Assembly: GCF_029891735.1 (NCBI RefSeq)
Contig: NZ_JANQDH010000041.1
Coordinates: 1 to 64,000, forward strand
Length of the DNA: 64,000 nucleotides
Direction: 5' to 3'
Origin: Chrysosporum bergii ANA360D
GTDB taxonomy: Bacteria; Cyanobacteriota; Cyanobacteriia; Cyanobacteriales; Nostocaceae
Shown here: in pieces, positions 1-64,000 of the stretch
Layout of the letters: each line of letters begins with the position of its first letter
Position numbering within the stretch: the stretch's first letter is position 1
The notes under the pieces: model-generated
The model's database searches: none
What the model saw: only the letters and a program-made list of their open reading frames with translations
Told to the model about the DNA's origin: nothing
Translations under genes and position numbers: made by a program

Positions 1-18
1 TTAGCCATTGCTGCTTAG
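1..18 (+). CDS. 3' end of upstream tandem paralogue (partial)
   Basis: The first 18 bases read L-A-I-A-A-stop in one frame, identical to the last five codons and stop of the complete gene at 108-899. The following 81 bases are also identical to the DNA after that gene. I infer that a second copy of the secreted-protein gene lies just off the left edge, in the same orientation. Only its last codons are visible, so how similar the two proteins are cannot be judged. Confidence 0.7.
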   Translation, partial: LAIAA

Positions 19-99
19 AACAGTAATTTACCCGTCATAAATTAGGGGCAATAGATGCTAATCTATTGCCATGGAAATTACCAGTCATTAAAACCAACA
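1..99. repeat. 99-bp direct repeat, copy 1
   Basis: Bases 1-99 are identical to 882-980 (offset 881). The repeat covers the last codons, the stop codon and the 3' untranslated hairpin of a tandemly duplicated gene. The exact identity indicates a recent duplication or gene conversion. Confidence 0.95.
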
Positions 100-107
100 C
101 ATAGAAC

Positions 108-899
108 ATGAACACCAAACCTTTTACCCAGAAGAACATACTAAGTTCAATCCAGGTTGCGTGCAAAACCTTAATAATTTTAATTCTGTCCCTACTGCTA
201 ATTGCTCCCACCCCAGCATGGGCATTGGACTATAATGGCACACTACAGTCCTATGTATCTAAGGTTAAAGTAGAATTAGATGGGGTAGTGACATCAATTC
301 AAAAACTACCCAGTCTGTCTTACGACAATGGTAAAAATGCACTGGCAGACATAGACAATAAATTAGAAAAAATTAAAAACGATGCCGGCCAAGATGCTGC
401 ATATTTCCAGAAATTAAGTGATCAATTACAGCTAGAATACCAAACAAATCCGAATACTGTGGCAGAAACGCTGCCAATTAATTTGAATGATCAAGAATTG
501 GAAGACTACAAATTTATCATAAATTTCAATTTATTTCCCCGACGAGATCAACGCAGAAAGTACTTGCAAATAGTCGAGCGAGTAACTAGTCAATCGACAG
601 CACCGCCTAATCTACCACAAAACATTTGGGACAATGCTAATACAATCCAACGTTTAAGTTTTTATGAGCAAAGTATAAAACTACATTATGTACCTAGGTT
701 AGTAGTGTTAACCAATAAAATATCCAAATTGTCTGATCAGTTAGAAAAACGCATTAACCTGGCAACACAGAAATTTGGGAATGTCAAAGAGTACGCCGAT
801 GCTCTTAACTCCTTTAGTGACCCTGATGTATTAACTGAAATCACAGAACTAAATACATCGCTGGCAAAGTTGACTGAAAACTTAGCCATTGCTGCTTAG
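108..899 (+). CDS. Secreted helical protein of unknown function (tandem copy 2)
   Basis: A 263-residue protein I do not recognise. Residues 1-16 are polar and basic, residues about 17-33 form a hydrophobic core, and an A-W-A-L-D stretch near residue 40 looks like a signal peptidase I site, so export to the periplasm or thylakoid lumen is likely. The mature part has no cysteine and is rich in charged and amide residues with long stretches of helical propensity; a helical bundle is plausible but not shown. No Shine-Dalgarno is visible before the ATG at 108. The gene is the second member of a tandem pair: the last codons of an identical 3' end sit at 1-18, and the intergenic DNA before this ATG is the same sequence as the DNA after its own stop. 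Function is not assignable from sequence. Confidence 0.75.
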   Translation: MNTKPFTQKNILSSIQVACKTLIILILSLLLIAPTPAWALDYNGTLQSYVSKVKVELDGVVTSIQKLPSLSYDNGKNALADIDNKLEKIKNDAGQDAAYFQKLSDQLQLEYQTNPNTVAETLPINLNDQELEDYKFIINFNLFPRRDQRRKYLQIVERVTSQSTAPPNLPQNIWDNANTIQRLSFYEQSIKLHYVPRLVVLTNKISKLSDQLEKRINLATQKFGNVKEYADALNSFSDPDVLTEITELNTSLAKLTENLAIAA

Positions 900-980
900 A
901 ACAGTAATTTACCCGTCATAAATTAGGGGCAATAGATGCTAATCTATTGCCATGGAAATTACCAGTCATTAAAACCAACA
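882..980. repeat. 99-bp direct repeat, copy 2
   Basis: Identical to 1-99. It contains the 3' end of the 108-899 gene and about 80 bases of downstream DNA, and ends abruptly at 980, where the sequence diverges. The break point probably marks the end of the duplicated segment. Confidence 0.95.
928..951 (+). terminator. 10-bp perfect hairpin after secreted-protein gene
   Basis: GGCAATAGAT and ATCTATTGCC are perfect inverted arms around a GCTA loop, 29 bases after the stop at 899; the same hairpin is at 47-70 after the upstream copy. No T-run follows, so it is either a weak terminator or an mRNA 3' stabilising structure. Confidence 0.5.
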
Positions 981-1056
981 ACCCTGAACACCTAAAAAAG
1001 CATAGAGCAACTCACTATAGTTTAACCCAGCTACAGAGAAAATAGTTGTGCCTTTT

Positions 1057-1080
1057 TTAATCTTAGTCCCCTTGCGGGGA
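1057..1080 (+). repeat. Isolated CRISPR-repeat-like palindrome (relic A)
   Basis: The stretch ends in TTAGTCCCCTTGCGGGGA (1063-1080), whose CCCC/GGGG arms form a small hairpin. A 24-base copy with one mismatch lies at 2162-2185 in the opposite orientation. The hairpin core resembles Cas6-processed repeats of cyanobacterial type III arrays, and a cas6 gene is 1.1 kb away, but there is no array here. The rest of the 900-1301 gap holds only the 99-bp repeat and AT-rich DNA without a convincing gene. Confidence 0.45.
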
Positions 1081-1301
1081 AGAAAGATGGGAGACTAATT
1101 AATTCAATCATCCAGCATCTCACGGAGTTATATCTTCGCCTCTGAATTAAATCAACTTGTTAGATGGAGTTGACTCCTATTCAGCATATGACGCATGATT
1201 GTTTCCATTCCCTTGCGAGAAATTTTATAAATTTTATAAACTTTATATATTATATAGCTAATCTTGCCCAAATGAGGTACATCCGTAGCCAGGAGAGTGA
1301 A

Positions 1302-1766
1302 TTAAACCACACTGAACTTAAGGGGATGACTTGCCCAGGTTTTTCGTCTACTTGTCTGTGTGTATTGTTGGTCATCAGAATCAACCATCACCTGGTCTTT
1401 AAGTGAGTAGAATCTATCTACTATCTGAGGACGAAAATACCATTCTTCATTAGAGTCATCTATTAATTTCCATTCATAGTCAATTACCAAATCTTGAATC
1501 TTCTCCCAGGTTTCATCTGACAACTCGGTATTTCCTCTCAACTCCATCTGAAAATCAATCCAATGAATATCAGGAAAATGAATAGCGACAGCCATCACCC
1601 TTTTGATTCCTTCTACTGAATTTAATTGATTCACCAACTTTCGTATTTCACGAATATAAAATCCTGGATTTTCCGGTTCTAATAAATACAGTTCAGCTTT
1701 AGATGAACTCCGATTACTCCAATTTGAAACTGAATGGGTTGGTGTTGACTGTATACTTGAAATCAT
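1302..1766 (-). CDS. Conserved-looking protein of unknown function, 154 aa
   Basis: I do not recognise this 154-residue protein. It is soluble, acidic in the middle, has no signal peptide or membrane segment, and has several aromatic residues in a compact central part (residues about 25-125), which suggests one folded domain with a Ser/Asn-rich N-terminal tail. The start at 1766 has AAGGGA a few bases upstream and overlaps the stop of a 44-codon ORF (ATGA overlap), indicating translational coupling. It is read away from the cas6 gene at 2223. A CRISPR link is only positional: inverted repeat-like relics sit on either side at 1057 and 2162. Confidence 0.65.
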   Translation of the reverse strand: MISSIQSTPTHSVSNWSNRSSSKAELYLLEPENPGFYIREIRKLVNQLNSVEGIKRVMAVAIHFPDIHWIDFQMELRGNTELSDETWEKIQDLVIDYEWKLIDDSNEEWYFRPQIVDRFYSLKDQVMVDSDDQQYTQTSRRKTWASHPLKFSVV

Positions 1767-1897
1767 GTTGTTCCCTTGAGAAATTCATCTAATCTGTCTT
1801 TTAAAAATGCTGCGTGTTGTTTAGTGAGTGCAAAATTGATTGGATTTATGGTTGATGATGATTCTTCATCTTCTCCAAATCGATTTTGGACTTTCAC
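1763..1897 (-). CDS. Small coupled ORF, 44 aa
   Basis: A GTG-initiated 44-codon ORF with a GAGGT ribosome-binding site about 11 bases upstream. Its TGA overlaps the ATG of the next gene (1302-1766) by ATGA. The product has an acidic N-terminal third (EDEESS) followed by a probable amphipathic helix (KQHAAFLKDRLDEF). It contains no cysteine and no membrane segment. The coupling and ribosome-binding site favour a real gene; the function is unknown. It could be an accessory subunit of the neighbouring protein. Confidence 0.5.
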   Translation of the reverse strand: MKVQNRFGEDEESSSTINPINFALTKQHAAFLKDRLDEFLKGTT

Positions 1898-2161
1898 TCA
1901 TAATTTTTACCTCGACTTGAATTGAAATTTACGTCAACATTATAACTCATGTCGTCAAGTTTTGCAAGTTTTATACAAAATAAGAATAAAATCTTTACAA
2001 AATGTCCAGACTCACAGGAATGACCGTGGAATCAGTACGTTAGCAAAAAAGAGCAGAAATAATCAAATCCCAGAACTTGTTCTTTGACCGAAATATCAAC
2101 TAACTCAACTATGTAGCATACTGAAGAATCACTATGCTTTTAAATTTTCCTAGTCACATCA

Positions 2162-2185
2162 TCCCCGCAAGGGGACTAATATTAA
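2162..2185 (-). repeat. Isolated CRISPR-repeat-like palindrome (relic B)
   Basis: Inverted copy of the 1057-1080 element (23 of 24 bases). On the + strand it reads CCCCGCAAGGGGACT, which resembles the 3' half of cyanobacterial CRISPR repeats ending GGGGACTGAAAC, here decayed after GGGGACT. It lies 38 bases before the cas6 start. The 1898-2222 interval otherwise carries no gene; at 2081-2100 it has a 20-mer that recurs at 51616-51635. Confidence 0.45.
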
Positions 2186-2222
2186 CTACAATAAATAACA
2201 ACACCTATGCAGCATATGGATA

Positions 2223-3404
2223 ATGCCAAGAACAGCTAAACCCAGCAGTCGTAAACTCCAGCCCAAATCACCATCTACCCCTACTCCCCCTATGTGGCCA
2301 GATGAGACGGAATTGGTAGGATTAGAGTTTGAACTAGAAGCACTTACCACCAGTTCTCTCTACTCCCAATATACTATTGCCCTCCATGCTTGGTTTCTTG
2401 ACCAAGTGCGACAATTTGACCCAGACCTCTCAGCTTATCTCCATGATGGGGAGTCAGAAAAACCATTCAATATCTCAGCCCTGGAAAGTCAACTACTTCC
2501 CGCAGGCAAGCAATTACAATTAGAAGCTAACCAAATTTTACGCTGGCAAGTTCATGCTTTATCCGCCAAAGTAGTACAGTTTCTGCAAAAGTGGTTAACT
2601 AAACTGCCACAAACCCTAAAATTAAGAGATGCTTCCCTAAAAATCAAACAGGTGACAATCTCTCATCCACCAACTACCTACCCCCAACTATTGGAACTAC
2701 CAGCACAATACTCTAACGTTAACCTCAGCTTCATCTCACCTACTAGCTTTCGCCGCAAAGGTCATCATTTCCCTCTCCCCGTACCTGTTAACCTGTTTCA
2801 TAGTTACCTGCGACGCTGGAATGACTTTTCCCAAATACCCATATCCCAAACATCTTTTCTCGATTGGATCGACGAAAATGTGATTATTCATGGACACCGC
2901 TTAGAATCAATTAAAGTAGCAGCTGGTAAACGGGGTTCAGTGACAGGCTTTACGGGAGCTATTTCCTGCGGTTTGAGTAAAGCAGGTTTAGCTCATACTG
3001 AATTTACTCAGTTATTTTATGCCTTGGTTAAACTCGCCCCCTACTGTGGAACAGGACACAAAACCACTTTTGGACTGGGACAAACTTGTTTAGATTGGGT
3101 CGAACCACAACCCACAACTTCTACCCAGGTGATCACAAATCTTTTAGCAGAACGCATTGAGGAATTAACTGCCATCTTCACCGCACAACGCAAACGCCAA
3201 GGAGGCGATCGCACTGATAGAATAGCAGCTACCTGGGCAACTATCCTCGCACGCCGGGAAGCTGGGGAATCTATGAAAGTGATAGCAGAAGATTTAGAAA
3301 TGCCTATTTCCACTGTCAAAACTTACACCAAATTGGCTAGGCGATCGCTCAAACAAGCCAATTTTGCCAATTTTGCCGATTTTGCCGATTTTGCCGATTT
3401 TTAA
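2223..3404 (+). CDS. cas6: CRISPR endoribonuclease Cas6 with C-terminal HTH
   Basis: Cas6 cuts CRISPR precursor RNA within repeats to give mature guides. The 393-residue product has the Cas6 pattern: an N-terminal RAMP-type domain starting near residue 30 (ELVGLEFELEAL), a second RAMP half, a T-S-F-R-R motif near residue 178, and the glycine-rich loop GHKTTFGLGQT near residues 278-288 typical of the family. Unusually, residues about 318-376 add a basic segment and a helix-turn-helix (KVIAEDLEMPISTVKTYTKL) like sigma-region-4 or LuxR-type domains. The C-terminus runs out into a 9-bp repeat encoding N/D-F-A steps. No cas1, cas2, effector genes or array are in the window, so this is an orphan Cas6, which in cyanobacteria can serve arrays elsewhere. 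Catalytic residues cannot be assigned reliably by eye because Cas6 active sites vary. Confidence 0.8.
   Translation: MPRTAKPSSRKLQPKSPSTPTPPMWPDETELVGLEFELEALTTSSLYSQYTIALHAWFLDQVRQFDPDLSAYLHDGESEKPFNISALESQLLPAGKQLQLEANQILRWQVHALSAKVVQFLQKWLTKLPQTLKLRDASLKIKQVTISHPPTTYPQLLELPAQYSNVNLSFISPTSFRRKGHHFPLPVPVNLFHSYLRRWNDFSQIPISQTSFLDWIDENVIIHGHRLESIKVAAGKRGSVTGFTGAISCGLSKAGLAHTEFTQLFYALVKLAPYCGTGHKTTFGLGQTCLDWVEPQPTTSTQVITNLLAERIEELTAIFTAQRKRQGGDRTDRIAATWATILARREAGESMKVIAEDLEMPISTVKTYTKLARRSLKQANFANFADFADFADF
3361..3401 (+). repeat. 9-bp tandem repeat at cas6 3' end
   Basis: ATTTTGCCA followed by three copies of ATTTTGCCG and a partial fourth. It is in frame and encodes the terminal NFANFADFADFADF. 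Being a multiple of three, copy-number change would only lengthen or shorten the tail. Confidence 0.9.
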
Positions 3405-3430
3405 TATTGCCCACTTTGATTTATAGGTTA

Positions 3431-3445
3431 TGATAACCATTATCA
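3431..3445 (+). promoter_or_regulatory. Zur box
   Basis: TGATAACCATTATCA is a 7-1-7 inverted repeat with one mismatch between arms. It fits the AT-rich Zur operator described in cyanobacteria (TGATAATnATTATCA type). It lies 29 bases before the COG0523 gene start, where bound Zur would block initiation. Zinc starvation should therefore induce the downstream gene. Confidence 0.65.
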
Positions 3446-3473
3446 TTATCTCAACCAGTCAACTTGACCATAC

Positions 3474-4466
3474 ATGACTACTCTCACGCCAGAAATTCCC
3501 AAACGAGGAATGCCGGTTACCATCATTACTGGATTTTTAGGTAGTGGTAAAACCACACTCCTCAATCAAATTCTGAAAAACAAACAAAACTTAAAAATTG
3601 CCGTCCTAGTTAACGAATTTGGCGACATTAACATTGATAGCCAATTACTGGTTTCCATAGACCAAGACATGATGGAACTCAGTAATGGTTGTATTTGCTG
3701 TACCATCAATGATGGGTTAGTTGATGCTGTTTATCGAGTCTTAGAAAGAGAAGACCCCATTGATTATTTAGTAATTGAAACCACCGGGGTAGCCGACCCC
3801 TTACCAATCATCCTCACATTTTTAGGCACAGAACTGAGAGACCTAACCAATCTCGACTCTATTCTCACCTTAGTAGATGCAGAAACCTTTGATAATCAAC
3901 ATTTTCAAAGTGAATCAGCCTTAAAACAAATCACCTATGGCGATATTATTCTCCTGAATAAAGTTGACCTAGTAACCCCAGAAAAACTACAAGCACTGGA
4001 AAACTACATTTATCAAGTCAAAGTAGGGGCAAAAATTTTACGCACCCAATATGCACAAGTACCATTACCATTGATTCTCGGCACAGACTTAACACCCAAA
4101 CAACAGTATATATCCATTGCGGAACAGGATGCCCACCAAAAGCATCATCATAAACATGATCATCATCACTCAGATCACCTAGATAATGATGGCTTTATTT
4201 CCATTTCCTTCCAAAGCGATCGCCCCTTTGATGTTCACAAATTTGAAACCTTCCTCACTGAAGCAATGCCATCAGGTGTATTTCGTGCCAAAGGCATACT
4301 CTGGTTTAATGATAGTGATTTACGGCACATCTTTCAACTGAGCGGACCACGCTACAATTTACACGCTGACGATTGGTATTCTCAACGAAAAAATCAGCTA
4401 GTGTTCATTGGCAGAAACTTGAACAACAATGAAATCGATTCCCAGTTACAAAAATGTTTGGTATGA
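3474..4466 (+). CDS. COG0523 (CobW/ZNG1-type) GTP-dependent zinc chaperone
   Basis: A 330-residue P-loop GTPase of the G3E family. Visible motifs: Walker A GFLGSGKTTLLN (residues about 20-31), the metal-binding GCICC (about 73-77), ETTGVADP, and the guanine-specificity motif NKVDL (about 162-166). A histidine-rich run between residues 220 and 240 is a probable zinc loop, and the C-terminal CobW domain follows (KGILWF). These proteins load zinc onto client enzymes at low zinc. A Zur box lies just upstream and a zinc enzyme, folE, 92 bases downstream in the same orientation. In Bacillus the comparable protein ZagA supports FolE during zinc starvation, so a FolE client is the natural inference. 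CobW of cobalamin synthesis is the main alternative, but no cobalamin gene is nearby. Confidence 0.85.
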   Translation: MTTLTPEIPKRGMPVTIITGFLGSGKTTLLNQILKNKQNLKIAVLVNEFGDINIDSQLLVSIDQDMMELSNGCICCTINDGLVDAVYRVLEREDPIDYLVIETTGVADPLPIILTFLGTELRDLTNLDSILTLVDAETFDNQHFQSESALKQITYGDIILLNKVDLVTPEKLQALENYIYQVKVGAKILRTQYAQVPLPLILGTDLTPKQQYISIAEQDAHQKHHHKHDHHHSDHLDNDGFISISFQSDRPFDVHKFETFLTEAMPSGVFRAKGILWFNDSDLRHIFQLSGPRYNLHADDWYSQRKNQLVFIGRNLNNNEIDSQLQKCLV

Positions 4467-4558
4467 TGAGAAAGTGTAAAGTTATGTTACAATCATTCAC
4501 TAGTCAGGGCTTGACAACTGACTAAATTCAGTAAAACATTCCTAACGAAACTCAAAAA

Positions 4559-5206
4559 ATGACTCTATCGATTCGTCCCGATCTAACTTCTGCCGATCAG
4601 GTACTATCGTCTTTGCCTGCTCAAAAGCGAAAAGTAACAGAAGCAGAAATGATGCAGGCTGTACGGACCTTATTGATTGGATTAGGTGAAGATCCAGACC
4701 GCGAAGGACTCAAAGACACTCCCAAAAGAGTAATGAAAGCCTTGCAGTTTCTCACAAAAGGATATACTCAATCCTTGGACGAACTACTAAATGGAGCAGT
4801 ATTTACAGAAGATGCCAATGAAATGGTGTTAGTTCGGGACATCGATATTTTTAGTTCCTGTGAGCATCATATCCTGCCCATCATTGGTCGCGCTCACGTT
4901 GCCTATATACCCAATGGTAAAGTCATCGGCTTGTCCAAAATTGCCCGAATTTGCGAAATGTACGCCCGACGCTTACAAGTACAAGAACGTCTCACCAGCC
5001 AAATTGCCGACGCATTGCAGGGATTACTCAAACCCCAAGGTGTGGCAGTAGTCATAGAAGCTACCCATATGTGTATGGTGATGCGCGGTGTACAAAAACC
5101 CGGTTCTTGGACTGTTACTAGTGCCATGCGTGGAGTTTTTGCCGAAGATTCCCGAAGTCGCGCAGAATTTATGAATTTAATCCGCCATAATGCCAACTTT
5201 CATTAA
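4559..5206 (+). CDS. folE: GTP cyclohydrolase I (FolE)
   Basis: Converts GTP to 7,8-dihydroneopterin triphosphate, the first step of folate and pterin synthesis. The 215-residue product has the full type IA sequence: DTPKRV near residue 58, SCEHH near 100 with two zinc ligands, the GRAHVAYIP and GLSKIARI motifs, and [13 protein letters not shown] near 170 carrying the second zinc cysteine. Length is normal for bacterial FolE with a 30-residue extension. It is zinc dependent, which fits its position behind a Zur-controlled zinc chaperone. The 92-base gap may hold its own weak promoter (TTGACA near 4511), but co-transcription is equally possible. Confidence 0.95.
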
Positions 5207-5218
5207 ATAGTTATCATA

Positions 5219-5276
5219 GAGCTAAATCTATTAGCTCCTGCTGTAAGTGTGGAGATAAAAAAATATTATCTCTACA
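5219..5276 (+). terminator. Two hairpins after folE
   Basis: GAGCTAA (5219-5225) pairs with TTAGCTC (5231-5237). TGTGGAGATAA (5248-5258) pairs with TTATCTCTACA (5266-5276) with one G-T pair. Both lie directly after the folE stop. The second has an A-rich loop and no strong U-tail, so termination efficiency is uncertain. Confidence 0.55.
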
Positions 5277-5305
5277 TTTATCTGAAAACCAGGAATTAAC
5301 CATTG

Positions 5306-5464
5306 GTGCAGGAATACACTCTTTTACCCATACCCTGTCAAGTTAGCAGGCCAGGTTATAGTTATCCCCGGAATGTACCTCAGAGGAACTTAACATTACT
5401 TGAATCAATCTACCAAATAGTACAACTTATTGGCATTCCTGACCGACATTTACTTGAATCGTAA
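5306..5464 (+). CDS. Candidate small protein, 52 aa
   Basis: A GTG-started frame (an in-frame TTG lies just before, at 5303) preceded by AGGA 11 bases upstream. It runs 52 codons to a TAA. The product has a Pro/Tyr-rich first half (LLPIPCQVSRPGYSYPRN) and an amphipathic second half (LTLLESIYQIVQLIGIPD), a composition more protein-like than random intergenic DNA. It ends 50 bases before the secreted-protein start at 5515. No family recognised; it may be a chance ORF. Confidence 0.35.
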   Translation: MQEYTLLPIPCQVSRPGYSYPRNVPQRNLTLLESIYQIVQLIGIPDRHLLES

Positions 5465-5514
5465 GATTTAATCGGTTAATGTAAGCAGTCAGGATTGTTT
5501 TGAAAGGTAACCTA

Positions 5515-5874
5515 ATGAATAAAAAAACTATACTTAGTTTGCTTTCAACCCCCATGCTAGTTAGTTCCATTCTTGCTATGGGAGCAATGGCAAATCAAGC
5601 ACGAGCAGCCGAACTGGAAACAGAAAACACAGATAAATTAACCTGTATCCGCAATGAACACATAGTCCGTCCCGTATGTGCTAGAGCCTCGGTATTAGCT
5701 AAAGTCCCTAAATATCAGCCGGGAATCGAGTTTTCCGCCACTGAAAATGAAGTTCCCTTGCTAGCCTTTAACATTGAGGAAAGTGATATGGCAGTTGAGT
5801 TATTTAATTGTGACTGTCCAGCTTGTATAAACGCCTTACGGCAGATGCGTGGCATTGAACCTTTAGTTTATTAG
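5515..5874 (+). CDS. Small exported cysteine-containing protein
   Basis: A 119-residue protein starting MNKKTILSLL with a clear signal peptide: basic residues 2-4, hydrophobic core to about residue 25, and an A-R-A-A site near 30. I chose the ATG at 5515 over an in-frame TTG at 5500 because AAAGGT sits 6-7 bases upstream and the signal sequence then begins properly. The mature protein is acidic and has five cysteines, three of them close together in NCDCPAC near the C-terminus, suggesting disulfides or metal binding in the periplasm. The family is not recognised. A strong terminator follows at 5943. Confidence 0.7.
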   Translation: MNKKTILSLLSTPMLVSSILAMGAMANQARAAELETENTDKLTCIRNEHIVRPVCARASVLAKVPKYQPGIEFSATENEVPLLAFNIEESDMAVELFNCDCPACINALRQMRGIEPLVY

Positions 5875-5942
5875 TTAAGATGTTTAAATAGGGACACAAG
5901 CTTTGTTGTATCCCTGGTGGTTTTCAAACTCTGATCATCCTA

Positions 5943-5974
5943 CGGCAGTTTCTCAAGAAACTGCCGATATTTTT
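5943..5974. terminator. Bidirectional terminator between convergent genes
   Basis: CGGCAGTTTC and GAAACTGCCG form a perfect 10-bp stem with a TCAA loop (5943-5966), followed by ATATTTTT. It sits between the + gene ending at 5874 and the - gene ending at 5983. Confidence 0.85.
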
Positions 5975-5982
5975 GCTTTAAC

Positions 5983-6549
5983 TCAGGAAAAAACCACTTG
6001 GCTATAACTACTAGCCCAAGTCACCCATTTATGAGATAGTCCCATATGCAATACTTCCCCGGTTTTTTCCGGTTCAGTGAGCATTGCTCCTGTTAGGTCA
6101 GCGCCATTGAGTTCTGCTTCACTGATATTGCAAGCAGTTAAATTAGCCCTGCTGAGATTAGCATTTCTGAAATTCGCCCCACTCATTTCTGCTTCACTGA
6201 GGTTTGCGCCCACCAAGTTGGCAATTTCTAAATTGGCAGCGCGTAAATCTGCACGACTTAGGTTAGAGTCTTCTAAGTTCACTTTAATCAACTCAGCACC
6301 AATCAAGTTAACCTCACTTAAGTTTGCACCCTTTAAATTTGCTCCACTCAGGTCAGCATCTGTTAAATTTGCCTGACTAAAGTTACATCCACTTAAATTA
6401 GCTTGAGTTAAGTTAGCTCCACTTAAATCTGCCTCAGTAAAATCAGCACCACTCAAATTAGTAGCACTCAAATTCATTTGATGTAAATTAGCTCGATTAA
6501 ATGTGCGTTGTCCTGCTGCATAAAGATTGAGGATTTTTTGACTATCCAT
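5983..6549 (-). CDS. Pentapeptide-repeat protein
   Basis: 188 residues made mostly of A(D/N)LxX pentapeptides from about residue 24 to 162 (for example ADLSGANLTQANLSGCNF), which fold as a right-handed quadrilateral beta-helix. The first 20 residues (KILNLYAAGQRTFNRANL) are a typical cyanobacterial leader for such proteins, and the last 25 residues leave the repeat. There is no signal peptide, so a cytosolic location is expected. The ribosome-binding site is unusually strong: GGAGGTGA at 6554-6561. Many such proteins exist per cyanobacterial genome and most have no known role. Confidence 0.9.
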   Translation of the reverse strand: MDSQKILNLYAAGQRTFNRANLHQMNLSATNLSGADFTEADLSGANLTQANLSGCNFSQANLTDADLSGANLKGANLSEVNLIGAELIKVNLEDSNLSRADLRAANLEIANLVGANLSEAEMSGANFRNANLSRANLTACNISEAELNGADLTGAMLTEPEKTGEVLHMGLSHKWVTWASSYSQVVFS

Positions 6550-6664
6550 GTTGTCACCTCCCGGTGTCTACAAGTTATCAAGTTGAGTTATCAGTTACAC
6601 TCCACCCAAACCACAGTTTGCCAGTAACTAATTTTTTTTAGGGAAACTTGTTTCTTCATTGTGC

Positions 6665-6670
6665 TATAAT
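6665..6670 (+). promoter_or_regulatory. Extended -10 promoter element
   Basis: TATAAT preceded by TGC (TGn extended -10) in the gap between the pentapeptide and TPR genes. No good -35 is visible. It would drive transcription through a 33-codon ORF at 6721 and possibly the TPR gene at 7062, about 390 bases away. Confidence 0.45.
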
Positions 6671-6720
6671 TACAAGCTGTTTTCAAAAATCCTTAATAGA
6701 AATATACTTAACTTAACTTA

Positions 6721-6822
6721 ATGGCTGATTTCATATCTACCCTATCTGAAGCAGTGGCTACATATGGCCGAGGAAGCCCACATCCCCCTGCGGAAACAAT
6801 TGTCAAAGCTTTGTTAATATAG
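6721..6822 (+). CDS. Candidate 33-aa peptide
   Basis: An ATG-to-TAG frame of 33 codons (MADFISTLSEAVATYGRGSP then HPPAETIVKALLI) about 50 bases after an extended -10. No Shine-Dalgarno is visible. The peptide has two amphipathic helices around a GRGSPHPP turn. It may be a leader peptide, an N-terminal relic of a lost gene, or chance. The rest of 6550-7061 has no other recognisable feature. Confidence 0.3.
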   Translation: MADFISTLSEAVATYGRGSPHPPAETIVKALLI

Positions 6823-7061
6823 CCTTTCTGTTGGTAGTGAGGTACGTTATTAGCTGGCAAAATGCCCTGAATACAAGGTTGATATTATTTATATTTGTAT
6901 TGTACTTAAGTAAAAACACTATTGTATTTTTTTGTTTCAACTCTATTTACTTTTTATCACTCAAGAGAGAGAATAACGGTTAACTCAAATTTGGGAAACC
7001 TCCAAAGGGTTGATTCCCAAACATAACTTGCCAATTCATCGCAGAGTTTAACCGGGGTCAG

Positions 7062-8084
7062 ATGACGCAAGCTTTTAATCAAGTCCAAGAGTGGGAACAA
7101 CGCCGCGAGGAAGCCAGCCGTTACTACAAACAAGGCCAGTTTCAAAAATATCTCAGTTTTGCCAGTGAGAATTTAGAGTTAGCCAGAGCAATTCCAGACC
7201 GAGCTAGGGAAGGCCACACATTAAATGATATCGGTTTAGCTCATCTGAGTTGTTGTCAACCTGTACAAGCATTAGAGTGTTTTCAGCAAGCACATTTGGT
7301 AGCTGTGGAAATTGGTAATCAGCAAGCTGAAGCCATCGCACTCAGCAATCTAGGTTCCACCTACAGCCGTTTAGGGCGACTATCGCGATCGCTAGAGTAT
7401 TTTAATCAAGCAGTAGTAATCTTTAGACACCTGCAAGACACTCAAGGGGAAGTTTCTACCCTCAATGATGTAGCCATAATTTACAGCAAATTAGGTCAAC
7501 CAAAGCGATCGCTATTACTACAGTACCAAATTTTGGCCATTCGTCGCTCATTAGGAGATTTTTCTGGTGAAGCAACCACCCTCAATGGTATTGGTCATGC
7601 CTACAGCACTTTAGGTCAGTATGAGCAAGCTTTGGAATTTTTGCAAGCAGCGCTACCCATTCAACGGGCCGTTAAGAACCTCATGGGGGAAGCCACTACC
7701 TTAAATAATATTGCTTCTGTCTATGGTGATTTAGGACAGCCTAAAAAAGCACTTTTACTTTACCATCAAGTTTTGTGGACACGTCGAGCAATAAATGATC
7801 GTGGTGGTGAAGGTACAACCCTACATAATATTGGTTTTACCTACCACCTCCTAGGAAATCACCGTCAGGCCTTGAAACATTACCAGCAAGCCATCCCCAT
7901 TTATCAAGAAATTGGTGATTCTCTGGGAGAAGTTTCCACCCTGTTGAATATGGGTAATGTTTATGCCAAGAGTAAACGCAAAAAATTAGCCCTATCCTAC
8001 TACGAAGAGGCGCGAAATTTAGCTAAAGCCATAGAATCTCAGCCACTCTTGCAAAAGATACAGCATTGTATAGACACTCTTTGA
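7062..8084 (+). CDS. Tetratricopeptide-repeat protein
   Basis: 340 residues with about six TPR units of 40 residues each, in the long form with A-T-L-N-N-I-G then Y-x-x-L-G-Q then A-L-x-x-x-x-Q-A-L-x-I. This is the spacing typical of cyanobacterial proteins related to kinesin-light-chain/TPR_12 repeats. There is no signal peptide, membrane segment or fused effector domain, so it probably acts as a soluble protein-protein scaffold; the partner is unknown. It is convergent with the SGNH gene, with only 24 bases between the stops. The first 25 residues are an amphipathic charged helix before repeat 1. Confidence 0.85.
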   Translation: MTQAFNQVQEWEQRREEASRYYKQGQFQKYLSFASENLELARAIPDRAREGHTLNDIGLAHLSCCQPVQALECFQQAHLVAVEIGNQQAEAIALSNLGSTYSRLGRLSRSLEYFNQAVVIFRHLQDTQGEVSTLNDVAIIYSKLGQPKRSLLLQYQILAIRRSLGDFSGEATTLNGIGHAYSTLGQYEQALEFLQAALPIQRAVKNLMGEATTLNNIASVYGDLGQPKKALLLYHQVLWTRRAINDRGGEGTTLHNIGFTYHLLGNHRQALKHYQQAIPIYQEIGDSLGEVSTLLNMGNVYAKSKRKKLALSYYEEARNLAKAIESQPLLQKIQHCIDTL

Positions 8085-8108
8085 AAAATCATACCCCATC
8101 CCCTAAAT

Positions 8109-9068
8109 TCACTCAAGAGAGGAGTTAGGGCTGAGATTTTCTAGCAGCCATTGCTCAATCACCCCACTAACAAACTGATTACCTAGTAAATTCAGATGTA
8201 TGTGATCTTGATACAGGGCTTTTGCCTGTGGGTGTGCGTTGAGTAATGGTAAAAAATCTATATAGCTAATTTGCTTGGTTTGGGTAAAGTCAATCAATCT
8301 TTGACGGGTTTTAACCTCATAGTCCCGTGGTCCTGGTTCACCAATTTCTCGCAGTAGAGGAGTCATCACCAGTAAAAATTGGCTATTGTTTCCACCAGTG
8401 AATGCTTGAATTTGTCCAATGGCTTCTAAATTAATCCCTACTATATCCCCTGTTTCCTTTTGAACTGCTTTGATTTCCTGGCTGGGCTTTGGTTTGATCA
8501 TGTACCTCTCCCACACTTCCGCCAATGCTAGGGGAGGTTTTTGATCTGGGTAATTGCGATCGCGTCCCACTGGTAAAGATGTAGGTGCAGTGCCAAATAA
8601 ATCATCAGTGTTAATTAACAATACCACAAATTGAGCTTGAAAATTACCAAATTTTTGTAAATACGCTAACTCGTTTCTGGGACTCCAAGAATTAGCAGAA
8701 GCATTTAATACTTGTATTTCCTGGTAATTACTAATATTTGATAGTAGAGAACGGGTGATCAGGCTAGATATGGTATTATCCTGATCAGTCCACCAACCAC
8801 CATTAGCAATAGAATCTCCAATAATTAATACTCTTAGCGTACCGGGTAGGGGTATTTTTTCTACAGGGGGGCTTCGCATGGAATATTGATTAATTTCAAT
8901 CCGGTTACCAAAGCGCCGGGTGCGCTGATTAGGCGCTAACAAATAACCAATGTGGGGATCAGCAACATAAATCAATGGATTACCAAAACCAAACAGCCAT
9001 CGCAACACCACTTCCACCACCACACATAAACCCACAACCCCCACAATCATGATTAGTGCTAATTTCAC
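8109..9068 (-). CDS. Membrane-anchored SGNH/GDSL-like hydrolase
   Basis: 319 residues. Residues 1-24 are one hydrophobic helix, likely an uncleaved anchor. The catalytic block I is GDSIANGG (Ser nucleophile, near residue 83). A block V D-x-x-H is seen as DHIHLN near residue 292, so the Ser-His-Asp set is plausible. This family removes or adds acyl groups on cell-envelope polymers (AlgJ/PatB-like) or acts as an esterase. The GTG at 9068 has AAGGG 8 bases upstream; an ATG at 9050 is possible and would shorten the anchor by six residues. The divergent neighbour is lpxD, which agrees with an envelope role, but the substrate is unknown. Confidence 0.75.
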   Translation of the reverse strand: MKLALIMIVGVVGLCVVVEVVLRWLFGFGNPLIYVADPHIGYLLAPNQRTRRFGNRIEINQYSMRSPPVEKIPLPGTLRVLIIGDSIANGGWWTDQDNTISSLITRSLLSNISNYQEIQVLNASANSWSPRNELAYLQKFGNFQAQFVVLLINTDDLFGTAPTSLPVGRDRNYPDQKPPLALAEVWERYMIKPKPSQEIKAVQKETGDIVGINLEAIGQIQAFTGGNNSQFLLVMTPLLREIGEPGPRDYEVKTRQRLIDFTQTKQISYIDFLPLLNAHPQAKALYQDHIHLNLLGNQFVSGVIEQWLLENLSPNSSLE

Positions 9069-9143
9069 TTGTAAACGCCCTTGGAATCAAAATACAGGTG
9101 TCCCGAAAGTTTAGAATAGTTGATAATATATTGCAACCTAAAC

Positions 9144-10190
9144 ATGAAATTCAGTGAAATTATCTGCAAACTAGGAGAAGGTGTCACAGATACCAGCCTC
9201 AGCCGCAACCAAGACCAAGACCCAGAAATTACAGGTTTAGCGGCTTTAGACCAAGCAAAAATTGGTGATATTAGCTACATAGAAGGAGCAAAATTTGCCT
9301 CTTATGTCAGCCAAACAAAAGCTAGTGCTTTAATCTTGCCCCAAAATCCAACATTACAATCACAAGCACAAGAACGGGGTATAGCCTGGATAGCTACGCC
9401 AGACCCACGATTGTTATTCGCCGGAGCGATCGCACTTTTTTATCAACCATACCGCCCCGTCCCAGAAATTCACCCCACGGCAGTCATTGATCCCACAGCC
9501 AAAATCGGTCAAGATGTTTATATTGGCCCTCATGCTGTGATTCAGCAAAATGTGGAAATTGGCAACGGGGTAATTATTCATCCTAATGTAGTGATTTATC
9601 CCCATGCTCACATCGGCGATCGCACCACCTTACACGCTAACTGTACTATCCATGAACGTACCCGCATCGGTAGTGATTGCCTAATTAACAGTGGTGCTGT
9701 CATTGGTGCAGAAGGCTTTGGTTTTGTACCTACCCCCACCGGTTGGGTGAAAATGGAACAATCAGGTTATACCGTCCTGGAAAATGGGGTAGAAGTTGGC
9801 TGTAACACAGCCATTGACCGCCCGTCCGTAGGAGAAACACGCATAGGGCCTAATACAGTAATTGACAACTTGGTGCAAATAGGACACGGTTGCCAAATAG
9901 GCTTTGGTTGTGCCATCGCAGGTCAAGCGGGACTCGCTGGAGGAGTAAAAGTAGGCGATCGTGTGATTTTGGCGGGACAATCAGGAGTAGCCAATCAAGT
10001 AAAAATTGGTGATGGAGCGATCGCATCTGCTAAAGCTGGGATTCATCATGATGTCCCACCAGGGGAAATTGTCTCCGGAATACCAGCAGTTCCTCACAAA
10101 CTATATCTAAAAGCATCTGCCATTTATAACCGCTTGCCGGAAATATATCAATCCTTCAAGCAGTTACAACGCCATTTAGGCAAAAAATGA
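9144..10190 (+). CDS. lpxD: UDP-3-O-acylglucosamine N-acyltransferase (LpxD)
   Basis: Transfers a 3-hydroxyacyl chain from acyl carrier protein to the 2-amine of UDP-3-O-acylglucosamine in lipid A synthesis, in the cytosol. About 348 residues: an N-terminal uridine-binding domain (to about residue 105) and a left-handed beta-helix of hexapeptide repeats, with the catalytic histidine in VQIGHGCQIG, then a C-terminal helix (AIYNRLPEIYQSFKQLQRHL). I use ATG 9144 rather than an in-frame TTG at 9120, because family members begin MKFSEI. acpP lies 1.3 kb downstream, so the acyl donor system is near, though not in one operon. Confidence 0.93.
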   Translation: MKFSEIICKLGEGVTDTSLSRNQDQDPEITGLAALDQAKIGDISYIEGAKFASYVSQTKASALILPQNPTLQSQAQERGIAWIATPDPRLLFAGAIALFYQPYRPVPEIHPTAVIDPTAKIGQDVYIGPHAVIQQNVEIGNGVIIHPNVVIYPHAHIGDRTTLHANCTIHERTRIGSDCLINSGAVIGAEGFGFVPTPTGWVKMEQSGYTVLENGVEVGCNTAIDRPSVGETRIGPNTVIDNLVQIGHGCQIGFGCAIAGQAGLAGGVKVGDRVILAGQSGVANQVKIGDGAIASAKAGIHHDVPPGEIVSGIPAVPHKLYLKASAIYNRLPEIYQSFKQLQRHLGKK

Positions 10191-10244
10191 GGGTTTTATG
10201 GTAACTGTGAGTTTTCCTGTTGGACACAATTTCACCCCCGACCA

Positions 10245-11150
10245 TTACAGTCCCAGTTTTTCTAACACTGGCTGAGTAGAAACAATGTGACGGTCTAAAC
10301 CTAGTTTTGTGGGGCTAACTCCTAAAGCCAAAGCTATTAACTGCGGTAAATGCAGCACTGGTAAACCAAGCCGCTTTTCAATCACCTTTTCCACTTCTGG
10401 CTGACGAGAATCTAAATTTAAATGACACAAAGGACAAGGAGTAACCATACAATCAGCACCCAGAGCCAAGGCTTCTTGAATGTGCATCCCAGCCATTTGG
10501 AAAGATTGGTTAGTGGCGTAGCTAGCAAGAGGCCAACCGCAACATTGGGTACGACCACGGTAATAAATTGGCGTTGCGCCCACCGCCCGAAACATATTTT
10601 CCATACCTTCCGGGTGGAATGGGTCATCATAGGGCATATGTTTTTGAGCGCGGAGGAGATAGCAGCCATAAAAAGCAGCACACTTTAATCCTGTTAACTT
10701 GCGAGTCACACGGTTGCTAATTTCCTCTAAACCATAATCCGTCAGCAGGGCATAGAGGAGATGTTTAACTTCGCTGGTACCACGATAAGGAGAACATCCT
10801 TCTTTTTGCAGCAAACCGTTTACCTGCTCGATGTAGCTGGGATTGTCTGTTTGACATTGTTTCAAGTTTTCATTGACATGACCAATTACACCTTGACAAG
10901 TACTGCAATGGGTGAGCAAGGGCAGATTTAATTCTTCTGCTAAAGCTATATTGCGAGCATTGACGGTATCTTCTAGTAATTGGGAGTCCTCTTTAAATGT
11001 GCCAGAACCGCAGCAAGCAGCTTTTTTCAGTTCAATTAGTTCAATACCCAATGCTTGAGTTAAGGCTTGAGTTGATAAATATAGCTCTCGGCAAGCCCCT
11101 TGAGCAACACAGCCTGGGTAATAAGCGTATTTCAGCGTAGGAGATAGCAT
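10245..11150 (-). CDS. HdrB-like cysteine-rich (CCG) iron-sulfur protein
   Basis: 301 residues with two CCG domains: YYPGC then AACCGSG then CSTC in the first half (residues about 10-90), and GCYL then TQCCGWP then CPLC in the second (about 150-240). These are the motifs of heterodisulfide reductase subunit B, SdhE-type succinate dehydrogenase and GlpC-like proteins, which bind a noncubane Fe-S cluster and pass electrons to quinones or thiols. Cyanobacteria have one such gene, often proposed as a missing subunit of succinate dehydrogenase; no sdhA/B is present here. The start at 11150 (ATG) is preferred to a TTG at 11165. Confidence 0.85.
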   Translation of the reverse strand: MLSPTLKYAYYPGCVAQGACRELYLSTQALTQALGIELIELKKAACCGSGTFKEDSQLLEDTVNARNIALAEELNLPLLTHCSTCQGVIGHVNENLKQCQTDNPSYIEQVNGLLQKEGCSPYRGTSEVKHLLYALLTDYGLEEISNRVTRKLTGLKCAAFYGCYLLRAQKHMPYDDPFHPEGMENMFRAVGATPIYYRGRTQCCGWPLASYATNQSFQMAGMHIQEALALGADCMVTPCPLCHLNLDSRQPEVEKVIEKRLGLPVLHLPQLIALALGVSPTKLGLDRHIVSTQPVLEKLGL

Positions 11151-11771
<621 letters not shown>

Positions 11772-11930
11772 ACTGCCATTGGGGATTGGGTACTCGGTAC
11801 TGAGTGTTAACTACTGATAATAATTCAATATAGACCAAAATCTGCTAAATCAGAAACTATTATCATGGTTTGGTGGTTCCCAGTCCCCATTCCCCATTCT
11901 TGCAGGTTCATCGCCAAATTTAACTGAGAA

Positions 11931-13181
11931 ATGACAGACCATAAACGTAAACGAGTTGTTGTAACTGGTGTAGGCGCAATTACACCTATTGGTAACACAG
12001 CAGATGAATATTGGGAGGGCTTGTTAAGCGGACGCAATGGCATTGACAACATCACATTATTTGATGCCTCTCGCCATGATTGCCGCATAGCTGGTGAAGT
12101 GAAAAACTTTGATCCACTGGCTTACATGGATCGCAAAGAAGCCAAGCGCATGGACCGGTTTTGCCAATTTGGCGTATCGGCTGCCAAACAAGCCATAAAC
12201 GATGCCAACTTAGTGATTAATGAACTCAACGCCCAACAGGTGGGGGTAATAATTGGTTCAGGCATTGGTGGGCTAAAGGTGCTGGAAGACCAGCAAACAA
12301 TCTATCTCAACCGTGGGCCAGATCGCTGTAGTCCCTTCATGATTCCCATGATGATCGCCAATATGGCCGCAGGACTAACAGCAATTCACACCGGTGCTAA
12401 AGGTCCCAATTCCTGTCCCGTTACCGCCTGTGCCGCAGGTTCCAATGCCATTGGGGATGCTTTTCGCTTAATTCAAAATGGTTATGCTCAAGCCATGATT
12501 TGCGGTGGGTGTGAGGCAGCAATTACCCCCCTAGGTTTAGCTGGATTTGCCGCAGCCAGAGCGCTTTCCACTCGCAATGATGACCCGGCTCATGCTTGCC
12601 GTCCTTTCGATCGCCACCGGGATGGGTTTGTTATGGGTGAGGGTGGAGGAGTTCTCATATTAGAAGAATTAGAACACGCTCTCAGTCGTGGCGCTCGCAT
12701 TTATGCAGAAATGATCGGCTATGGGATGACTTGTGATGCCTATCACATGACAGCCCCAGTACCCGGTGGAGAAGGAGCAGCCAGAGCCATGCAGCAGGCG
12801 CTCAAAGATGGGGGCATTACCCCAGAAATGGTGAGCTACGTCAATGCTCATGGTACCAGTACCCCAGCCAATGATGTCAATGAAACTGCTGCCATAAAAA
12901 CGGCTCTGGGTGACCATGCCCATAAAATCGCTGTCAGTTCCACCAAATCCATGACAGGTCATCTTTTGGGTGGTTCGGGAGGTATTGAAGCAGTGGCAAC
13001 AGTGTTAGCCATCGCTAATGATCAAATTCCCCCAACCATAAATTTAGCAGATCCTGATCCAGAGTGTGACTTAGATTACGTAGCTAATCACAGCCGAACG
13101 CAAACAGTGGCCATGGCATTATCCAATTCTTTTGGTTTTGGTGGACACAACGTCACACTAGCCTTTAAGAAGTACATTTAA
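11931..13181 (+). CDS. fabF: 3-oxoacyl-ACP synthase II (FabF)
   Basis: Condenses malonyl-ACP with acyl-ACP in fatty-acid elongation. 416 residues with the complete Cys-His-His triad: Cys167 in TACAAGSNA, His307 in [11 protein letters not shown], and His344 in [11 protein letters not shown]. The Lys and GFGGHN motifs near the C-terminus are present. It shares a locus with its substrate carrier acpP. Nothing is missing or unusual. Confidence 0.97.
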
Positions 13182-13224
13182 AAAATTTCCCCTCAGCCAT
13201 TTGTCCCCTATTCTGAGATAATTA

Positions 13225-13240
13225 TGTGAAAAGTATCACA
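13225..13240. promoter_or_regulatory. CRP-type operator upstream of tkt
   Basis: TGTGAAAAGTATCACA has perfect TGTGA/TCACA half-sites with a 6-base spacer, the CRP consensus also bound by cyanobacterial cAMP receptor proteins such as AnCrpA and SyCRP1. It lies 44 bases after the fabF stop and 258 bases before tkt. The 13182-13498 gap has no gene. Regulation of tkt is the likely target but the promoter position is unknown. Confidence 0.5.
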
Positions 13241-13498
13241 AATATCCTTCATTGCTAAAACAAGCGTTCAGCATAACCTAATTATTGGCCTGATTTATCA
13301 CTAGAATCTCAGGATATCTCGCTTGTCCATCAACAATGGGGAGTGGGATGATAAAGATACTGTGGGAAATTTTGATCAGTTATCAAGTTGAACGAATAAA
13401 ACTGATAACCTGTAATTGTTAGCTGGTAACTGCCAAAAACAACCCCAGTTAAAAGACAAGCTCCAAGAGTGCTAACCCGTCGTTAAGAATCAGAGATT

Positions 13499-15511
13499 AT
13501 GGCTGTTGCAACCCAATCCCTCGAAGAACTTTGTATTAACTCGATTCGCTTTTTGGCCATTGATGCCATAGAAAAAGCCAAATCAGGACACCCAGGACTG
13601 CCAATGGGCGCTGCTCCTATGGGTTTTGTACTCTGGGATCGCTTTATGCGGTTTAATCCTAAAAATCCCAAGTGGTTTAACCGCGATCGCTTTATTTTGT
13701 CTGCTGGTCATGGCTGTATGTTGCAATATGCACTACTGTACCTGACAGGCTACGACAGCGTCACCATTGATGATATTAAACAATTCCGTCAGTGGCAATC
13801 TAAAACCCCAGGACACCCAGAAAACTTTGAAACAGCTGGTGTAGAAGTTACTACTGGTCCATTGGGACAAGGCATTGCTAATGCAGTTGGTTTAGCCATG
13901 GCTGAAGCCCACCTCGCCGCCAAATTTAACAAACCCGATGCCAAGATCGTTGACCACTACACCTATGTAATTCTGGGCGATGGTTGTAACATGGAAGGCG
14001 TTTCCGCCGAAGCTTGTTCTTTTGCAGGACACCAAGGATTAGGTAAACTAATCGCTTTGTACGACGACAACCACATCTCTATTGATGGTTCTACAGATGT
14101 AGCATTCACCGAAGATGTTTCTAAGCGCTTTGAAGCTTATGGCTGGCACGTCCTGCACGTTGAAAATGGCAACACCGATTTAGATTCTCTTGCCAAAGCA
14201 ATTGAAGCAGCAAAAGCTGTCACCGACAAGCCGAGCATGATTAAGGTGACAACCATCATCGGTTATGGTTCTCCCAACAAACAAAACACAGCCGGTATTC
14301 ACGGTGCCGCTTTGGGTACTGAAGAAGTTGCCTTAACTCGGAAACAATTAAACTGGGAATACGAACCCTTCGTACTACCTGAAGATGCCCTCAACCACAT
14401 GCGTAAAGCAGTTGAGCGCGGTGCAAGCTACGAAGCAGAATGGAACCAGGCATTTGCCGACTACAAAGCCAAATATCCCCAAGAAGCAGCAGAATTTGAA
14501 CGTTACATTAGCGGTAAACTCCCCGACGGTTGGGATCAGGTACTACCTAGCTACACTCCCGCAGACAAAGCCAGCCCCACACGCAAACACTCAGAAAATT
14601 GCTTGAACAAGTTAGCCCCAGTGATCTTAGAGTTAATCGGTGGTTCAGCTGACTTGACACACTCCAACCTGACTGAAATTAAAGGCTTCGGTGACTTTCA
14701 AAAAAATCAATACCAAAACCGCAACGTCCACTTTGGAGTGCGGGAACACGGTATGGGTGCAATTTGTAACGGTATGGCCCTGCATGGTTCAGGATTAATT
14801 CCCTACGGTGCAACCTTCCTGATTTTCACAGATTATATGCGTGCAGCCATCCGCCTATCTGCTTTGTCTGAAGCTGGGGTAATTTGGGTAATGACTCACG
14901 ATTCCATTGGACAAGGTGAAGACGGACCCACACACCAACCCGTGGAAACCTTGGCTTCCTTGCGGGCTATTCCCAACCTGACTGTGATTCGTCCCGCAGA
15001 TGGTAACGAATGTTCCGGCGCTTACAAAGTCGCAATTACCAAGGCAAAACAAAACGCTCCCACCTTGTTAGCTTTTACTCGTCAAGCTGTCCCCAACTTG
15101 GCAGGTACATCAGCTGAAAACGTCGCTAAGGGTGCTTACGTATTGGTGGATTGCCAAGGTACTCCAGATATTATCTTGATCGGTACTGGTTCAGAAGTCA
15201 ACCTTTGTGTCACCGCAGCTGAGAAACTAACAGCCGAAGGGAACAAAGTGCGTGTTGTTTCTATGCCTTCCACAGACTTGTTTGATGCCCAAGATGCAGC
15301 TTATAAAGACTCTGTTCTCCCGGCATCTGTTACTAAGCGTTTGTCTGTAGAAGCTGGTAGCAGTTTTGGCTGGCACAAGTATGTTGGTATTGAAGGCGAC
15401 ACTGTGAGCATAGATACTTTTGGCGCTTCCGCTCCTGGTGGTGTTTGTATGGAGAAGTTTGGCTTTAGTGTTGATAATGTTTTGGCTAAAGCTAAGGCTT
15501 TGTTGGGTTAA
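13499..15511 (+). CDS. tkt: Transketolase
   Basis: Thiamine-diphosphate enzyme moving two-carbon units in the Calvin cycle and pentose phosphate pathway. 670 residues, normal length. The pyrophosphate/Mg motif is [20 protein letters not shown] (residues about 158-177). The substrate-binding motifs GPLGQG and [17 protein letters not shown] and the catalytic glutamate in VREHGMGA are present. Codon use is C-rich at third positions compared with the neighbouring polysaccharide genes, as expected of a highly expressed gene. The gene is monocistronic, with a CRP-type palindrome upstream and two hairpins downstream. Confidence 0.97.
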
Positions 15512-15539
15512 TTAGCAACGAAATATTCTCATGAACTAC

Positions 15540-15569
15540 CCCAGCCTAGTTCGTTGATGCTGGGCTTTC
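15540..15569 (+). terminator. Terminator of tkt
   Basis: CCCAGC (15540-15545) pairs with GCTGGG (15559-15564), followed by CTTTCT. It is 28 bases after the tkt stop. Confidence 0.7.
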
Positions 15570-15666
15570 TACCTTCTACAAGATTTCTGTTTTTTTAGTA
15601 GTTAGGTGATTGTTGACGACTTTATAGAGGGATGGGGAATTTCGCGGATATTTGTTAAATTTTTCT

Positions 15667-15697
15667 GGGGAGGGGAAAAAGCTCCCCCCTTTTTTTT
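15667..15697 (+). terminator. G/C hairpin with eight-T tail
   Basis: GGGGAG (15667-15672) can pair with CTCCCC (15682-15687), and a run of eight T follows (15690-15697). This is a second, canonical rho-independent terminator for transcripts from tkt before the convergent polysaccharide gene. Confidence 0.75.
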
Positions 15698-15765
15698 ATG
15701 TCTAGGAGGGTTTCCTACCAACTGGAGCGTTGTTTTTCTTTCTAGTCACCTTTAATAATACAGAT

Positions 15766-16752
15766 CTATTTACGTAATTGAAGCCCTTTTTGCCATCCTG
15801 CTATTTTGTATAGCCATGATTTAACTAAAATCTGCTGTTCTCTACGTAAATTACCGTAACGCTTCATGGCCAACAAACTCCCCAAAAGTCCAGGAGAAGC
15901 AACAGAACCAACTAAGAGTATATACAATATGCGGGGGATGTATAGATTTATAGGACTATGTTTAGCCAATACGAGTGCATGATTATAACTTCCATTGAAA
16001 ACCTTAGACTCTAAATCACCATCTCTACCATCAGTATAAACTGTCTTACTAGGATAATGATCTACAACATTGTTAAAATCAAATATTACTTCATATCCTC
16101 GTTGTTTTACTTGTAAACAAACATCAAGTTCAAACATTTGCCAATAGCGTTTAAAGCTACTTTCAAAACAATTCAACGCACAGCGCCTCAAACTTAAGTT
16201 ATAACCAACAAGATGATCAACCCGAATTGGATGGCGAGAAGTCCACTCCTCTGGGTGGTCGTACATATTACCATAACTTTTGCCGTACCAGGTGAGCTTA
16301 CCTATGGGTTGTTTCTGGCGTTTTGGAAATGCAGAACCATCAGAAAAATAATTATTAGCTGAACCACCTACAGCCCCAATGATTGGATCTGAGTAAAAAG
16401 AAAGATGTCTAGCAATCCAGCCAGCTGGTGTCACCACATCATCATCACATAGCAAGATTATTTCGCCTGTGGCTGCTGCTAGTGCGGTGTTTTCCGCAAT
16501 GACAATACCAGCTTCGATGGAATGTAAAAGTTTTAGACAATAAGGAATAGTAGGCTGTAGCTCTTGAACAGCATCCCTTGTTCTGATGTCGTTAGCCTGC
16601 CATACCACAATTACCTCATTAGGTAACACTGTTTGCATCGCCAAACTTTGTAAACAACGAGTCAGCTTGTCAACTCTTTGCCAGCTGGGAATAAGCACAC
16701 TAGTAGTTAGTTGTACCTGACGATCTGTTTCAAGCCCCAAAATCTCTTGCAT
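15766..16752 (-). CDS. Family 2 glycosyltransferase, membrane-associated
   Basis: 328 residues. The GT-A fold begins at SVLIPSWQRVDKLTRCLQSL (about residue 19), and the nucleotide-sugar/metal motif is LLCDDDV near residue 108. A later E-L-D-V near 210 is a candidate catalytic base region. A hydrophobic segment near residues 275-297 suggests peripheral or single-pass attachment to the inner membrane. It should add a sugar to a lipid-linked polysaccharide; donor and acceptor are unknown. It opens the polysaccharide island and is divergent from the GT4 gene at 16842. Confidence 0.85.
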   Translation of the reverse strand: MQEILGLETDRQVQLTTSVLIPSWQRVDKLTRCLQSLAMQTVLPNEVIVVWQANDIRTRDAVQELQPTIPYCLKLLHSIEAGIVIAENTALAAATGEIILLCDDDVVTPAGWIARHLSFYSDPIIGAVGGSANNYFSDGSAFPKRQKQPIGKLTWYGKSYGNMYDHPEEWTSRHPIRVDHLVGYNLSLRRCALNCFESSFKRYWQMFELDVCLQVKQRGYEVIFDFNNVVDHYPSKTVYTDGRDGDLESKVFNGSYNHALVLAKHSPINLYIPRILYILLVGSVASPGLLGSLLAMKRYGNLRREQQILVKSWLYKIAGWQKGLQLRK

Positions 16753-16841
16753 ATAAAAACATCATTAATAATATTTGATAGCAGTGTAACAGTATAGTAG
16801 TATAAATTCCATCAATTGATTTGCAAAGTAACAAACTATGT

Positions 16842-17978
16842 ATGGCTAGGACTCGAAAACTTCTGTCCATCGGTCACTCCTATGTGGTCAACCTCAACCG
16901 ACGATTAGTTAATGAAATAGCCCGTTTGGGAAAAGAGGAATGGGAAGTCACATCTGTTGCTCCCCTGTTGATGCGGGGAGACTTACGACCTATCAAACTA
17001 GAAACCGACTCTGAGGAACTTTCCCACTTAGAAGGAGTGCGAGTATATAACAGCGATCGCATTCACATCATGACTTATGGTTGGCGACTGCGGGAAATTA
17101 TGCAGCAAAACTGGGACTTAGTGCATTGTTGGGAAGAACCATACATATTTGCAGGCGGACAAGTTGCTTGGTGGCTATCTCAAAATGCCCCATTAGTTTA
17201 CACAACAGCTCAAAGTAAGTTGAAATTATATCCACCGCCCTTTAATTGGATTGAAAACTATGCCATGAGCCGGGCTAAAGGATGGATATGTTGCGGACAA
17301 ATTGTTGCCAATACTTTAAAGCCTCGTCCGGGGTATTCGCTCCCCATGCGACTAATTCCCCTGGGTGTAGACATTAACTATTTTTACCCTTGTGTTCATA
17401 CCAAAGATCAAACTCGTCAGATGCTGGGTTGGGAAGCACAGGGAACACCTGTTATCGGCTATTTAGGGCGCTTTGTTCCCGAAAAGGGATTAGATTTACT
17501 AATGACCGTTTTAGATAGTTTAGCCACTCCGTGGCGAGCTTTGTTGGTGGGTACTGGAGTCATGGAATCATCATTACAAACTTGGGCAAAGCGTTATCCT
17601 GAAAGGGTAAGAATTTGCACAGATGTTAAACATCATCAAGTTCCTCAATACCTCAACGCTATGGATATCCTAGTTGCTCCTAGTCAAACAGTCTCCAACT
17701 GGCAAGAACAGTTTGGACGTATGCTAATTGAAGCCTTTGCCTGTGGTGTTCCTGTAATTGGTAGCGACAGTGGCGAAATTCCTTATGTCATTCAAGATGC
17801 GGGGGTAGTGGTTGGCGAAAAAGATCATCAGGGATGGATAAAAGCCATTTCCAACTTGCTCAATAGTCCATCCCAAAGGCAAGAAATTTCCGCCCAAGGA
17901 TTAGAAAGAGTGCGTAAACATTACGCTTGGCCAGTTGTTGCTCAACAGCATTTACAATTTTTTACAGAGCTTTTGTAG
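16842..17978 (+). CDS. Family 4 glycosyltransferase
   Basis: About 378 residues, GT-B fold. The second domain contains GYLGRFVPEKGLDLL (donor loop) and the E-x7-E signature EQFGRMLIEAFACG with GSDSGEIP after it. Such enzymes retain the anomeric configuration of the sugar and act on undecaprenyl-linked precursors at the cytosolic face. The ATG at 16842 gives MARTRKLLSIG; an in-frame TTG at 16821 would add seven residues, and neither has a clear ribosome-binding site. First of three successive + strand GT4 genes. Confidence 0.88.
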   Translation: MARTRKLLSIGHSYVVNLNRRLVNEIARLGKEEWEVTSVAPLLMRGDLRPIKLETDSEELSHLEGVRVYNSDRIHIMTYGWRLREIMQQNWDLVHCWEEPYIFAGGQVAWWLSQNAPLVYTTAQSKLKLYPPPFNWIENYAMSRAKGWICCGQIVANTLKPRPGYSLPMRLIPLGVDINYFYPCVHTKDQTRQMLGWEAQGTPVIGYLGRFVPEKGLDLLMTVLDSLATPWRALLVGTGVMESSLQTWAKRYPERVRICTDVKHHQVPQYLNAMDILVAPSQTVSNWQEQFGRMLIEAFACGVPVIGSDSGEIPYVIQDAGVVVGEKDHQGWIKAISNLLNSPSQRQEISAQGLERVRKHYAWPVVAQQHLQFFTELL

Positions 17979-18160
17979 TCCAGTAATTGATCAATTTAAT
18001 GATGAGAGATCATTGCTTTTGGTCTTTGTAACCAAAAAATAACATTTTTTCAAGAAATAGCGAACATCATGTTATATTGTGCTTAGTTAACTAGGGTAAT
18101 TTCTTAGCAGCGTAGTTGTTTGAACTTGCCGTATATAGATAATCATCAACAAACAGAAAT

Positions 18161-19300
18161 TTGGATAAAAATAAATTGCGTCTTGCTGTTATCTGCGATT
18201 ATCCAGAGGAGAACTGGCCTAGCATGGACTTATGCGCTCAGATGCTACTCCAGCATCTGCCTGATCAAGATATCACATCTATTCAAGTTTGTCCAACATT
18301 TAACAGCCGTTGTCAGCAACTTCCCTGGATTGGTAAAAAGCGCTTTGCCTATAATGCAGATCGCCTCATTAACCGCTTTTGGGATTATCCCCAGTATCTC
18401 AAAACCAGAGTGAAGAATTGTGATTTTTATCACATTGCTGATCATTCCTATGCCCAGTTAGCCCATGTATTACCAGCAGACCGTACAGGAGTATATTGTC
18501 ATGATATTGACGCCTTTCGCGCTCTTCTAGAACCAGAAAGAGAGCCTCGCCCAGGCTGGTATCAGGCTATGTCTCGGAGAATTCTGCGTGGTTTGCGATC
18601 ATGCTCAGTGATTTTTTATTCTACCGCAGCAGTCAGAAAAGAAATTGAACATTACCAACTTGTTGAATCATCAAGACTAGTTCATGCTCCCTATGGTATC
18701 GCCACAGAGTTTCAGCCCATTTCTCAACCTGATCACATATTGGCACAAATACCAAAAGCACCTTTTTTACTTCATGTTGGTAGCTGCATTCCCCGCAAGC
18801 GTATAGATGTTTTACTAGAAGTTTTTGCTCAAGTGAGAATTATTCATCCAAAGTTACGACTTGTCAAAGTTAGCGGTGAATGGACAACAAGCCAGCAACA
18901 GCAAATTCAGCAGTTGAATATAAGTGAGTCTATCATTTATTTCCAAGGTTTACCACGCTCAAGCATCGCCGCTCTTTACCAACAAGCCTCAGCAGTGTTA
19001 CTAACCAGTGAAGCAGAAGGTTTTGGCTTACCTGTGATTGAAGCTTTAGCTTGTGGAGGTATAGTAGTTACCAGTGATATTCCCGTATTGCGTGAAGTGG
19101 GAGGACAAGCTGTTATATATTGTCCAATGGGAGATATATCAACTTGGGTGCAAAAAATAGAGCAAGTATTGGTAAACCCAAATTTAGCCCCTGATATAAA
19201 TCAGCGTCTAGCTCAAGCAGAAAAATATTCTTGGTCGAATCACGCCCGGATTATTGCCAAATCTTACAGGAAGTTACATTTCAATGAATTACAAAGATGA
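18161..19300 (+). CDS. Family 4 glycosyltransferase
   Basis: 379 residues, GT-B. The C-terminal domain carries HVGSCIPRKRIDVLLEVF and the E-x7-E motif EGFGLPVIEALACG followed by TSDIPVLREVGG, as in mannosyl/rhamnosyl transferases of the WbaZ/MtfB type. No in-frame ATG exists near the N-terminus; the TTG at 18161 (MDKNKLRLAVICDYPEENW) is the most plausible start, since the Rossmann strand begins a few residues later. Sugar specificity cannot be assigned. Confidence 0.85.
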   Translation: MDKNKLRLAVICDYPEENWPSMDLCAQMLLQHLPDQDITSIQVCPTFNSRCQQLPWIGKKRFAYNADRLINRFWDYPQYLKTRVKNCDFYHIADHSYAQLAHVLPADRTGVYCHDIDAFRALLEPEREPRPGWYQAMSRRILRGLRSCSVIFYSTAAVRKEIEHYQLVESSRLVHAPYGIATEFQPISQPDHILAQIPKAPFLLHVGSCIPRKRIDVLLEVFAQVRIIHPKLRLVKVSGEWTTSQQQQIQQLNISESIIYFQGLPRSSIAALYQQASAVLLTSEAEGFGLPVIEALACGGIVVTSDIPVLREVGGQAVIYCPMGDISTWVQKIEQVLVNPNLAPDINQRLAQAEKYSWSNHARIIAKSYRKLHFNELQR

Positions 19301-19477
19301 ATCATCAAACTGTTGTAGTACTTGCATCTTGCCGATGAAATGCCCTCTCAATATCCATATAGTATATTGATGATCAGAAAGGCGATCGCCCTCAACCAAG
19401 AATCAGCCTATGGTTAACCGATCCCAGACATAGCCTTTCTAAAGCGCAACTACGAGCCAATTATAGAGATTATACTT

Positions 19478-20668
19478 ATGAAAATTCTATTTGTTAATCC
19501 AGTAGGAGTAATTGGTGGTGCAGAAAGAGCCTTATTAACTATCTTTGCTGCCATTTACCACCAAAAAACTGATCTAGAAATACACCTAATTGTCGGTACA
19601 AATGGACCATTGATAGAACAGGCTAAGAATTTAGGAGTGCAGGTACAAATACTACCACTTCCAGACTCAATCAATCAATTAGGGAATAGTGCATTGAAAG
19701 AGAAAGATAAAATTATATCAACATTATTAAAAATAATAATAATATTACCTAGCATTGGTAAATATCTTTGGCAAATTCACCAATTACTGCACCAGATCAA
19801 ACCGGACTTAATACATTCTAACGGCATTAAAACTCATTTACTGTTAGCATTAGCCGGAGTCAGGATCACACCTATTATTTGGCACATCCATGATTTCTAC
19901 GGTTCTAGACCATTAATAGGAAAAATATTAAAATGGATGAGTCCAAGCGCCAAATTAGGAATTGCAATTTCCCAAGCTGTTGCCGAAGATGCAAAAACTA
20001 CATTACCTAATTTACCTATAGAAGTAATCTACAATGGCATTGATATTAATTACTTCAATGCTAGTTTAACCTCATCTTTAAATTCCCATCTTCCTATGCG
20101 AATAGGGTTAGTTGCTACCTTTGCACGTTGGAAGGGTCATGATGTTTTCCTCGCAGCAGCAGCCCATGTTGTCAAAGCGCGTCCAGATTTAAATGTTCGT
20201 TTCTCTATTGTTGGCGAACCTATATATAAAACTCGTGGTTCACAATTTTCCCTACAGGAGTTAAAAGACACAGCCTTAAATCTAGACATAGCAGAAAAGC
20301 TTGATTTTATTGGTTTCCAGCAAGATATAGTCAAAATTTACCATCAGTTAGATATAGTTATTCATGCTAGTACCCAACCAGAACCATTTGGTTTAGTCAT
20401 AGTAGAAGCAATGGCTTGTGGAAAACCAGTCATAGTATCTCAAGCTGGTGGTGCTGCTGAGTTATTTACTCATAACTATGATGCCATTGGTGTTCCTCCC
20501 AACGATTCTACAGCCCTAGCAGCAGCCATGCTGGATTTAATCGACAACCCCAAAAAACGGCAATTTCTATCAGCAAACGCCAGGAATACAGTGAGCAAAC
20601 GTTTCAACTACCAGGCTTTACCACAACAAATTATTGCAATTTATAATTTAGTTTTAGGAACCAATTAA
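19478..20668 (+). CDS. Family 4 glycosyltransferase
   Basis: 396 residues, GT-B. The N-terminal motif is NPVGVIGGAERALLT (a G-G-A-E loop near residues 14-17), the C-terminal region has GLVATFARWKGHDVFL, and the E-x7-E signature is EPFGLVIVEAMACGKP. Codons are AT-rich relative to the housekeeping genes. It is convergent with the tyrosine-kinase gene, stop to stop 80 bases apart. The role is assembly of the surface polysaccharide repeat unit; the donor is unknown. Confidence 0.88.
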   Translation: MKILFVNPVGVIGGAERALLTIFAAIYHQKTDLEIHLIVGTNGPLIEQAKNLGVQVQILPLPDSINQLGNSALKEKDKIISTLLKIIIILPSIGKYLWQIHQLLHQIKPDLIHSNGIKTHLLLALAGVRITPIIWHIHDFYGSRPLIGKILKWMSPSAKLGIAISQAVAEDAKTTLPNLPIEVIYNGIDINYFNASLTSSLNSHLPMRIGLVATFARWKGHDVFLAAAAHVVKARPDLNVRFSIVGEPIYKTRGSQFSLQELKDTALNLDIAEKLDFIGFQQDIVKIYHQLDIVIHASTQPEPFGLVIVEAMACGKPVIVSQAGGAAELFTHNYDAIGVPPNDSTALAAAMLDLIDNPKKRQFLSANARNTVSKRFNYQALPQQIIAIYNLVLGTN

Positions 20669-20747
20669 ATCCCTATACTTTGTCTCCCATTCTGATTGCC
20701 TAAGATGGCGTATATCAACATAACTCATTAATCGGATATGGGTAACA

Positions 20748-22847
20748 TTATACCTTACTACTAGCATAGTAATAGTAATCATAATACCTTTGTTGGGCAC
20801 TAATACCATTCATAGCTATACCTAAAACATTTTGCTCGGCTTTTTCTAACAAGTCCTTAACAATAGCAACACTGTTAACATCAGCTATTCCCGGACGGAT
20901 CACAAACAAAATTCCATTAGCCAGTTTGCCTAAAATTGTTGCATCAGCAGCAGCTATCAATGGGGGCGTATCTATGACTACAAAATCATATGTTCGGGCG
21001 GCTTGTGCTACAAATGCAGCCATTTGACTAGAAACAATGAGTGTATTTGGGTTATTTATTCTTTCACCAGCAGTCAAAAGTTGGAAATTAGGCGAAATTT
21101 CTTTGACAGTGCTTTCTAAACTCAACTGATCTCGGATTACATGGCTTAAACCAAGTTCATTGTCAACCTCCCAGATTTTATATTGACTAGGATTCCGCAA
21201 ATCTCCATCAACTAACAATACTCTAGCTCCTATTTGCGACATTGAAAAAGCTAAGTTAGCCGCAACCGTCGATTTACCTTCTTTGGGGACAGCACTGGAT
21301 ACGACAATCACTTTGGTAGATTTTTCAGAATTGAAATATCTCAAATTGGTTTGCAATATCCGAAACGATTCACTAACAGAAGATTCTGGTTCATTTCTAA
21401 CAACCACATCTGGAGCTTCTTTGCCACTACTAGTAAAGAACGGAATATAAGCCAATAGATTATACGGCAATAATTCTTGAGCAGATTGACTGGTTTTGAT
21501 AGTTTTGTCCATTTTTTCCAAAATAAAGGCTGTAGCCCCACCCACTACAAACCCGCCAAGCACGCCTTGGAGTAAGTTAATATACTGTCTGCTCCTCAGA
21601 GGCACTGCCGGAATTAATGCGGGTGTGATCACCCTGGCATTACTGATTTGCATATTTTCTGCTATTTCTAGTTCTTGATTTTTAGCCAGCAGTTCTTGGT
21701 AGCTGAACTCAGTGGCATTTATTTCCCGTTCTAACTCCCTTTGCTGCAATTCTAGCTGGGGTAATGAGTCAGCCCTTTGCCTATAAGATTGAATGACTTC
21801 CCCCAAAGCTGTCAGCCGTACCTGGAAAGTGAGACGCTCTGCTTCAGCATTAGCGTAACTACTTAAAAGATTTTGTTGTAAACCCGGACCATTGAGTTGA
21901 ACTACATCTTTGGCTTGATTTATTTCATTTAAGCGTCCTACCTGACCAAGAAAACTTGTTTGGATGCGACTTTCAAGGTCTTGTTTGAGAACTATTTCCT
22001 GTTCCTTCAGGTTAATTATTGTCGGGTGAGAATCAGTTAACTCCAATCTTAATGTTTCCAGTCTTATTTGTGTTTCTTGTAGCTTTTGCATAACTGGAAC
22101 CACAGATGGAGACTCAGCGACAAAACCGGCAATTACAGCCTGTTGTGGAGTTATGCCAAATAGTTGCTGAATTGATTCTATCCTTGCCTTTTGTACCCTT
22201 AGTTCTGACTGGGTTGCCTCGATTTGTCTATTTAAATCAGTAATGGTACTAACAATCGAGCCTGCTTCTGTTTTCAGGTCTAATACTTGATTCTGCTGTT
22301 TAAAATTTTGCAATCGTTTTTCAGCAAATTGTAACGCAGCTCTTCTTTTCGGCAACTCTTGAGCGATAAAATCCCTAGCAGACTTAGTTTGCGCCCGGTT
22401 GGCACTGATATCATTCTCTATGTAGACATCCATTAAAGAATTGACAACCTTGGCCGCTAACCTAGGATCTATACTTGTATAGTAAACTTGTAATATATCT
22501 GTATTTTCAATGTTACTTACCTCTAAGTCTTTTAAAAACACCAACGGGTTCATGTTGAGTTTCAAAGCATTGATAGTTTTTTCAGCTAAAGGTAGAGAAC
22601 TGAGAATAGCAGCCTCAGTAGCGATTGGTCTGCCTGTTACTGAACTTTCTAGTGCCCCTAATTGGCGACCTACTCCTGTCAGTGATGAGGTAGGGTTCTT
22701 TTTCAGCACTAACTGACCTGATGCTCGATAAGTAGGTGTTTCTACTATAGTTTTCACTATACTTAAAACCACAAGGGTAAAGAAAACTATGGAAACAGGC
22801 AACCACCGCCGTCTGAGGATAATCCAAAGCTGTAAGTATTCTTCCAT
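20748..22847 (-). CDS. Wzc-type chain-length determinant/tyrosine autokinase
   Basis: Single-chain BY-kinase controlling length and export of exopolysaccharide at the inner membrane. From the ATG at 22847 (MEEYLQLW) it is 699 residues: N-terminal Wzz domain with a first membrane helix near 17-37, a long periplasmic coiled-coil region (about 120-400), a second helix near residue 420 (INLLQGVLGGFVVGGATAF), then a cytosolic kinase with Walker A VPKEGKSTVAANLA, Walker A' LLVDGDLR and Walker B FVVIDTPP. The C-terminal tyrosine cluster RYYDYYYY is the autophosphorylation tail. A longer frame to 22958 exists, but the N-terminal extension is not typical. It partners with the polymerase and flippase further along. 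Confidence 0.92.
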   Translation of the reverse strand: MEEYLQLWIILRRRWLPVSIVFFTLVVLSIVKTIVETPTYRASGQLVLKKNPTSSLTGVGRQLGALESSVTGRPIATEAAILSSLPLAEKTINALKLNMNPLVFLKDLEVSNIENTDILQVYYTSIDPRLAAKVVNSLMDVYIENDISANRAQTKSARDFIAQELPKRRAALQFAEKRLQNFKQQNQVLDLKTEAGSIVSTITDLNRQIEATQSELRVQKARIESIQQLFGITPQQAVIAGFVAESPSVVPVMQKLQETQIRLETLRLELTDSHPTIINLKEQEIVLKQDLESRIQTSFLGQVGRLNEINQAKDVVQLNGPGLQQNLLSSYANAEAERLTFQVRLTALGEVIQSYRQRADSLPQLELQQRELEREINATEFSYQELLAKNQELEIAENMQISNARVITPALIPAVPLRSRQYINLLQGVLGGFVVGGATAFILEKMDKTIKTSQSAQELLPYNLLAYIPFFTSSGKEAPDVVVRNEPESSVSESFRILQTNLRYFNSEKSTKVIVVSSAVPKEGKSTVAANLAFSMSQIGARVLLVDGDLRNPSQYKIWEVDNELGLSHVIRDQLSLESTVKEISPNFQLLTAGERINNPNTLIVSSQMAAFVAQAARTYDFVVIDTPPLIAAADATILGKLANGILFVIRPGIADVNSVAIVKDLLEKAEQNVLGIAMNGISAQQRYYDYYYYASSKV

Positions 22848-23415
22848 GTCAATTATTTGGTTAGGGTTATTTAGTCTAATGGTAATGTAATAAGTATTGC
22901 AAGATGCTACTACACAAACACATAACATATATATACCACTTATAACCTTAATGATCACAAATAAAATTTAAATTCATTTCTCTTCCAATGACCGTAATTG
23001 CCTAGCCCTAAACCGAAAACTTAGCTAAAGTGGAGGGGAACTACCTTGGTTTTATGCCGGGTAGTTTTGCTTGATGTTGGGATTTTATATGTATTTATAC
23101 ATAAATACTGTTAGATATAATTACATTTATTAATACATTAGTTTAGGCTTTCAGATTTTACTCTTACGTATTTCCATTGAAATGTGTTTTTTATGTAAAT
23201 TATGATAATAATACCCCATTTATTTCTCATTTTCATTTTAAAATTACAAATATCAAATTAGGTGTATGTTAACTAACACTGCCTTAGCAGATGGGGAACC
23301 GGATGGATTGAGCAGCGAGCAGGACTTGTACTGAGCGTAGTCGAGGTATGGTCTCAATACAAGACGATCAAGACGATCATTTATATTTGTATCCAATGTG
23401 TTTCAGAAATGCTAT
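22848..23415. other. Divergent AT-rich regulatory region
   Basis: 568 bases between the divergent tyrosine kinase and exosortase genes. It is very AT-rich, with an AACTACC/GGTAGTT hairpin near 23039-23066 and a REP-like palindrome at 23325-23363. No gene or clear operator is seen; promoters for both directions should be here. Confidence 0.5.
23325..23363. repeat. REP-like imperfect palindrome
   Basis: CTTGTACTGAG (23325-23335) and CTCAATACAAG (23353-23363) are inverted arms with one G-T pair around a 17-base loop containing CGTAGTCGAGG. A direct repeat AAGACGATC follows (23361-23378). Similar 'tactgagcgtagtcga' elements are dispersed repeats in many cyanobacteria. Confidence 0.6.
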
Positions 23416-24999
23416 ATGTTAATCAATAAGCCTAAAATAACTGCCACTAAAAAACTATTATTAGCTAAACTAAGTCCATTATTGCAAAAACAGTGGTTTT
23501 ACTTATTAGGTATTTTTACCACCTTAGCGATTTGGCATTTAGACATAATTAGAAATCACCCTATCGCTAGTGAAGAAATAACCTTCTATACTCTGTATTG
23601 GGGAGGTATTTTATACTTACTTTGGCAAAATCGCCATCAAGAACATAACCCTAGTTGGTTTTCTAGCTGGTTAGGCTTGGGATTATTATTCCTGGTTATA
23701 GTTAGACCCCTTCATTTCTGGCATTTAGATTTAATGCTGTTTCGCTATGCGCCCATTGTGGCTGGTTTAGGCTTAGGTCTACTTTCCTTTGGTTTCTTAG
23801 GATTTAAGCACCATTGGCGCTTGTTTTTATTGTTGTGCTTAATGCTTTTTCCCTTCGGCTTGATCAATGAAATTTTTGATTCTCGTTTGCACTTTAGCGA
23901 ATTAACAGCCAGCATCTCCGCTTTTTCACTCCACTACATCGGGTTTAAAGCTACTTACTACGGCGATTTAGTAAAATTACCCACAGGACAGGTAAGGGTC
24001 CTTTATTACTGCACAGGTGGATTATTAATACTTTGGCTACTGAAGCTCACACTCTTAATTTTAGTAGTTGTCTCCCCCTTAACTTGGCGGCAAAGATGGA
24101 CATTGGTGATATCTGCTATTAGTGTCGGCTTTTTAACAGGCTGTATTCGAGTAGCTTTATTAGTTGTTGTCGTAAATAACAAGGATTTGTTTGATTATTG
24201 GCACAGCTATACAGGCGGAAGTATGTTTATGGTTTTTTCAACCATTACCTATGCTTTTTTATGTAATTGGATATTATCGTTAGAAAATTTATCGGCAGAA
24301 AATATTCAACCAATACATACACAAATCATAACCCCTGAACGTCGCTTCTTTTTATTAGGTACTTGGGTGGGAATTATCTTAACGGCTATTTTTTTAATTG
24401 CAACTAAAATAAATATCAATAATTCCATAAATTTGCCAGACCAATTGTCTCTCACTAATTGGCAGCAAATTAACGTCTCATCTCTACAAGAGCAAAAAAT
24501 ATACTTAGATACACAAAAGTTTTTCATAGTTAAATCTGGTAAGAATTATAGTTATATAAATAATAATCAGCAGTTAGACGTAGAAATGCGGTATATGATT
24601 AATACTAGAGGCAATAACAACCCATTTTTAGATGCTAAAAATCCAGATTTTTTGAAAATAAAAAACTTACCAAAAAAAGTTATATTCTCGCCGAAAATTG
24701 GTTACTCAAATTTATATTCTGATGGTAACAAGGGTTTCCTATTATCTTGTGTTAATCCTCGCGGAGGTGGTACGGTTAACTCTCAACAATTTATGCAAAA
24801 CCGCTATCAATATGATTTGAGTTTTAATCGGTTTTTACCTTGGATTTTTGGTCAAGATGTCCTGCGAGATGATCGCTGTTTATGGACGCAGTTATCTGTC
24901 CCTGTAAAGGGAAGACAACCAGATGATATCTATTCAGTTTTAGAGTCAATTTGGTTAGAAAACTACTGGAAATGGCAGTCTTTACTGCTAAATAAATGA
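23416..24999 (+). CDS. Cyanoexosortase fused to EpsI-like domain
   Basis: Exosortases are membrane cysteine transpeptidases that cut and attach PEP-CTERM proteins during exopolysaccharide-linked export. About 527 residues with eight or more hydrophobic helices in the first 300. The catalytic Cys is in LYYCTGG, Arg in GCIRVALL and His in YWHSYTGG, the expected Cys-Arg-His set. After a further helix near residue 310 comes a soluble region of about 200 residues (TNWQQINVSSL to the end) resembling the EpsI/'exosortase system-associated' domain, usually a separate gene. The ATG at 23416 is preferred to a GTG at 23398. No PEP-CTERM substrate is in the window. Confidence 0.82.
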   Translation: MLINKPKITATKKLLLAKLSPLLQKQWFYLLGIFTTLAIWHLDIIRNHPIASEEITFYTLYWGGILYLLWQNRHQEHNPSWFSSWLGLGLLFLVIVRPLHFWHLDLMLFRYAPIVAGLGLGLLSFGFLGFKHHWRLFLLLCLMLFPFGLINEIFDSRLHFSELTASISAFSLHYIGFKATYYGDLVKLPTGQVRVLYYCTGGLLILWLLKLTLLILVVVSPLTWRQRWTLVISAISVGFLTGCIRVALLVVVVNNKDLFDYWHSYTGGSMFMVFSTITYAFLCNWILSLENLSAENIQPIHTQIITPERRFFLLGTWVGIILTAIFLIATKININNSINLPDQLSLTNWQQINVSSLQEQKIYLDTQKFFIVKSGKNYSYINNNQQLDVEMRYMINTRGNNNPFLDAKNPDFLKIKNLPKKVIFSPKIGYSNLYSDGNKGFLLSCVNPRGGGTVNSQQFMQNRYQYDLSFNRFLPWIFGQDVLRDDRCLWTQLSVPVKGRQPDDIYSVLESIWLENYWKWQSLLLNK

Positions 25000-25257
25000 A
25001 ATCTGAAATATACAGCGATTCTCAGCTAAATTAACCACATTTTCATATCCCACGCTCCAGGCGCAGAGTGGTAGAGGGAGAGATATCTAGATACTAAGTA
25101 TATATTTCTCTCAGAGTTGCTTATGCTGAGAGGGTTAGAGGTGGTGGAAATTGTGCCATTCTACAGTATCATAAACAGCCGCAAAAACCAAGCGATCGCC
25201 CCACGACCGCAAACCTGATTTTACATACAGAGTAGAAATACATCATTAAATGCTATG

Positions 25258-25552
25258 GGACTTACGCATTGACAAAAAACATGATCTATAAGCTCTATAT
25301 CATGCGATTGGCTTCGCCAATCGCCTGTAACACAAGAAGCCGGGGAATAAATTCCCCGTCTCAAAGCTCAAGTCCGTTAAAACGGACTCTTACGGAATGC
25401 GCGAGCGCCTGTAACACAAGCATCCTGCTTGTCACCAATACCCGCTAGAAGCCAGTGCTACTGATACCACATTACAACCCGATGCAATAACCCAGAATCA
25501 AAGTCCCCCTAGATTAATGCACTATTTTGTTATTCTGTCAATGCGTAACTCC
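25258..25552. mobile_element. MITE-like element with hairpin cluster
   Basis: Perfect 12-bp inverted ends TACGCATTGACA (25263-25274) and TGTCAATGCGTA (25536-25547), extending to GGA.TTACGC/GCGTAA.TCC with one mismatch. The element is bordered by the direct repeat ATGCTATG (25250-25257 and 25554-25561), which looks like a target-site duplication, though one extra T separates the right copy. Inside are four perfect hairpins in a row: 25304-25324 (9-bp stem), 25341-25358 (8-bp stem), 25371-25388 (8-bp stem) and 25416-25432 (ACAAGCA/TGCTTGT). There is no ORF. The 25000-25864 gap otherwise holds only the Pho box described below. Confidence 0.75.
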
Positions 25553-25616
25553 TATGCTATGTCATTTCAACCTGTCTTCAGGGTTCAAATCTCCCTCAAA
25601 AAACCAATCACCGGTT

Positions 25617-25646
25617 TTTAAATAAACCTTAACCAGTTCTTAACCT
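25617..25646 (+). promoter_or_regulatory. Candidate Pho box (SphR/PhoB site)
   Basis: Three 8-base units, TTTAAATA, CTTAACCA and CTTAACCT, start at 25617, 25628 and 25639, exactly 11 bases apart. This is the cyanobacterial Pho-box layout (pyrimidine-TTAA-pyrimidine units with 3-base spacers); the first unit is the weakest. It is about 220 bases before the glycosyltransferase at 25865, so phosphate control of the following gene run is possible. Confidence 0.5.
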
Positions 25647-25864
25647 TAATTTGGCATGATTCTAATATACTTATTTACTTAGAGGGTAAACATCAAATGC
25701 AGTAACCCTAACAGAGCCATAACTAAGTTAAATCACCCATAGAACTTGTGGGCGATGACAGTTTGTCCTGGTGATCGATAGGGCTATGACTGCTTTGGGA
25801 AAATCTGATTGATTTGGAGACTGTTTGTTAGTGACGGGAATGTGTCTACCAGTAAATTACCAAG

Positions 25865-27076
25865 ATGAAAAGAACAACTAATATCCATATCGTTCATCTA
25901 TCTAAGTATTATCCCCCCGATAGAGGAGGGATAGAAACTCACGTTCAGACCCTAGCCAGAACCCAAGCGGCTATGGGTGCTGAAGTTGACGTGATTTGTG
26001 TTAATAGATTGGATCAACAAGGAAAGTTATCGAACAAAACCAAGACTGTTGACGATGAAGATGGAGATGTTAAAGTTACCCGTATTGGTCGGGTGCTATC
26101 ATTAGCAGGTTTTGATGTTTGTTTAGGACTGTGCCAAACAATTACCAAATTTCTCAACCAGCCAAATACTATCTTTCATCTACATACTCCTAATCCAACC
26201 ATGCTCTTAGCCTTAACCATGTTGGACAGAAAAGTACCTTTAGTAATTACGCACCACAGCGATGTAATTAAACAAAAAATATTAAAATACGCATTGCGGC
26301 CTTTTGAATATTTGGTTTACAGTCAAAGCGCACAAATTTTAACTACAAGTCATCAATATATTGAAGGGTCAAAATTTCTGCAACAATATCCTTCAAAAAC
26401 AGACGCGCTCCCACTAGGCCTAGACACCACAACATACACTCATCCTAGTCAACAAGCACTAGCTTACAGCCGTAGGTTAAAGAAACAACACGGGGACATC
26501 ATCTGGTTATCTATAGGTAGGCTTGTCTACTACAAAGCATTACATATAGCTATTCAAGCCTTGACACGAGTACCAGGAAAACTCCTGGTAGTAGGAGTTG
26601 GACCTTTAGAAACAGAATTAAAAGCCTTAGTTCAAAAATTAGGAGTTGAGAACCGCATTGTCTGGTTAGGTCGTCTGAATGAGGATGAGCTAGTTGGAGC
26701 TTATCATGCAGCAACGGCTCTTTGGTTTCCCTCTAATGTCCGTAGTGAGGGTTTCGGGTTAGTTCAAGTGGAAGCAATGGCTAGCCGTTGTCCAGTGATT
26801 AATGCCAATATTCCTTGTAGTGGAGTTCCTTGGGTAAACAGACATGAAATAGAAGGTTTAACAGTACCGATTAATGACCCTATGGCTTTAGCTGAGGCTG
26901 CAAAACGTCTACTCCTAGAACCTGGTTTGCGTAACAGACTGGTGAGAGCAAGCAGTAGACGTGCCCAATATTTCAATCACATAAATATGGCTGTCAGAAG
27001 TTTTGAATTTTATTCCCAAGTTTTAAGTCCAGAATTGAATTACCCCAGCATACCAACCAGACTAGATTCGTTATGA
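25865..27076 (+). CDS. Family 4 glycosyltransferase
   Basis: 403 residues, GT-B. The N-terminus reads HLSKYYPPDRGGIETHVQTL (glycine loop G-G-I-E near residue 19), the middle LPLGLDTTTY, and the donor domain has SIGRLVYYKALHIAIQAL and the signature EGFGLVQVEAMASRCP. The gene heads a tight run of same-strand genes reaching 38.2 kb and follows the Pho-box candidate. Its TGA overlaps the ATG of a 49-codon glycosyltransferase stub. Confidence 0.88.
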   Translation: MKRTTNIHIVHLSKYYPPDRGGIETHVQTLARTQAAMGAEVDVICVNRLDQQGKLSNKTKTVDDEDGDVKVTRIGRVLSLAGFDVCLGLCQTITKFLNQPNTIFHLHTPNPTMLLALTMLDRKVPLVITHHSDVIKQKILKYALRPFEYLVYSQSAQILTTSHQYIEGSKFLQQYPSKTDALPLGLDTTTYTHPSQQALAYSRRLKKQHGDIIWLSIGRLVYYKALHIAIQALTRVPGKLLVVGVGPLETELKALVQKLGVENRIVWLGRLNEDELVGAYHAATALWFPSNVRSEGFGLVQVEAMASRCPVINANIPCSGVPWVNRHEIEGLTVPINDPMALAEAAKRLLLEPGLRNRLVRASSRRAQYFNHINMAVRSFEFYSQVLSPELNYPSIPTRLDSL

Positions 27077-27222
27077 AAGTTATGCACATCCATCCAGGAA
27101 ATTTATTTGGCGGGATAGAAACTCTGCTGGTGACCCTGGCAAAGAAACAAAATCTATGTCCACTAATGCAGCATCACTGGGCTTTATACTTTAAAGCTAG
27201 ATTGGCTAATAGCGAAGTTTAG
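27073..27222 (+). pseudogene. N-terminal stub of a family 4 glycosyltransferase
   Basis: A 49-codon frame starting in ATGA overlap with the previous stop. The product begins MKVMHIHPGNLFGGIETLL and continues VTLAKKQNLCP, a clear GT4 N-terminus with the G-G-I-E loop. It then stops at TAG after the first beta-alpha-beta unit, before any donor-binding domain. The next gene begins 20 bases later. I read it as the remainder of a deleted glycosyltransferase gene, kept in its original coupled position. Confidence 0.75.
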
Positions 27223-27241
27223 TTACAAGGGTTAATCTGTA

Positions 27242-28606
27242 GTGATTACAAAAACAGCTTATAAATTCCCAGATTCTTCTATCTGGGAAAAGTTAAACTG
27301 GACATGGGCGCACACTTTGATATTGTTACAGTTTGGTTTGCAAGTATTGCTTTTATTTCCCTCCTTTGGGGTTTTACGAGTGCTAGTACGGAGTGGCGCA
27401 TTTTCCCTAGGTTTATTTTTATTGGTGTCAGTACGGTCACCATCAAAACAGAAACATCCGGCAACTTTGCCAGCAATGATTGTTATGGGAATTATGCTGT
27501 TACAGTTATCCCTGAATCCTTTTATTAATTCCATCATATCTGGGATTGCTCAATGCGGGATGTATCTTGCTATTCTCAGTCCCATATTTTGGGTAACAAG
27601 GTTAAAGATTACACCTAGAGCCTTTGAGAGTTTAATATTCATGATGTGGGGGATTAATAGCTTAAGTGCCATTGTTGGGGTGTTACAGGTTTACTATCCT
27701 GGTCAATTTGAGTATTCTCTTTCTACTGCGGTTCAAAATAGCACTTGGGGAGGGGAAAATTTAATAATCACCCTGGCTAATGGGGCAGAGGTGTATAGAC
27801 CAATGGGCTTAACTGACGTACCGGGGGGTGCAGCTAACTCTGGTTTATATGCTCTTTTATTTGGTGTTGTTATTGCTCTCAAATACAAACACCCGATTTT
27901 AAGGATTGCTGGTATTAGTAGTGCTGGGATAGGTTTGTTTTGCATCTACTTGACTCAGGTTCGTTCCACATTGGTATTGGCTGCTATTTCTATGGTGGTT
28001 TTGGCAGTGCTTTTGCTGATCACGGGTCAATTATTCCGTGCAACAACTATGGTATCAAGTGTGACAACTTTGTTTATTGGTACGTTTACCTGGGCGATCG
28101 CCGTTGGCGGACAATCAACCACGGAACGCATAATGAGTCTATTTGCTGCTTCTCCCCAAGAAATTTACCACAAAAACCGGGGAACTTTTTTGCAGGATAC
28201 TATTGAAAAGCTTTTACCTGAATATCCTTTGGGGGCTGGTTTGGGGCGTTGGGGGATGATCAACGACTATTTTGGAGAAAATATCTACTTGGTATCCCGG
28301 CCAATTTGGGTAGAAATCCAGTGGACAGCATGGTTACTAGATGGCGGAGTACCACTCATATGTGCCTACGTTTTGACGATTTATTGGGCTTGTCATATTG
28401 CCTGGAAAATTGCTACCAACTCCAACTTGGGAGATTTTGCCCTGTGGGGCGGGTTAATTTTCGCATATGATGTTGGGGTAGTGGCACTGACTTTTAACTA
28501 CCCCATTTTTATTGGTCAGGGTGGTATGGAGTTCTGGTTAATCAACACAGCACTGTTCGTAGCTGCTGGCAATATTAAGGATAACAAACCTTTAAATGTG
28601 CGGTGA
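27242..28606 (+). CDS. O-antigen ligase/polymerase-like membrane protein (Wzy-type)
   Basis: 454 residues with about ten hydrophobic segments and one large extracytoplasmic loop (about residues 280-350) containing KNRGTFLQDTIEKLLPEYPLG then GAGLGRWG. This is the arrangement and motif style of the Wzy_C/O-antigen ligase superfamily. It should polymerise, or transfer, lipid-linked repeat units on the outer face of the inner membrane. The start is a GTG at 27242. Its TGA overlaps the next ATG (TGATG at 28604-28608), so the next glycosyltransferase is probably translated by coupling. Confidence 0.83.
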   Translation: MITKTAYKFPDSSIWEKLNWTWAHTLILLQFGLQVLLLFPSFGVLRVLVRSGAFSLGLFLLVSVRSPSKQKHPATLPAMIVMGIMLLQLSLNPFINSIISGIAQCGMYLAILSPIFWVTRLKITPRAFESLIFMMWGINSLSAIVGVLQVYYPGQFEYSLSTAVQNSTWGGENLIITLANGAEVYRPMGLTDVPGGAANSGLYALLFGVVIALKYKHPILRIAGISSAGIGLFCIYLTQVRSTLVLAAISMVVLAVLLLITGQLFRATTMVSSVTTLFIGTFTWAIAVGGQSTTERIMSLFAASPQEIYHKNRGTFLQDTIEKLLPEYPLGAGLGRWGMINDYFGENIYLVSRPIWVEIQWTAWLLDGGVPLICAYVLTIYWACHIAWKIATNSNLGDFALWGGLIFAYDVGVVALTFNYPIFIGQGGMEFWLINTALFVAAGNIKDNKPLNVR

Positions 28607-29739
28607 TGAAATCTTATTTGCTGGTGACGGGTGATTTTGTCAAAACTGGTGCCATGGACAGAGCAAATTTTGCCTTGGCTGACTATTTAGCTAGGCAAGG
28701 AGAAGAAGTACATTTAGTAGCTCATCGCGTAGCTACTGAGTTGTTAAAGTATCCATGTGTCAAGTTTCATCGAGTACCAAAATTAGGAAACTCTTATTTA
28801 CTCAGTAGTCCTTTGCTAAATCGAATGGGACGTAATTTAGCCCGGGATTTCGCTAGGGATGGCGGTAGAGTTTTGGTCAATGGTGGTAACTGTCAATGGG
28901 ACGATGTAAACTGGGTGCATTATGTTCATGCGGCTTATCAACCTCATAATCAAACTGGCTTATTACATCAGTTTAAGGGAACTGTTTCTCGTCAGATGTT
29001 TTTAGGTGCAGAAAAACAAGTATTAAACTCTGCCCGGGTAATTATTGTCAATTCAAACCGTACTAAACAAGACTTGATCGAGAAGTTGGCAATTCCTGAG
29101 CCAAAAATCCACACAGTATACTGTGGCATAGATCCCCAAGTTTTTTACCCAGCCACACCTCAAGAAAGAATAGCACTGCGTCAGCAGCTAGGATGGGCTG
29201 AGGATCAAATAGTTGTCATATTTATTGGCGCTTTGGGCGATCGCCGCAAAGGATTTGATACGCTGTTCACAGCATGGCAACATTTATGTCAATCCCCTGA
29301 TTGGGATGCTCACTTGGTAGTAATTGGGGTTGGTGCAGAATTAACACAGTGGCAGAGTCGTGCTGCTGTTGCTGGTATTTCCAATATTGATTTCTTGGGT
29401 TTTCGGGATGATGTGCCGAAATTTTTACGTGCTGCTGATTGTTTGGTGGCTCCGACTCGGTATGAACCTTATGGTTTGGGTGTCAATGAAGCCTTGTGTT
29501 GTGCTATACCAGCTTTAGTAAGTGCTAATGCAGGAGTGGCAGAACGCTATCCCCAGGAGTTAAAAGACCTATTAATTCCTAATTGTGAGGATGCAGTGAA
29601 TTTAGCTACCAGGTTGCAGAAATGGCGCAGTGATAGACAATATTACAATAACTTGCTATCTTCTGTTTCCGAACAATTGCGAACTTATACTTGGGATGAT
29701 ATGGCACAAAATATTATTAACCTGATAGATAACAATTAA
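28606..29739 (+). CDS. Family 4 glycosyltransferase
   Basis: About 377 residues, GT-B. The donor domain shows VIFIGALGDRRKGFDTLF, and the signature is EPYGLGVNEALCCAIP. Asn-rich acceptor-domain motifs (VNSNRTKQDLIEKL) precede the interdomain hinge VYCGIDPQVFYP. The start ATG at 28606 shares its A with the stop of the polymerase gene; a GTG at 28603 would add one residue. Sugar donor is unknown. Confidence 0.88.
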   Translation: MKSYLLVTGDFVKTGAMDRANFALADYLARQGEEVHLVAHRVATELLKYPCVKFHRVPKLGNSYLLSSPLLNRMGRNLARDFARDGGRVLVNGGNCQWDDVNWVHYVHAAYQPHNQTGLLHQFKGTVSRQMFLGAEKQVLNSARVIIVNSNRTKQDLIEKLAIPEPKIHTVYCGIDPQVFYPATPQERIALRQQLGWAEDQIVVIFIGALGDRRKGFDTLFTAWQHLCQSPDWDAHLVVIGVGAELTQWQSRAAVAGISNIDFLGFRDDVPKFLRAADCLVAPTRYEPYGLGVNEALCCAIPALVSANAGVAERYPQELKDLLIPNCEDAVNLATRLQKWRSDRQYYNNLLSSVSEQLRTYTWDDMAQNIINLIDNN

Positions 29740-29764
29740 TTAAATTCCAGGAGAGTATTTATTT

Positions 29765-31036
29765 ATGGATAATCCAACATCTAAAAAAAGAATTGCTTGC
29801 TACACATTAATTTCTAAAAATGCTGGTAGTTTAGCCTCGGCCAACTTTTTAATTGTTGAAGAACTCCTGAAAAGAGGTTATGAAATTGATTTATATAGCA
29901 TGGGTAATTTTAATAATCCAGAAGAACTTTCTGATTATCAAAATCTTCATTACATACCTCTATCAATTCCAGTGGTTCAATATATTTGGAAATTTTTGGA
30001 GCAACTACCTAAAAATGGAGGTATTTTATATGCAATATGGGCTAGAATAAGCTCTGTAATATATTTCCAATCAATTGCTAAAAAAGCCAATGAGAATCAT
30101 AATAATATACGATATACATTAACTTTATTCTTAGGTCTACCAAGTTATTTTAGAATTAAAAATATTCCTAGTATAAGTTGGTTGCAAGGTACTTTCCATA
30201 CTGAATGGGAATCTATCAAAAAACTAAAAAAATCTATAATTTCTTTATCTGGCATTAAAGAATATTTGATTTTAAAAGCTTTTTATACATATTCCGCGTT
30301 AGTAAGTAGAAGAATATACAAATTTACGGATATTTTTATTTGTGGTAGTCAATGGTCTCAAGAAAATCTGTATCTATGGGGATTAGATCATAAAAATATT
30401 AAAATCTTACCTTATCCTATAGATATTAATTTTTTTCAACCCCAACATCTATCGAAAAAAAATGAAGATAACAAAAAAATCTTCTTATGGTTAGGAAGAA
30501 TAGTTCCCAGAAAAAGATTAGATTTACTCTTAGCAGCATTCCAGGAACTTTTAAACGAAAATTATGATATTGATTTAATTATTATTGGACAATTTTCTTA
30601 TGCGAAAGGACACAAGAAATTGATTGAAGAATTTCCATTTCCAAAACATTTACAGTATCGGGAAAATATTTCCAGGCTGGATGTACCACAATTAATGAAT
30701 TCAGTAGATATTTTAATTCAACCTAGTGAAAGTGAAAATTTTGGTTCTTCAGTAGCAGAAGCACTATGTTGTGGTGTACCTGTGATAGTAGGAACTACCA
30801 ATGGGACAAAGGATTTTATTAGTGATTATTCATGGGTATTTAAAGAATATTCTGTAGAATCACTGAAAGAAACTATGAAAGTCGCCATAGAGGATATAGA
30901 TAAAAACAGAGAAAAAATAACTTCGGAAGCAAGAATAACAGCCGAAAGAGAATTTAGTATTGTCAAAGTTGTAGACAAGCTGGAAAATATTTTTGCAGAA
31001 GCAATCAAAAGATATAATAATTCAGATAAATCTTAA
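29765..31036 (+). CDS. Family 4 glycosyltransferase, AT-rich
   Basis: 423 residues. The donor domain reads FLWLGRIVPRKRLDLLLAAF and the signature is ENFGSSVAEALCCGVP. The DNA is markedly more AT-rich than the neighbouring glycosyltransferases (many AAA, AAT and ATT codons), as is the methyltransferase after it, suggesting that this pair arrived together from another source. An AGGAG lies 13 bases before the ATG. N-terminal GSLASANFLIVEELLKRGY fits the acceptor-binding domain. The acceptor is unknown. Confidence 0.87.
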   Translation: MDNPTSKKRIACYTLISKNAGSLASANFLIVEELLKRGYEIDLYSMGNFNNPEELSDYQNLHYIPLSIPVVQYIWKFLEQLPKNGGILYAIWARISSVIYFQSIAKKANENHNNIRYTLTLFLGLPSYFRIKNIPSISWLQGTFHTEWESIKKLKKSIISLSGIKEYLILKAFYTYSALVSRRIYKFTDIFICGSQWSQENLYLWGLDHKNIKILPYPIDINFFQPQHLSKKNEDNKKIFLWLGRIVPRKRLDLLLAAFQELLNENYDIDLIIIGQFSYAKGHKKLIEEFPFPKHLQYRENISRLDVPQLMNSVDILIQPSESENFGSSVAEALCCGVPVIVGTTNGTKDFISDYSWVFKEYSVESLKETMKVAIEDIDKNREKITSEARITAEREFSIVKVVDKLENIFAEAIKRYNNSDKS

Positions 31037-31058
31037 ACTAAACTCAAGGAGTTACACA

Positions 31059-31694
31059 ATGGTTAAAAATGTAAAAAATTATGGTTGGACATCAAGCAAT
31101 TCCTCATCTTGTAATGATTTTATTTCACCTAAAATTATTCAGATTTGTAGTGAGTTAGGTGTGCATAGAATTATTGATATTGGTTGTGGAAATGGTGTAA
31201 TATCTGGAAGATTGGCTAACAGTGGTTTTGATGTAACTGGCTGTGATGCTGATGAAAAAGGTATTGAAATTGCAAAACAATCAGTTGCTGGTGTCAATTT
31301 TCAAGTAATAGGAGTTTATGATGACCCAGTTTTATTGAGAAACAGTGATTTTGATGCAGTAGTATCAACTGAAGTTATAGAACATTTATTTTTACCTGGG
31401 TACTTGCCCAAATTTGCCAAAGCTGTATTGAAAGATTCGGGATATTTAATTATCAGTACCCCTTATCATGGCTATCTCAAAAACCTGGCTATTTCTCTAG
31501 TTAATAAATGGGATGTTCACCACCAGTCTTTAAATGATGGTGCCCATATAAAGTTTTTTTCGCGTAAAACTCTGACTTATTTACTAGAACAGGAAGGTTT
31601 TAAAGTATGTAGTTTTTATGGAGTAGGTAACATAGGACTTGGTCATCTTCCTTATTTATGGAATAGTATGATTTTAGTTGCACAAAAATCTTAG
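31059..31694 (+). CDS. SAM-dependent methyltransferase (UbiG/Methyltransf_23 type)
   Basis: 211 residues of class I methyltransferase. Motif I is IDIGCGNGVISGRLA (residues about 35-49), followed by the acidic D-A-D-E ending strand 2 and the post-motif VVSTEVIEHLFLPG. I place the start at ATG 31059, where AAGGAG sits 7 bases upstream, rather than at the longer frame from 30993 that overlaps the previous gene by 44 bases. In polysaccharide clusters such enzymes often O-methylate a sugar or the chain end; here that is inference. AT-rich like its upstream neighbour. Confidence 0.85.
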   Translation: MVKNVKNYGWTSSNSSSCNDFISPKIIQICSELGVHRIIDIGCGNGVISGRLANSGFDVTGCDADEKGIEIAKQSVAGVNFQVIGVYDDPVLLRNSDFDAVVSTEVIEHLFLPGYLPKFAKAVLKDSGYLIISTPYHGYLKNLAISLVNKWDVHHQSLNDGAHIKFFSRKTLTYLLEQEGFKVCSFYGVGNIGLGHLPYLWNSMILVAQKS

Positions 31695-31749
31695 TCCCCC
31701 GGTATAAAAAGGTTTTAGTTATTTGGCTTAATCACTCAGTAGGTAATCA

Positions 31750-32922
31750 ATGAAATTGCTAAGAATTATACTGGTACTAAGTTCACCACCTCTACCATTC
31801 GGCAATGCCGATGCTAGATGGTACTATGTTTTGATTAAAGGTTTAGTTGCCAAAGGTCATCGTGTAACAGTGTTTACCGCTTGTGGAAAACCAGAAGATA
31901 TTTCTCAGGCTCAAGTTCTTTTTCCTTCACCAGAATATGACTTACGCTGTTATCTCATTTCCCACCCAAAAAGGGGACTCATGGCCAAGATAAAAACCAT
32001 ACAGCAACCTTATTCCTATGTATTCAGTCCAGAATTACGTCAAGATTTAGCTGTAGAACTTACTCAACCTTACGACATCTTGCATCTTGAACAGCTGTGG
32101 AGTGGTTGGCTAGGAATTGAACATCAGGAAAAAGTAGTAATTAATATCCATTACCTGTTTTCCTTAGATCGCACTTTTGAGGATAACAAATCTTGGGAAA
32201 CACGGTTTAGAAGGTTTTTCACTTACCACGCACAACAGAAATTGTTGAAGGCCTTTCCCACAATCATTGCATTATCAGATGTTTTAGCTAAAAATATTCA
32301 GCAAATTAATCCCCATGCTTGTGTTTATACCGTTCCTCTGGGGATAGATATTTCACTATATCCCTTTGTTGAACAAAAGCATATCAATCAAAAACCAATA
32401 GTCGGACTCATTGGTGGTTTTAATTGGAAACCATCTTATTCGGCTGCAGTTAGACTCGTGACTAAATTATGGCCGGAAATCAAACATCGTCTCCCTAATG
32501 CTAAATTGCAAATAGTGGGACGGTGTGCTAAAGATGTACTAGCCAAATTTACCCATATAGAAGACCTAGAAATTCATCAAGATGTACCAGATACATTACC
32601 TTACTTTGCTAATATGGATGTTATGTTGTATGCACCTGTAGCTGGTAGTGGTATGAAAGTTAAAGTTATGGAAGCCTTTGCTTTAGGTACAGCAGTTGTG
32701 ACTAACTCTAATGGTGTAGAAGGTATTCCGGCGATCGATGGTATTCACGCTGGTATTTGTGACGATGATCAAGGTTTAATTGATCGGACCGTAGAATTAT
32801 TAAAACATCCTAATCTGCGACAGCAAAGGAGGCTAAAAGCTAGACAATTACTTGAGAAACATTGCAGTCCACAAGTAACGGTGGGACAAATTGAGCAGAT
32901 TTATAGGAAGATATTAGCATGA
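31750..32922 (+). CDS. Glycosyltransferase (GT4-like, GMKVK variant)
   Basis: 390 residues, GT-B. The donor domain begins VGLIGGFNWKPSYSAAVRL and ends in SGMKVKVMEAFALGTAVV, the variant in which the first glutamate of the usual E-x7-E is replaced, seen in a subgroup with a G-M-K-x-K motif. The N-terminus carries SSPPLPFGNADARWYYVLI. Its TGA overlaps the ATG of the pyruvyl transferase (ATGA), so the two are probably coupled. Specificity unknown. Confidence 0.85.
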   Translation: MKLLRIILVLSSPPLPFGNADARWYYVLIKGLVAKGHRVTVFTACGKPEDISQAQVLFPSPEYDLRCYLISHPKRGLMAKIKTIQQPYSYVFSPELRQDLAVELTQPYDILHLEQLWSGWLGIEHQEKVVINIHYLFSLDRTFEDNKSWETRFRRFFTYHAQQKLLKAFPTIIALSDVLAKNIQQINPHACVYTVPLGIDISLYPFVEQKHINQKPIVGLIGGFNWKPSYSAAVRLVTKLWPEIKHRLPNAKLQIVGRCAKDVLAKFTHIEDLEIHQDVPDTLPYFANMDVMLYAPVAGSGMKVKVMEAFALGTAVVTNSNGVEGIPAIDGIHAGICDDDQGLIDRTVELLKHPNLRQQRRLKARQLLEKHCSPQVTVGQIEQIYRKILA

Positions 32923-34046
32923 GCAGTAGTCATGGAATAATAGCAGGTAGCTTAAATAATGCCAATATGGGCGATCATGCCCTAGTGAAAGCGTTTATTA
33001 ATCAGGAAAGAGAAAATTACCAAAAGTTGACTATATTAGGTAAAGCCAATGAAGATTTACTTTCTCTAAAAGAGAGTATAATTTCTCCACCGCCTTTGGC
33101 TATTGGGTATCGTTTTTGGTACGGCTACAAACAACGATTAGAGACACAACAAAAAATCAATGAGCAAATACCAGATGCTAGACGAAACTACATTTGGTTG
33201 GGGGGCTTGTTCGGAGAAAGTTTTTATCATGTCAAATCACGTTATCAAGAGCTAAAATGGGCTTCCTGGTTTTGTAATAAACTAATTTATTATTTTGGAG
33301 ATGTTCACCCAGGTTTCCAAAATTTGGCAGTAGCTAAACAACTAATTAGCAGAATTAATAATTTTCCTTCATGGATTGGTGTTAGGTCTACTGAAGCCGC
33401 AGATTTATTCATAAATGCTGGGTTAACTTCAAAAGTTTTTGTCGGTCTTGATGCGGCTCTATTTCAGCGCTGTATACAATGGGGTATTCCATTTATTCGC
33501 CAGAAAAAAGATGTAGGTGCTGTAGCGATTGTTGTCTGTCAATATCGATCAGAAATATATATTCCAGTTTGGCGAGCAGCAGCAGTTTCAGCTATTAGGC
33601 TAGGTTTGAAAATTCTCTGGATTTCACTGTGTGATAGTCAGGATATGTTTATATGTCAACAATTGTTTGCAGAATTTTCCAAGACATATCCACACCATCC
33701 TATGGAAATCATTTATGGAGTAAATGGAGAAAGTAAAATTGCTGAGTCGTCTGTTTGTGTTGCTACGCGATTTCACGGAGCAATTTTTAGTATTGCTTCT
33801 GGTGTACCAACAATAGCTTTACCTTATGGGGCAAAACTTCAGCGACTGTTCCAATTTTTAAAATTAGATGATTGGATAGTAGATCCTACGAGAGCATCTC
33901 ATAACATTGATTGTAACTCCATACTATATGAAATGATTCAAGTAGCTTTAAAAGGAAACTTTCAGCCTGATTATTCCCAATTAGAAACTGGAGTTAAAGC
34001 TCATCAACTGGCTTTGGAGAATTTGTCTGTGTTTATTAAAAATTAA
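32919..34046 (+). CDS. Polysaccharide pyruvyl transferase family protein
   Basis: 375 residues of the CsaB/WcaK/AmsJ family, which transfers pyruvate from phosphoenolpyruvate to form a ketal on polysaccharide sugars, adding negative charge. Motifs seen: N-terminal NANMGDHALVKAF, a middle IGVRSTEAADLF, and the C-terminal ATRFHGAIFSIASGVPTIAL, where the R-F-H-G-x-I-F signature of the family is clear. It begins in an ATGA overlap with the preceding glycosyltransferase. A pyruvylated capsule or sheath is the likely end product. Confidence 0.88.
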   Translation: MSSSHGIIAGSLNNANMGDHALVKAFINQERENYQKLTILGKANEDLLSLKESIISPPPLAIGYRFWYGYKQRLETQQKINEQIPDARRNYIWLGGLFGESFYHVKSRYQELKWASWFCNKLIYYFGDVHPGFQNLAVAKQLISRINNFPSWIGVRSTEAADLFINAGLTSKVFVGLDAALFQRCIQWGIPFIRQKKDVGAVAIVVCQYRSEIYIPVWRAAAVSAIRLGLKILWISLCDSQDMFICQQLFAEFSKTYPHHPMEIIYGVNGESKIAESSVCVATRFHGAIFSIASGVPTIALPYGAKLQRLFQFLKLDDWIVDPTRASHNIDCNSILYEMIQVALKGNFQPDYSQLETGVKAHQLALENLSVFIKN

Positions 34047-34065
34047 AACAAGGTCATAATATTTT

Positions 34066-35190
34066 GTGAAAATCGCCTTTAACGCTCGACTATTAAAGTC
34101 GCCCACACTCAGAGGTTGGAACCGTTATACTATCAATCTTTTGGTAGAGTTATCCTTATTGGGTATAGAGGTTTTTTTATATTCTGACAGTCCATTACAT
34201 GAAAGTCATCTCGCCAAATTATCAAAAAATAGTTATCAAGTACGTATTTCTCCTCCTATGCGATATCTCACATGGGAACAATATTGGCTACCAAAACAAT
34301 GCAAAAAAGATCAAGTAGATATTCTACACTGTCCCATGAATTTTGGTCTCCCTTGGTCTAGCCCATGTCCTCGAGTGCTGACTTTACATGACGCAATAGA
34401 CCAAATTTATTACTCTCACTATCAACCTTGGTATCAACGGTTAACTTTGCCTAATATACAAAGTGAATTTTATCATTGGATTGCTAGACACAGGGCAGAG
34501 CATATTATTACTGTTAGCCAATACTCAAAACAGGATATTATCAAACATTTGCATATTCCAGAAGAGAAAATTACAGTTATTTATGAAGGGGCTGATCCCA
34601 GGTTTCATAACGCAGTAACAGAAGCACAACGCCGGGAAGTCCGCAGTAAATATAAATTGCAACTTCCTTATATTTTTTATGTTGGTGGCTGGGAAAAACG
34701 CAAGAATATTTCTTTCTTGGTGAAGGCTTTTGCCGAATCTGGTTTAAATGGTGTAGAGTTGGTATTGGCTGGTGGTAAAGATCAACAGCTTAGTCAACTC
34801 CTACAACTAGGAGAGTCATTAAAAATTAACAATCGTTTGCGGTTATTAGGTTGGGTAGATGATACAGAATTACCAGCACTTTATGCTGAGGCTGTTTGTT
34901 TTGTTTATCCCAGTGAATATGAAGGTTTTGGTTTACAATTATGTGAAGCAATGGCGGTTGGTTGTCCAGTATTAGCGGCTAGAAGTAGTTGTTTACCAGA
35001 GGTTTTAGGTGATGGAGGTGAAACTTTTAGATTAGATGATTTGAAGGAACTGTCAACATTGTTGTCGCAGTTATGTGAGAACAAAAATTTTCAAGAAGAT
35101 TTAAAACAGCGGGGTTACCAAAAATCTAAATCTTATGGGTGGAAAGATACTGCTGTTGCTACGCAGAAACTATATTCGGCAATGATGTAA
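34066..35190 (+). CDS. Family 4 glycosyltransferase (mannosyl/rhamnosyl type)
   Basis: 374 residues, GT-B, similar in pattern to MtfA/WbpY-type enzymes: N-terminal FNARLLKSPTLRGWNRYTIN, LTLHDAIDQ, ITVSQYSKQDI, then YVGGWEKRKNISFLVKAF and the signature EGFGLQLCEAMAVGCP. The start is a GTG at 34066; no in-frame ATG exists near. The position behind the pyruvyl transferase with a 19-base gap suggests one operon. Confidence 0.88.
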   Translation: MKIAFNARLLKSPTLRGWNRYTINLLVELSLLGIEVFLYSDSPLHESHLAKLSKNSYQVRISPPMRYLTWEQYWLPKQCKKDQVDILHCPMNFGLPWSSPCPRVLTLHDAIDQIYYSHYQPWYQRLTLPNIQSEFYHWIARHRAEHIITVSQYSKQDIIKHLHIPEEKITVIYEGADPRFHNAVTEAQRREVRSKYKLQLPYIFYVGGWEKRKNISFLVKAFAESGLNGVELVLAGGKDQQLSQLLQLGESLKINNRLRLLGWVDDTELPALYAEAVCFVYPSEYEGFGLQLCEAMAVGCPVLAARSSCLPEVLGDGGETFRLDDLKELSTLLSQLCENKNFQEDLKQRGYQKSKSYGWKDTAVATQKLYSAMM

Positions 35191-35292
35191 AAGTATTTTC
35201 TCCACAATTGCTTATGTTAGTGATACAACTAGATACCCCTATGCTATCATCATGATATCCTAAGAATACTAAGCACTATCATTGTACAAGTT

Positions 35293-35961
35293 ATGCAACC
35301 AAATCTAGTTTATTTGAATTATTGGCAAAGAAAAGACTTATTAAAATCAGGAACTCCGAACTTTCCTTTGCTGAGGTGGTGGGTGTCATCTGAACTTTGT
35401 GAAGTCGAGCAAGTGATTTTTAATAAAGTTAAAAATCGAGATACTTTGCTTGATGTAGGAGCGGGTGATCTAAAGATAATGCAGAAGTTTAAGAAATTTG
35501 GTTACTCAGGAAAATATGATACACAAGATATAGGAACAGAATTCCCATACGATTACACAAGTTTAGATGAAATCAATCATCAATATGCTAGTATCTTATG
35601 TTTAGATGTGATTGAACATTTACAAATTTCCGAAGGTTTAGCTCTGATTCATAAAATGGTTAATTTATTAGCACCTAATGGTTTAATAATTATCCAAACT
35701 CCTAATGCTAGGTGTATCAGAAGTCCATTAATTTCAGATATGAGCCATTTGCATTGTTATAACTTACCTGATTTATGGGCTTATCTAACTTCTTTGGGGT
35801 TACACGTAGATGGATATAGAGTTGTTTTTGAAGGAGAGTATAAAAATATTTTGTATAAAATAACACAAAATATAAGGAAGTATATTATTACTCGTATACT
35901 TGGTCTTGATTACGCTGATAATATAGTTGTGATTGCCTATAAACAGAACATTCTCAAATAA
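35293..35961 (+). CDS. SAM-dependent methyltransferase
   Basis: 222 residues. Motif I is LLDVGAGDLKIMQKF (about 51-65); the post-motif segment is ILCLDVIEHLQISEG, and QTPNARCIRSP follows at the usual place of motif III. The family is Methyltransf_11/23. The second methyltransferase of the island; likely modifies a sugar or lipid-linked intermediate. It is followed after 6 bases by the acyltransferase gene, so the two probably act in sequence. Confidence 0.83.
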   Translation: MQPNLVYLNYWQRKDLLKSGTPNFPLLRWWVSSELCEVEQVIFNKVKNRDTLLDVGAGDLKIMQKFKKFGYSGKYDTQDIGTEFPYDYTSLDEINHQYASILCLDVIEHLQISEGLALIHKMVNLLAPNGLIIIQTPNARCIRSPLISDMSHLHCYNLPDLWAYLTSLGLHVDGYRVVFEGEYKNILYKITQNIRKYIITRILGLDYADNIVVIAYKQNILK

Positions 35962-35967
35962 ATATCT

Positions 35968-36627
35968 ATGTTAAATGGTTTAATTGGTAGAGTTTTAGAT
36001 ATTAACTGGCTTGCCCAGTTGCATCTAAATCTTTATGCAGGAAGAAATGATGCGTTTGTTTGTCGCGGTAAAATTCAACTTAGCTTATGCTCAGATATTA
36101 CTATTAACAAAAATAATAAAATTTGTTACATCGGCATTCCGTTGTTGGGAAAATCGACACCAAGAAGTGACATTACTGTAATAGCTGTTAGCTATAATGC
36201 TATACTTAGCTTAAATGGATGCACTATAGGGAGAGGTGTAAAATTAAGCGTTGGTTCCTCTGCTAACCTAAGTATAGCCGATAATTCTTATATTACTGAT
36301 GGTAGCCGAATTTCTGCTCAAAAGTCAATTACAATTGGTCAAAATTGTGCTATCTCCTTTGGAGTCACAATCATTGATGATGATGGGCATGGATTTGGAT
36401 TACCTCCCTATTCAGCCCCAATAGTCATTGAAGACAATGTATGGATTGGATGTAATGTAACTATCTTAAAAGGTGTCACAATTGGTGAGGGTTCAGTTGT
36501 TGCTGCCGGAGCAGTTGTGACTAAATCTTGTCAACCTCATTCTTTAATAGCTGGAGTTCCTGCAAGAGTTATCAAAGAAGGAGTGAGTTGGACTGATAAA
36601 TCTAGACTTGATCAATTGATAATATAA
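35968..36627 (+). CDS. Hexapeptide-repeat acyltransferase (WcaF/NodL-like)
   Basis: 219 residues with a left-handed beta-helix from about residue 70: repeats such as IGRGVKLSVGSSANLSI, then ITIGQNCAIS, IEDNVWIGCNVTILKGV and TIGEGSVVAAGAVV. The catalytic-type histidine is in DDDGHGFG. The ending AGVPARVIKEG is the standard C-terminal strand of acetyltransferases of this family. It should O-acetylate a polysaccharide sugar with acetyl-CoA. ATG at 35968 is six bases after the previous stop. Confidence 0.88.
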   Translation: MLNGLIGRVLDINWLAQLHLNLYAGRNDAFVCRGKIQLSLCSDITINKNNKICYIGIPLLGKSTPRSDITVIAVSYNAILSLNGCTIGRGVKLSVGSSANLSIADNSYITDGSRISAQKSITIGQNCAISFGVTIIDDDGHGFGLPPYSAPIVIEDNVWIGCNVTILKGVTIGEGSVVAAGAVVTKSCQPHSLIAGVPARVIKEGVSWTDKSRLDQLII

Positions 36628-36671
36628 ACATTTCACCAATATTTTTTTATTCTACCCTCCTTAATAATCAA

Positions 36672-38204
36672 ATGCAACGTACTGGAAGCTCAGTAGTTAA
36701 CTTTTCCACTGGACTTATATTACAGGTTATCACACTGAGCATAGGTATATTCAGTACACCCTTGTTACTGAGTTGGCTTGGTGATGAACGCTACGGAGCA
36801 TTTCGGGCTGCTAATGATTGGGGTAATTATCTTAATCTCTTAGAATTGGGTATTAGTGGCTCATTAATGGCACTGTTGGCAAAAGCAGTGGGCACTGGAG
36901 ATGGTCAACAAATCCGCCTCACATTGGCTACAGGAATTAAAGCCTACCTGAAAATCATGGCAATCATGGTACTGGTGGGAGGGGCGTTAGGTTTGTTGAT
37001 CACTCGTGTTGTACCAGTTGAAAAAACTTTACTGGCGGATCTGCAAACAGGTTACTGGTTGGGACTCCTGACGATTTTTTTATTACCGTTAACCCCCTTT
37101 CGCCTCTTAGCAGATGCCAGCCAACGTGGCTATTTTGCCAACGTCTTGATCATGTTTCAAAGCCTGATCATCACAGGTTTGGCTCTGCTGCTGGCGCGGG
37201 GAGGATTTGGCATTACTGGACAATTCCTAGCTTTACTCGCTGGCAATATTGGGTTTCAAATTTTGATGTGCTGGGACGGGTTGCGTCGTTATCCAGATGT
37301 TTTTTCTGCTATTCAAGATCATAAACCCCAAATTCCTATTGAAAGACAACTTTGGCGACTTAATAGGTCAACATTTACTCTCAGGCTTTCAGGTCAACTA
37401 AGCTTATTTACTGATAACATTATTATTTCCTACAGCCTTAGTCCTGCATCAGTTGTGCCATTTTTCGTCACCCAACGGTTAGCAGCCCTGGCACAAGGAC
37501 AAATACAAGGTATTGCCAACGCTACCTGGGCGGCTCTTGCTGATCTTCATGCTAAGGGAGAAATAGAAACATTCAATGCTCGTCTGATTGAACTGACGCG
37601 GTTAGTGGCTGTGATGGGAGTAACTTTCATGGTGGCGATCGCACCCTATAACCATCACTTTATTAAACTATGGGTAGGAGAAGACCGCTTTGCTGGGGAT
37701 GGAGTAACTCTATTAGCCGCTTGTAACGTATTTTTTTTAGGGCTTTTGTCCCTGTGGTCTTGGTGTTTTGGTGGGACTGGTAACCAACCTAAATTAGTGC
37801 GTCCTGCCACTCTCTCTGCTACCATCAATTTTTTAGTCAGCATCATCAGCACTCAGTTTTTAGGCATGATCGGTCCGTTGTTGGGTACTTTTATTGGATT
37901 TACTACCGTTAGTTTATGGCAGTTACCATTACTCATGGGGGAAGTTTTTGGTACATCTGTCAAACAACTTTTTTTAGCCGTTGCTCAACCCCTAGCAGTT
38001 GGCCTTCCCTATGGTTTGGCGGTGTGGTGGCTGGCCAAAAGCCATAGTCCTGGGGGATGGTTGGGACTAGCTGTGGAAATGGCTTTGACTGCACTCATCT
38101 ACTTTGTCATCGCTTGGTTGTTTGTCTTGAGTCATTCCGAGCGCCAACAGTGGAGCGATCGCATACAAATGCTATATTCACAACTGAGACAGCGCACTCG
38201 TTAA
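36672..38204 (+). CDS. Polysaccharide flippase (Wzx-like, MOP superfamily)
   Basis: 510 residues with about 12-14 hydrophobic helices over the whole length. The N-terminal pattern GLILQVITLSIGIFSTPLLL then WLGDERYGAFRAANDWGNYL is typical of the oligosaccharide-translocase branch. It should flip undecaprenyl-linked repeat units to the periplasmic side for the polymerase at 27242 and the Wzc-type kinase at 20748. Third positions are more GC-rich than in 29765-36627. Last gene of the island; the 38205-38408 gap after it has no gene. Confidence 0.87.
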   Translation: MQRTGSSVVNFSTGLILQVITLSIGIFSTPLLLSWLGDERYGAFRAANDWGNYLNLLELGISGSLMALLAKAVGTGDGQQIRLTLATGIKAYLKIMAIMVLVGGALGLLITRVVPVEKTLLADLQTGYWLGLLTIFLLPLTPFRLLADASQRGYFANVLIMFQSLIITGLALLLARGGFGITGQFLALLAGNIGFQILMCWDGLRRYPDVFSAIQDHKPQIPIERQLWRLNRSTFTLRLSGQLSLFTDNIIISYSLSPASVVPFFVTQRLAALAQGQIQGIANATWAALADLHAKGEIETFNARLIELTRLVAVMGVTFMVAIAPYNHHFIKLWVGEDRFAGDGVTLLAACNVFFLGLLSLWSWCFGGTGNQPKLVRPATLSATINFLVSIISTQFLGMIGPLLGTFIGFTTVSLWQLPLLMGEVFGTSVKQLFLAVAQPLAVGLPYGLAVWWLAKSHSPGGWLGLAVEMALTALIYFVIAWLFVLSHSERQQWSDRIQMLYSQLRQRTR

Positions 38205-38408
38205 TCCTACCAGATGTACTGATTTCGCTTTTTTTTACATTTACCTGTGTTATGGTCAATTTCAACTCTTAACAGGGGAAATTGCACCTGTATTGTTCGG
38301 TTATACCACTGTTGCCAGTGAGCAAAAAAATATAACCTCATAGATAGCAGTACTAAAATGCCTAAATCAAAGGCTGCCAGTAGCTCTTCAGTCAAGGGGT
38401 GAAAACCT

Positions 38409-39878
38409 GTGTATCAATGGATATTGCCAAGTCTGAGTGAAATTTTAGCCGAGACCCAAGCAACAGTGGCTCAATGCTCACCAAGCAAAGCAGAGCAACA
38501 GTGGCGCATCAGTTTAGCAGCAACAGAACAATTGCTGATCAAAACTTTAGCAACTGCACCTGATACCACCCAAGCCTTAGTATTAGCAGCACCCGCACCT
38601 CTATTTAGTCAACCAACATTAAATCAAAACCTGCAAACCGTCACTTTTACCGCCAAGCCATTTAACCCCTTGGCTCTGATGCCATTTTATCTGCCCAGTC
38701 CCATGGCGGTAGCAAATAAAGAAACTGTTTCCCAAGAATCAGTGCTACCTTTATTACCAGCAGACCCACTGGCAACAGAACGGTTTTGCTTAGTTTTTAC
38801 AGATAAATTTACATTAGTCCTGGTATTAAAGGAAGAAAAAAACGGCGATAAAGCATTTTCATTTTCCTTTGAACCTGAATTAGTACAGCAAGCTTGGCGA
38901 TCGCTTGGTGCTAGGGTCATGTTAACTAATCCAGATTTTTTCGCAGAACTTGATATTTTGGTACAAAAATATTCAACAGTAACACCAAATTACCGCACTA
39001 TAATTCACTTTAGCCAATTGTTACTTCAAGAACTGACAGAACCAGAAGTAAATAAAGAGGCATTAGAAAACACAGCAAATGGCGGACACAACACCCGTCC
39101 TCAAATTCCTTCCCCAACTCCTAACCACCAAGCCCCCGTTCCTGATGTAGAATTACTCCAAGCTTTTGCCCACGAAGTACGCACACCCTTAACAACAATT
39201 CGCACCCTAACTCGCCTACTGCTCAAACGGCGAGATTTACCTGCTAACGTCACCAGTCGCTTAGAAATTATTGATCACGAGTGTACTGATCAAATTGACC
39301 GGATGGAGTTACTATTTACAGCAGCAGAATTAGAAACTTCTTCCTCCGTTAAATATCCCCATGCTCAACTTACACCCACATCATTAGATCACGTATTGCG
39401 TCAGAGCGTTCCCCGTTGGCAACAAGCCGCCCATCGGCGAAACTTGACCCTAGACGTAGTATTACCCCAGCAATTACCAACAGTAGTCAGTAACCCCAAT
39501 ATGCTCGATCAAGTCCTCACAGGCTTGATGGAGAATTTCACCCGCAGCTTACCCCCAGGGAGTCATATCCAAGTACAGGTGATTCCAGCAGGCCATCAAC
39601 TCAAGTTACAATTATCCCCTCAATTCCATTGCCAAGGTACAAACCCAGCTAGGGAAACCATCACCCCACCAATTCGTAAAGCCCTGGGTCAATTGCTAAT
39701 GTTTCAACCAGAAACAGGTACTATTAGTTTAAATATTGCCGCAACCAAGCATTTATTTCAAGCTATTGGTGGTAAGCTGATTGTGCGTCAACGCCAAGAG
39801 TATGGCGAAGTCTTAACTATTTTCTTACCTCTGGAAGTGAGGAGTAAAGAACAGTTAAAAGACATAAAATACAGCTAA
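38409..39878 (+). CDS. Sensor histidine kinase without adjacent regulator
   Basis: 489 residues, GTG start. Residues 1-240 have no membrane helix and no domain I can name. The dimerisation/phosphoacceptor region begins at LLQAFAHEVRTPLTTI with the conserved His-Glu (H-box, residue about 257). The N-box is PNMLDQVLTGLMENFTRS, and the G boxes are degenerate (no clear D-x-G-x-G; LSPQFHCQG occupies that region), so ATP binding may be weak or altered. It is soluble, so it senses a cytosolic signal or a partner. No response regulator is nearby. Position after the polysaccharide island may be coincidence. Confidence 0.82.
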   Translation: MYQWILPSLSEILAETQATVAQCSPSKAEQQWRISLAATEQLLIKTLATAPDTTQALVLAAPAPLFSQPTLNQNLQTVTFTAKPFNPLALMPFYLPSPMAVANKETVSQESVLPLLPADPLATERFCLVFTDKFTLVLVLKEEKNGDKAFSFSFEPELVQQAWRSLGARVMLTNPDFFAELDILVQKYSTVTPNYRTIIHFSQLLLQELTEPEVNKEALENTANGGHNTRPQIPSPTPNHQAPVPDVELLQAFAHEVRTPLTTIRTLTRLLLKRRDLPANVTSRLEIIDHECTDQIDRMELLFTAAELETSSSVKYPHAQLTPTSLDHVLRQSVPRWQQAAHRRNLTLDVVLPQQLPTVVSNPNMLDQVLTGLMENFTRSLPPGSHIQVQVIPAGHQLKLQLSPQFHCQGTNPARETITPPIRKALGQLLMFQPETGTISLNIAATKHLFQAIGGKLIVRQRQEYGEVLTIFLPLEVRSKEQLKDIKYS

Positions 39879-40085
39879 ATCCCTGCTAAATCCAATCATC
39901 CCTATGTCCTCAACATTCAGTAGTGCTGGTATCCCGTTACCCTAGGGTTATACAAACTCAATACATAACGTAACAGCTTAGAAACTATAGCATTTGTTAA
40001 ACACGTGAGACACACGGCTAACATCTTAAAATATACCAACCTCCCTAAAGGGGAGATTGGGGCGAAAAATTCAAGCCTGAGAGAT

Positions 40086-41576
40086 TTAAATTGACAGGTT
40101 GAGTTTTTCCGCTAAAACACTTCTGGCTTGCTCTCGGTCGTCAAAATGAATTTTTTCAGTGCCGAGAATTTGGTAATCTTCGTGACCCTTACCAGCCAGT
40201 AATACCCCATCACCGGGTTCTGCTTGTAAAATAGCAGTACGAATGGCAGAGGCGCGATCGCATATTACTATTGGTTGAACAGTATCAGGAATTCCCGCCA
40301 AAACATCTTGTAAAATCCTTTCTGGATCTTCAGTACGGGGATTATCTGAAGTCACCACTGCCACATCAGCCAACTCAGCCGCAATTTTACCCATTATTGG
40401 GCGCTTGGTGCGATCGCGATCGCCTCCGCAGCCAAAAACACAAATCATTTTTCCCGGAATAAACGGCCGAGCAGCCTTGAGCAAATTCTCCAAACTATCA
40501 GGAGTATGGGCATAATCCACAATTACACTAATATTTTGCTCAGAACTAATTTGTACCCGTTCCATCCTTCCAGGAACCCCAGGAAACTCAGATATTGCCC
40601 CAGCCAGCAACTGTAAATCAAGTCCTAAATGTAAAACCGCCCCCACAGATGCCAAAAGATTCTCTAAATTATACTGCCCAACCAGAGGAGAACCAAAAGC
40701 CACATCACCCCTTGGTGTATGCAACATCCCGCTTACACCATTGGGCCCATAACTTAAATCACTCATCCACAAATCAGCCTTGTGATTATTAACGCTGTAA
40801 CTCCAGACACGTTCAGAACTTAAACCAGCAATTAAACGCTGGCCATAGGAATCATCAGCATTAACAATGGCTCGTCCTTTGAGATAATCAGGAGTAAATA
40901 ACAAAGCTTTGGCGGCAAAATAATCTTCCATATCCCGGTGATAGTCCAGATGGTCCTGAGTGAGATTACTAAACACCCCCACCTCAAACTCACACCCCAA
41001 AACTCGACCTTGGGCTAAAGCGTGGGAACTCACTTCCATCACCCCAAACTCACAACCTGCATTTACAGCTTCACCAAGCTGTTGTTGTAATTCCACAGCA
41101 AAGGGGGTAGTGTGGACAGCAGTTTGCTCAAAACCAGGCCAACGAGTGTAGAGAGTTCCCATCAAAGCCGTAGACAGATTGGCTGTAGTGAGGAAAAATT
41201 CAATTAAATGAGTAGTTGTCGTTTTCCCATTAGTGCCAGTCACACCCACCAGCTTCAGTTTTTGCCCTGGATAATCGTAAAAAGTGGCCGCCAATTGGGC
41301 GCAGGCTTGAGTCATATCCGGTGCAGTTAGAACAATAGCCTCACCCGTCGGGGGATTTTTTTGTAAAGCCTGTGGTGAAACAATGGCCGCGACAGCACCC
41401 GATGCTATGGCACTTGTCCAAAAATCTCCACCATCTACCCGGGTTCCCGGCATACCAATAAACAAATCACCCACACCACAAGCATGAGAATTTGTCTTCA
41501 AACCCTTAACTTCCACATCAGCCACAGTTGAAGAATCAACGCCATCTAAGACCGCTAATAATTCCCGCAGTTTCAT
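40086..41576 (-). CDS. murE: UDP-MurNAc-tripeptide synthetase (MurE)
   Basis: Adds meso-diaminopimelate to UDP-MurNAc-L-Ala-D-Glu in peptidoglycan synthesis (cytosol). 496 residues: N-terminal UDP-binding domain, ATP-binding GVTGTNGKTTTTHL near residue 114, the carbamoylated-lysine region, and SDNPRTEDP near residue 413, the D-N-P-R motif that selects diaminopimelate rather than lysine. The C-terminal domain ends with GKGHEDYQ. Complete and normal in length. Confidence 0.96.
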   Translation of the reverse strand: MKLRELLAVLDGVDSSTVADVEVKGLKTNSHACGVGDLFIGMPGTRVDGGDFWTSAIASGAVAAIVSPQALQKNPPTGEAIVLTAPDMTQACAQLAATFYDYPGQKLKLVGVTGTNGKTTTTHLIEFFLTTANLSTALMGTLYTRWPGFEQTAVHTTPFAVELQQQLGEAVNAGCEFGVMEVSSHALAQGRVLGCEFEVGVFSNLTQDHLDYHRDMEDYFAAKALLFTPDYLKGRAIVNADDSYGQRLIAGLSSERVWSYSVNNHKADLWMSDLSYGPNGVSGMLHTPRGDVAFGSPLVGQYNLENLLASVGAVLHLGLDLQLLAGAISEFPGVPGRMERVQISSEQNISVIVDYAHTPDSLENLLKAARPFIPGKMICVFGCGGDRDRTKRPIMGKIAAELADVAVVTSDNPRTEDPERILQDVLAGIPDTVQPIVICDRASAIRTAILQAEPGDGVLLAGKGHEDYQILGTEKIHFDDREQARSVLAEKLNLSI

Positions 41577-41628
41577 TTAGTGAACCTCGTCACACAAATC
41601 TCTTTGGCTTATTTTGCATTATTTTTTC

Positions 41629-41916
41629 CTAATTGGATAAATACTTAACCAACATTTGCTCTAACTGACGCACACTACCACGAGGAGAAACACGTGGTAA
41701 ACGCTCTTCTACCAAGTTTTTATCGCTGTTTTCAACATATTTATACTTCTCTACACACAGTACAGGAATTTCATATTGATAAGCTAAAAACCAATCTTGA
41801 CGGGTGGTAATATCCCGCACCTCCAACTCAAAACTGAGATTTGCCACTTGTTCTAACTTTTCCTGTAAACCCTCACACAAATGACATCCCGGCTTGCTGT
41901 ATAAAATTAATCGCAT
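41629..41916 (-). CDS. Glutaredoxin-like thiol protein
   Basis: 95 residues from the ATG at 41916 (MRLILYSKPGCHLCEGL); a longer frame to 41943 is less likely. The C-x-x-C redox motif CHLC is at residues about 11-14, and the cis-proline loop IPVLCVE near residue 50 completes the thioredoxin fold, as in DUF836-type glutaredoxins. A third cysteine follows the cis-proline. It probably reduces disulfides in a specific partner. It lies 52 bases upstream of murE on the same strand. Confidence 0.85.
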   Translation of the reverse strand: MRLILYSKPGCHLCEGLQEKLEQVANLSFELEVRDITTRQDWFLAYQYEIPVLCVEKYKYVENSDKNLVEERLPRVSPRGSVRQLEQMLVKYLSN

Positions 41917-42214
41917 TTTCCTAACAGATTTAATTACACACACATCAAAGTTTTTGAATCATTCAACTTTAGCAAAATCTTCATGCCGATGTGATCAGAG
42001 TTTGAGTTGTGAATGCTAGGGCAAAAACTGTAACAGTCGGGCAGGAATTCCATAAGCGATCGCCCTGATTATCATCTTCAAAAATTTGTAGATTTTATGT
42101 GAAAACTTGATTTTTTATACAGCATCAGGTATGCTAGCCCTAGTAAACCCTATTGTCTGATATTAAATAAACAGCAACAACTTGTATAATCCCCCCAAAA
42201 GTAGGTATAAAATT

Positions 42215-42424
42215 ATGATTTACCCAGAAAACAACTCAATTGATATTGTTAATCAATTGTTAAGAAAAATTAGAATAAAAGAAACTCAATTAAAACTTGC
42301 CCAAACACATAACATGGTTTACACATCACAAGTATTACAAAATCAAATACTAGAACTAAAGCATCAACTCTCAGAGTCACAAGACCCAGAAATCCACGCA
42401 TTAATGACTTTATTAGACGAATAA
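42215..42424 (+). CDS. Small coiled-coil protein of unknown function
   Basis: 69 residues from ATG 42215 (MIYPENNSIDIVNQLL) with AGGT 10 bases upstream; an in-frame TTG at 42182 is less likely. Residues about 15-55 are heptad-like (LLRKIRIKETQLKLAQTHN and VLQNQILELKHQL), so a short coiled coil is likely. No family is recognised. It lies upstream of sbcD with a 103-base gap. Confidence 0.55.
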   Translation: MIYPENNSIDIVNQLLRKIRIKETQLKLAQTHNMVYTSQVLQNQILELKHQLSESQDPEIHALMTLLDE

Positions 42425-42527
42425 AACTAAAATTGCCTTGCTGAATCAGACTATGAAATCACAAATAATAGAAATGATGGAATTTAGCTGCTTAACAGCT
42501 TACTCATAGTATGCAATTTGAGGACTA

Positions 42528-43751
42528 ATGATTAAAATTCTGCACCTCTCCGACATCCACATGGGAAGCGGTTTTTCCCACGGACGCATGAATCCAGCTA
42601 CAGGATTAAATACACGACTGGAAGATTTTGTCAAGACATTATCTCGATGTATTGACCGAGCCATAGAAGATCAAATAGATTTGGTTTTGTTTGGCGGTGA
42701 TGCTTTCCCAGATTCTACCCCAGCCCCCTATGTGCAAGAAGCTTTTGCCGGTCAGTTTCGCCGTTTAGTGGATGCAGATATTCCCACAGTGCTATTAGTG
42801 GGGAACCATGACCAACATTCCCAAGGGAACGGAGGAGCGAGTTTAAATATTTACCGCACTTTAGGAGTGCGGGGGTTTGTGGTGGGTGATACTTTAACCA
42901 CTCATCATATCAACACCCGCAACGGCAAAATACAAGTAATTACCTTACCTTGGCTAACTCGTTCTACTTTGATGACTCGCCAAGAAACCAGAAACGCCTC
43001 TCTAGCTGAAGTTAACGAAATGTTAACACAACGCCTAGAAGTAGTTTTAGAAGGAGAAATTCGTCGTCTTGACCCTCATGTTCCCACGGTGCTATTAGCT
43101 CATTTAATGGCAGATAACGCTACATTAGGAGCAGAGCGTTTTTTAGCAGTGGGTAAAGGTTTTACTTTACCTCTCTCCCTACTCACACGACCTTGTTTTG
43201 ATTATGTGGCATTAGGACACGTCCATTGTCACCAAAATTTAAATAAATCCAATAACCCCCCAGTAATTTATCCCGGAAGTATTGAAAGGGTAGATTTTAG
43301 TGAAGAAAAAGAAGATAAGGGCTATGTAATTATAGAACTAGAGCGAGGAATGGCCAAATGGGAGTTTTGCCCCTTACCAGTGCGGACTTTCCGGACAATA
43401 GAAATAGATATATCCAAAGCAGATGATCCTCAAAATGCTTTAATCAAAGCCATCGCTAAACATAATATACAAGATGCAGTAGTGCGGTTAATTTATAAAC
43501 TCCGTTCTGAACAAATAGAGTTAATTGATACCTCGTCTATCCATGCTGCTTTAACTCCAGCCCACAACTACACCATTCAAGCAGAATTAGTCAGCCAACT
43601 AGCTCGCCCCAGAATACCAGAATTAACCGCCAGTAGCAGTATTGACCCCCGGTCAGCTTTGCAAACTTACTTAAACAATCGTGAAGACCTAAAAGATATT
43701 GCCGCATCCATGTTAGCAGCAGCAGAAAAGTTACTCGCGGATGAAGTATAA
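42528..43751 (+). CDS. sbcD: DNA repair nuclease SbcD/Mre11-type
   Basis: 407-residue metallophosphoesterase. The manganese-binding motifs are LHLSDIHMGSG (Asp and His), GGDAFPDS, VGNHDQHS, LAHLM and GHVHCHQN, in order and complete. SbcD works with the SMC-like ATPase SbcC to open hairpins and blocked DNA ends. sbcC is not adjacent here, as is common in cyanobacteria. The C-terminal 110 residues form the capping domain. A three-copy 13-bp repeat begins at its last base. Confidence 0.9.
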   Translation: MIKILHLSDIHMGSGFSHGRMNPATGLNTRLEDFVKTLSRCIDRAIEDQIDLVLFGGDAFPDSTPAPYVQEAFAGQFRRLVDADIPTVLLVGNHDQHSQGNGGASLNIYRTLGVRGFVVGDTLTTHHINTRNGKIQVITLPWLTRSTLMTRQETRNASLAEVNEMLTQRLEVVLEGEIRRLDPHVPTVLLAHLMADNATLGAERFLAVGKGFTLPLSLLTRPCFDYVALGHVHCHQNLNKSNNPPVIYPGSIERVDFSEEKEDKGYVIIELERGMAKWEFCPLPVRTFRTIEIDISKADDPQNALIKAIAKHNIQDAVVRLIYKLRSEQIELIDTSSIHAALTPAHNYTIQAELVSQLARPRIPELTASSSIDPRSALQTYLNNREDLKDIAASMLAAAEKLLADEV

Positions 43752-43790
43752 ATTTCAATCATACATTTCAATCATACATTTCAATCATAC
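43752..43790. repeat. 13-bp tandem repeat, 3 copies
   Basis: ATTTCAATCATAC occurs three times without change at 43752, 43765 and 43778, right at the sbcD stop. No function evident; a site for copy-number slippage. Confidence 0.95.
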
Positions 43791-43885
43791 AATTTTTGTA
43801 GTGCCGGCATCTTACCCCCTACCGATGTACCCGACTGTATGTAACATATCCTGTATAACCCAATACTATTAATCAAACAGAGTTT

Positions 43886-44311
43886 ATGGTGAAAATCATA
43901 CCTACAATCTTCTTAGCTACAGCCTGGCTGTTGATATCAAATCATCAGTCTACACTTACATTAGCTGGAACTTGTGCTTCTGACTGCGGACCCCGTCCCA
44001 TCGAGTTTAAGCCCGGTCAATTGATCAGAGTTAAAGTAGTTAATCGCACCCCTCGCTTACTTAAATTACAAAAAATTACCGCCACTGGGACTATTTCTCT
44101 GCAACCAAAACAGGAAATAACATTAGAACACGGATATGGTACAACACCAAATATTTCTCTCATTTTTTGGGATGATACAGGTCTTTCCCTAAAAGCTAAG
44201 ATTTCAAAACCTAATTTTGGCACTTTGTATGTTGAACTCCTGCCTAATTGGGATTTTCCGGGCCATCGCTCGGTGTATATTCTCAACAATGGTCGGGTAG
44301 AAGTGTTTTAA
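43886..44311 (+). CDS. Small secreted protein of unknown function
   Basis: 141 residues. N-terminal KIIPTIFLATAWLLIS is a signal peptide with a probable cleavage near residue 28-30 (L-A-G-T). The mature part has a pair of cysteines (CASDCGP) and then a beta-rich domain with ordered basic residues (RVKVVNRTPRLLKLQKI). No lipobox, since the first Cys is not preceded by L-x-[AG]. Family not recognised. It lies 59 bases before recJ. Confidence 0.65.
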   Translation: MVKIIPTIFLATAWLLISNHQSTLTLAGTCASDCGPRPIEFKPGQLIRVKVVNRTPRLLKLQKITATGTISLQPKQEITLEHGYGTTPNISLIFWDDTGLSLKAKISKPNFGTLYVELLPNWDFPGHRSVYILNNGRVEVF

Positions 44312-44370
44312 AAAAACCAAAATAATGTTATTAGTAGTAAATTGAGCCAAAATTTTTGAGAGCAATACTC

Positions 44371-46239
44371 ATGCTCCATCAAGCCTTCCCCAAACCAACA
44401 GCACAGAACAAGCGCTTGCCTCACCAACGCTGGGAATTTTATCAGCAACAACCGGAAATTGCCCAAAATCTAGTAAAAACTATCAGTATATCCCCCATTA
44501 TCGCCCAATTATTAATCAATCGTGGCATCACCAGCCCAGAAACAGCACAAGAATTTTTAGATCCAGAGTCTCTAATCTTACCTCCACCCCTAGAAGAATT
44601 TCCAGATTTGGCAGTGAGTCTAGAATTATTGCAACAGGCGATCGCCAGCCAAGCTAAAATATCCATTTGTGGAGACTATGATGCTGATGGCATGACTAGC
44701 ACCGCTTTACTGTTACGTAGTCTCCGCAGTTTAGGCGGTCAAGTAGATTATGCTATCCCCAGTCGGATGCACGATGGTTATGGTATTAACAACCGCATTG
44801 TTGAAGAATGCCACACGGTCGGTGTAGAACTAATTATCACCGTGGATAATGGTATTTCTGCCTATGAACCCATCGCCAGAGCTAGAGAACTTGGTGTAAA
44901 TGTCATTGTCACCGACCACCACGACCTCCCCCCCAAACTCCCCCCAGCTAACGCCATTCTCAATCCCAAATTAATTCCAGAGTCTTCACCTTATCGCGGT
45001 TTAGCCGGTGTTGGTGTAGCCTATATTTTGGCAATATCTTTAGCTCAACAGTTAGATAAAATTAAAGGCTTAGTACAGCCAATGTTGGCTTTATTCACAC
45101 TGGGGACAATTGCCGACTTAGCCCCGTTAACGGGTGTGAACCGTCGCTGGGTCAAACGGGGTTTAAAGTATTTACCCCATTCCCAATTACCAGGAATTAA
45201 AGCGTTAATTCAAGTCGCCGGCTTGCAAACCACAGAATATAGACAACAAGAAATTATAGAACAAATCTCTCCCCCATCTCCTCCCCCTCCCCAATCTTTA
45301 AAGCCAGAAGATATCGGCTTTCGCTTAGGTCCGCGCATTAATGCCATTGGTCGCATTGGTGACCCTGAGATAGTGATTTCACTATTGACTACAGATAATA
45401 TGGCGGTAGCCCTAGAAAATGCTGTGCAGTGTGAATTAACAAACACTAACCGTCAGCAAATGTGCGAACAAATTGAGCAAGAAGCCATTGCTTATGCAGA
45501 AAAAGAATTTGTATCTTCTCTCCTACAAGACCGGGTATTAGTAATTGTCCAACCGAATTGGCATCATGGGGTAATTGGTATTGTTGCTTCTCGCTTAGTA
45601 GAACGCTACGGTGTACCCGTGTTTATTGGCACTTATGAAGGCGAAGAACAAATTCGCGGTTCTGCCCGTGGTATACCAGAGTTTAACGTATTTGCAGCAT
45701 TGCAATATTCTCATGATTTACTGGGTAAATTTGGGGGACACAAAGCCGCAGGGGGTTTTTCTTTACCCGCCAAAAATTTGCTAACATGGCGATCGCGTTT
45801 ATGTGAGTTTGCTAATCAGTGTTTACAACCCCAACACCTCAAGCCACTGCTAAAAATTGATGCTCAAATTCATTTTCATCAAATCAACCACCAACTTTAT
45901 CAACAACTCAATTCACTTCATCCCTGCGGTGTAGAAAACCGAGACCCCTTATTTTACACATCTCATGTCCGAGTCCTAGAGCAAAGAATAGTTGGTAAAG
46001 GTCACATCAAACTGACACTTAGTCAAACTGTTAATGACCAACAGTATCAAATCAAAGCCATCGCCTGGCGTTGGCGAGAATATTTCCCCCTACCCAGCCT
46101 GATGGATATCGCCTACAAATTGCGAGAAAATAACTTTAATGGTAGTACGACCATTGAATTAGAGTTACTTGGGATCAGACCGGCAAATGATCTTAGCGGT
46201 GATACCACAGTAAGACAAAATTATCAAAGCTCCTGTTAA
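44371..46239 (+). CDS. recJ: Single-strand-specific exonuclease RecJ
   Basis: 622 residues from ATG 44371 (an in-frame TTG at 44356 adds five). DHH phosphoesterase domain: ICGDYDADGMTSTALL near residue 98, VDNGIS near 158 and TDHHDLPP near 175; DHHA1 domain with GGHKAAGGF near 460. It degrades single-stranded DNA 5'-3' in recombination and mismatch repair. A proline-rich insert (SPPSPPPPQ, near residue 306) is a cyanobacterial feature. Complete. Confidence 0.94.
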   Translation: MLHQAFPKPTAQNKRLPHQRWEFYQQQPEIAQNLVKTISISPIIAQLLINRGITSPETAQEFLDPESLILPPPLEEFPDLAVSLELLQQAIASQAKISICGDYDADGMTSTALLLRSLRSLGGQVDYAIPSRMHDGYGINNRIVEECHTVGVELIITVDNGISAYEPIARARELGVNVIVTDHHDLPPKLPPANAILNPKLIPESSPYRGLAGVGVAYILAISLAQQLDKIKGLVQPMLALFTLGTIADLAPLTGVNRRWVKRGLKYLPHSQLPGIKALIQVAGLQTTEYRQQEIIEQISPPSPPPPQSLKPEDIGFRLGPRINAIGRIGDPEIVISLLTTDNMAVALENAVQCELTNTNRQQMCEQIEQEAIAYAEKEFVSSLLQDRVLVIVQPNWHHGVIGIVASRLVERYGVPVFIGTYEGEEQIRGSARGIPEFNVFAALQYSHDLLGKFGGHKAAGGFSLPAKNLLTWRSRLCEFANQCLQPQHLKPLLKIDAQIHFHQINHQLYQQLNSLHPCGVENRDPLFYTSHVRVLEQRIVGKGHIKLTLSQTVNDQQYQIKAIAWRWREYFPLPSLMDIAYKLRENNFNGSTTIELELLGIRPANDLSGDTTVRQNYQSSC

Positions 46240-46340
46240 GGTATGATCAGCACTGAGTCCTGGGTGATCAATCCTAGATATTCAAAAAATTTCTTCACCT
46301 CAGCACTCAGTACTCTATCAGTACTCTAAATGTGGCAATC

Positions 46341-46463
46341 TTACATATTGCCGTTGCGAAGTGCCAGTAAAAATATTACCACAGGTCCAGCAATAACGAT
46401 TAATCCAACGGAAACCAGTTGAAAAATAACTTCCCAGTTGAGATTGCTTAAAGTGTCAAACAT
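46341..46463 (-). CDS. psb30: Photosystem II protein Psb30 (Ycf12)
   Basis: 40-residue single-pass protein: [20 protein letters not shown], then a hydrophobic span ending [13 protein letters not shown]. The N-W-E-V-I-x-Q-L start, the I-A-G-P-x-V-I-F-L-L-A core and the basic R-x-G-N end match Psb30/Ycf12, a small PSII subunit in the thylakoid membrane next to PsbJ and cytochrome b559. The start at 46463 has AAGGG 5 bases upstream. It is alone on the minus strand between recJ and the YkgJ gene. The assignment rests on this pattern and length. Confidence 0.85.
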
Positions 46464-46586
46464 TTTTCCCTTGTCCTCTTTTTTGGCTTGAAAAATACAG
46501 TAATTAACAAAACTCGCCATTAATCATATATGGCAAAGGACTGTTAAATTTAATTTACTTAACAAAATTATAGGAAAATCAATAAA

Positions 46587-46946
46587 ATGGCAAATTGGCA
46601 ATGTGTTAAACAATGTGGGGCTTGCTGTAACCTAGACCCAGTAGAGCGTCCCGACCTAGAAGATTACCTCACACCAGCAGAATTAGAACTATACCTGAGT
46701 ATGGTAGGAAAAGACGGATGGTGCATTAACTTTGACCATAGTACCAGAGAATGCCGGATTTACCCCAACCGCCCTCGTTTTTGCCGGGTAGAACCAGAAA
46801 TATTTGAAGATATGTATGGAATTGAGCCAGCAGAACTCAATGATTTTGCTATTGACTGCTGTCACCAGCATATCGAGGGAATTTATGGAGAACGCAGTTT
46901 AGAAATCCTCCGCTTTAATCAAATTATTGGTTTTTCATCAACTTAA
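46587..46946 (+). CDS. YkgJ-type cysteine-cluster protein
   Basis: 119 residues with eight cysteines in the order QCVKQCGACC, WCINF, ECRIYPNRPRFC and DCC. The C-x3-C-x2-CC and C-x8-C spacing is the YkgJ/CxxCxxCC zinc- or iron-binding family. It is cytosolic. Function of the family is unresolved; some members are proposed Fe-S or zinc carriers. It lies upstream of the GDT1 pair on the same strand with a 53-base gap. Confidence 0.85.
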   Translation: MANWQCVKQCGACCNLDPVERPDLEDYLTPAELELYLSMVGKDGWCINFDHSTRECRIYPNRPRFCRVEPEIFEDMYGIEPAELNDFAIDCCHQHIEGIYGERSLEILRFNQIIGFSST

Positions 46947-46999
46947 TTTGTGGCGTGGGGTTGCAATTTCTCACCATCATCTGAGAAAATGAGAACAAT

Positions 47000-47464
47000 A
47001 TGAAAGCAACCTCGCAATTACAACTACTGCCTGTGAAACTTGACTCTGTACCTGCAAGTTTTTCTGTCTCCTCCCAGACAGAAAACCAGCCCGAAATAAA
47101 AGACAGCAACGAATCTAACTTGAATGCTGCAACCACTGCACCCCTACAGCCCGTAGTTACCCATAGTCAAAACCATCAGGAATCAGTAGCGGCTGTTTTC
47201 AGTACTACCTTCCTAACCATATTTCTGGCGGAAATTGGTGACAAAACTCAGCTATCTACTTTATTAATGAGCGCGGAATCTCATTCACCCTGGGTAGTGT
47301 TTCTGGGATCTGGGGTAGCCCTCATTACTACTAGCTTATTAGGCGTGCTTTTAGGTGGTTGGCTCGCCAGTCGTCTCAGTCCAAAAACCATAGAAAAATC
47401 AGCAGGGATGATGTTATTACTTATTTCTCTGATGCTGTTTTGGGATGTAATTAGTAATTCTTAA
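47000..47464 (+). CDS. GDT1/TMEM165-family cation exporter, subunit 1
   Basis: 154 residues. Residues 1-60 are a polar, disordered N-terminal arm; three hydrophobic helices follow. The family motif E-x-G-D-K-T is in LAEIGDKTQLSTLLM (near residue 80). The family exports Mn2+ or Ca2+ across the plasma or thylakoid membrane. Family proteins in other organisms have two such motifs in one chain; here each gene has one, so this protein probably pairs with the next gene product. Confidence 0.85.
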   Translation: MKATSQLQLLPVKLDSVPASFSVSSQTENQPEIKDSNESNLNAATTAPLQPVVTHSQNHQESVAAVFSTTFLTIFLAEIGDKTQLSTLLMSAESHSPWVVFLGSGVALITTSLLGVLLGGWLASRLSPKTIEKSAGMMLLLISLMLFWDVISNS

Positions 47465-47520
47465 TTGCTCAAATCCCCACTTCACCCCACCTACTCTCTA
47501 CTTACAAAATATATGGACTT

Positions 47521-47817
47521 ATGGACTGGAATCTTTTAGGAATCAGCTTTATTACAGTTTTTCTCTCAGAATTAGGTGATAAAAGCCAATTAGCAGCGAT
47601 CGCACTTTCAGGGCGTTCTCAGTCTCGACGGGCAGTATTTTTTGGTACTGCTGGCGCACTATTGCTCACCAGCTTTGCGGGAGCATTAGCAGGTGGGGCT
47701 GTGGCGGAATTGTTACCTACACGGTTATTAAAAACCATAGCAGCTGTAGGTTTTGCTATTTTAGCAGCTCGTTTGCTGTTATTTAACAATGACGCATCAC
47801 CCGATTCTGAACCATAA
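47521..47817 (+). CDS. GDT1/TMEM165-family cation exporter, subunit 2
   Basis: 98 residues with three hydrophobic helices and the motif SELGDKSQLAAIALSGRS near residue 15. It is one half of a GDT1-type transporter; the other half is the preceding gene, 56 bases upstream. A heterodimer would provide the pair of E-x-G-D motifs needed for a metal site. This matches the two-component Mn exporters (Hmx1/Hmx2 type) described in some cyanobacteria. Confidence 0.85.
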   Translation: MDWNLLGISFITVFLSELGDKSQLAAIALSGRSQSRRAVFFGTAGALLLTSFAGALAGGAVAELLPTRLLKTIAAVGFAILAARLLLFNNDASPDSEP

Positions 47818-47818
47818 A

Positions 47819-48307
47819 CTACACTTGTCGCCAGCACCAGCTTAAAAGTGTTCCTCCTAGCAATAGTTTGATTGCTTCTAGGACAAAATAACCACCATGC
47901 AGTAAATTCATCTGGGTTGGAGTTGCCAACACTGTTTCAAACAAGTTCAAATGAATTCCCACAGCACACATTTGTGGAGTGAGAAAATAGGTATTCACTA
48001 GAGTGATAACCAGCAAAATCACCGAAACAACAATACTGCTACCACCCCAGCGAGATTTAGTTTTACTCCCAGCCAATACACCAGTTAATACCACAGCAGC
48101 AGATAATAATTCAACGCGGTTAAAGTTCCAAAACATCGCATAGCCTGCTGTAGTAAAATCCGTCTGACTCATCATGCCAGAAAAGTAAAGACTAGGCATA
48201 ATTACCCAATCTAAAACTAGGCTCCCACTCAACCAAAACCACAAAGTGAGCATAGTAGCTGTTTGCCAAGCTGGGCGCTTGAATTCAACTGTAGAAGTAG
48301 TATTCAT
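47819..48307 (-). CDS. Four-helix membrane protein of unknown function
   Basis: 162 residues with four hydrophobic segments (near residues 18-38, 62-80, 90-110 and 138-158). Between helices 1 and 2 is VIMPSLYFSGMM, and the last loop has LLHGGYFVLEAIKLLLGG. The scattered Met and His residues in helix ends suggest metal or heme sensitivity but no motif is certain; DUF4149-like proteins have a similar outline. Its stop is one base from the stop of the converging GDT1 gene, so the two transcripts overlap. Confidence 0.6.
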   Translation of the reverse strand: MNTTSTVEFKRPAWQTATMLTLWFWLSGSLVLDWVIMPSLYFSGMMSQTDFTTAGYAMFWNFNRVELLSAAVVLTGVLAGSKTKSRWGGSSIVVSVILLVITLVNTYFLTPQMCAVGIHLNLFETVLATPTQMNLLHGGYFVLEAIKLLLGGTLLSWCWRQV

Positions 48308-48436
48308 AGAAAAGAATAATGGCTTGTGTTCTATGTTTCGAGTTTAACTGAAAGAATAGTTTTTACAGCACATATAAATTCTTTTTTACAAATATACTCA
48401 TAACTTCAAAAACACACTTCACTCCAGGTAGGTAGT

Positions 48437-48895
48437 TTACCTCCGCACTTGAGCGCTAAACCCAGACGCTTTAAACTGCTTCAGCTTTAAAGGTCCTGGC
48501 TGATTTGCCGGGACAGAAATTCTCAAGTTAAAATCACTCACACCCGGAGGAACTTTCGGAATTGAACCGAGCCGAGTACGGTTTTGCAGCACTGGGTTAT
48601 TGTTGACATCATAAATGCGTCCAAAGATATCCGCATCATAGACCGTTTTGTAAGTGCTATTTTGTGCCTTACCTGTGACAATAAAGCAATTAGCCCGGGC
48701 GCTACCACCACTAATCACAGATCCTTCTGCCAGTTCTGGTGGACAATCTCCATAGGAGAGGTCAAATAGTTTAATTTGCGTCAGTGCTATGGCTTGTGGA
48801 GTGTACAACCATGACAAAACTGTAATTAGGCAAGATACAACAATTACAGTGATTGTTTTTGTATAGTTAGCGATGCCTCTCGAATAGTTTCCCAT
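48437..48895 (-). CDS. Secreted protein of unknown function, cyanobacterial type
   Basis: 152 residues from ATG 48895 (MGNYSRGIANYTKTITV), with GAGGG 4-5 bases upstream. A longer frame to 49021 overlaps aroE and is rejected. A signal peptide spans residues about 13-35 ending A-I-A-L. The mature protein has two cysteines (Y-G-D-C-P-P and A-N-C-F) and a beta-sandwich-like pattern with V-P-P-G-V-S-D-F. Family not recognised. It is 41 bases after the aroE stop on the same strand. Confidence 0.65.
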   Translation of the reverse strand: MGNYSRGIANYTKTITVIVVSCLITVLSWLYTPQAIALTQIKLFDLSYGDCPPELAEGSVISGGSARANCFIVTGKAQNSTYKTVYDADIFGRIYDVNNNPVLQNRTRLGSIPKVPPGVSDFNLRISVPANQPGPLKLKQFKASGFSAQVRR

Positions 48896-48936
48896 AAAAC
48901 CCTCAGTTGCGATCAAGTTATGACTCCAGATGACAT

Positions 48937-49830
48937 TCAAACAGCCTTGCAATCGGCTTTCAGGTGATTTCGCAATGCTTGGCGCATTACATCTACAGGT
49001 AAAGTTTCCCGTTGTAACCAAATTTTTAAAGCCGCTACTCCTTGTTGAAGTAACATTTCTAAACCATTAATGGCAATTGCTCCTTGTTTTTTAGCTTGCT
49101 GGAGAAATTGGCTAGTGTGAGGAATATATATCAGATCGTAAGCGATCGCACCTGGAGATAATTTCTGCATATCTCCCATACTCACAGGTGATTCATTCAT
49201 TAGGGGATACATACCCACAGGAGTTGTATTCACTAACAAATTAGCTTGGGGGATGAGTTCTCCTAAATCATCCCATATATTAATTTGCAATTTTTCCCAC
49301 TCGGGTAAATTAGCCCAACTATTGCGAAATTCTTGTAACTTTTGCCAACTGCGCCCCACCACATGAATTTGAGCCACTCCCAACTGCTGACAACCAGCCA
49401 CCACCGCCCTAGCAGCGCCTCCATTGCCTAAAATTACGGCCATCTTTTGATTCCAATCTTGCCGATATGTTGTCTGTAAGGGAGCAATAAAACCTTCTAT
49501 ATCTGTATTTGTACCCACCCACTGCTCATGTTGGTAACTAACAGTATTCACTGCCCCTATGGCTTGGGCGATGGGGGTAATTTCTGACAAAAAGGGCATA
49601 ATTGCTTGTTTGTGGGGAATTGTCACATTAAAACCCACAACATTGATAGCAGCCAAACCAGCCATGGCTACTTCTAAATTTTCTGGTTTGATGGGGAAAG
49701 GCAGATAAACATAATCTAATCCTAATGCGGCCATAGCCGCATTGTGCATCACAGGCGATAAAGAATGTTCCACTGGATGCCCAATTACGCCCAAAAGTTG
49801 GGTTTTACCCGTGATAGATAAATTATTCAT
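48937..49830 (-). CDS. aroE: Shikimate dehydrogenase
   Basis: Reduces 3-dehydroshikimate with NADPH in aromatic amino-acid synthesis. 297 residues: shikimate-binding GHPVEHSLSPVMHNAA, catalytic Lys in NVTIPHKQAIM, NADPH loop GNGGAARAVVAG near residue 139, NTTPVGMYP near 209, and a C-terminal LLQQGVAALKIW. Complete and normal in length. Confidence 0.96.
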   Translation of the reverse strand: MNNLSITGKTQLLGVIGHPVEHSLSPVMHNAAMAALGLDYVYLPFPIKPENLEVAMAGLAAINVVGFNVTIPHKQAIMPFLSEITPIAQAIGAVNTVSYQHEQWVGTNTDIEGFIAPLQTTYRQDWNQKMAVILGNGGAARAVVAGCQQLGVAQIHVVGRSWQKLQEFRNSWANLPEWEKLQINIWDDLGELIPQANLLVNTTPVGMYPLMNESPVSMGDMQKLSPGAIAYDLIYIPHTSQFLQQAKKQGAIAINGLEMLLQQGVAALKIWLQRETLPVDVMRQALRNHLKADCKAV

Positions 49831-49916
49831 TAGTCATTAGTCAATTGCAAAACAGTTTAAGACTAGTGGGGGATAAAATTACAATTATTAGAACTCACTT
49901 AACAACCCTTTATATC

Positions 49917-50879
49917 ATGCAAGTAACCACAAATTCCTCCACAACTCCAATTCCTGGACTTTATTGGCAGTGGAGGGGTCACAACATCTATTACGTTCAT
50001 GCGGGAGAAAAACAACCACCACGCCCCCCCCTGTTGTTAGTGCATGGTTTTGGCGCATCCACAGACCACTGGCGTAAGAACATCACAGGACTATGCCAGG
50101 ATTTTGAAGTATTTGCCATCGACCTTTTAGGATTTGGTCGTTCAGCAAAACCCAACTTGGAATATGGTGGTGATTTGTGGCGTGACCAGCTGGCTGATTT
50201 TATCAGTGAAGTAATTGGACAAAAAACAATATTAGCAGGTAACTCCCTCGGTGGCTATGCTTGTTTATGTGTAGCCGCACAATGTCCTGACATTGCAAGT
50301 GGTTTAGTGCTACTCAATAGTGCTGGACCCTTTAGCCAAAACCCCACCTCCTCTGAACCAGAAGCTTTACAAGCACAAATTCAACCCCCCAAACAACTCT
50401 CTGGTTTACAAAAACTACTGGGTGATGCTGTTAAATGGATCTTGCAACAACCTTTAAGCCAGTTTCTTTTATTTCAATACGTGCGACAACGTTGGGTAAT
50501 TCGCCAAACTCTAGAAAAGGTTTATCTAAATAAAAGTGCAATCACAGAGCAACTAATAGACGAAATTGCTCGTCCTGCCTATGATTCCGGCGCTTTAGAT
50601 GTATTTATTTCTGTTTTTAGCACTCCACAAGGAGAAAAAGTTGATGTGCTGTTAAAACAATTAAGTTGTTCTCTCTTACTGTTATGGGGAGAGGCTGATC
50701 CTTGGATGAATACCAGAGAACGTTCCCAAAAGTTTCGTCAATACTATCCCCAACTCACAGAATATTTTATCACCGCCGGTCATTGTCCTCATGACGAAGC
50801 ACCAGAACAGGTGAACTCTCTTTTACGTGATTGGGTATTGTCCAAAATCCAAAATCCAAAATTCAATTACCCTTTATAG
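49917..50879 (+). CDS. Alpha/beta-fold hydrolase
   Basis: 320 residues from ATG 49917 (MQVTTNSSTTPIPGLYW). Motifs: oxyanion LLVHGFGASTDHWRKN, the nucleophile elbow GNSLGGYA (Ser near residue 118), the acid Asp in LLLWGEADPW and the His in TAGHCPHDEAPE. This resembles the cyanobacterial/plastid alpha/beta hydrolases near epoxide hydrolase and BphD-type families; the substrate is unknown. A single upstream frame to 49845 is ignored. Its 3' end overlaps the convergent nitroreductase by 13 bases. Confidence 0.85.
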   Translation: MQVTTNSSTTPIPGLYWQWRGHNIYYVHAGEKQPPRPPLLLVHGFGASTDHWRKNITGLCQDFEVFAIDLLGFGRSAKPNLEYGGDLWRDQLADFISEVIGQKTILAGNSLGGYACLCVAAQCPDIASGLVLLNSAGPFSQNPTSSEPEALQAQIQPPKQLSGLQKLLGDAVKWILQQPLSQFLLFQYVRQRWVIRQTLEKVYLNKSAITEQLIDEIARPAYDSGALDVFISVFSTPQGEKVDVLLKQLSCSLLLLWGEADPWMNTRERSQKFRQYYPQLTEYFITAGHCPHDEAPEQVNSLLRDWVLSKIQNPKFNYPL

Positions 50880-51529
50880 GAATTACCCATCTTATCAACA
50901 GAAACGTTATGAGACAATGGCAAGCGACCAGGGTTTAAGCGTGGTTCTGCTGCATAACCGACAGGAACTAAAACAGCGATCGCTAAATCAGGGTCATCTG
51001 CACCAATTACCTCTTTCACCTGATCCTCAATCCAGCCATTCATAAAGCAGGTAGATAAACCTAAACTTTCTGCGGCTAATACTAAATGAGTAGCAGCAAT
51101 CATGGCATCTTTGACAGCGTATTCTCGGCGTTTGTCTCCCAGTGCAGCTTGAAATTTGGGAATAGCGCCTTTAAAATAGTTTACTGTTCCTTCATTCCAG
51201 GCTCCAGCTGCCATGGCCAGTTCATAAACTGCGGTTAAATCTTTTTCTCCAACCCTGGGGTCAGCTGCAAAAACAAACGTCACTGGTGCTTGAATAATTT
51301 GCTTTTGATTCCAAGCCGCTGCTGCTAATGCTGCCTTTTGCGCCTCATCCTGGACAAGAATAATTTGCCAGTCCTGGATATTGTAACTGCTAGGCGCAGC
51401 CACCGTTAATTCTACTAGTTGCTTCAGCAGTTCCGGCCCAATGGGGTCAGTTTTAAAAGTTTTGATAGAACGACGTTGGATAATGGCTTGAGGCACATCT
51501 AAAGGTTGAATTTGAGTGGTCGGATTCAT
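50867..51529 (-). CDS. Nitroreductase-family flavoprotein
   Basis: 220 residues, FMN-dependent NAD(P)H oxidoreductase fold. N-terminal IIQRRSIKTFKTDP (FMN phosphate contact R-R-S), AAPSSYNIQDWQIILV and the C-terminal VPVGYAAEPRLNPGR are family hallmarks. The start has AGGAGA 7 bases upstream. Physiological substrate (quinone, nitro compound or flavin) cannot be told. Confidence 0.9.
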   Translation of the reverse strand: MNPTTQIQPLDVPQAIIQRRSIKTFKTDPIGPELLKQLVELTVAAPSSYNIQDWQIILVQDEAQKAALAAAAWNQKQIIQAPVTFVFAADPRVGEKDLTAVYELAMAAGAWNEGTVNYFKGAIPKFQAALGDKRREYAVKDAMIAATHLVLAAESLGLSTCFMNGWIEDQVKEVIGADDPDLAIAVLVPVGYAAEPRLNPGRLPLSHNVSVDKMGNSYKG

Positions 51530-51615
51530 GAGATTCTCCTGATAATCACAATAGTTAACTTTTCAGCCGTAGTTTTTATTATGGGGTATTACTCAGCAAT
51601 TTTTGGCGTACCCCA

Positions 51616-51679
51616 TCTTTGACCGAAATATCAACGGCGAGCAAGCCCCTAGCTTCAGACACGGGGGTTAGCCGTTAGC
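51616..51679. other. Possible right end of a decayed IS200/IS605-type element
   Basis: AAGCCCC (51643-51649) faces GGGGGTT (51663-51669) across a loop containing AGCTTCAG, the layout of the right-end hairpin of cyanobacterial IS200/IS605 elements. The first 20 bases (TCTTTGACCGAAATATCAAC) recur at 2081-2100. No transposase or TnpB is nearby. The 51530-51890 gap is otherwise filled by the repeat unit and methyltransferase stub described next. Confidence 0.3.
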
Positions 51680-51729
51680 GACTTTAATCGCCTTCCCCAT
51701 TCTTCAACTAATTCGGTTACAATATTTTC

Positions 51730-51880
51730 TTTTGGTGACACACTGGAAGCGTGTGTTACAGTGACGATGCTAGCATATTTCTTCAATTATTCTAATTTCT
51801 TTCTCTGTTAACCCATACAATTTATACACTATCTCATCTATTTTCCTTTCTAATTCTTTTGCGTCTATTTCCTGCTTTTA
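51730..51880 (-). pseudogene. Stub of a methyltransferase 3' end with REP unit
   Basis: On the minus strand this encodes KQEIDAKELERKIDEIVYK then LYGLTEKEIRIIEEIC and a stop, nearly identical to the C-terminus of the 52502-57199 methyltransferase (IDEIVYKLYGLTEKEIRII). 66 bases (51778-51843) are identical to 52519-52584. Next to it (51730-51772) is one copy of the repeat unit TTTTGGTGACAC.C..GAAGC, as found six times inside the methyltransferase gene. It has no start codon. It is the remains of a second methyltransferase copy or a duplicated 3' end. Confidence 0.8.
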
Positions 51881-51890
51881 GTGTTTAAAA

Positions 51891-52124
51891 TCAAAGCTTA
51901 TCATAGTCTTCAGGTTCGTTATCGGAGACTTTATTTAAAACTTGTTTAAATTTATCCCAATTGCCTTTTTTTGCTTTATCTTCTATATAATCTTTAGTCA
52001 TCCAAGCGGAAATTTGAGCCGATAAAGCAATGGTAATGAGTTGCTCGACTGAGATATTTTCTCTATTGGCTAAGGTTTCTAGTTGTTGGTATAAAGCATC
52101 AGGGATTTGTGTGTTTAGGTTCAT
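51891..52124 (-). CDS. Antitoxin-like ribbon-helix-helix protein
   Basis: 77 residues: N-terminal MNLNTQIPDALYQQLETLAN and ENISVEQLITIALSAQISAW form the short strand plus two helices of a ribbon-helix-helix DNA-binding dimer, with an acidic C-terminal tail for toxin binding. Its ATG overlaps the TGA of the PIN-domain frame (ATGA), the standard coupling of toxin-antitoxin pairs, although here the toxin is first. Since the toxin appears broken, the antitoxin may be a remnant still able to regulate. Confidence 0.8.
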   Translation of the reverse strand: MNLNTQIPDALYQQLETLANRENISVEQLITIALSAQISAWMTKDYIEDKAKKGNWDKFKQVLNKVSDNEPEDYDKL

Positions 52125-52505
52125 AGTTTTATTTCTCCTATAAGTTGTAAAAATTCTTTAGGGGTTAAAATCAAAATTCCAAATTTTTCCACAGGTTTAA
52201 GGTCTTTTCTATTATAGCTAATGATGAAGTCTGCTTGTGCTTCAATGGCTAAATCTATTAAAAAGTCATCATTAGAGTCTTTAGCAAGGGGTCGCCAAAG
52301 ATAAAAAATTTTCTGTTGATTACCCATGGCACAAATTCCATTAATAACATTATCAATATCTTCTAATGTTAATTGTAGTTCTTGATGTTCTCGTTTTAAT
52401 TCGTTGATCATTGAGTAAGGTCAAGAGTTTATAAGATGCGCCTTTTTTTGAGCGTAATCCTGATAACATTATGTTAGTATCAATAACTAATTGATAGATT
52501 CTCAT
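52121..52505 (-). pseudogene. PIN-domain toxin, frameshifted
   Basis: Starting at ATG 52505, in ATGA overlap with the methyltransferase stop, the frame reads MRIYQLVIDTNIMLSGLRSK then KGASYKLLTLLNDQR: a typical PIN start with the catalytic D-T-N. The rest of the PIN domain (KREHQELQLTLEDIDNVI through DDFLIDLAIE, then FIISYNRKDL) continues in another frame, open from 52411 to 52121. The total length of 385 bases is not a multiple of three, and the segment expected between the parts (about 17 residues with a conserved Glu) is missing. I infer a deletion that inactivated the toxin. A sequencing error could explain the frame change but not the missing residues. Confidence 0.75.
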
Positions 52506-55500
52506 TTTTGCTTAACACTTTCTTCAATTATTCTAATTTCTTTCTCTGTTAACCCATACAATTTATACACTATCTCATCTATTTCTCTTTCTAATTTTGT
52601 CGTGTCTGCTTTCGGGTTTTGCCGTTTTATTTCCAGGATTTTTTCTACAATTCTTGTAACACACGCATCCTGCGTGTCTGTAGGCTTGGGGATAGATAAC
52701 GGTGAAATATACATTGGTTTATATTCTAGAAATCCACCTTGTCTTGTGGCTGCACTTTGAGAAACTAGATATTGTGTTACAGGAGAATTTAAAACTGCTA
52801 ATAAATACAAACTGTCAGAAACAATTAAATTAGCAGGTGCATTAATATAATAATTAGGTTCTGCAAAAGTAAATTGTGGTTCTGTTGCTAAATTACCCCA
52901 AACAATTTTAGTTTCTTCAAACTCTTTATAGTAAGTAGCCGCACATCTTTGTAAAGCATACCATTCATATCTAATTCCTGTTTCTGCTTTATTCCTAGAT
53001 AATAATTGTTCTTTATATTGACTTAAATGATTTAAAATAGCAGGATATTGTTTCCTAAATTCTTCTTCTGCTTTAACTGAAACACCAACTATTGTACTAT
53101 CTTCATGTAAAGGAAAATGCCAAGGAATAAATAAAAGCCATAAATCAGGATTATTAACCACCCATCTTTTAACATCCCTACCCCGTAAAAATGGTTTCAA
53201 AACTTCCTCTGATGAAGGATGTTCATTAATTAATCTATCTCTAGTTTCTCTATCAACAATAAATGCTTCATTAAAACCGGTTAGAACACCACGATAAAAC
53301 CGGCCATTAACATATTCTCCTAATGGCGTTCCTGTTTTTCTTAACTTTTCCAATAACTGTAAAACAGTATTATCTTCTAATTGCCATCCTTGAGATTTTA
53401 AGGCTTTTTGTTCAATGTAAAAACTGTCTGTATTCAAGACTTCGATAAAATTATCAAAGGGTTTACCTATTTGCCAGTTTAATACTTTTATTTTAGTATC
53501 AATATTTTGTTTTGGTGACACGCTAGAAGCGTGTGTTACTTTCTCAATATTTTGTTTTGGTGACACGCTAGAAGCCTGTGTTACTTTCTCAATATTTTGT
53601 TTTGGTGACACGCTAGAAGCCTGTGTTACTTTCTCAATATTTTGTTTTGGTGACACGCTAGAAGCCTGTGTTACTTTCTCAATATTTTGTTTTGGTGACA
53701 CGCTAGAAGCGTGTGTTACTTTCTCAATATTTTGTTTTGGTGACACGCTAGAAGCCTGTGTTACAGTGATGATGATGCTAGGATAGGCTATAGCTGTAAA
53801 TACAGGTGCATCTCCAAAGTCTATTAGTTGTTTTAATTGAGTTTTCCTAACTAAAAATTCCCGTAACTTTTCCCCATATCCTGAACGAAAATATTTATTA
53901 GAGGTAATATAGGTTAAAATTCCTTTCTTGTTTAATAGTTTGATTCCTTGTTCAAAAAAGTAAACATATAAATCAGCTACTCCTGTAAAACAGCTATATT
54001 GTTGTTTTAAAATTGGTTTTAGTTCCTTAATTTTCTCTTGTCTAACATAAGGAGGATTACCAATACAAATATCAAAAGCATCAACCCCAAACATCCAACT
54101 AGGATCAAAAAAATCAGCACAGGTATTCAAATCATAAGGATTCCATCTTGCCAAAGTATCAGCAGTTGCAGTTTCTAACCCCGTTGACTTCAATAACTGA
54201 CTAATTTCTGTCCGTAAAATATTATCTTTCTCTCGACATTTTTTCTTGGTTTTCGGTGTCCTGGCTTGAAAATATTGTTTCCGGACTTGCTTTAACTCTT
54301 CCTCCTTTCTTATCACCTCTGGACTTCTTAAACTTAACTGAGTTTCTAACCCAATTAAAGAATTAGCAGCAACAAATTTAGTCTCCAGATTAGGTAACGG
54401 TAAAATCCCCCGATTAGCTTGATTATTATTCACCCTTTGGTCAACAATTAACGATATAAAAAAGCGTAACTTAGCAATTTGTACCGCTATCGGTTGAATA
54501 TCAACCCCAAAAATACAATTTTCAATCAAGAATAACTTCCGGGGATAGTCCATCTCATTATTCTCAAACTCATCTTCTATTTCTGCTAACCTTTCCTGTA
54601 ACTTCTGTATCGCTTCTTCCCTTGCATCTTCATAACTAATTTGTTTCGCCACCTGAATATCCCTTAACACAGGTGCTATAGCTTTTTCCTTCTGTTGCTG
54701 TTTCCATTTACTATTATTAGGGTCAAGTTTCCCTAAAATAAACACCAATTTCTGTAAAATTCCCATAGGAAACGCCCCGGACCCACAAGCAATATCAACA
54801 ATTTTTAGGTGATCAATGGCATTAATTAAACGGTTAACTTCATCATCATTAAATTGATGACAGTCATCACCATAAGATAGTAAGTGAGTAAACCGCGTAA
54901 CACAATCATCTTGATTGTTGGATTGAGACAAGCTAGAAGCTTGTGCTACGGTAACACAATCATCTTGATTGTTGGATTGAGACAAGCTAGAAGCTTGTGC
55001 TACGTTGGGGGGATGATTAGCTATATATGTTTGGACTCTTTCTAAATGTTGAGGCGATCGCACAATTTGATCATAAGATTCTTTTTGCCATAGTTGACCA
55101 CGACGGTTAAGATATTTATTAATTTGATTAGCAGTAAAGGATTTCCAAGAATGGGTAATTTCTGATAATTTATGGTTGCCTAATGGTGTCACAATAACAT
55201 GAACATGATTTGGCATGATCACCCATTCTCCTAAATGATAGCGATCGCCGTCAAAATAAGCCAAGGTATCAGCTACAATTTTAGCCAGTTGAGGGTCTTT
55301 GAGATGACATTCTCCCATACCAGCATCTAACCATTGATCAACTCTTTGGGAAAAAAGACGATGATATTCGGCTTGTTCTGTTTCTGATAAAGGTTCAGGA
55401 TGTTTTTTTTGCCAGTCTTCTTTTTCTTGTTCTAAGAATTGCAGTTTCACTTGAGGAAGGGAGTCTGCTAAACGAAATGTGACAAAATATGTTGCCCCAT

Positions 55501-57199
55501 TTTGTTGCCAATGGGGAAGAAATCTCCCAGATATCGCAACACTCCCATCTTCGGTGTTTTTCTCTGACAAGCTAGAAGCTTGTGTTACGGTAACACAATC
55601 ATCTTGATTGTTGGATTGAGACAAGCTAGAAGCTTGTGTTACAGGGAGGGCATTCTGTAGATAAGCAATTAAAGACTCATCTACCATATAATTAACAATT
55701 TCTCTAGGAGTATAAAAAGACCCGGTTTGTTTCCTAGCTGTGGTTTCCGTTTCTGGGTTATATTCTGCCAATAAATTCTCAAATACTTTACCTAACAATT
55801 CCGGGTCTAACGCTATTTCTTCCTCAATGGGAGTATTTTCATCAATAGTAAATTTATAACGATTAAATATATTAATTAATCCCTGGACCTTATACTTTTT
55901 ATTTCTAGTTCCATAGGTTTGGTTTAAATCAACATCTTTTATTTCTCCAAAAAAGAGAACATTAGGAACATTTAAAACATTATCTTCTCTATCGGAAAAA
56001 CCATCAATTCTAATTTTTGTTTTCTCTTTTGCTTTTTGATTATGTTCAAAATCACCATCTTTATCTCTATCTAAACATTCAAATAATCCCCCGTTTAAAA
56101 AAGGGATATTACTACATAACCTTAAAAAATCATCAGCATTAGTAAAATAATCTTGGTAACGATAAACATTAGCTATCCCATAATGTGCATCTCTCCCACT
56201 CTTTTGTTGAGTTTTGCCCCTAAACCTGCGGTTGTCAGGCTTTTCATCCGTGTTCATTTCTGTATTTAGAGTAGCAAAAAACAGATTTTGTAACACAGCT
56301 TTATAATAATTACTTTCCTCTGGTGATACAGATTTCAGTAAATTTCTTAGCTGGTTTTCATCAAATAAAGCATCAGAAACTAACCCCTTTTCTTTTAAAA
56401 ACCAAACAAAAATAAACCGCGTAATTAATCTAATCACACTAGTAGCATTACGGATAGACACATCCGCTTCTCCCCCATCAGGAAATGTGACGGTTTGAGT
56501 AGCCCAAAAATACCAATTAGATACTTCCTGAAAAAATTTATTATTCAGTTCCGAGGTATTGAGAACTTTTTGCCAAGCTGTATGTAGTTGGTCAAAATTC
56601 TCGACATCTGAGAGACATGGTAAAGCTAAATCTGCTAAGATTTCAATATGCGCCCGATGGGGAGAGTTAATATTAATATCCTTAATTAAGGTAATCTTTT
56701 CTAAAACATCTTTATCCCTATCTAACTTGTTAGGACGACGATTAATTATTGATAAAGTAACATAATGCCCATACCGAAATAACACCATCACGGGAATATC
56801 AGACTGACGGTTAATTTCACGGGTAATTTTTGCCAAATCACTACGAGAATAAGCAGGTTTTTGTAACGTTAAACCCAGAAATATATAAGATTTTAAATAA
56901 CCTGTGTCAAAAGAAGGCTGAAATAATCTTCCCTGTCCATTTTGGGTAATTTCTTCTTCTGTCACCTGAACTAAACAATTAACCGACTCCCACTCCTCTA
57001 ACAACCCCTTATCTTCCCGAAAATGCTCCCATGCAAATACTTCTAGCACCTCATCAAGGGTTTGGTTATCTAACAATACTTCCCGTGAAGTTGAGTAACC
57101 CAAAGTTTCCAGCAGATGCTTAATACCATCAGAGGGGGAAACCTGACTAAATTCTTTTAATGCTTGTTCAATAGCACATTTAAGGGTTTGTTGTATCAT
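52502..57199 (-). CDS. Eco57I-type DNA methyltransferase interrupted in frame by a RAYT domain and REP repeats
   Basis: A single 1565-codon frame. Methyltransferase parts: N-terminal specificity/helical region (1-490), GSFYTPREIVNYM near 493, SAM motif I DIACGSGAFPMGIL near 802, catalytic NPPY at 1048-1051, and a target-recognition region to the end. It should make N6-methyladenine and protect host DNA, with the helicase/PLD protein (its start overlaps that gene by 20 bases) as the restriction arm. Three foreign inserts are in frame: about 519-768, a RAYT transposase domain (His665-x-His667, Tyr709) bracketed by REP-derived peptides such as VAQASSLSQSNNQDDCVT; 1146-1233, six copies of VTQASSVSPKQNIEK; and about 1507-1514, DTQDACVT. 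Without them the length (about 1225) fits the family. Insert one separates the YTPRE helix from motif I, so activity may be altered unless the loop tolerates it. Confidence 0.88.
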   Translation of the reverse strand: MIQQTLKCAIEQALKEFSQVSPSDGIKHLLETLGYSTSREVLLDNQTLDEVLEVFAWEHFREDKGLLEEWESVNCLVQVTEEEITQNGQGRLFQPSFDTGYLKSYIFLGLTLQKPAYSRSDLAKITREINRQSDIPVMVLFRYGHYVTLSIINRRPNKLDRDKDVLEKITLIKDININSPHRAHIEILADLALPCLSDVENFDQLHTAWQKVLNTSELNNKFFQEVSNWYFWATQTVTFPDGGEADVSIRNATSVIRLITRFIFVWFLKEKGLVSDALFDENQLRNLLKSVSPEESNYYKAVLQNLFFATLNTEMNTDEKPDNRRFRGKTQQKSGRDAHYGIANVYRYQDYFTNADDFLRLCSNIPFLNGGLFECLDRDKDGDFEHNQKAKEKTKIRIDGFSDREDNVLNVPNVLFFGEIKDVDLNQTYGTRNKKYKVQGLINIFNRYKFTIDENTPIEEEIALDPELLGKVFENLLAEYNPETETTARKQTGSFYTPREIVNYMVDESLIAYLQNALPVTQASSLSQSNNQDDCVTVTQASSLSEKNTEDGSVAISGRFLPHWQQNGATYFVTFRLADSLPQVKLQFLEQEKEDWQKKHPEPLSETEQAEYHRLFSQRVDQWLDAGMGECHLKDPQLAKIVADTLAYFDGDRYHLGEWVIMPNHVHVIVTPLGNHKLSEITHSWKSFTANQINKYLNRRGQLWQKESYDQIVRSPQHLERVQTYIANHPPNVAQASSLSQSNNQDDCVTVAQASSLSQSNNQDDCVTRFTHLLSYGDDCHQFNDDEVNRLINAIDHLKIVDIACGSGAFPMGILQKLVFILGKLDPNNSKWKQQQKEKAIAPVLRDIQVAKQISYEDAREEAIQKLQERLAEIEDEFENNEMDYPRKLFLIENCIFGVDIQPIAVQIAKLRFFISLIVDQRVNNNQANRGILPLPNLETKFVAANSLIGLETQLSLRSPEVIRKEEELKQVRKQYFQARTPKTKKKCREKDNILRTEISQLLKSTGLETATADTLARWNPYDLNTCADFFDPSWMFGVDAFDICIGNPPYVRQEKIKELKPILKQQYSCFTGVADLYVYFFEQGIKLLNKKGILTYITSNKYFRSGYGEKLREFLVRKTQLKQLIDFGDAPVFTAIAYPSIIITVTQASSVSPKQNIEKVTHASSVSPKQNIEKVTQASSVSPKQNIEKVTQASSVSPKQNIEKVTQASSVSPKQNIEKVTHASSVSPKQNIDTKIKVLNWQIGKPFDNFIEVLNTDSFYIEQKALKSQGWQLEDNTVLQLLEKLRKTGTPLGEYVNGRFYRGVLTGFNEAFIVDRETRDRLINEHPSSEEVLKPFLRGRDVKRWVVNNPDLWLLFIPWHFPLHEDSTIVGVSVKAEEEFRKQYPAILNHLSQYKEQLLSRNKAETGIRYEWYALQRCAATYYKEFEETKIVWGNLATEPQFTFAEPNYYINAPANLIVSDSLYLLAVLNSPVTQYLVSQSAATRQGGFLEYKPMYISPLSIPKPTDTQDACVTRIVEKILEIKRQNPKADTTKLEREIDEIVYKLYGLTEKEIRIIEESVKQK
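52661..52677. repeat. REP-like palindrome in methyltransferase 3' region
   Basis: ACACGCATCCTGCGTGT, a perfect 7-bp stem with a TCC loop, preceded by the GTAAC common to the whole family. It is in frame and encodes T-Q-D-A-C-V. The same stem-loop design as 25416-25432. Confidence 0.85.
53501..53764. repeat. 45-bp REP-derived tandem repeat, six units
   Basis: Units start at 53501, 53546, 53591, 53636, 53681 and 53726; the last is cut at TTAC. Each contains GTGACACGCTAGAAGC then G/C TGTGTTAC. Units one and five keep GAAGCGTGT, giving a perfect ACACGCT/AGCGTGT hairpin; the other four have GAAGCCTGT with one mismatch. Period 45 keeps the reading frame and gives 15-residue repeats. A seventh, diverged unit is at 51722-51765. 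Confidence 0.97.
54897..55004. repeat. 54-bp REP pair flanking RAYT (methyltransferase motif I side)
   Basis: Two identical 54-bp units, 54897-54950 and 54951-55004. Each has two palindromes: CAATCATCTTGATTG and ACAAGCTAGAAGCTTGT (7-bp stem, AGA loop). They are in frame (18 residues each) and abut the RAYT domain at its C-terminal end. Confidence 0.97.
55004..55537 (-). mobile_element. REP-associated tyrosine transposase (RAYT/TnpA-REP) domain
   Basis: About 177 residues inside the methyltransferase frame. Hallmarks of the IS200-like Y1 transposase family, RAYT branch: GRFLPHWQQNGATYFVTFRL at the start, HLGEWVIMPNHVHVIVTPLG with the H-x-H metal motif (55199-55207), the RAYT-specific SEITHSWKSFTANQINKYL, and the catalytic tyrosine in WQKESYDQIVRS (55073-55075). 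The usual tail with K-A-G-L and W-P-W-S-S is absent: the domain stops at YIANHPPN and runs into REP peptide. No start codon in this frame is evident at its beginning, so it may only be made as part of the fusion. It is the likely nuclease for the flanking REP palindromes. Confidence 0.9.
55566..55643. repeat. REP units flanking RAYT (N-terminal side)
   Basis: One complete 54-bp unit (55590-55643) almost identical to those at 54897-55004, preceded by a half unit with the ACAAGCTAGAAGCTTGT palindrome (55567-55583). All are in the same orientation and in frame with the methyltransferase. Confidence 0.95.
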
Positions 57200-60100
57200 C
57201 TTGAATAATTAACCAGGTTATCAATTCAAAGTCTGTGGTTTTCGTCACTTGTTGCTGCTTGGGAGGAATAATACCCCCTTTCCCTGAATTAAAAAGATTT
57301 TTAGTCACACGGTTAGTAAATGTATGGGTGATAGAATGAACTGCTTTATCCAGTAGTTCCGTTTCTTTACTCATACTAGATCCATTACTGGTTCCCTGGT
57401 TAAATAACTGACACAAATCTTTATATGGCTGGGTTTTCCCCGCACACAAGAGACGGTATATCTCTAAAATTTGTTTAGGTTGGGTAAACGTATAGCGAAC
57501 ATTGCCATCATCCCTGACATAGACCAAAAAATAAGGTTGTAAGGGGTTAACTTGTTCATTTCCTGATATGTTCCCCATCTGTTGCAGACAGAAAATAATC
57601 CCAGGTTTGATAACCTCATACTCCTTCTGGGTAGGCCTAGGGACAATTCCATATAATCCTAACGGGCTATTTTCTAACATTTGCCTGTTCTTTTGCAAGT
57701 AATTTAACAAATCTATACGAAAATCATCTAAGCTAAATTCTGTTAAAGAAATGGTGTCATTAAAATCTTCAATGTCTAATACTTCGTCTTTTAAACGTAA
57801 TAACTGTTGGTCTCGATAACTCGTTTCTTCAGTGAGTAAGTCTTGTAGTTCATCTACATTTAAAAGATTATCTTTGCACGTAGCTGTAATATCAACTAAA
57901 GCCATTCTCGCCTCTACTCGATTTCTGAGATTAATATATCTATTTAAGTCTTCTGTTGGCCAAAAATTAACTAATTGCACTGTATGATTTAAACTACCAA
58001 TTCTATCAATACGTCCAAATCTTTGAATAATTCTCACAGGATTCCAATGAATGTCATAATTAACTAAATAATCACAATCCTGTAAGTTTTGTCCTTCAGA
58101 AATACAGTCAGTGGCAATTAATATATCAATTTCTCCCTCTTGGGGCATTGATTTTATCTTATCTCGTTGTTTGGCAAGAGGTGAAAAGTTAGTGAGAATT
58201 TCTTCAAACCCGGAACTACCAAAACTTGTTTTATTCTTCCCATTACCCCCAGTTACTAAAGCTATATTGATATTTAATTCTGTTATTAACCACGATTCTA
58301 AAGCATCATATAAATATGTAGCTGTATCCGCAAAAGCTGTAAAAATGATGACTTTTTTATTTTCCTTACCTTGTTTATTTAGGGTGGGATTAGTAACTTT
58401 TTTCTTAATAAATCCTTTTAATTTTGCCAACTTGGCATCCCTACCAACATTTACATCTTTGGCTTGAATAGATAACTTATGCAGTTGTTTTCTATCCCTA
58501 GCTAAATCAACTAACCATGTATTAGTATCTAAATGTTTTAATTGATATTTAAGTTCTTTACCTACTTCATCGGCTGCTTTTGATTCTTCATCATCATCAT
58601 TTATATCCGCCATATCACAAGCTTCTAGTTTGTCTATTTCTAACTGATTATTCACCCAAGATGAGTCGGTTACTAATCCTTGAAAGGATTTAATTTTTGA
58701 CTCTAAATCTTTAATTTTCTTAATGGTTTTCTCCAGGGTGATTTTAAACGAATAAACCGAACTTTCTAAACGTTTAAGAAAATTAACTTTCATCATGCCA
58801 ATTAAGTAATTTTCTCGATTACTTTGAGTAAAGTTATTTTGGATAACTTTCCCTTCATACAAATCTTGGTATTCTTCTAGAACATACTTGGAGGGATTAA
58901 ACAAAGATAATTGATACTCAGAAATTTGCTCATTAATATCATCATAATCTAAGAAGTTATCCTCTAAATCAATATGAGAAAATAAAGAAATAGGTTTCAG
59001 CCTCTCTGGGAAGCCTCCTAATTGTGTAATTGCTTCTTGATAATACTTTTGAATATGTTTACGAGAACGAGCAATAGTTAACCCATCTAATAATGTAAAA
59101 AAGCTAGAATTTAATTTTTCCAATAACTCATTACTATCACGTTGCTTTTTCCTTGACCAGAGTGTAAATTCTTTTTCAGCAGTGGTTAAAGTTTGTTTTA
59201 TACTGTCAATCCCCAATGTCTGACTAAAGGCATTATCTTTATCTTCAACAATAAAATTAATCTGATTCCTTAAATCTTTTAAGTCTGTATTCACAGGGGT
59301 TGCTGATAGTAATAATACTTTAGTAGGAATCCCTTTTTTAATTACATCTTCCATTAGACGTTCATAGCGACTTTTTTTAATCACATTTCCATCTTCATCT
59401 CGTTTCCCTTTAGTATTATTGCGAAAGTTATGAGATTCATCAATCACTACTAAATCATAATTACCCCAATTTAAGTTTTCTAAATTAATATCCCCTGAAT
59501 ATCCGGTATCTCTACTCAAATCTGTATGACACAAGACTGTATAGTTAAATCTATCTTCCAATAAAATATTTAATTCACTATTATTAGCAGCATGGTAAAT
59601 TGTCCAATTACTTCTTAATTTTGTAGGACATAATACTAACACTTTATAATTCAATAACTCAAAATATTTAATGATGGCTAAAGCTTCAAAGGTTTTTCCT
59701 AACCCCACACTATCAGCAATAATACAGCCATTATATTCCATAATTTTATTAATCGCACCTTTGACCCCATCTTTCTGAAAATCAAATAATAAGTTCCAAA
59801 TCTTGGTATCAGTTAAGTGACGTTGTTTAGTCAGTAACTCACTGGCTACTTGTTGCTCTAAGAATCCTTTAAATAAATGAAACAGTGTTTTATAATAAAT
59901 AAATTCAGGGGCATTATCCTGATAAAGTTGATTGAGATACGTAATTACTTCACTCTTGACATCTTGTACCAGACTTTGATTATTCCATAACTCTACAAAC
60001 CATAACCGTAAATCTTCCCTGTCCCTTTCACCATCAACAATTAAATTTAACTCAATATTACTATTGACCTTAGTTAACCCTAATCCCTTTAAGGTAAAAT

Positions 60101-60533
60101 TCGAGCTACCTAAAATGGCAGTTTTCACCCCATTATTATTAATGTGGTACATCTTACCATGCAGTAAGTTAATTTGTTTAACAGAGCGAATATTGACCTT
60201 TTTTTGGATCCATTCTTGGCATTCCCTAGCTAATTTACTCTGTTTGAGGCGATTGCTTAATTGAATACCAGTATCTTCAATTTTAAAAGCTTTTTGGTCA
60301 GTATTACTACCGAGGGATTGAATAAACCGAGGTTCTCCAAACAGGAAATCTAAGTTATCAATAGACCATAATTCCTGTTTTAAAGCTTCAAAGGCATAAA
60401 TCGTAAAATAAGCAGAGACGATAGATAATTTAGAGCCTAGTTTAATCTTATCTTTAAGAAAATTGCCAACTGTACCCCGGTTACGGTTGTCTCGAATACC
60501 AGATTGAAACACAAAAAGCTGATGCTCTGACAT
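57180..60533 (-). CDS. PLD-nuclease/SNF2-type helicase (restriction arm)
   Basis: 1117 residues. N-terminal phospholipase-D-like nuclease domain with HGKMYH (His125, Lys127) and GSSN (142-145), one HKD-type motif so dimerisation is expected. Then a helicase: Walker A DSVGLGKT (274-281), DESH box (365-368), LLLSATPVNTD, and a C-terminal lobe with ILIATDCISEGQNLQ and QRFGRIDRIG (motifs V and VI). It should translocate along DNA and cut it, directed by methylation status set by the adjoining methyltransferase, whose start overlaps its end by 20 bases. This helicase/PLD plus Eco57I-like methylase combination is a known kind of phage-restriction pair, related to DISARM's DrmD/DrmMI parts, but no DrmA, DrmB or BREX genes are here. 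Confidence 0.88.
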   Translation of the reverse strand: MSEHQLFVFQSGIRDNRNRGTVGNFLKDKIKLGSKLSIVSAYFTIYAFEALKQELWSIDNLDFLFGEPRFIQSLGSNTDQKAFKIEDTGIQLSNRLKQSKLARECQEWIQKKVNIRSVKQINLLHGKMYHINNNGVKTAILGSSNFTLKGLGLTKVNSNIELNLIVDGERDREDLRLWFVELWNNQSLVQDVKSEVITYLNQLYQDNAPEFIYYKTLFHLFKGFLEQQVASELLTKQRHLTDTKIWNLLFDFQKDGVKGAINKIMEYNGCIIADSVGLGKTFEALAIIKYFELLNYKVLVLCPTKLRSNWTIYHAANNSELNILLEDRFNYTVLCHTDLSRDTGYSGDINLENLNWGNYDLVVIDESHNFRNNTKGKRDEDGNVIKKSRYERLMEDVIKKGIPTKVLLLSATPVNTDLKDLRNQINFIVEDKDNAFSQTLGIDSIKQTLTTAEKEFTLWSRKKQRDSNELLEKLNSSFFTLLDGLTIARSRKHIQKYYQEAITQLGGFPERLKPISLFSHIDLEDNFLDYDDINEQISEYQLSLFNPSKYVLEEYQDLYEGKVIQNNFTQSNRENYLIGMMKVNFLKRLESSVYSFKITLEKTIKKIKDLESKIKSFQGLVTDSSWVNNQLEIDKLEACDMADINDDDEESKAADEVGKELKYQLKHLDTNTWLVDLARDRKQLHKLSIQAKDVNVGRDAKLAKLKGFIKKKVTNPTLNKQGKENKKVIIFTAFADTATYLYDALESWLITELNINIALVTGGNGKNKTSFGSSGFEEILTNFSPLAKQRDKIKSMPQEGEIDILIATDCISEGQNLQDCDYLVNYDIHWNPVRIIQRFGRIDRIGSLNHTVQLVNFWPTEDLNRYINLRNRVEARMALVDITATCKDNLLNVDELQDLLTEETSYRDQQLLRLKDEVLDIEDFNDTISLTEFSLDDFRIDLLNYLQKNRQMLENSPLGLYGIVPRPTQKEYEVIKPGIIFCLQQMGNISGNEQVNPLQPYFLVYVRDDGNVRYTFTQPKQILEIYRLLCAGKTQPYKDLCQLFNQGTSNGSSMSKETELLDKAVHSITHTFTNRVTKNLFNSGKGGIIPPKQQQVTKTTDFELITWLIIQDDTTNP

Positions 60534-60639
60534 AGTGGTTGAGAAAAAATTGCTTTTCCCTTAGTGTTCCCACATTCAACCTTTAAGTTTGAATTGTTAA
60601 CTTTTCGTTAAGTAATTATAAATTTCCCCGCCCATTTAC

Positions 60640-62157
60640 TCACCCCCGCGTATAGCGATGTTTCACCCCCACCGGGAAATATTCAGCATCGCCCATTTGG
60701 GTTAACATCACTCGTGGCATTTGATATTCTGAAGAAACATAGTTAGCAAACTCACTGTTAAGGCGCAATAATTGGGAAAGAATCGAAGATGCTATGGCTT
60801 GTCGTTGATCTTCACTACCTTCTACTCCCGGTGCTAACTCAACAACCACAGATAAAAATCGGTTGTGATCAACATCTTCCAGCACTTGTAACACAAATTT
60901 CCCCGTTACCCATTCAGTAATTCCAGCTTGTTCTAATCCCACTGAGATATTTTCTGGATAAATATTTGCACCAAAATAGGAAACCGCAAAGTTAGAACGA
61001 CCAAAAACATAAACAAAAGGTAAGGGGTGAATACCTCTAACTAACTGCTGAGTCTGAGAAGACAGATTTTCCACAGGATCAAATCCCCACTCAGCCAAAA
61101 ATTTAAGCATATCATCGTAACTAATTATCCCACCATGATCCATGATGTTATAACGGATCAACGGGATACCATTATTTCCAGAAAATAGCAACCTCCCATC
61201 CTCAACTTCAAACCAGCGACTAGTGGGATCATATTGCACCAATGTAGGTAAACGAGATTCACCAAATAAAGCCTTAGCTGCATCTGGATGTTCAGCCAAG
61301 AAACGACGAATACAAATACTCAAAGGTGTTTCATTACCCAACACACCAGCATCCGCAGTACCATAGAGTGATGCAAAGTCATAGCAAGGACTTTCTGTCC
61401 CTAATCTCTCACCTACCAAACTGCGCCATTCCTCACTAAACACCTCCCCTGCCATAACTAACTTAATACAATATTGTTCCCACTCCACACCACGGGCAAT
61501 ACCAGTGTCAATCACATCTTTAAGAAAAGGCGGATATCCCAACAAAACTATTTGCTCAAAAGCAGCACCTATTTCCTGGATAATACGCAAAATTTCTTCT
61601 TTATTATTACCAGGGGTAATTACAGTCACAAGATACCCCTTACTAGCAAGATAGCGACAGCAACTAGTAGTGAACATTCCACCCACCCAAGTGCCTAACG
61701 AGAAACAAATTACAGCTAGAGTACGTCTAACATCAGCATAAAAACTATCATAAAATATCTGTTCAAATCTTGTGGCAATTTGCAATTCATCAGTAAAAAA
61801 ACGAGGCCAAAATGTAGGTTTACCCGTAGAACCAGAAGAAGCAGCTATCATATCACAGCTTTCTAACCTCCCATGGCGGCACAATTCAGCCAAAGGATAA
61901 CGGGATATATAATTTTCTTTGTTAATTATGGGTAGTTTCTGAAAGTCGTCAATTGTTTGGATATCCGCGGGTTCAATTGCTTGTTCTGCCAAAAACGCCT
62001 TGTAAGCAGGTACCTGATTAGCTACTTCCTGAAATAAATTTAAAGCTATTGATTGGCTGGAAACATGGAGATGTTTTTGCAGTTGTGTTTCTAAGGCAAT
62101 AGATACAAAGTCTTCAAATGCCTTAATAACCTGCTTTCTTTGTGATTTATCATTCAT
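60640..62157 (-). CDS. Phenylacetate-CoA-ligase-like adenylate-forming enzyme
   Basis: 505 residues from ATG 62157 (MNDKSQRK); a GTG at 62172 would add five. The adenylation signature is IAASSGSTGKPTFWPRF (near residue 105). Other PaaK-family motifs: Y-G-T-A-D near residue 270 and the hinge region VFGRSNFAVSYFGANIYPE near 405. Enzymes of this COG1541 branch activate carboxylates as acyl-AMP and transfer them to CoA or a carrier. The substrate is not evident, and no biosynthetic partners are near. It is complete. Confidence 0.8.
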   Translation of the reverse strand: MNDKSQRKQVIKAFEDFVSIALETQLQKHLHVSSQSIALNLFQEVANQVPAYKAFLAEQAIEPADIQTIDDFQKLPIINKENYISRYPLAELCRHGRLESCDMIAASSGSTGKPTFWPRFFTDELQIATRFEQIFYDSFYADVRRTLAVICFSLGTWVGGMFTTSCCRYLASKGYLVTVITPGNNKEEILRIIQEIGAAFEQIVLLGYPPFLKDVIDTGIARGVEWEQYCIKLVMAGEVFSEEWRSLVGERLGTESPCYDFASLYGTADAGVLGNETPLSICIRRFLAEHPDAAKALFGESRLPTLVQYDPTSRWFEVEDGRLLFSGNNGIPLIRYNIMDHGGIISYDDMLKFLAEWGFDPVENLSSQTQQLVRGIHPLPFVYVFGRSNFAVSYFGANIYPENISVGLEQAGITEWVTGKFVLQVLEDVDHNRFLSVVVELAPGVEGSEDQRQAIASSILSQLLRLNSEFANYVSSEYQMPRVMLTQMGDAEYFPVGVKHRYTRG

Positions 62158-62271
62158 AATGTTTACAGTCACCCATTAGCAGTATTTGAGACAGTTCCCC
62201 TGATTATAACCCCAACTGCAACTGTATTAGTTGTAGTAAATTAATAAAACCTTAGTTAATCCTTCAGTATT

Positions 62272-63966
62272 ATGCCGGTCTATTGCAGTAAACAACACGG
62301 AAACAACGGTAGTAACCGTTTTTGTGTCCACTGTGGTGAGCCATTACCTCTGACCTTTGGGCAGGTTGTAGATCATCGTTATCGCATCATTCGTCAATTA
62401 GGTCAAGGTGGTTTTGGCCGCACTTATTTAGCAGAAGATAATCAATCCCACCAAAAGTGTGTACTCAAAGAATTCGCCCCCCTGGTGGAAACACAGCAAG
62501 ACTTACAAAAAGCTGAGGAATTATTTCAGCGAGAGTCCACCATTCTCAAAAGACTCCAACATCCTCAAATTCCAGGTTGTCACGCTTCCCTACAAGTGCA
62601 GATAGGAAGTAAAAACTTTTTCTTTTTAGTCCAAGACTATATAGATGGTACTAATTATTACCAGTTATTAGTAGAACGCCAAAGACAAGGTAAAACTTTT
62701 AGCGAAGAAGAAATACTTAATACACTAAAACAGATTTTACCTGTATTGTCCTACATCCACTCACGGGATGTACTTCACCGTGATATTTCACCTGATAACT
62801 TGATTTTACGTCAGTCTGATAACTTGCCCATGCTCATTGACTTTGGTAGTGTGAAGCAATTACCAGCCGCTCAAGGTTTTTGGTTTACTCAGTTGGCTGT
62901 GAATAACACTGTCTTAGGTAAACAAGGCTATGCACCACCGGAACAATTACGGCAGGGTAAAGTATTTTTTAATAGCGATTTATATTCTTTAGGAGTTACC
63001 GCTTTAGTTTTACTCACAGGTAAAGAACCCCAGAAACTATATAACAGCTATCAAGGGATTTGGTACTGGGGAAAAGAAATTAAAGTCAGTAGGGCATTAG
63101 AAGCAGTGTTAAAAAAAATGCTTGCTTATCAGCCATGCGATCGCTATCAAAGCGCTGAACAAGTACTACAAGATTTACCATCCACCATCACCACCACACC
63201 AGCTAACACATACCTTACCAAGCTCAAAACAATGGTAGTTGCTCCTGGGCGACAACAGGCTTACACTCTTATGAGTAAAATTCACAGTCAAGCACAATTA
63301 ATTAATCAAAATCTTACCATCCCAATTTGGATACGCCCTTTTGTAGTCAGTCTTGGCGGTACAACTTTAGTAATTTTAACCAGTGCTGGTACTTGGGCGG
63401 TGGTAAATTCAATTATTCGTAGCGTCAGTTCCATCTCAGTACCCACAATTACCCTTCCGGAAATTCCCAGTTTACCCAATCCCATGGCCAGGCCAGTTAG
63501 TGACAGAGATTCTCATAACATCACCGAAATTGTCAGCCGTCGCCAAAAGCTAGAAATACCAGAAAGATTTTTCATCCAGTTTGTGGATAATTTATTTTAT
63601 ACTCAAAACCCAGAATTAAATGGGCGCAGTCTCAGTTCCAGCCCAGAAGACGCAGCATTAAGGAATGAATGGATTAAGATAGCTGGAGATTTACTAAATC
63701 AAATAGAACGGGCTAATCTCAGCACCCCATCTCGTCGCCAATTAGGTAGCTATGGCCCACAACATGACAAAGTGTGGAGAACACAAGCGAGAGCAGGAGC
63801 ATGGGGAGACTACACAATTAACCAACTCAACCAAGATACTAACAAAAAATTTGATCAGTTGTTTCCAGGACAGCGACGCGGGAAACTCAATCAGCAAACT
63901 TTCGGTCAACTTTGGTATGCGATCGCCGCCGATCAAGTTAGTCAAGTAAAAATCACACAAATGTAA
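62272..63966 (+). CDS. Hanks-type Ser/Thr protein kinase with zinc ribbon
   Basis: 564 residues. The first 25 hold a zinc-ribbon (YCSKQ then RFCVHCGEPLP). Kinase domain about 40-300: glycine loop LGQGGFGRTYLA, lysine in CVLKEF, catalytic loop LHRDISPDNLIL (HRD with S replacing K before P), metal-binding DFGSVKQ, APPEQ. A hydrophobic segment follows near residues 363-388, so the chain crosses the membrane once, leaving a C-terminal 160-residue sensor part outside. That part ends in a helical segment containing NQDTNKKFDQLFPGQRRGKL. The S-P-D-N loop is usual in cyanobacterial kinases with N-terminal zinc ribbons. It is divergent from the ligase gene. Confidence 0.88.
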   Translation: MPVYCSKQHGNNGSNRFCVHCGEPLPLTFGQVVDHRYRIIRQLGQGGFGRTYLAEDNQSHQKCVLKEFAPLVETQQDLQKAEELFQRESTILKRLQHPQIPGCHASLQVQIGSKNFFFLVQDYIDGTNYYQLLVERQRQGKTFSEEEILNTLKQILPVLSYIHSRDVLHRDISPDNLILRQSDNLPMLIDFGSVKQLPAAQGFWFTQLAVNNTVLGKQGYAPPEQLRQGKVFFNSDLYSLGVTALVLLTGKEPQKLYNSYQGIWYWGKEIKVSRALEAVLKKMLAYQPCDRYQSAEQVLQDLPSTITTTPANTYLTKLKTMVVAPGRQQAYTLMSKIHSQAQLINQNLTIPIWIRPFVVSLGGTTLVILTSAGTWAVVNSIIRSVSSISVPTITLPEIPSLPNPMARPVSDRDSHNITEIVSRRQKLEIPERFFIQFVDNLFYTQNPELNGRSLSSSPEDAALRNEWIKIAGDLLNQIERANLSTPSRRQLGSYGPQHDKVWRTQARAGAWGDYTINQLNQDTNKKFDQLFPGQRRGKLNQQTFGQLWYAIAADQVSQVKITQM

Positions 63967-64000
63967 ATATTAATTTAAATATTTACATAACAATATAGCA

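Follow-up and report, generated by a model that had tools for sequence, protein, structure and literature searches.

The stretch of DNA analyzed here (the window; 64,000 nucleotides of a contig of Chrysosporum bergii ANA360D) carries at positions 25258-25552 a 295-bp non-coding element, read directly from the sequence, between an exosortase-family gene (23398-24999, PF09721) and a glycosyltransferase gene (25865-27076, PF00534), both on the plus strand. The list of open reading frames contains no frame of 60 or more amino acids inside the element; short, non-coding and ended by terminal inverted repeats (TIRs), it has the features of a miniature inverted-repeat transposable element (MITE). The TIR comprises 17 bp with one mismatch, GGACTTACGCATTGACA on the left (25258-25274, plus strand) and TGTCAATGCGTAACTCC on the right (25536-25552, minus strand), and was seen in the sequence itself, in a repeat search and in the genome-wide TIR search. 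The perfect 12-bp ends named in the original prediction, TACGCATTGACA (25263-25274) and TGTCAATGCGTA (25536-25547), are present, yet they form the inner part of this longer repeat. The repeat search gave inverted arms of 23 nt that are 87% complementary. Compared with dinucleotide shuffles, the element strand folds strongly (z = -5.5 as RNA and -5.7 as DNA), none of 100 shuffles being equally stable.

Outside the TIRs stand the dinucleotides TG on the left (25256-25257; TA in most copies) and TA on the right (25553-25554), followed outwards by a 5-bp target site duplication (TSD), TGCTA, at 25251-25255 and 25555-25559. These assignments come from a comparison in which the flanks of 29 distinct sites with paired TIRs, the loci at hand rather than a systematic sample, were overlaid at all shifts. 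A single shift stood out, namely that with a 5-bp duplication outside a dinucleotide, and here the duplication was exact at 20 of 29 sites, compared with a mean of 0.73 and a maximum of 7 for shuffled flanks. The dinucleotide was TA on the left at 23 and on the right at 24 of the 29 sites, with CA/TG at five sites and TG/TA in the window copy. No matching 5-bp duplication was present at the other nine sites, which include the full copies on contigs C98 and C119 of the same genome. Another of these nine, a 443-bp TIR pair in genome G029, was discarded as a single element and is made up of neighboring elements, one of 174 and one of 188 bp, that each have their own duplication. In a second count, restricted to short elements in G028, G029 and G034, 33 TIR sites were examined, 13 of them without a partner by the pairing rule, and the 5-mer was found at 9 of the 20 paired sites (shuffled mean 0.59, maximum 4); a few sites belong to both counts. 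Intact insertion sequences (ISs) of the set also show a 5-bp duplication. The duplication length is 4 bp for IS701 and 5 bp for ISAba11. The 8-bp direct repeat ATGCTATG of the original prediction does adjoin both ends, but a duplication of 8 bp was rejected since the copies are best aligned by a shift that leaves a 5-bp duplication beyond a dinucleotide; the TSD is TGCTA, and the other three bases are chance matches.

The genome of the strain is a 3.9-Mb draft in 120 contigs, and match counts for the element are lower bounds. At least 102 matches were obtained; 91 of the 102 lie wholly within 25320-25484, while 11 of the 102 matches listed reach the ends or cover most of the element. Both ends are present in five copies, on contigs C41 (the window copy), C72, C12, C119 and C98, with pairwise identities of 91-98%, and partial copies, mostly truncated at the ends of contigs, were found on C94, C47, C40 and C106. 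All TIR matches in this genome with 0-2 mismatches fall in these copies, in the C40 and C106 fragments or in an IS remnant on C76; when up to three mismatches were allowed, 22 matches stood against 10 for a reversed-pattern control, the three-mismatch matches being background. Perfect 5-bp TSDs of different sequence are carried by three of the copies, TGCTA in the window, TATAA and AGCAC, as revealed by the genome search for elements with the same ends that had been proposed with the original prediction. The MITE-like element is thus real: it is repeated in its own genome, is flanked by TSDs and shares its ends with an IS. The copies on C72 and C119 (L002 and L004, at contig ends) share one 59-bp flank and differ on the other side, which may represent one physical junction (an assembly overlap) or recombination between copies.

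The same TIR, with at most one mismatch, occurs in 39 of 60 genomes including that of the strain, with a single match for the reversed control. Genome G036 has a 1136-bp segment ended by two TIRs, with an intact 341-aa transposase ORF whose product matches NF049921 (transpos_IS701_2; E = 4.7e-115, score 384 bits against a curated cut-off of 250) and also Pfam DDE_Tnp_1. The element corresponds to this IS in reverse orientation. Its right 40 bp (25513-25552, minus strand) match the left (5') end of the G036 IS at 38 of 40 positions, and its left part is identical to the right end of that IS at 39 of 47. The left 67 bp (25258-25324, minus strand) derive from the right (3') end of an IS701-family IS, a stretch that measures 79 bp in sister copies; in three of these it agrees at 74-75 of 79 positions with the truncated IS remnant on C76, which runs on into a transposase C-terminus (84% identical over residues 251-338). 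Since the ends match an autonomous IS, the element can be read as an IS-derived MITE. An autonomous transposase with these ends, for which a search had likewise been proposed, was found in relatives (G036 and G029), the genome of the strain holding only the truncated remnant. No intact transposase of the parental type was detected in this draft (three matches, the best of them a C-terminal fragment); several copies of the element lie at contig ends, and the IS could be missing from the assembly. As the draft yields no intact transposase, the element is a candidate for current mobility rather than a proven case.

Relatives of the G036 transposase at E <= 1e-30 were found in 15 of the 60 genomes, that of the strain included. 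Genome G029 contains six identical 1136-bp copies of the IS, whose identity can be taken as a sign of recent movement there. Among 72,556 plasmid records, 40 match the G029 IS, 8 of them over at least 80% of its length; the best match is annotated as ISCysp21 family and more distant plasmid relatives as 'ISAba11 family'. A plain internal deletion of the parental IS, 319 bp long and without repeat cargo, exists in G034 (L179, 1551-1869), and other genomes have short elements of their own with the same ends and different middles, most of which contain short inverted repeats as judged by eye. In G028, a related short element is present in three tandem copies with a spacing of 228 bp (L190, on contig C47 of that genome). 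A phage or plasmid origin of the window element was rejected, with no phage match and only 2 of the 72,556 plasmid records matching, over 40 bp of one end.

The middle of the element, 188 bp at 25325-25512, does not belong to the IS and consists of dispersed palindromic repeats. The four perfect hairpins in a row that had been described are present at 25304-25324, 25341-25358, 25371-25388 and 25416-25432, but hairpin 1 is perfect in the window copy only, and a degenerate fifth hairpin had been overlooked. Comparison of the copies with the IS places hairpin 1 inside the 79-bp IS-derived stretch; it therefore came with the IS. In sister copies it contains 12 more bases and its stem is imperfect, and it is perfect in the window copy because these 12 bp were lost there. 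It is also a dispersed repeat itself, with 22 matches in the genome, 16 of them outside the element family. Hairpins 2 and 3, each with an 8-bp stem, together form a 48-bp repeat that recurs in many places in the strain's own and related genomes. They are bracketed by two copies of a 15-bp direct repeat, CGCCTGTAACACAAG, at 25322-25336 and 25406-25420 (both on the plus strand), an arrangement that suggests a further insertion or duplication. Hairpin 4, with a 7-bp stem, belongs to a REPIN-like inverted pair (25411-25461, plus strand) in which a GTAA-tagged REP faces a degenerate GTAG-tagged REP (tag names as used in the accessible part of PMC3733652), the partner being the fifth hairpin (25443-25461, minus strand), recognized from the sequence and the comparison of copies. 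The two inverted REPs with tags of the GTAG type that characterize a REPIN are therefore present, as GTAA...CTAC, one of the stems being degenerate. The remaining tail of about 50 bp (25464-25512) was partly traced: about 30 bp of it recur on contig C34, where hairpin 1, the REP pair and this part of the tail stand in the same order without IS ends. The element had been regarded as a composite of a TIR element and captured palindromes, which agrees with a middle that is dispersed without IS ends, except that hairpin 1 was inherited from the IS and not separately captured.

The two-hairpin repeat lent itself to a pairing test across its genomic copies. The test used 33 of 39 distinct copies, the six others having been dropped because hairpin 3 was out of register, a filter that favors pairing in hairpin 3. 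Of the 264 cells for each hairpin, 247 were paired in hairpin 2 and 246 in hairpin 3 (at most 231 and 233, respectively, in shuffles), and double (compensatory) changes numbered 23 in hairpin 2 and 19 in hairpin 3 over the 33 copies. Hairpins 2 and 3 are kept as palindromes.

Matches to the Y1_Tnp domain number 18 in the genome of the strain, and REP-type repeats were found near 3 of the 15 loci examined, two of them on C32 and the third in the window. On C32 (L215, 1383-2007), a 135-aa Y1 transposase ORF is bracketed by direct copies of the hairpin 2-3 repeat, one at 100% and the other at 96%, and this arrangement is a possible source element for that repeat. The Y1_Tnp match of the window (about 55013-55243), a RAYT-like tyrosine transposase domain, lies in frame within a minus-strand ORF (52502-57199) for an Eco57I-type methyltransferase of 1565 aa and is flanked by REP pairs of the hairpin 4 type, the REPs in this ORF being read through as peptide. 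The prediction that one hairpin belongs to the same REP family as repeats in the methyltransferase gene was borne out, as the window contains five further matches to hairpin 4, four of which fall within this ORF. The same ORF also contains six REP-like repeats with a spacing of 45 bp at 53518-53764, which give a repeated peptide of the form VTQASSVSPKQNIEK.

We also compared the insertion sites with those of relatives. In two syntenic loci (L095 and L096), the exosortase and glycosyltransferase gene pair is present with no element match between the genes. The intergenic region of L095 measures about 330 bp compared with about 865 in the window, and the joined flanks of the window copy do not align reliably with it; accordingly, no empty site at base level was found for the window copy in L095 or L096, whose intergenic DNA cannot be aligned. 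A search of the same-genus genome G001 with the genes that flank the window element gave no match. Likewise, two IS copies of G029 were compared with the congener G060, which showed synteny around the first copy and no junction at base level.

The copy on C98 has no duplication. Sequences matching its two flanks were found elsewhere on C98, where each continues without a break: the left flank (72 bp, 99%) about 5 kb away inside a BsuBI/PstI-type endonuclease gene, and the right flank (123 bp, 94%) about 3 kb away, upstream of the C5-methyltransferase gene that goes with it. Fragments of a second copy of this restriction-modification locus flank the MITE copy, 3-5 kb from the endonuclease and methyltransferase genes, as though the genes had been deleted there; the positions concerned on C98 (L241, L006) are 6425-8507 and about 11650-11970. 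Most simply, a restriction-modification locus was duplicated and its genes were lost there between two insertions; alternatively, the deletion may have arisen next to a single insertion. Lying between fragments of a duplicated restriction-modification locus, the C98 copy indicates that the element may also leave deletions.

The ends, the copies with their 5-bp duplications, the parental IS and the dispersed middle described above show what the element consists of, and it is very probably a non-autonomous MITE derived from an IS701-family IS of the ISCysp21/ISAba11 type, in which a cluster of palindromes rides with a DDE transposon. Mobilization in trans, recombination at hairpin 1 and the order of events, in contrast, are inferred. 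Hairpin 1, the dispersed palindrome, was probably already present close to the right end of the parental IS. That a C34-like arrangement exists without IS ends and that hairpin 1 is itself dispersed suggests recombination across this shared hairpin, which would have joined the IS end to a chromosomal cluster of the C34 type. The 188-bp cluster within the element comprises the two-hairpin repeat and the GTAA/GTAG REP pair, the latter of the kind that in this genome also flanks a tyrosine (HUH) transposase domain. The transposase gene has been lost, whereas the outermost 40 bp on the left and 67-79 bp on the right of the IS were retained; by binding these ends, a trans-acting transposase of the IS701 family would excise the element and insert it with a 5-bp stagger. 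We propose only tentatively, with somewhat more doubt than confidence, the wider reading that REP/REPIN palindromes spread in this genome both by their own HUH transposase and as passengers of a DDE-type MITE, the vehicle having been built by recombination at hairpin 1.

Alternatively, a plain internal-deletion MITE could have arisen first, and the palindromes could have been inserted later, one by one, by a RAYT instead of being acquired by recombination at hairpin 1. A plain deletion derivative does exist in G034 (the 319-bp element), RAYT-type domains with adjoining REPs are present at 3 of the 15 Y1_Tnp loci examined in the genome of the strain, and the 15-bp direct repeat brackets hairpins 2 and 3 as an insertion or duplication would leave it. 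However, the left junction lies exactly at the end of hairpin 1, C34 has hairpin 1 contiguous with the REP pair without IS ends, and no repeat-free copy with IS ends was found in this genome except the C76 remnant, where hairpin 1 is the sole repeat. We therefore consider such serial insertion rather unlikely, although it deserves to be kept in mind.

The strong folding, the pairing of hairpins 2 and 3 kept across copies with compensatory changes, and one terminator-like match (hairpin 2, minus strand) could also point to a regulatory or terminator function in cis between the exosortase and glycosyltransferase genes, with hairpins conserved for a role in RNA. This is very improbable, as copies occur at unrelated sites with 5-bp duplications, the loci L095 and L096 with the same gene pair show no element match there, and kept pairing is also expected of REP hairpins in DNA. 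There is no promoter-like match inside the element, and a known RNA family was rejected since the region 24900-25900 gave no Rfam match up to E = 5. REP clusters are common in this genome, but the idea that one lies here between chance inverted sequences is refuted by the agreement with the IS ends. The window element has its TIR, the two subterminal regions and the duplications in common with an IS and with other copies, and the TIR pattern is frequent in the 60 genomes against one match for the reversed control.

The IS-derived MITE, as preferred here, can be compared with several known systems. It shares the terminal and subterminal sequence and the 5-bp duplication with the ISCysp21/ISAba11-type IS701-family IS (NF049921), but lacks the transposase gene and contains 188 bp of foreign palindromic repeats instead. 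As described in the accessible part of PMC3733652, Anabaena variabilis, a relative, has GTAG-15 REP dimers within TATAGGAnT...AnTCCTATA palindromes, likewise REP dimers nested in a longer element with inverted repeats. The ends of the window element, TA-GGACTTACG...CGTAA(C/G)TCC-TA, can be set beside TATAGGA...TCCTATA of A. variabilis, a likeness drawn from the printed consensus, which differs further in (ATTTGATT...); that part of PMC3733652 names no transposase for the palindrome. REPINs have been proposed as possible building blocks of more complex repeats and, together with RAYTs, involve two inverted GTAR-tagged REPs, as in the window element (PMC3116915, accessible part); in contrast to REPINs, one REP of the window pair is degenerate, and the pair sits within a DDE-type element that has ends of its own. 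Nezha (Zhou et al., 2008), as cited in parts of PMC3049150, PMC3733652 and PMC10969869, is a cyanobacterial MITE attributed to ISNpu3-like elements and, by this description, likewise a MITE with an IS relative. In Anabaena sp. 90, a related cyanobacterium, the accessible text of PMC3542288 reports 147 short inverted-repeat MITEs of 77-541 bp with internal inverted repeats, called type II and without a matching IS, whereas a matching IS was found here. The literature search returned no relevant paper containing the TIR sequence, and an IS701-family MITE that contains a REPIN-like pair and whose parental IS has been identified is not described in the literature searched, which mostly excluded subscription papers, that on Nezha among them. 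IS-derived MITEs are already known, and it is the composite that is unusual.

Our findings link a short inverted-repeat element of a cyanobacterium to a specific family of transposases, with a duplication measured at 5 bp. Since elements with the same ends are widespread in related genomes (39 of 60 searched, that of the strain included), they could help to sort many unexplained short repeats there. The element also offers, at the level of sequence, a way for one mobile system to acquire and spread the palindromic repeats of another, and such hitchhiking on two transposases, if true, would explain why unrelated palindromic repeats are stacked in the mosaic repeats of cyanobacteria.
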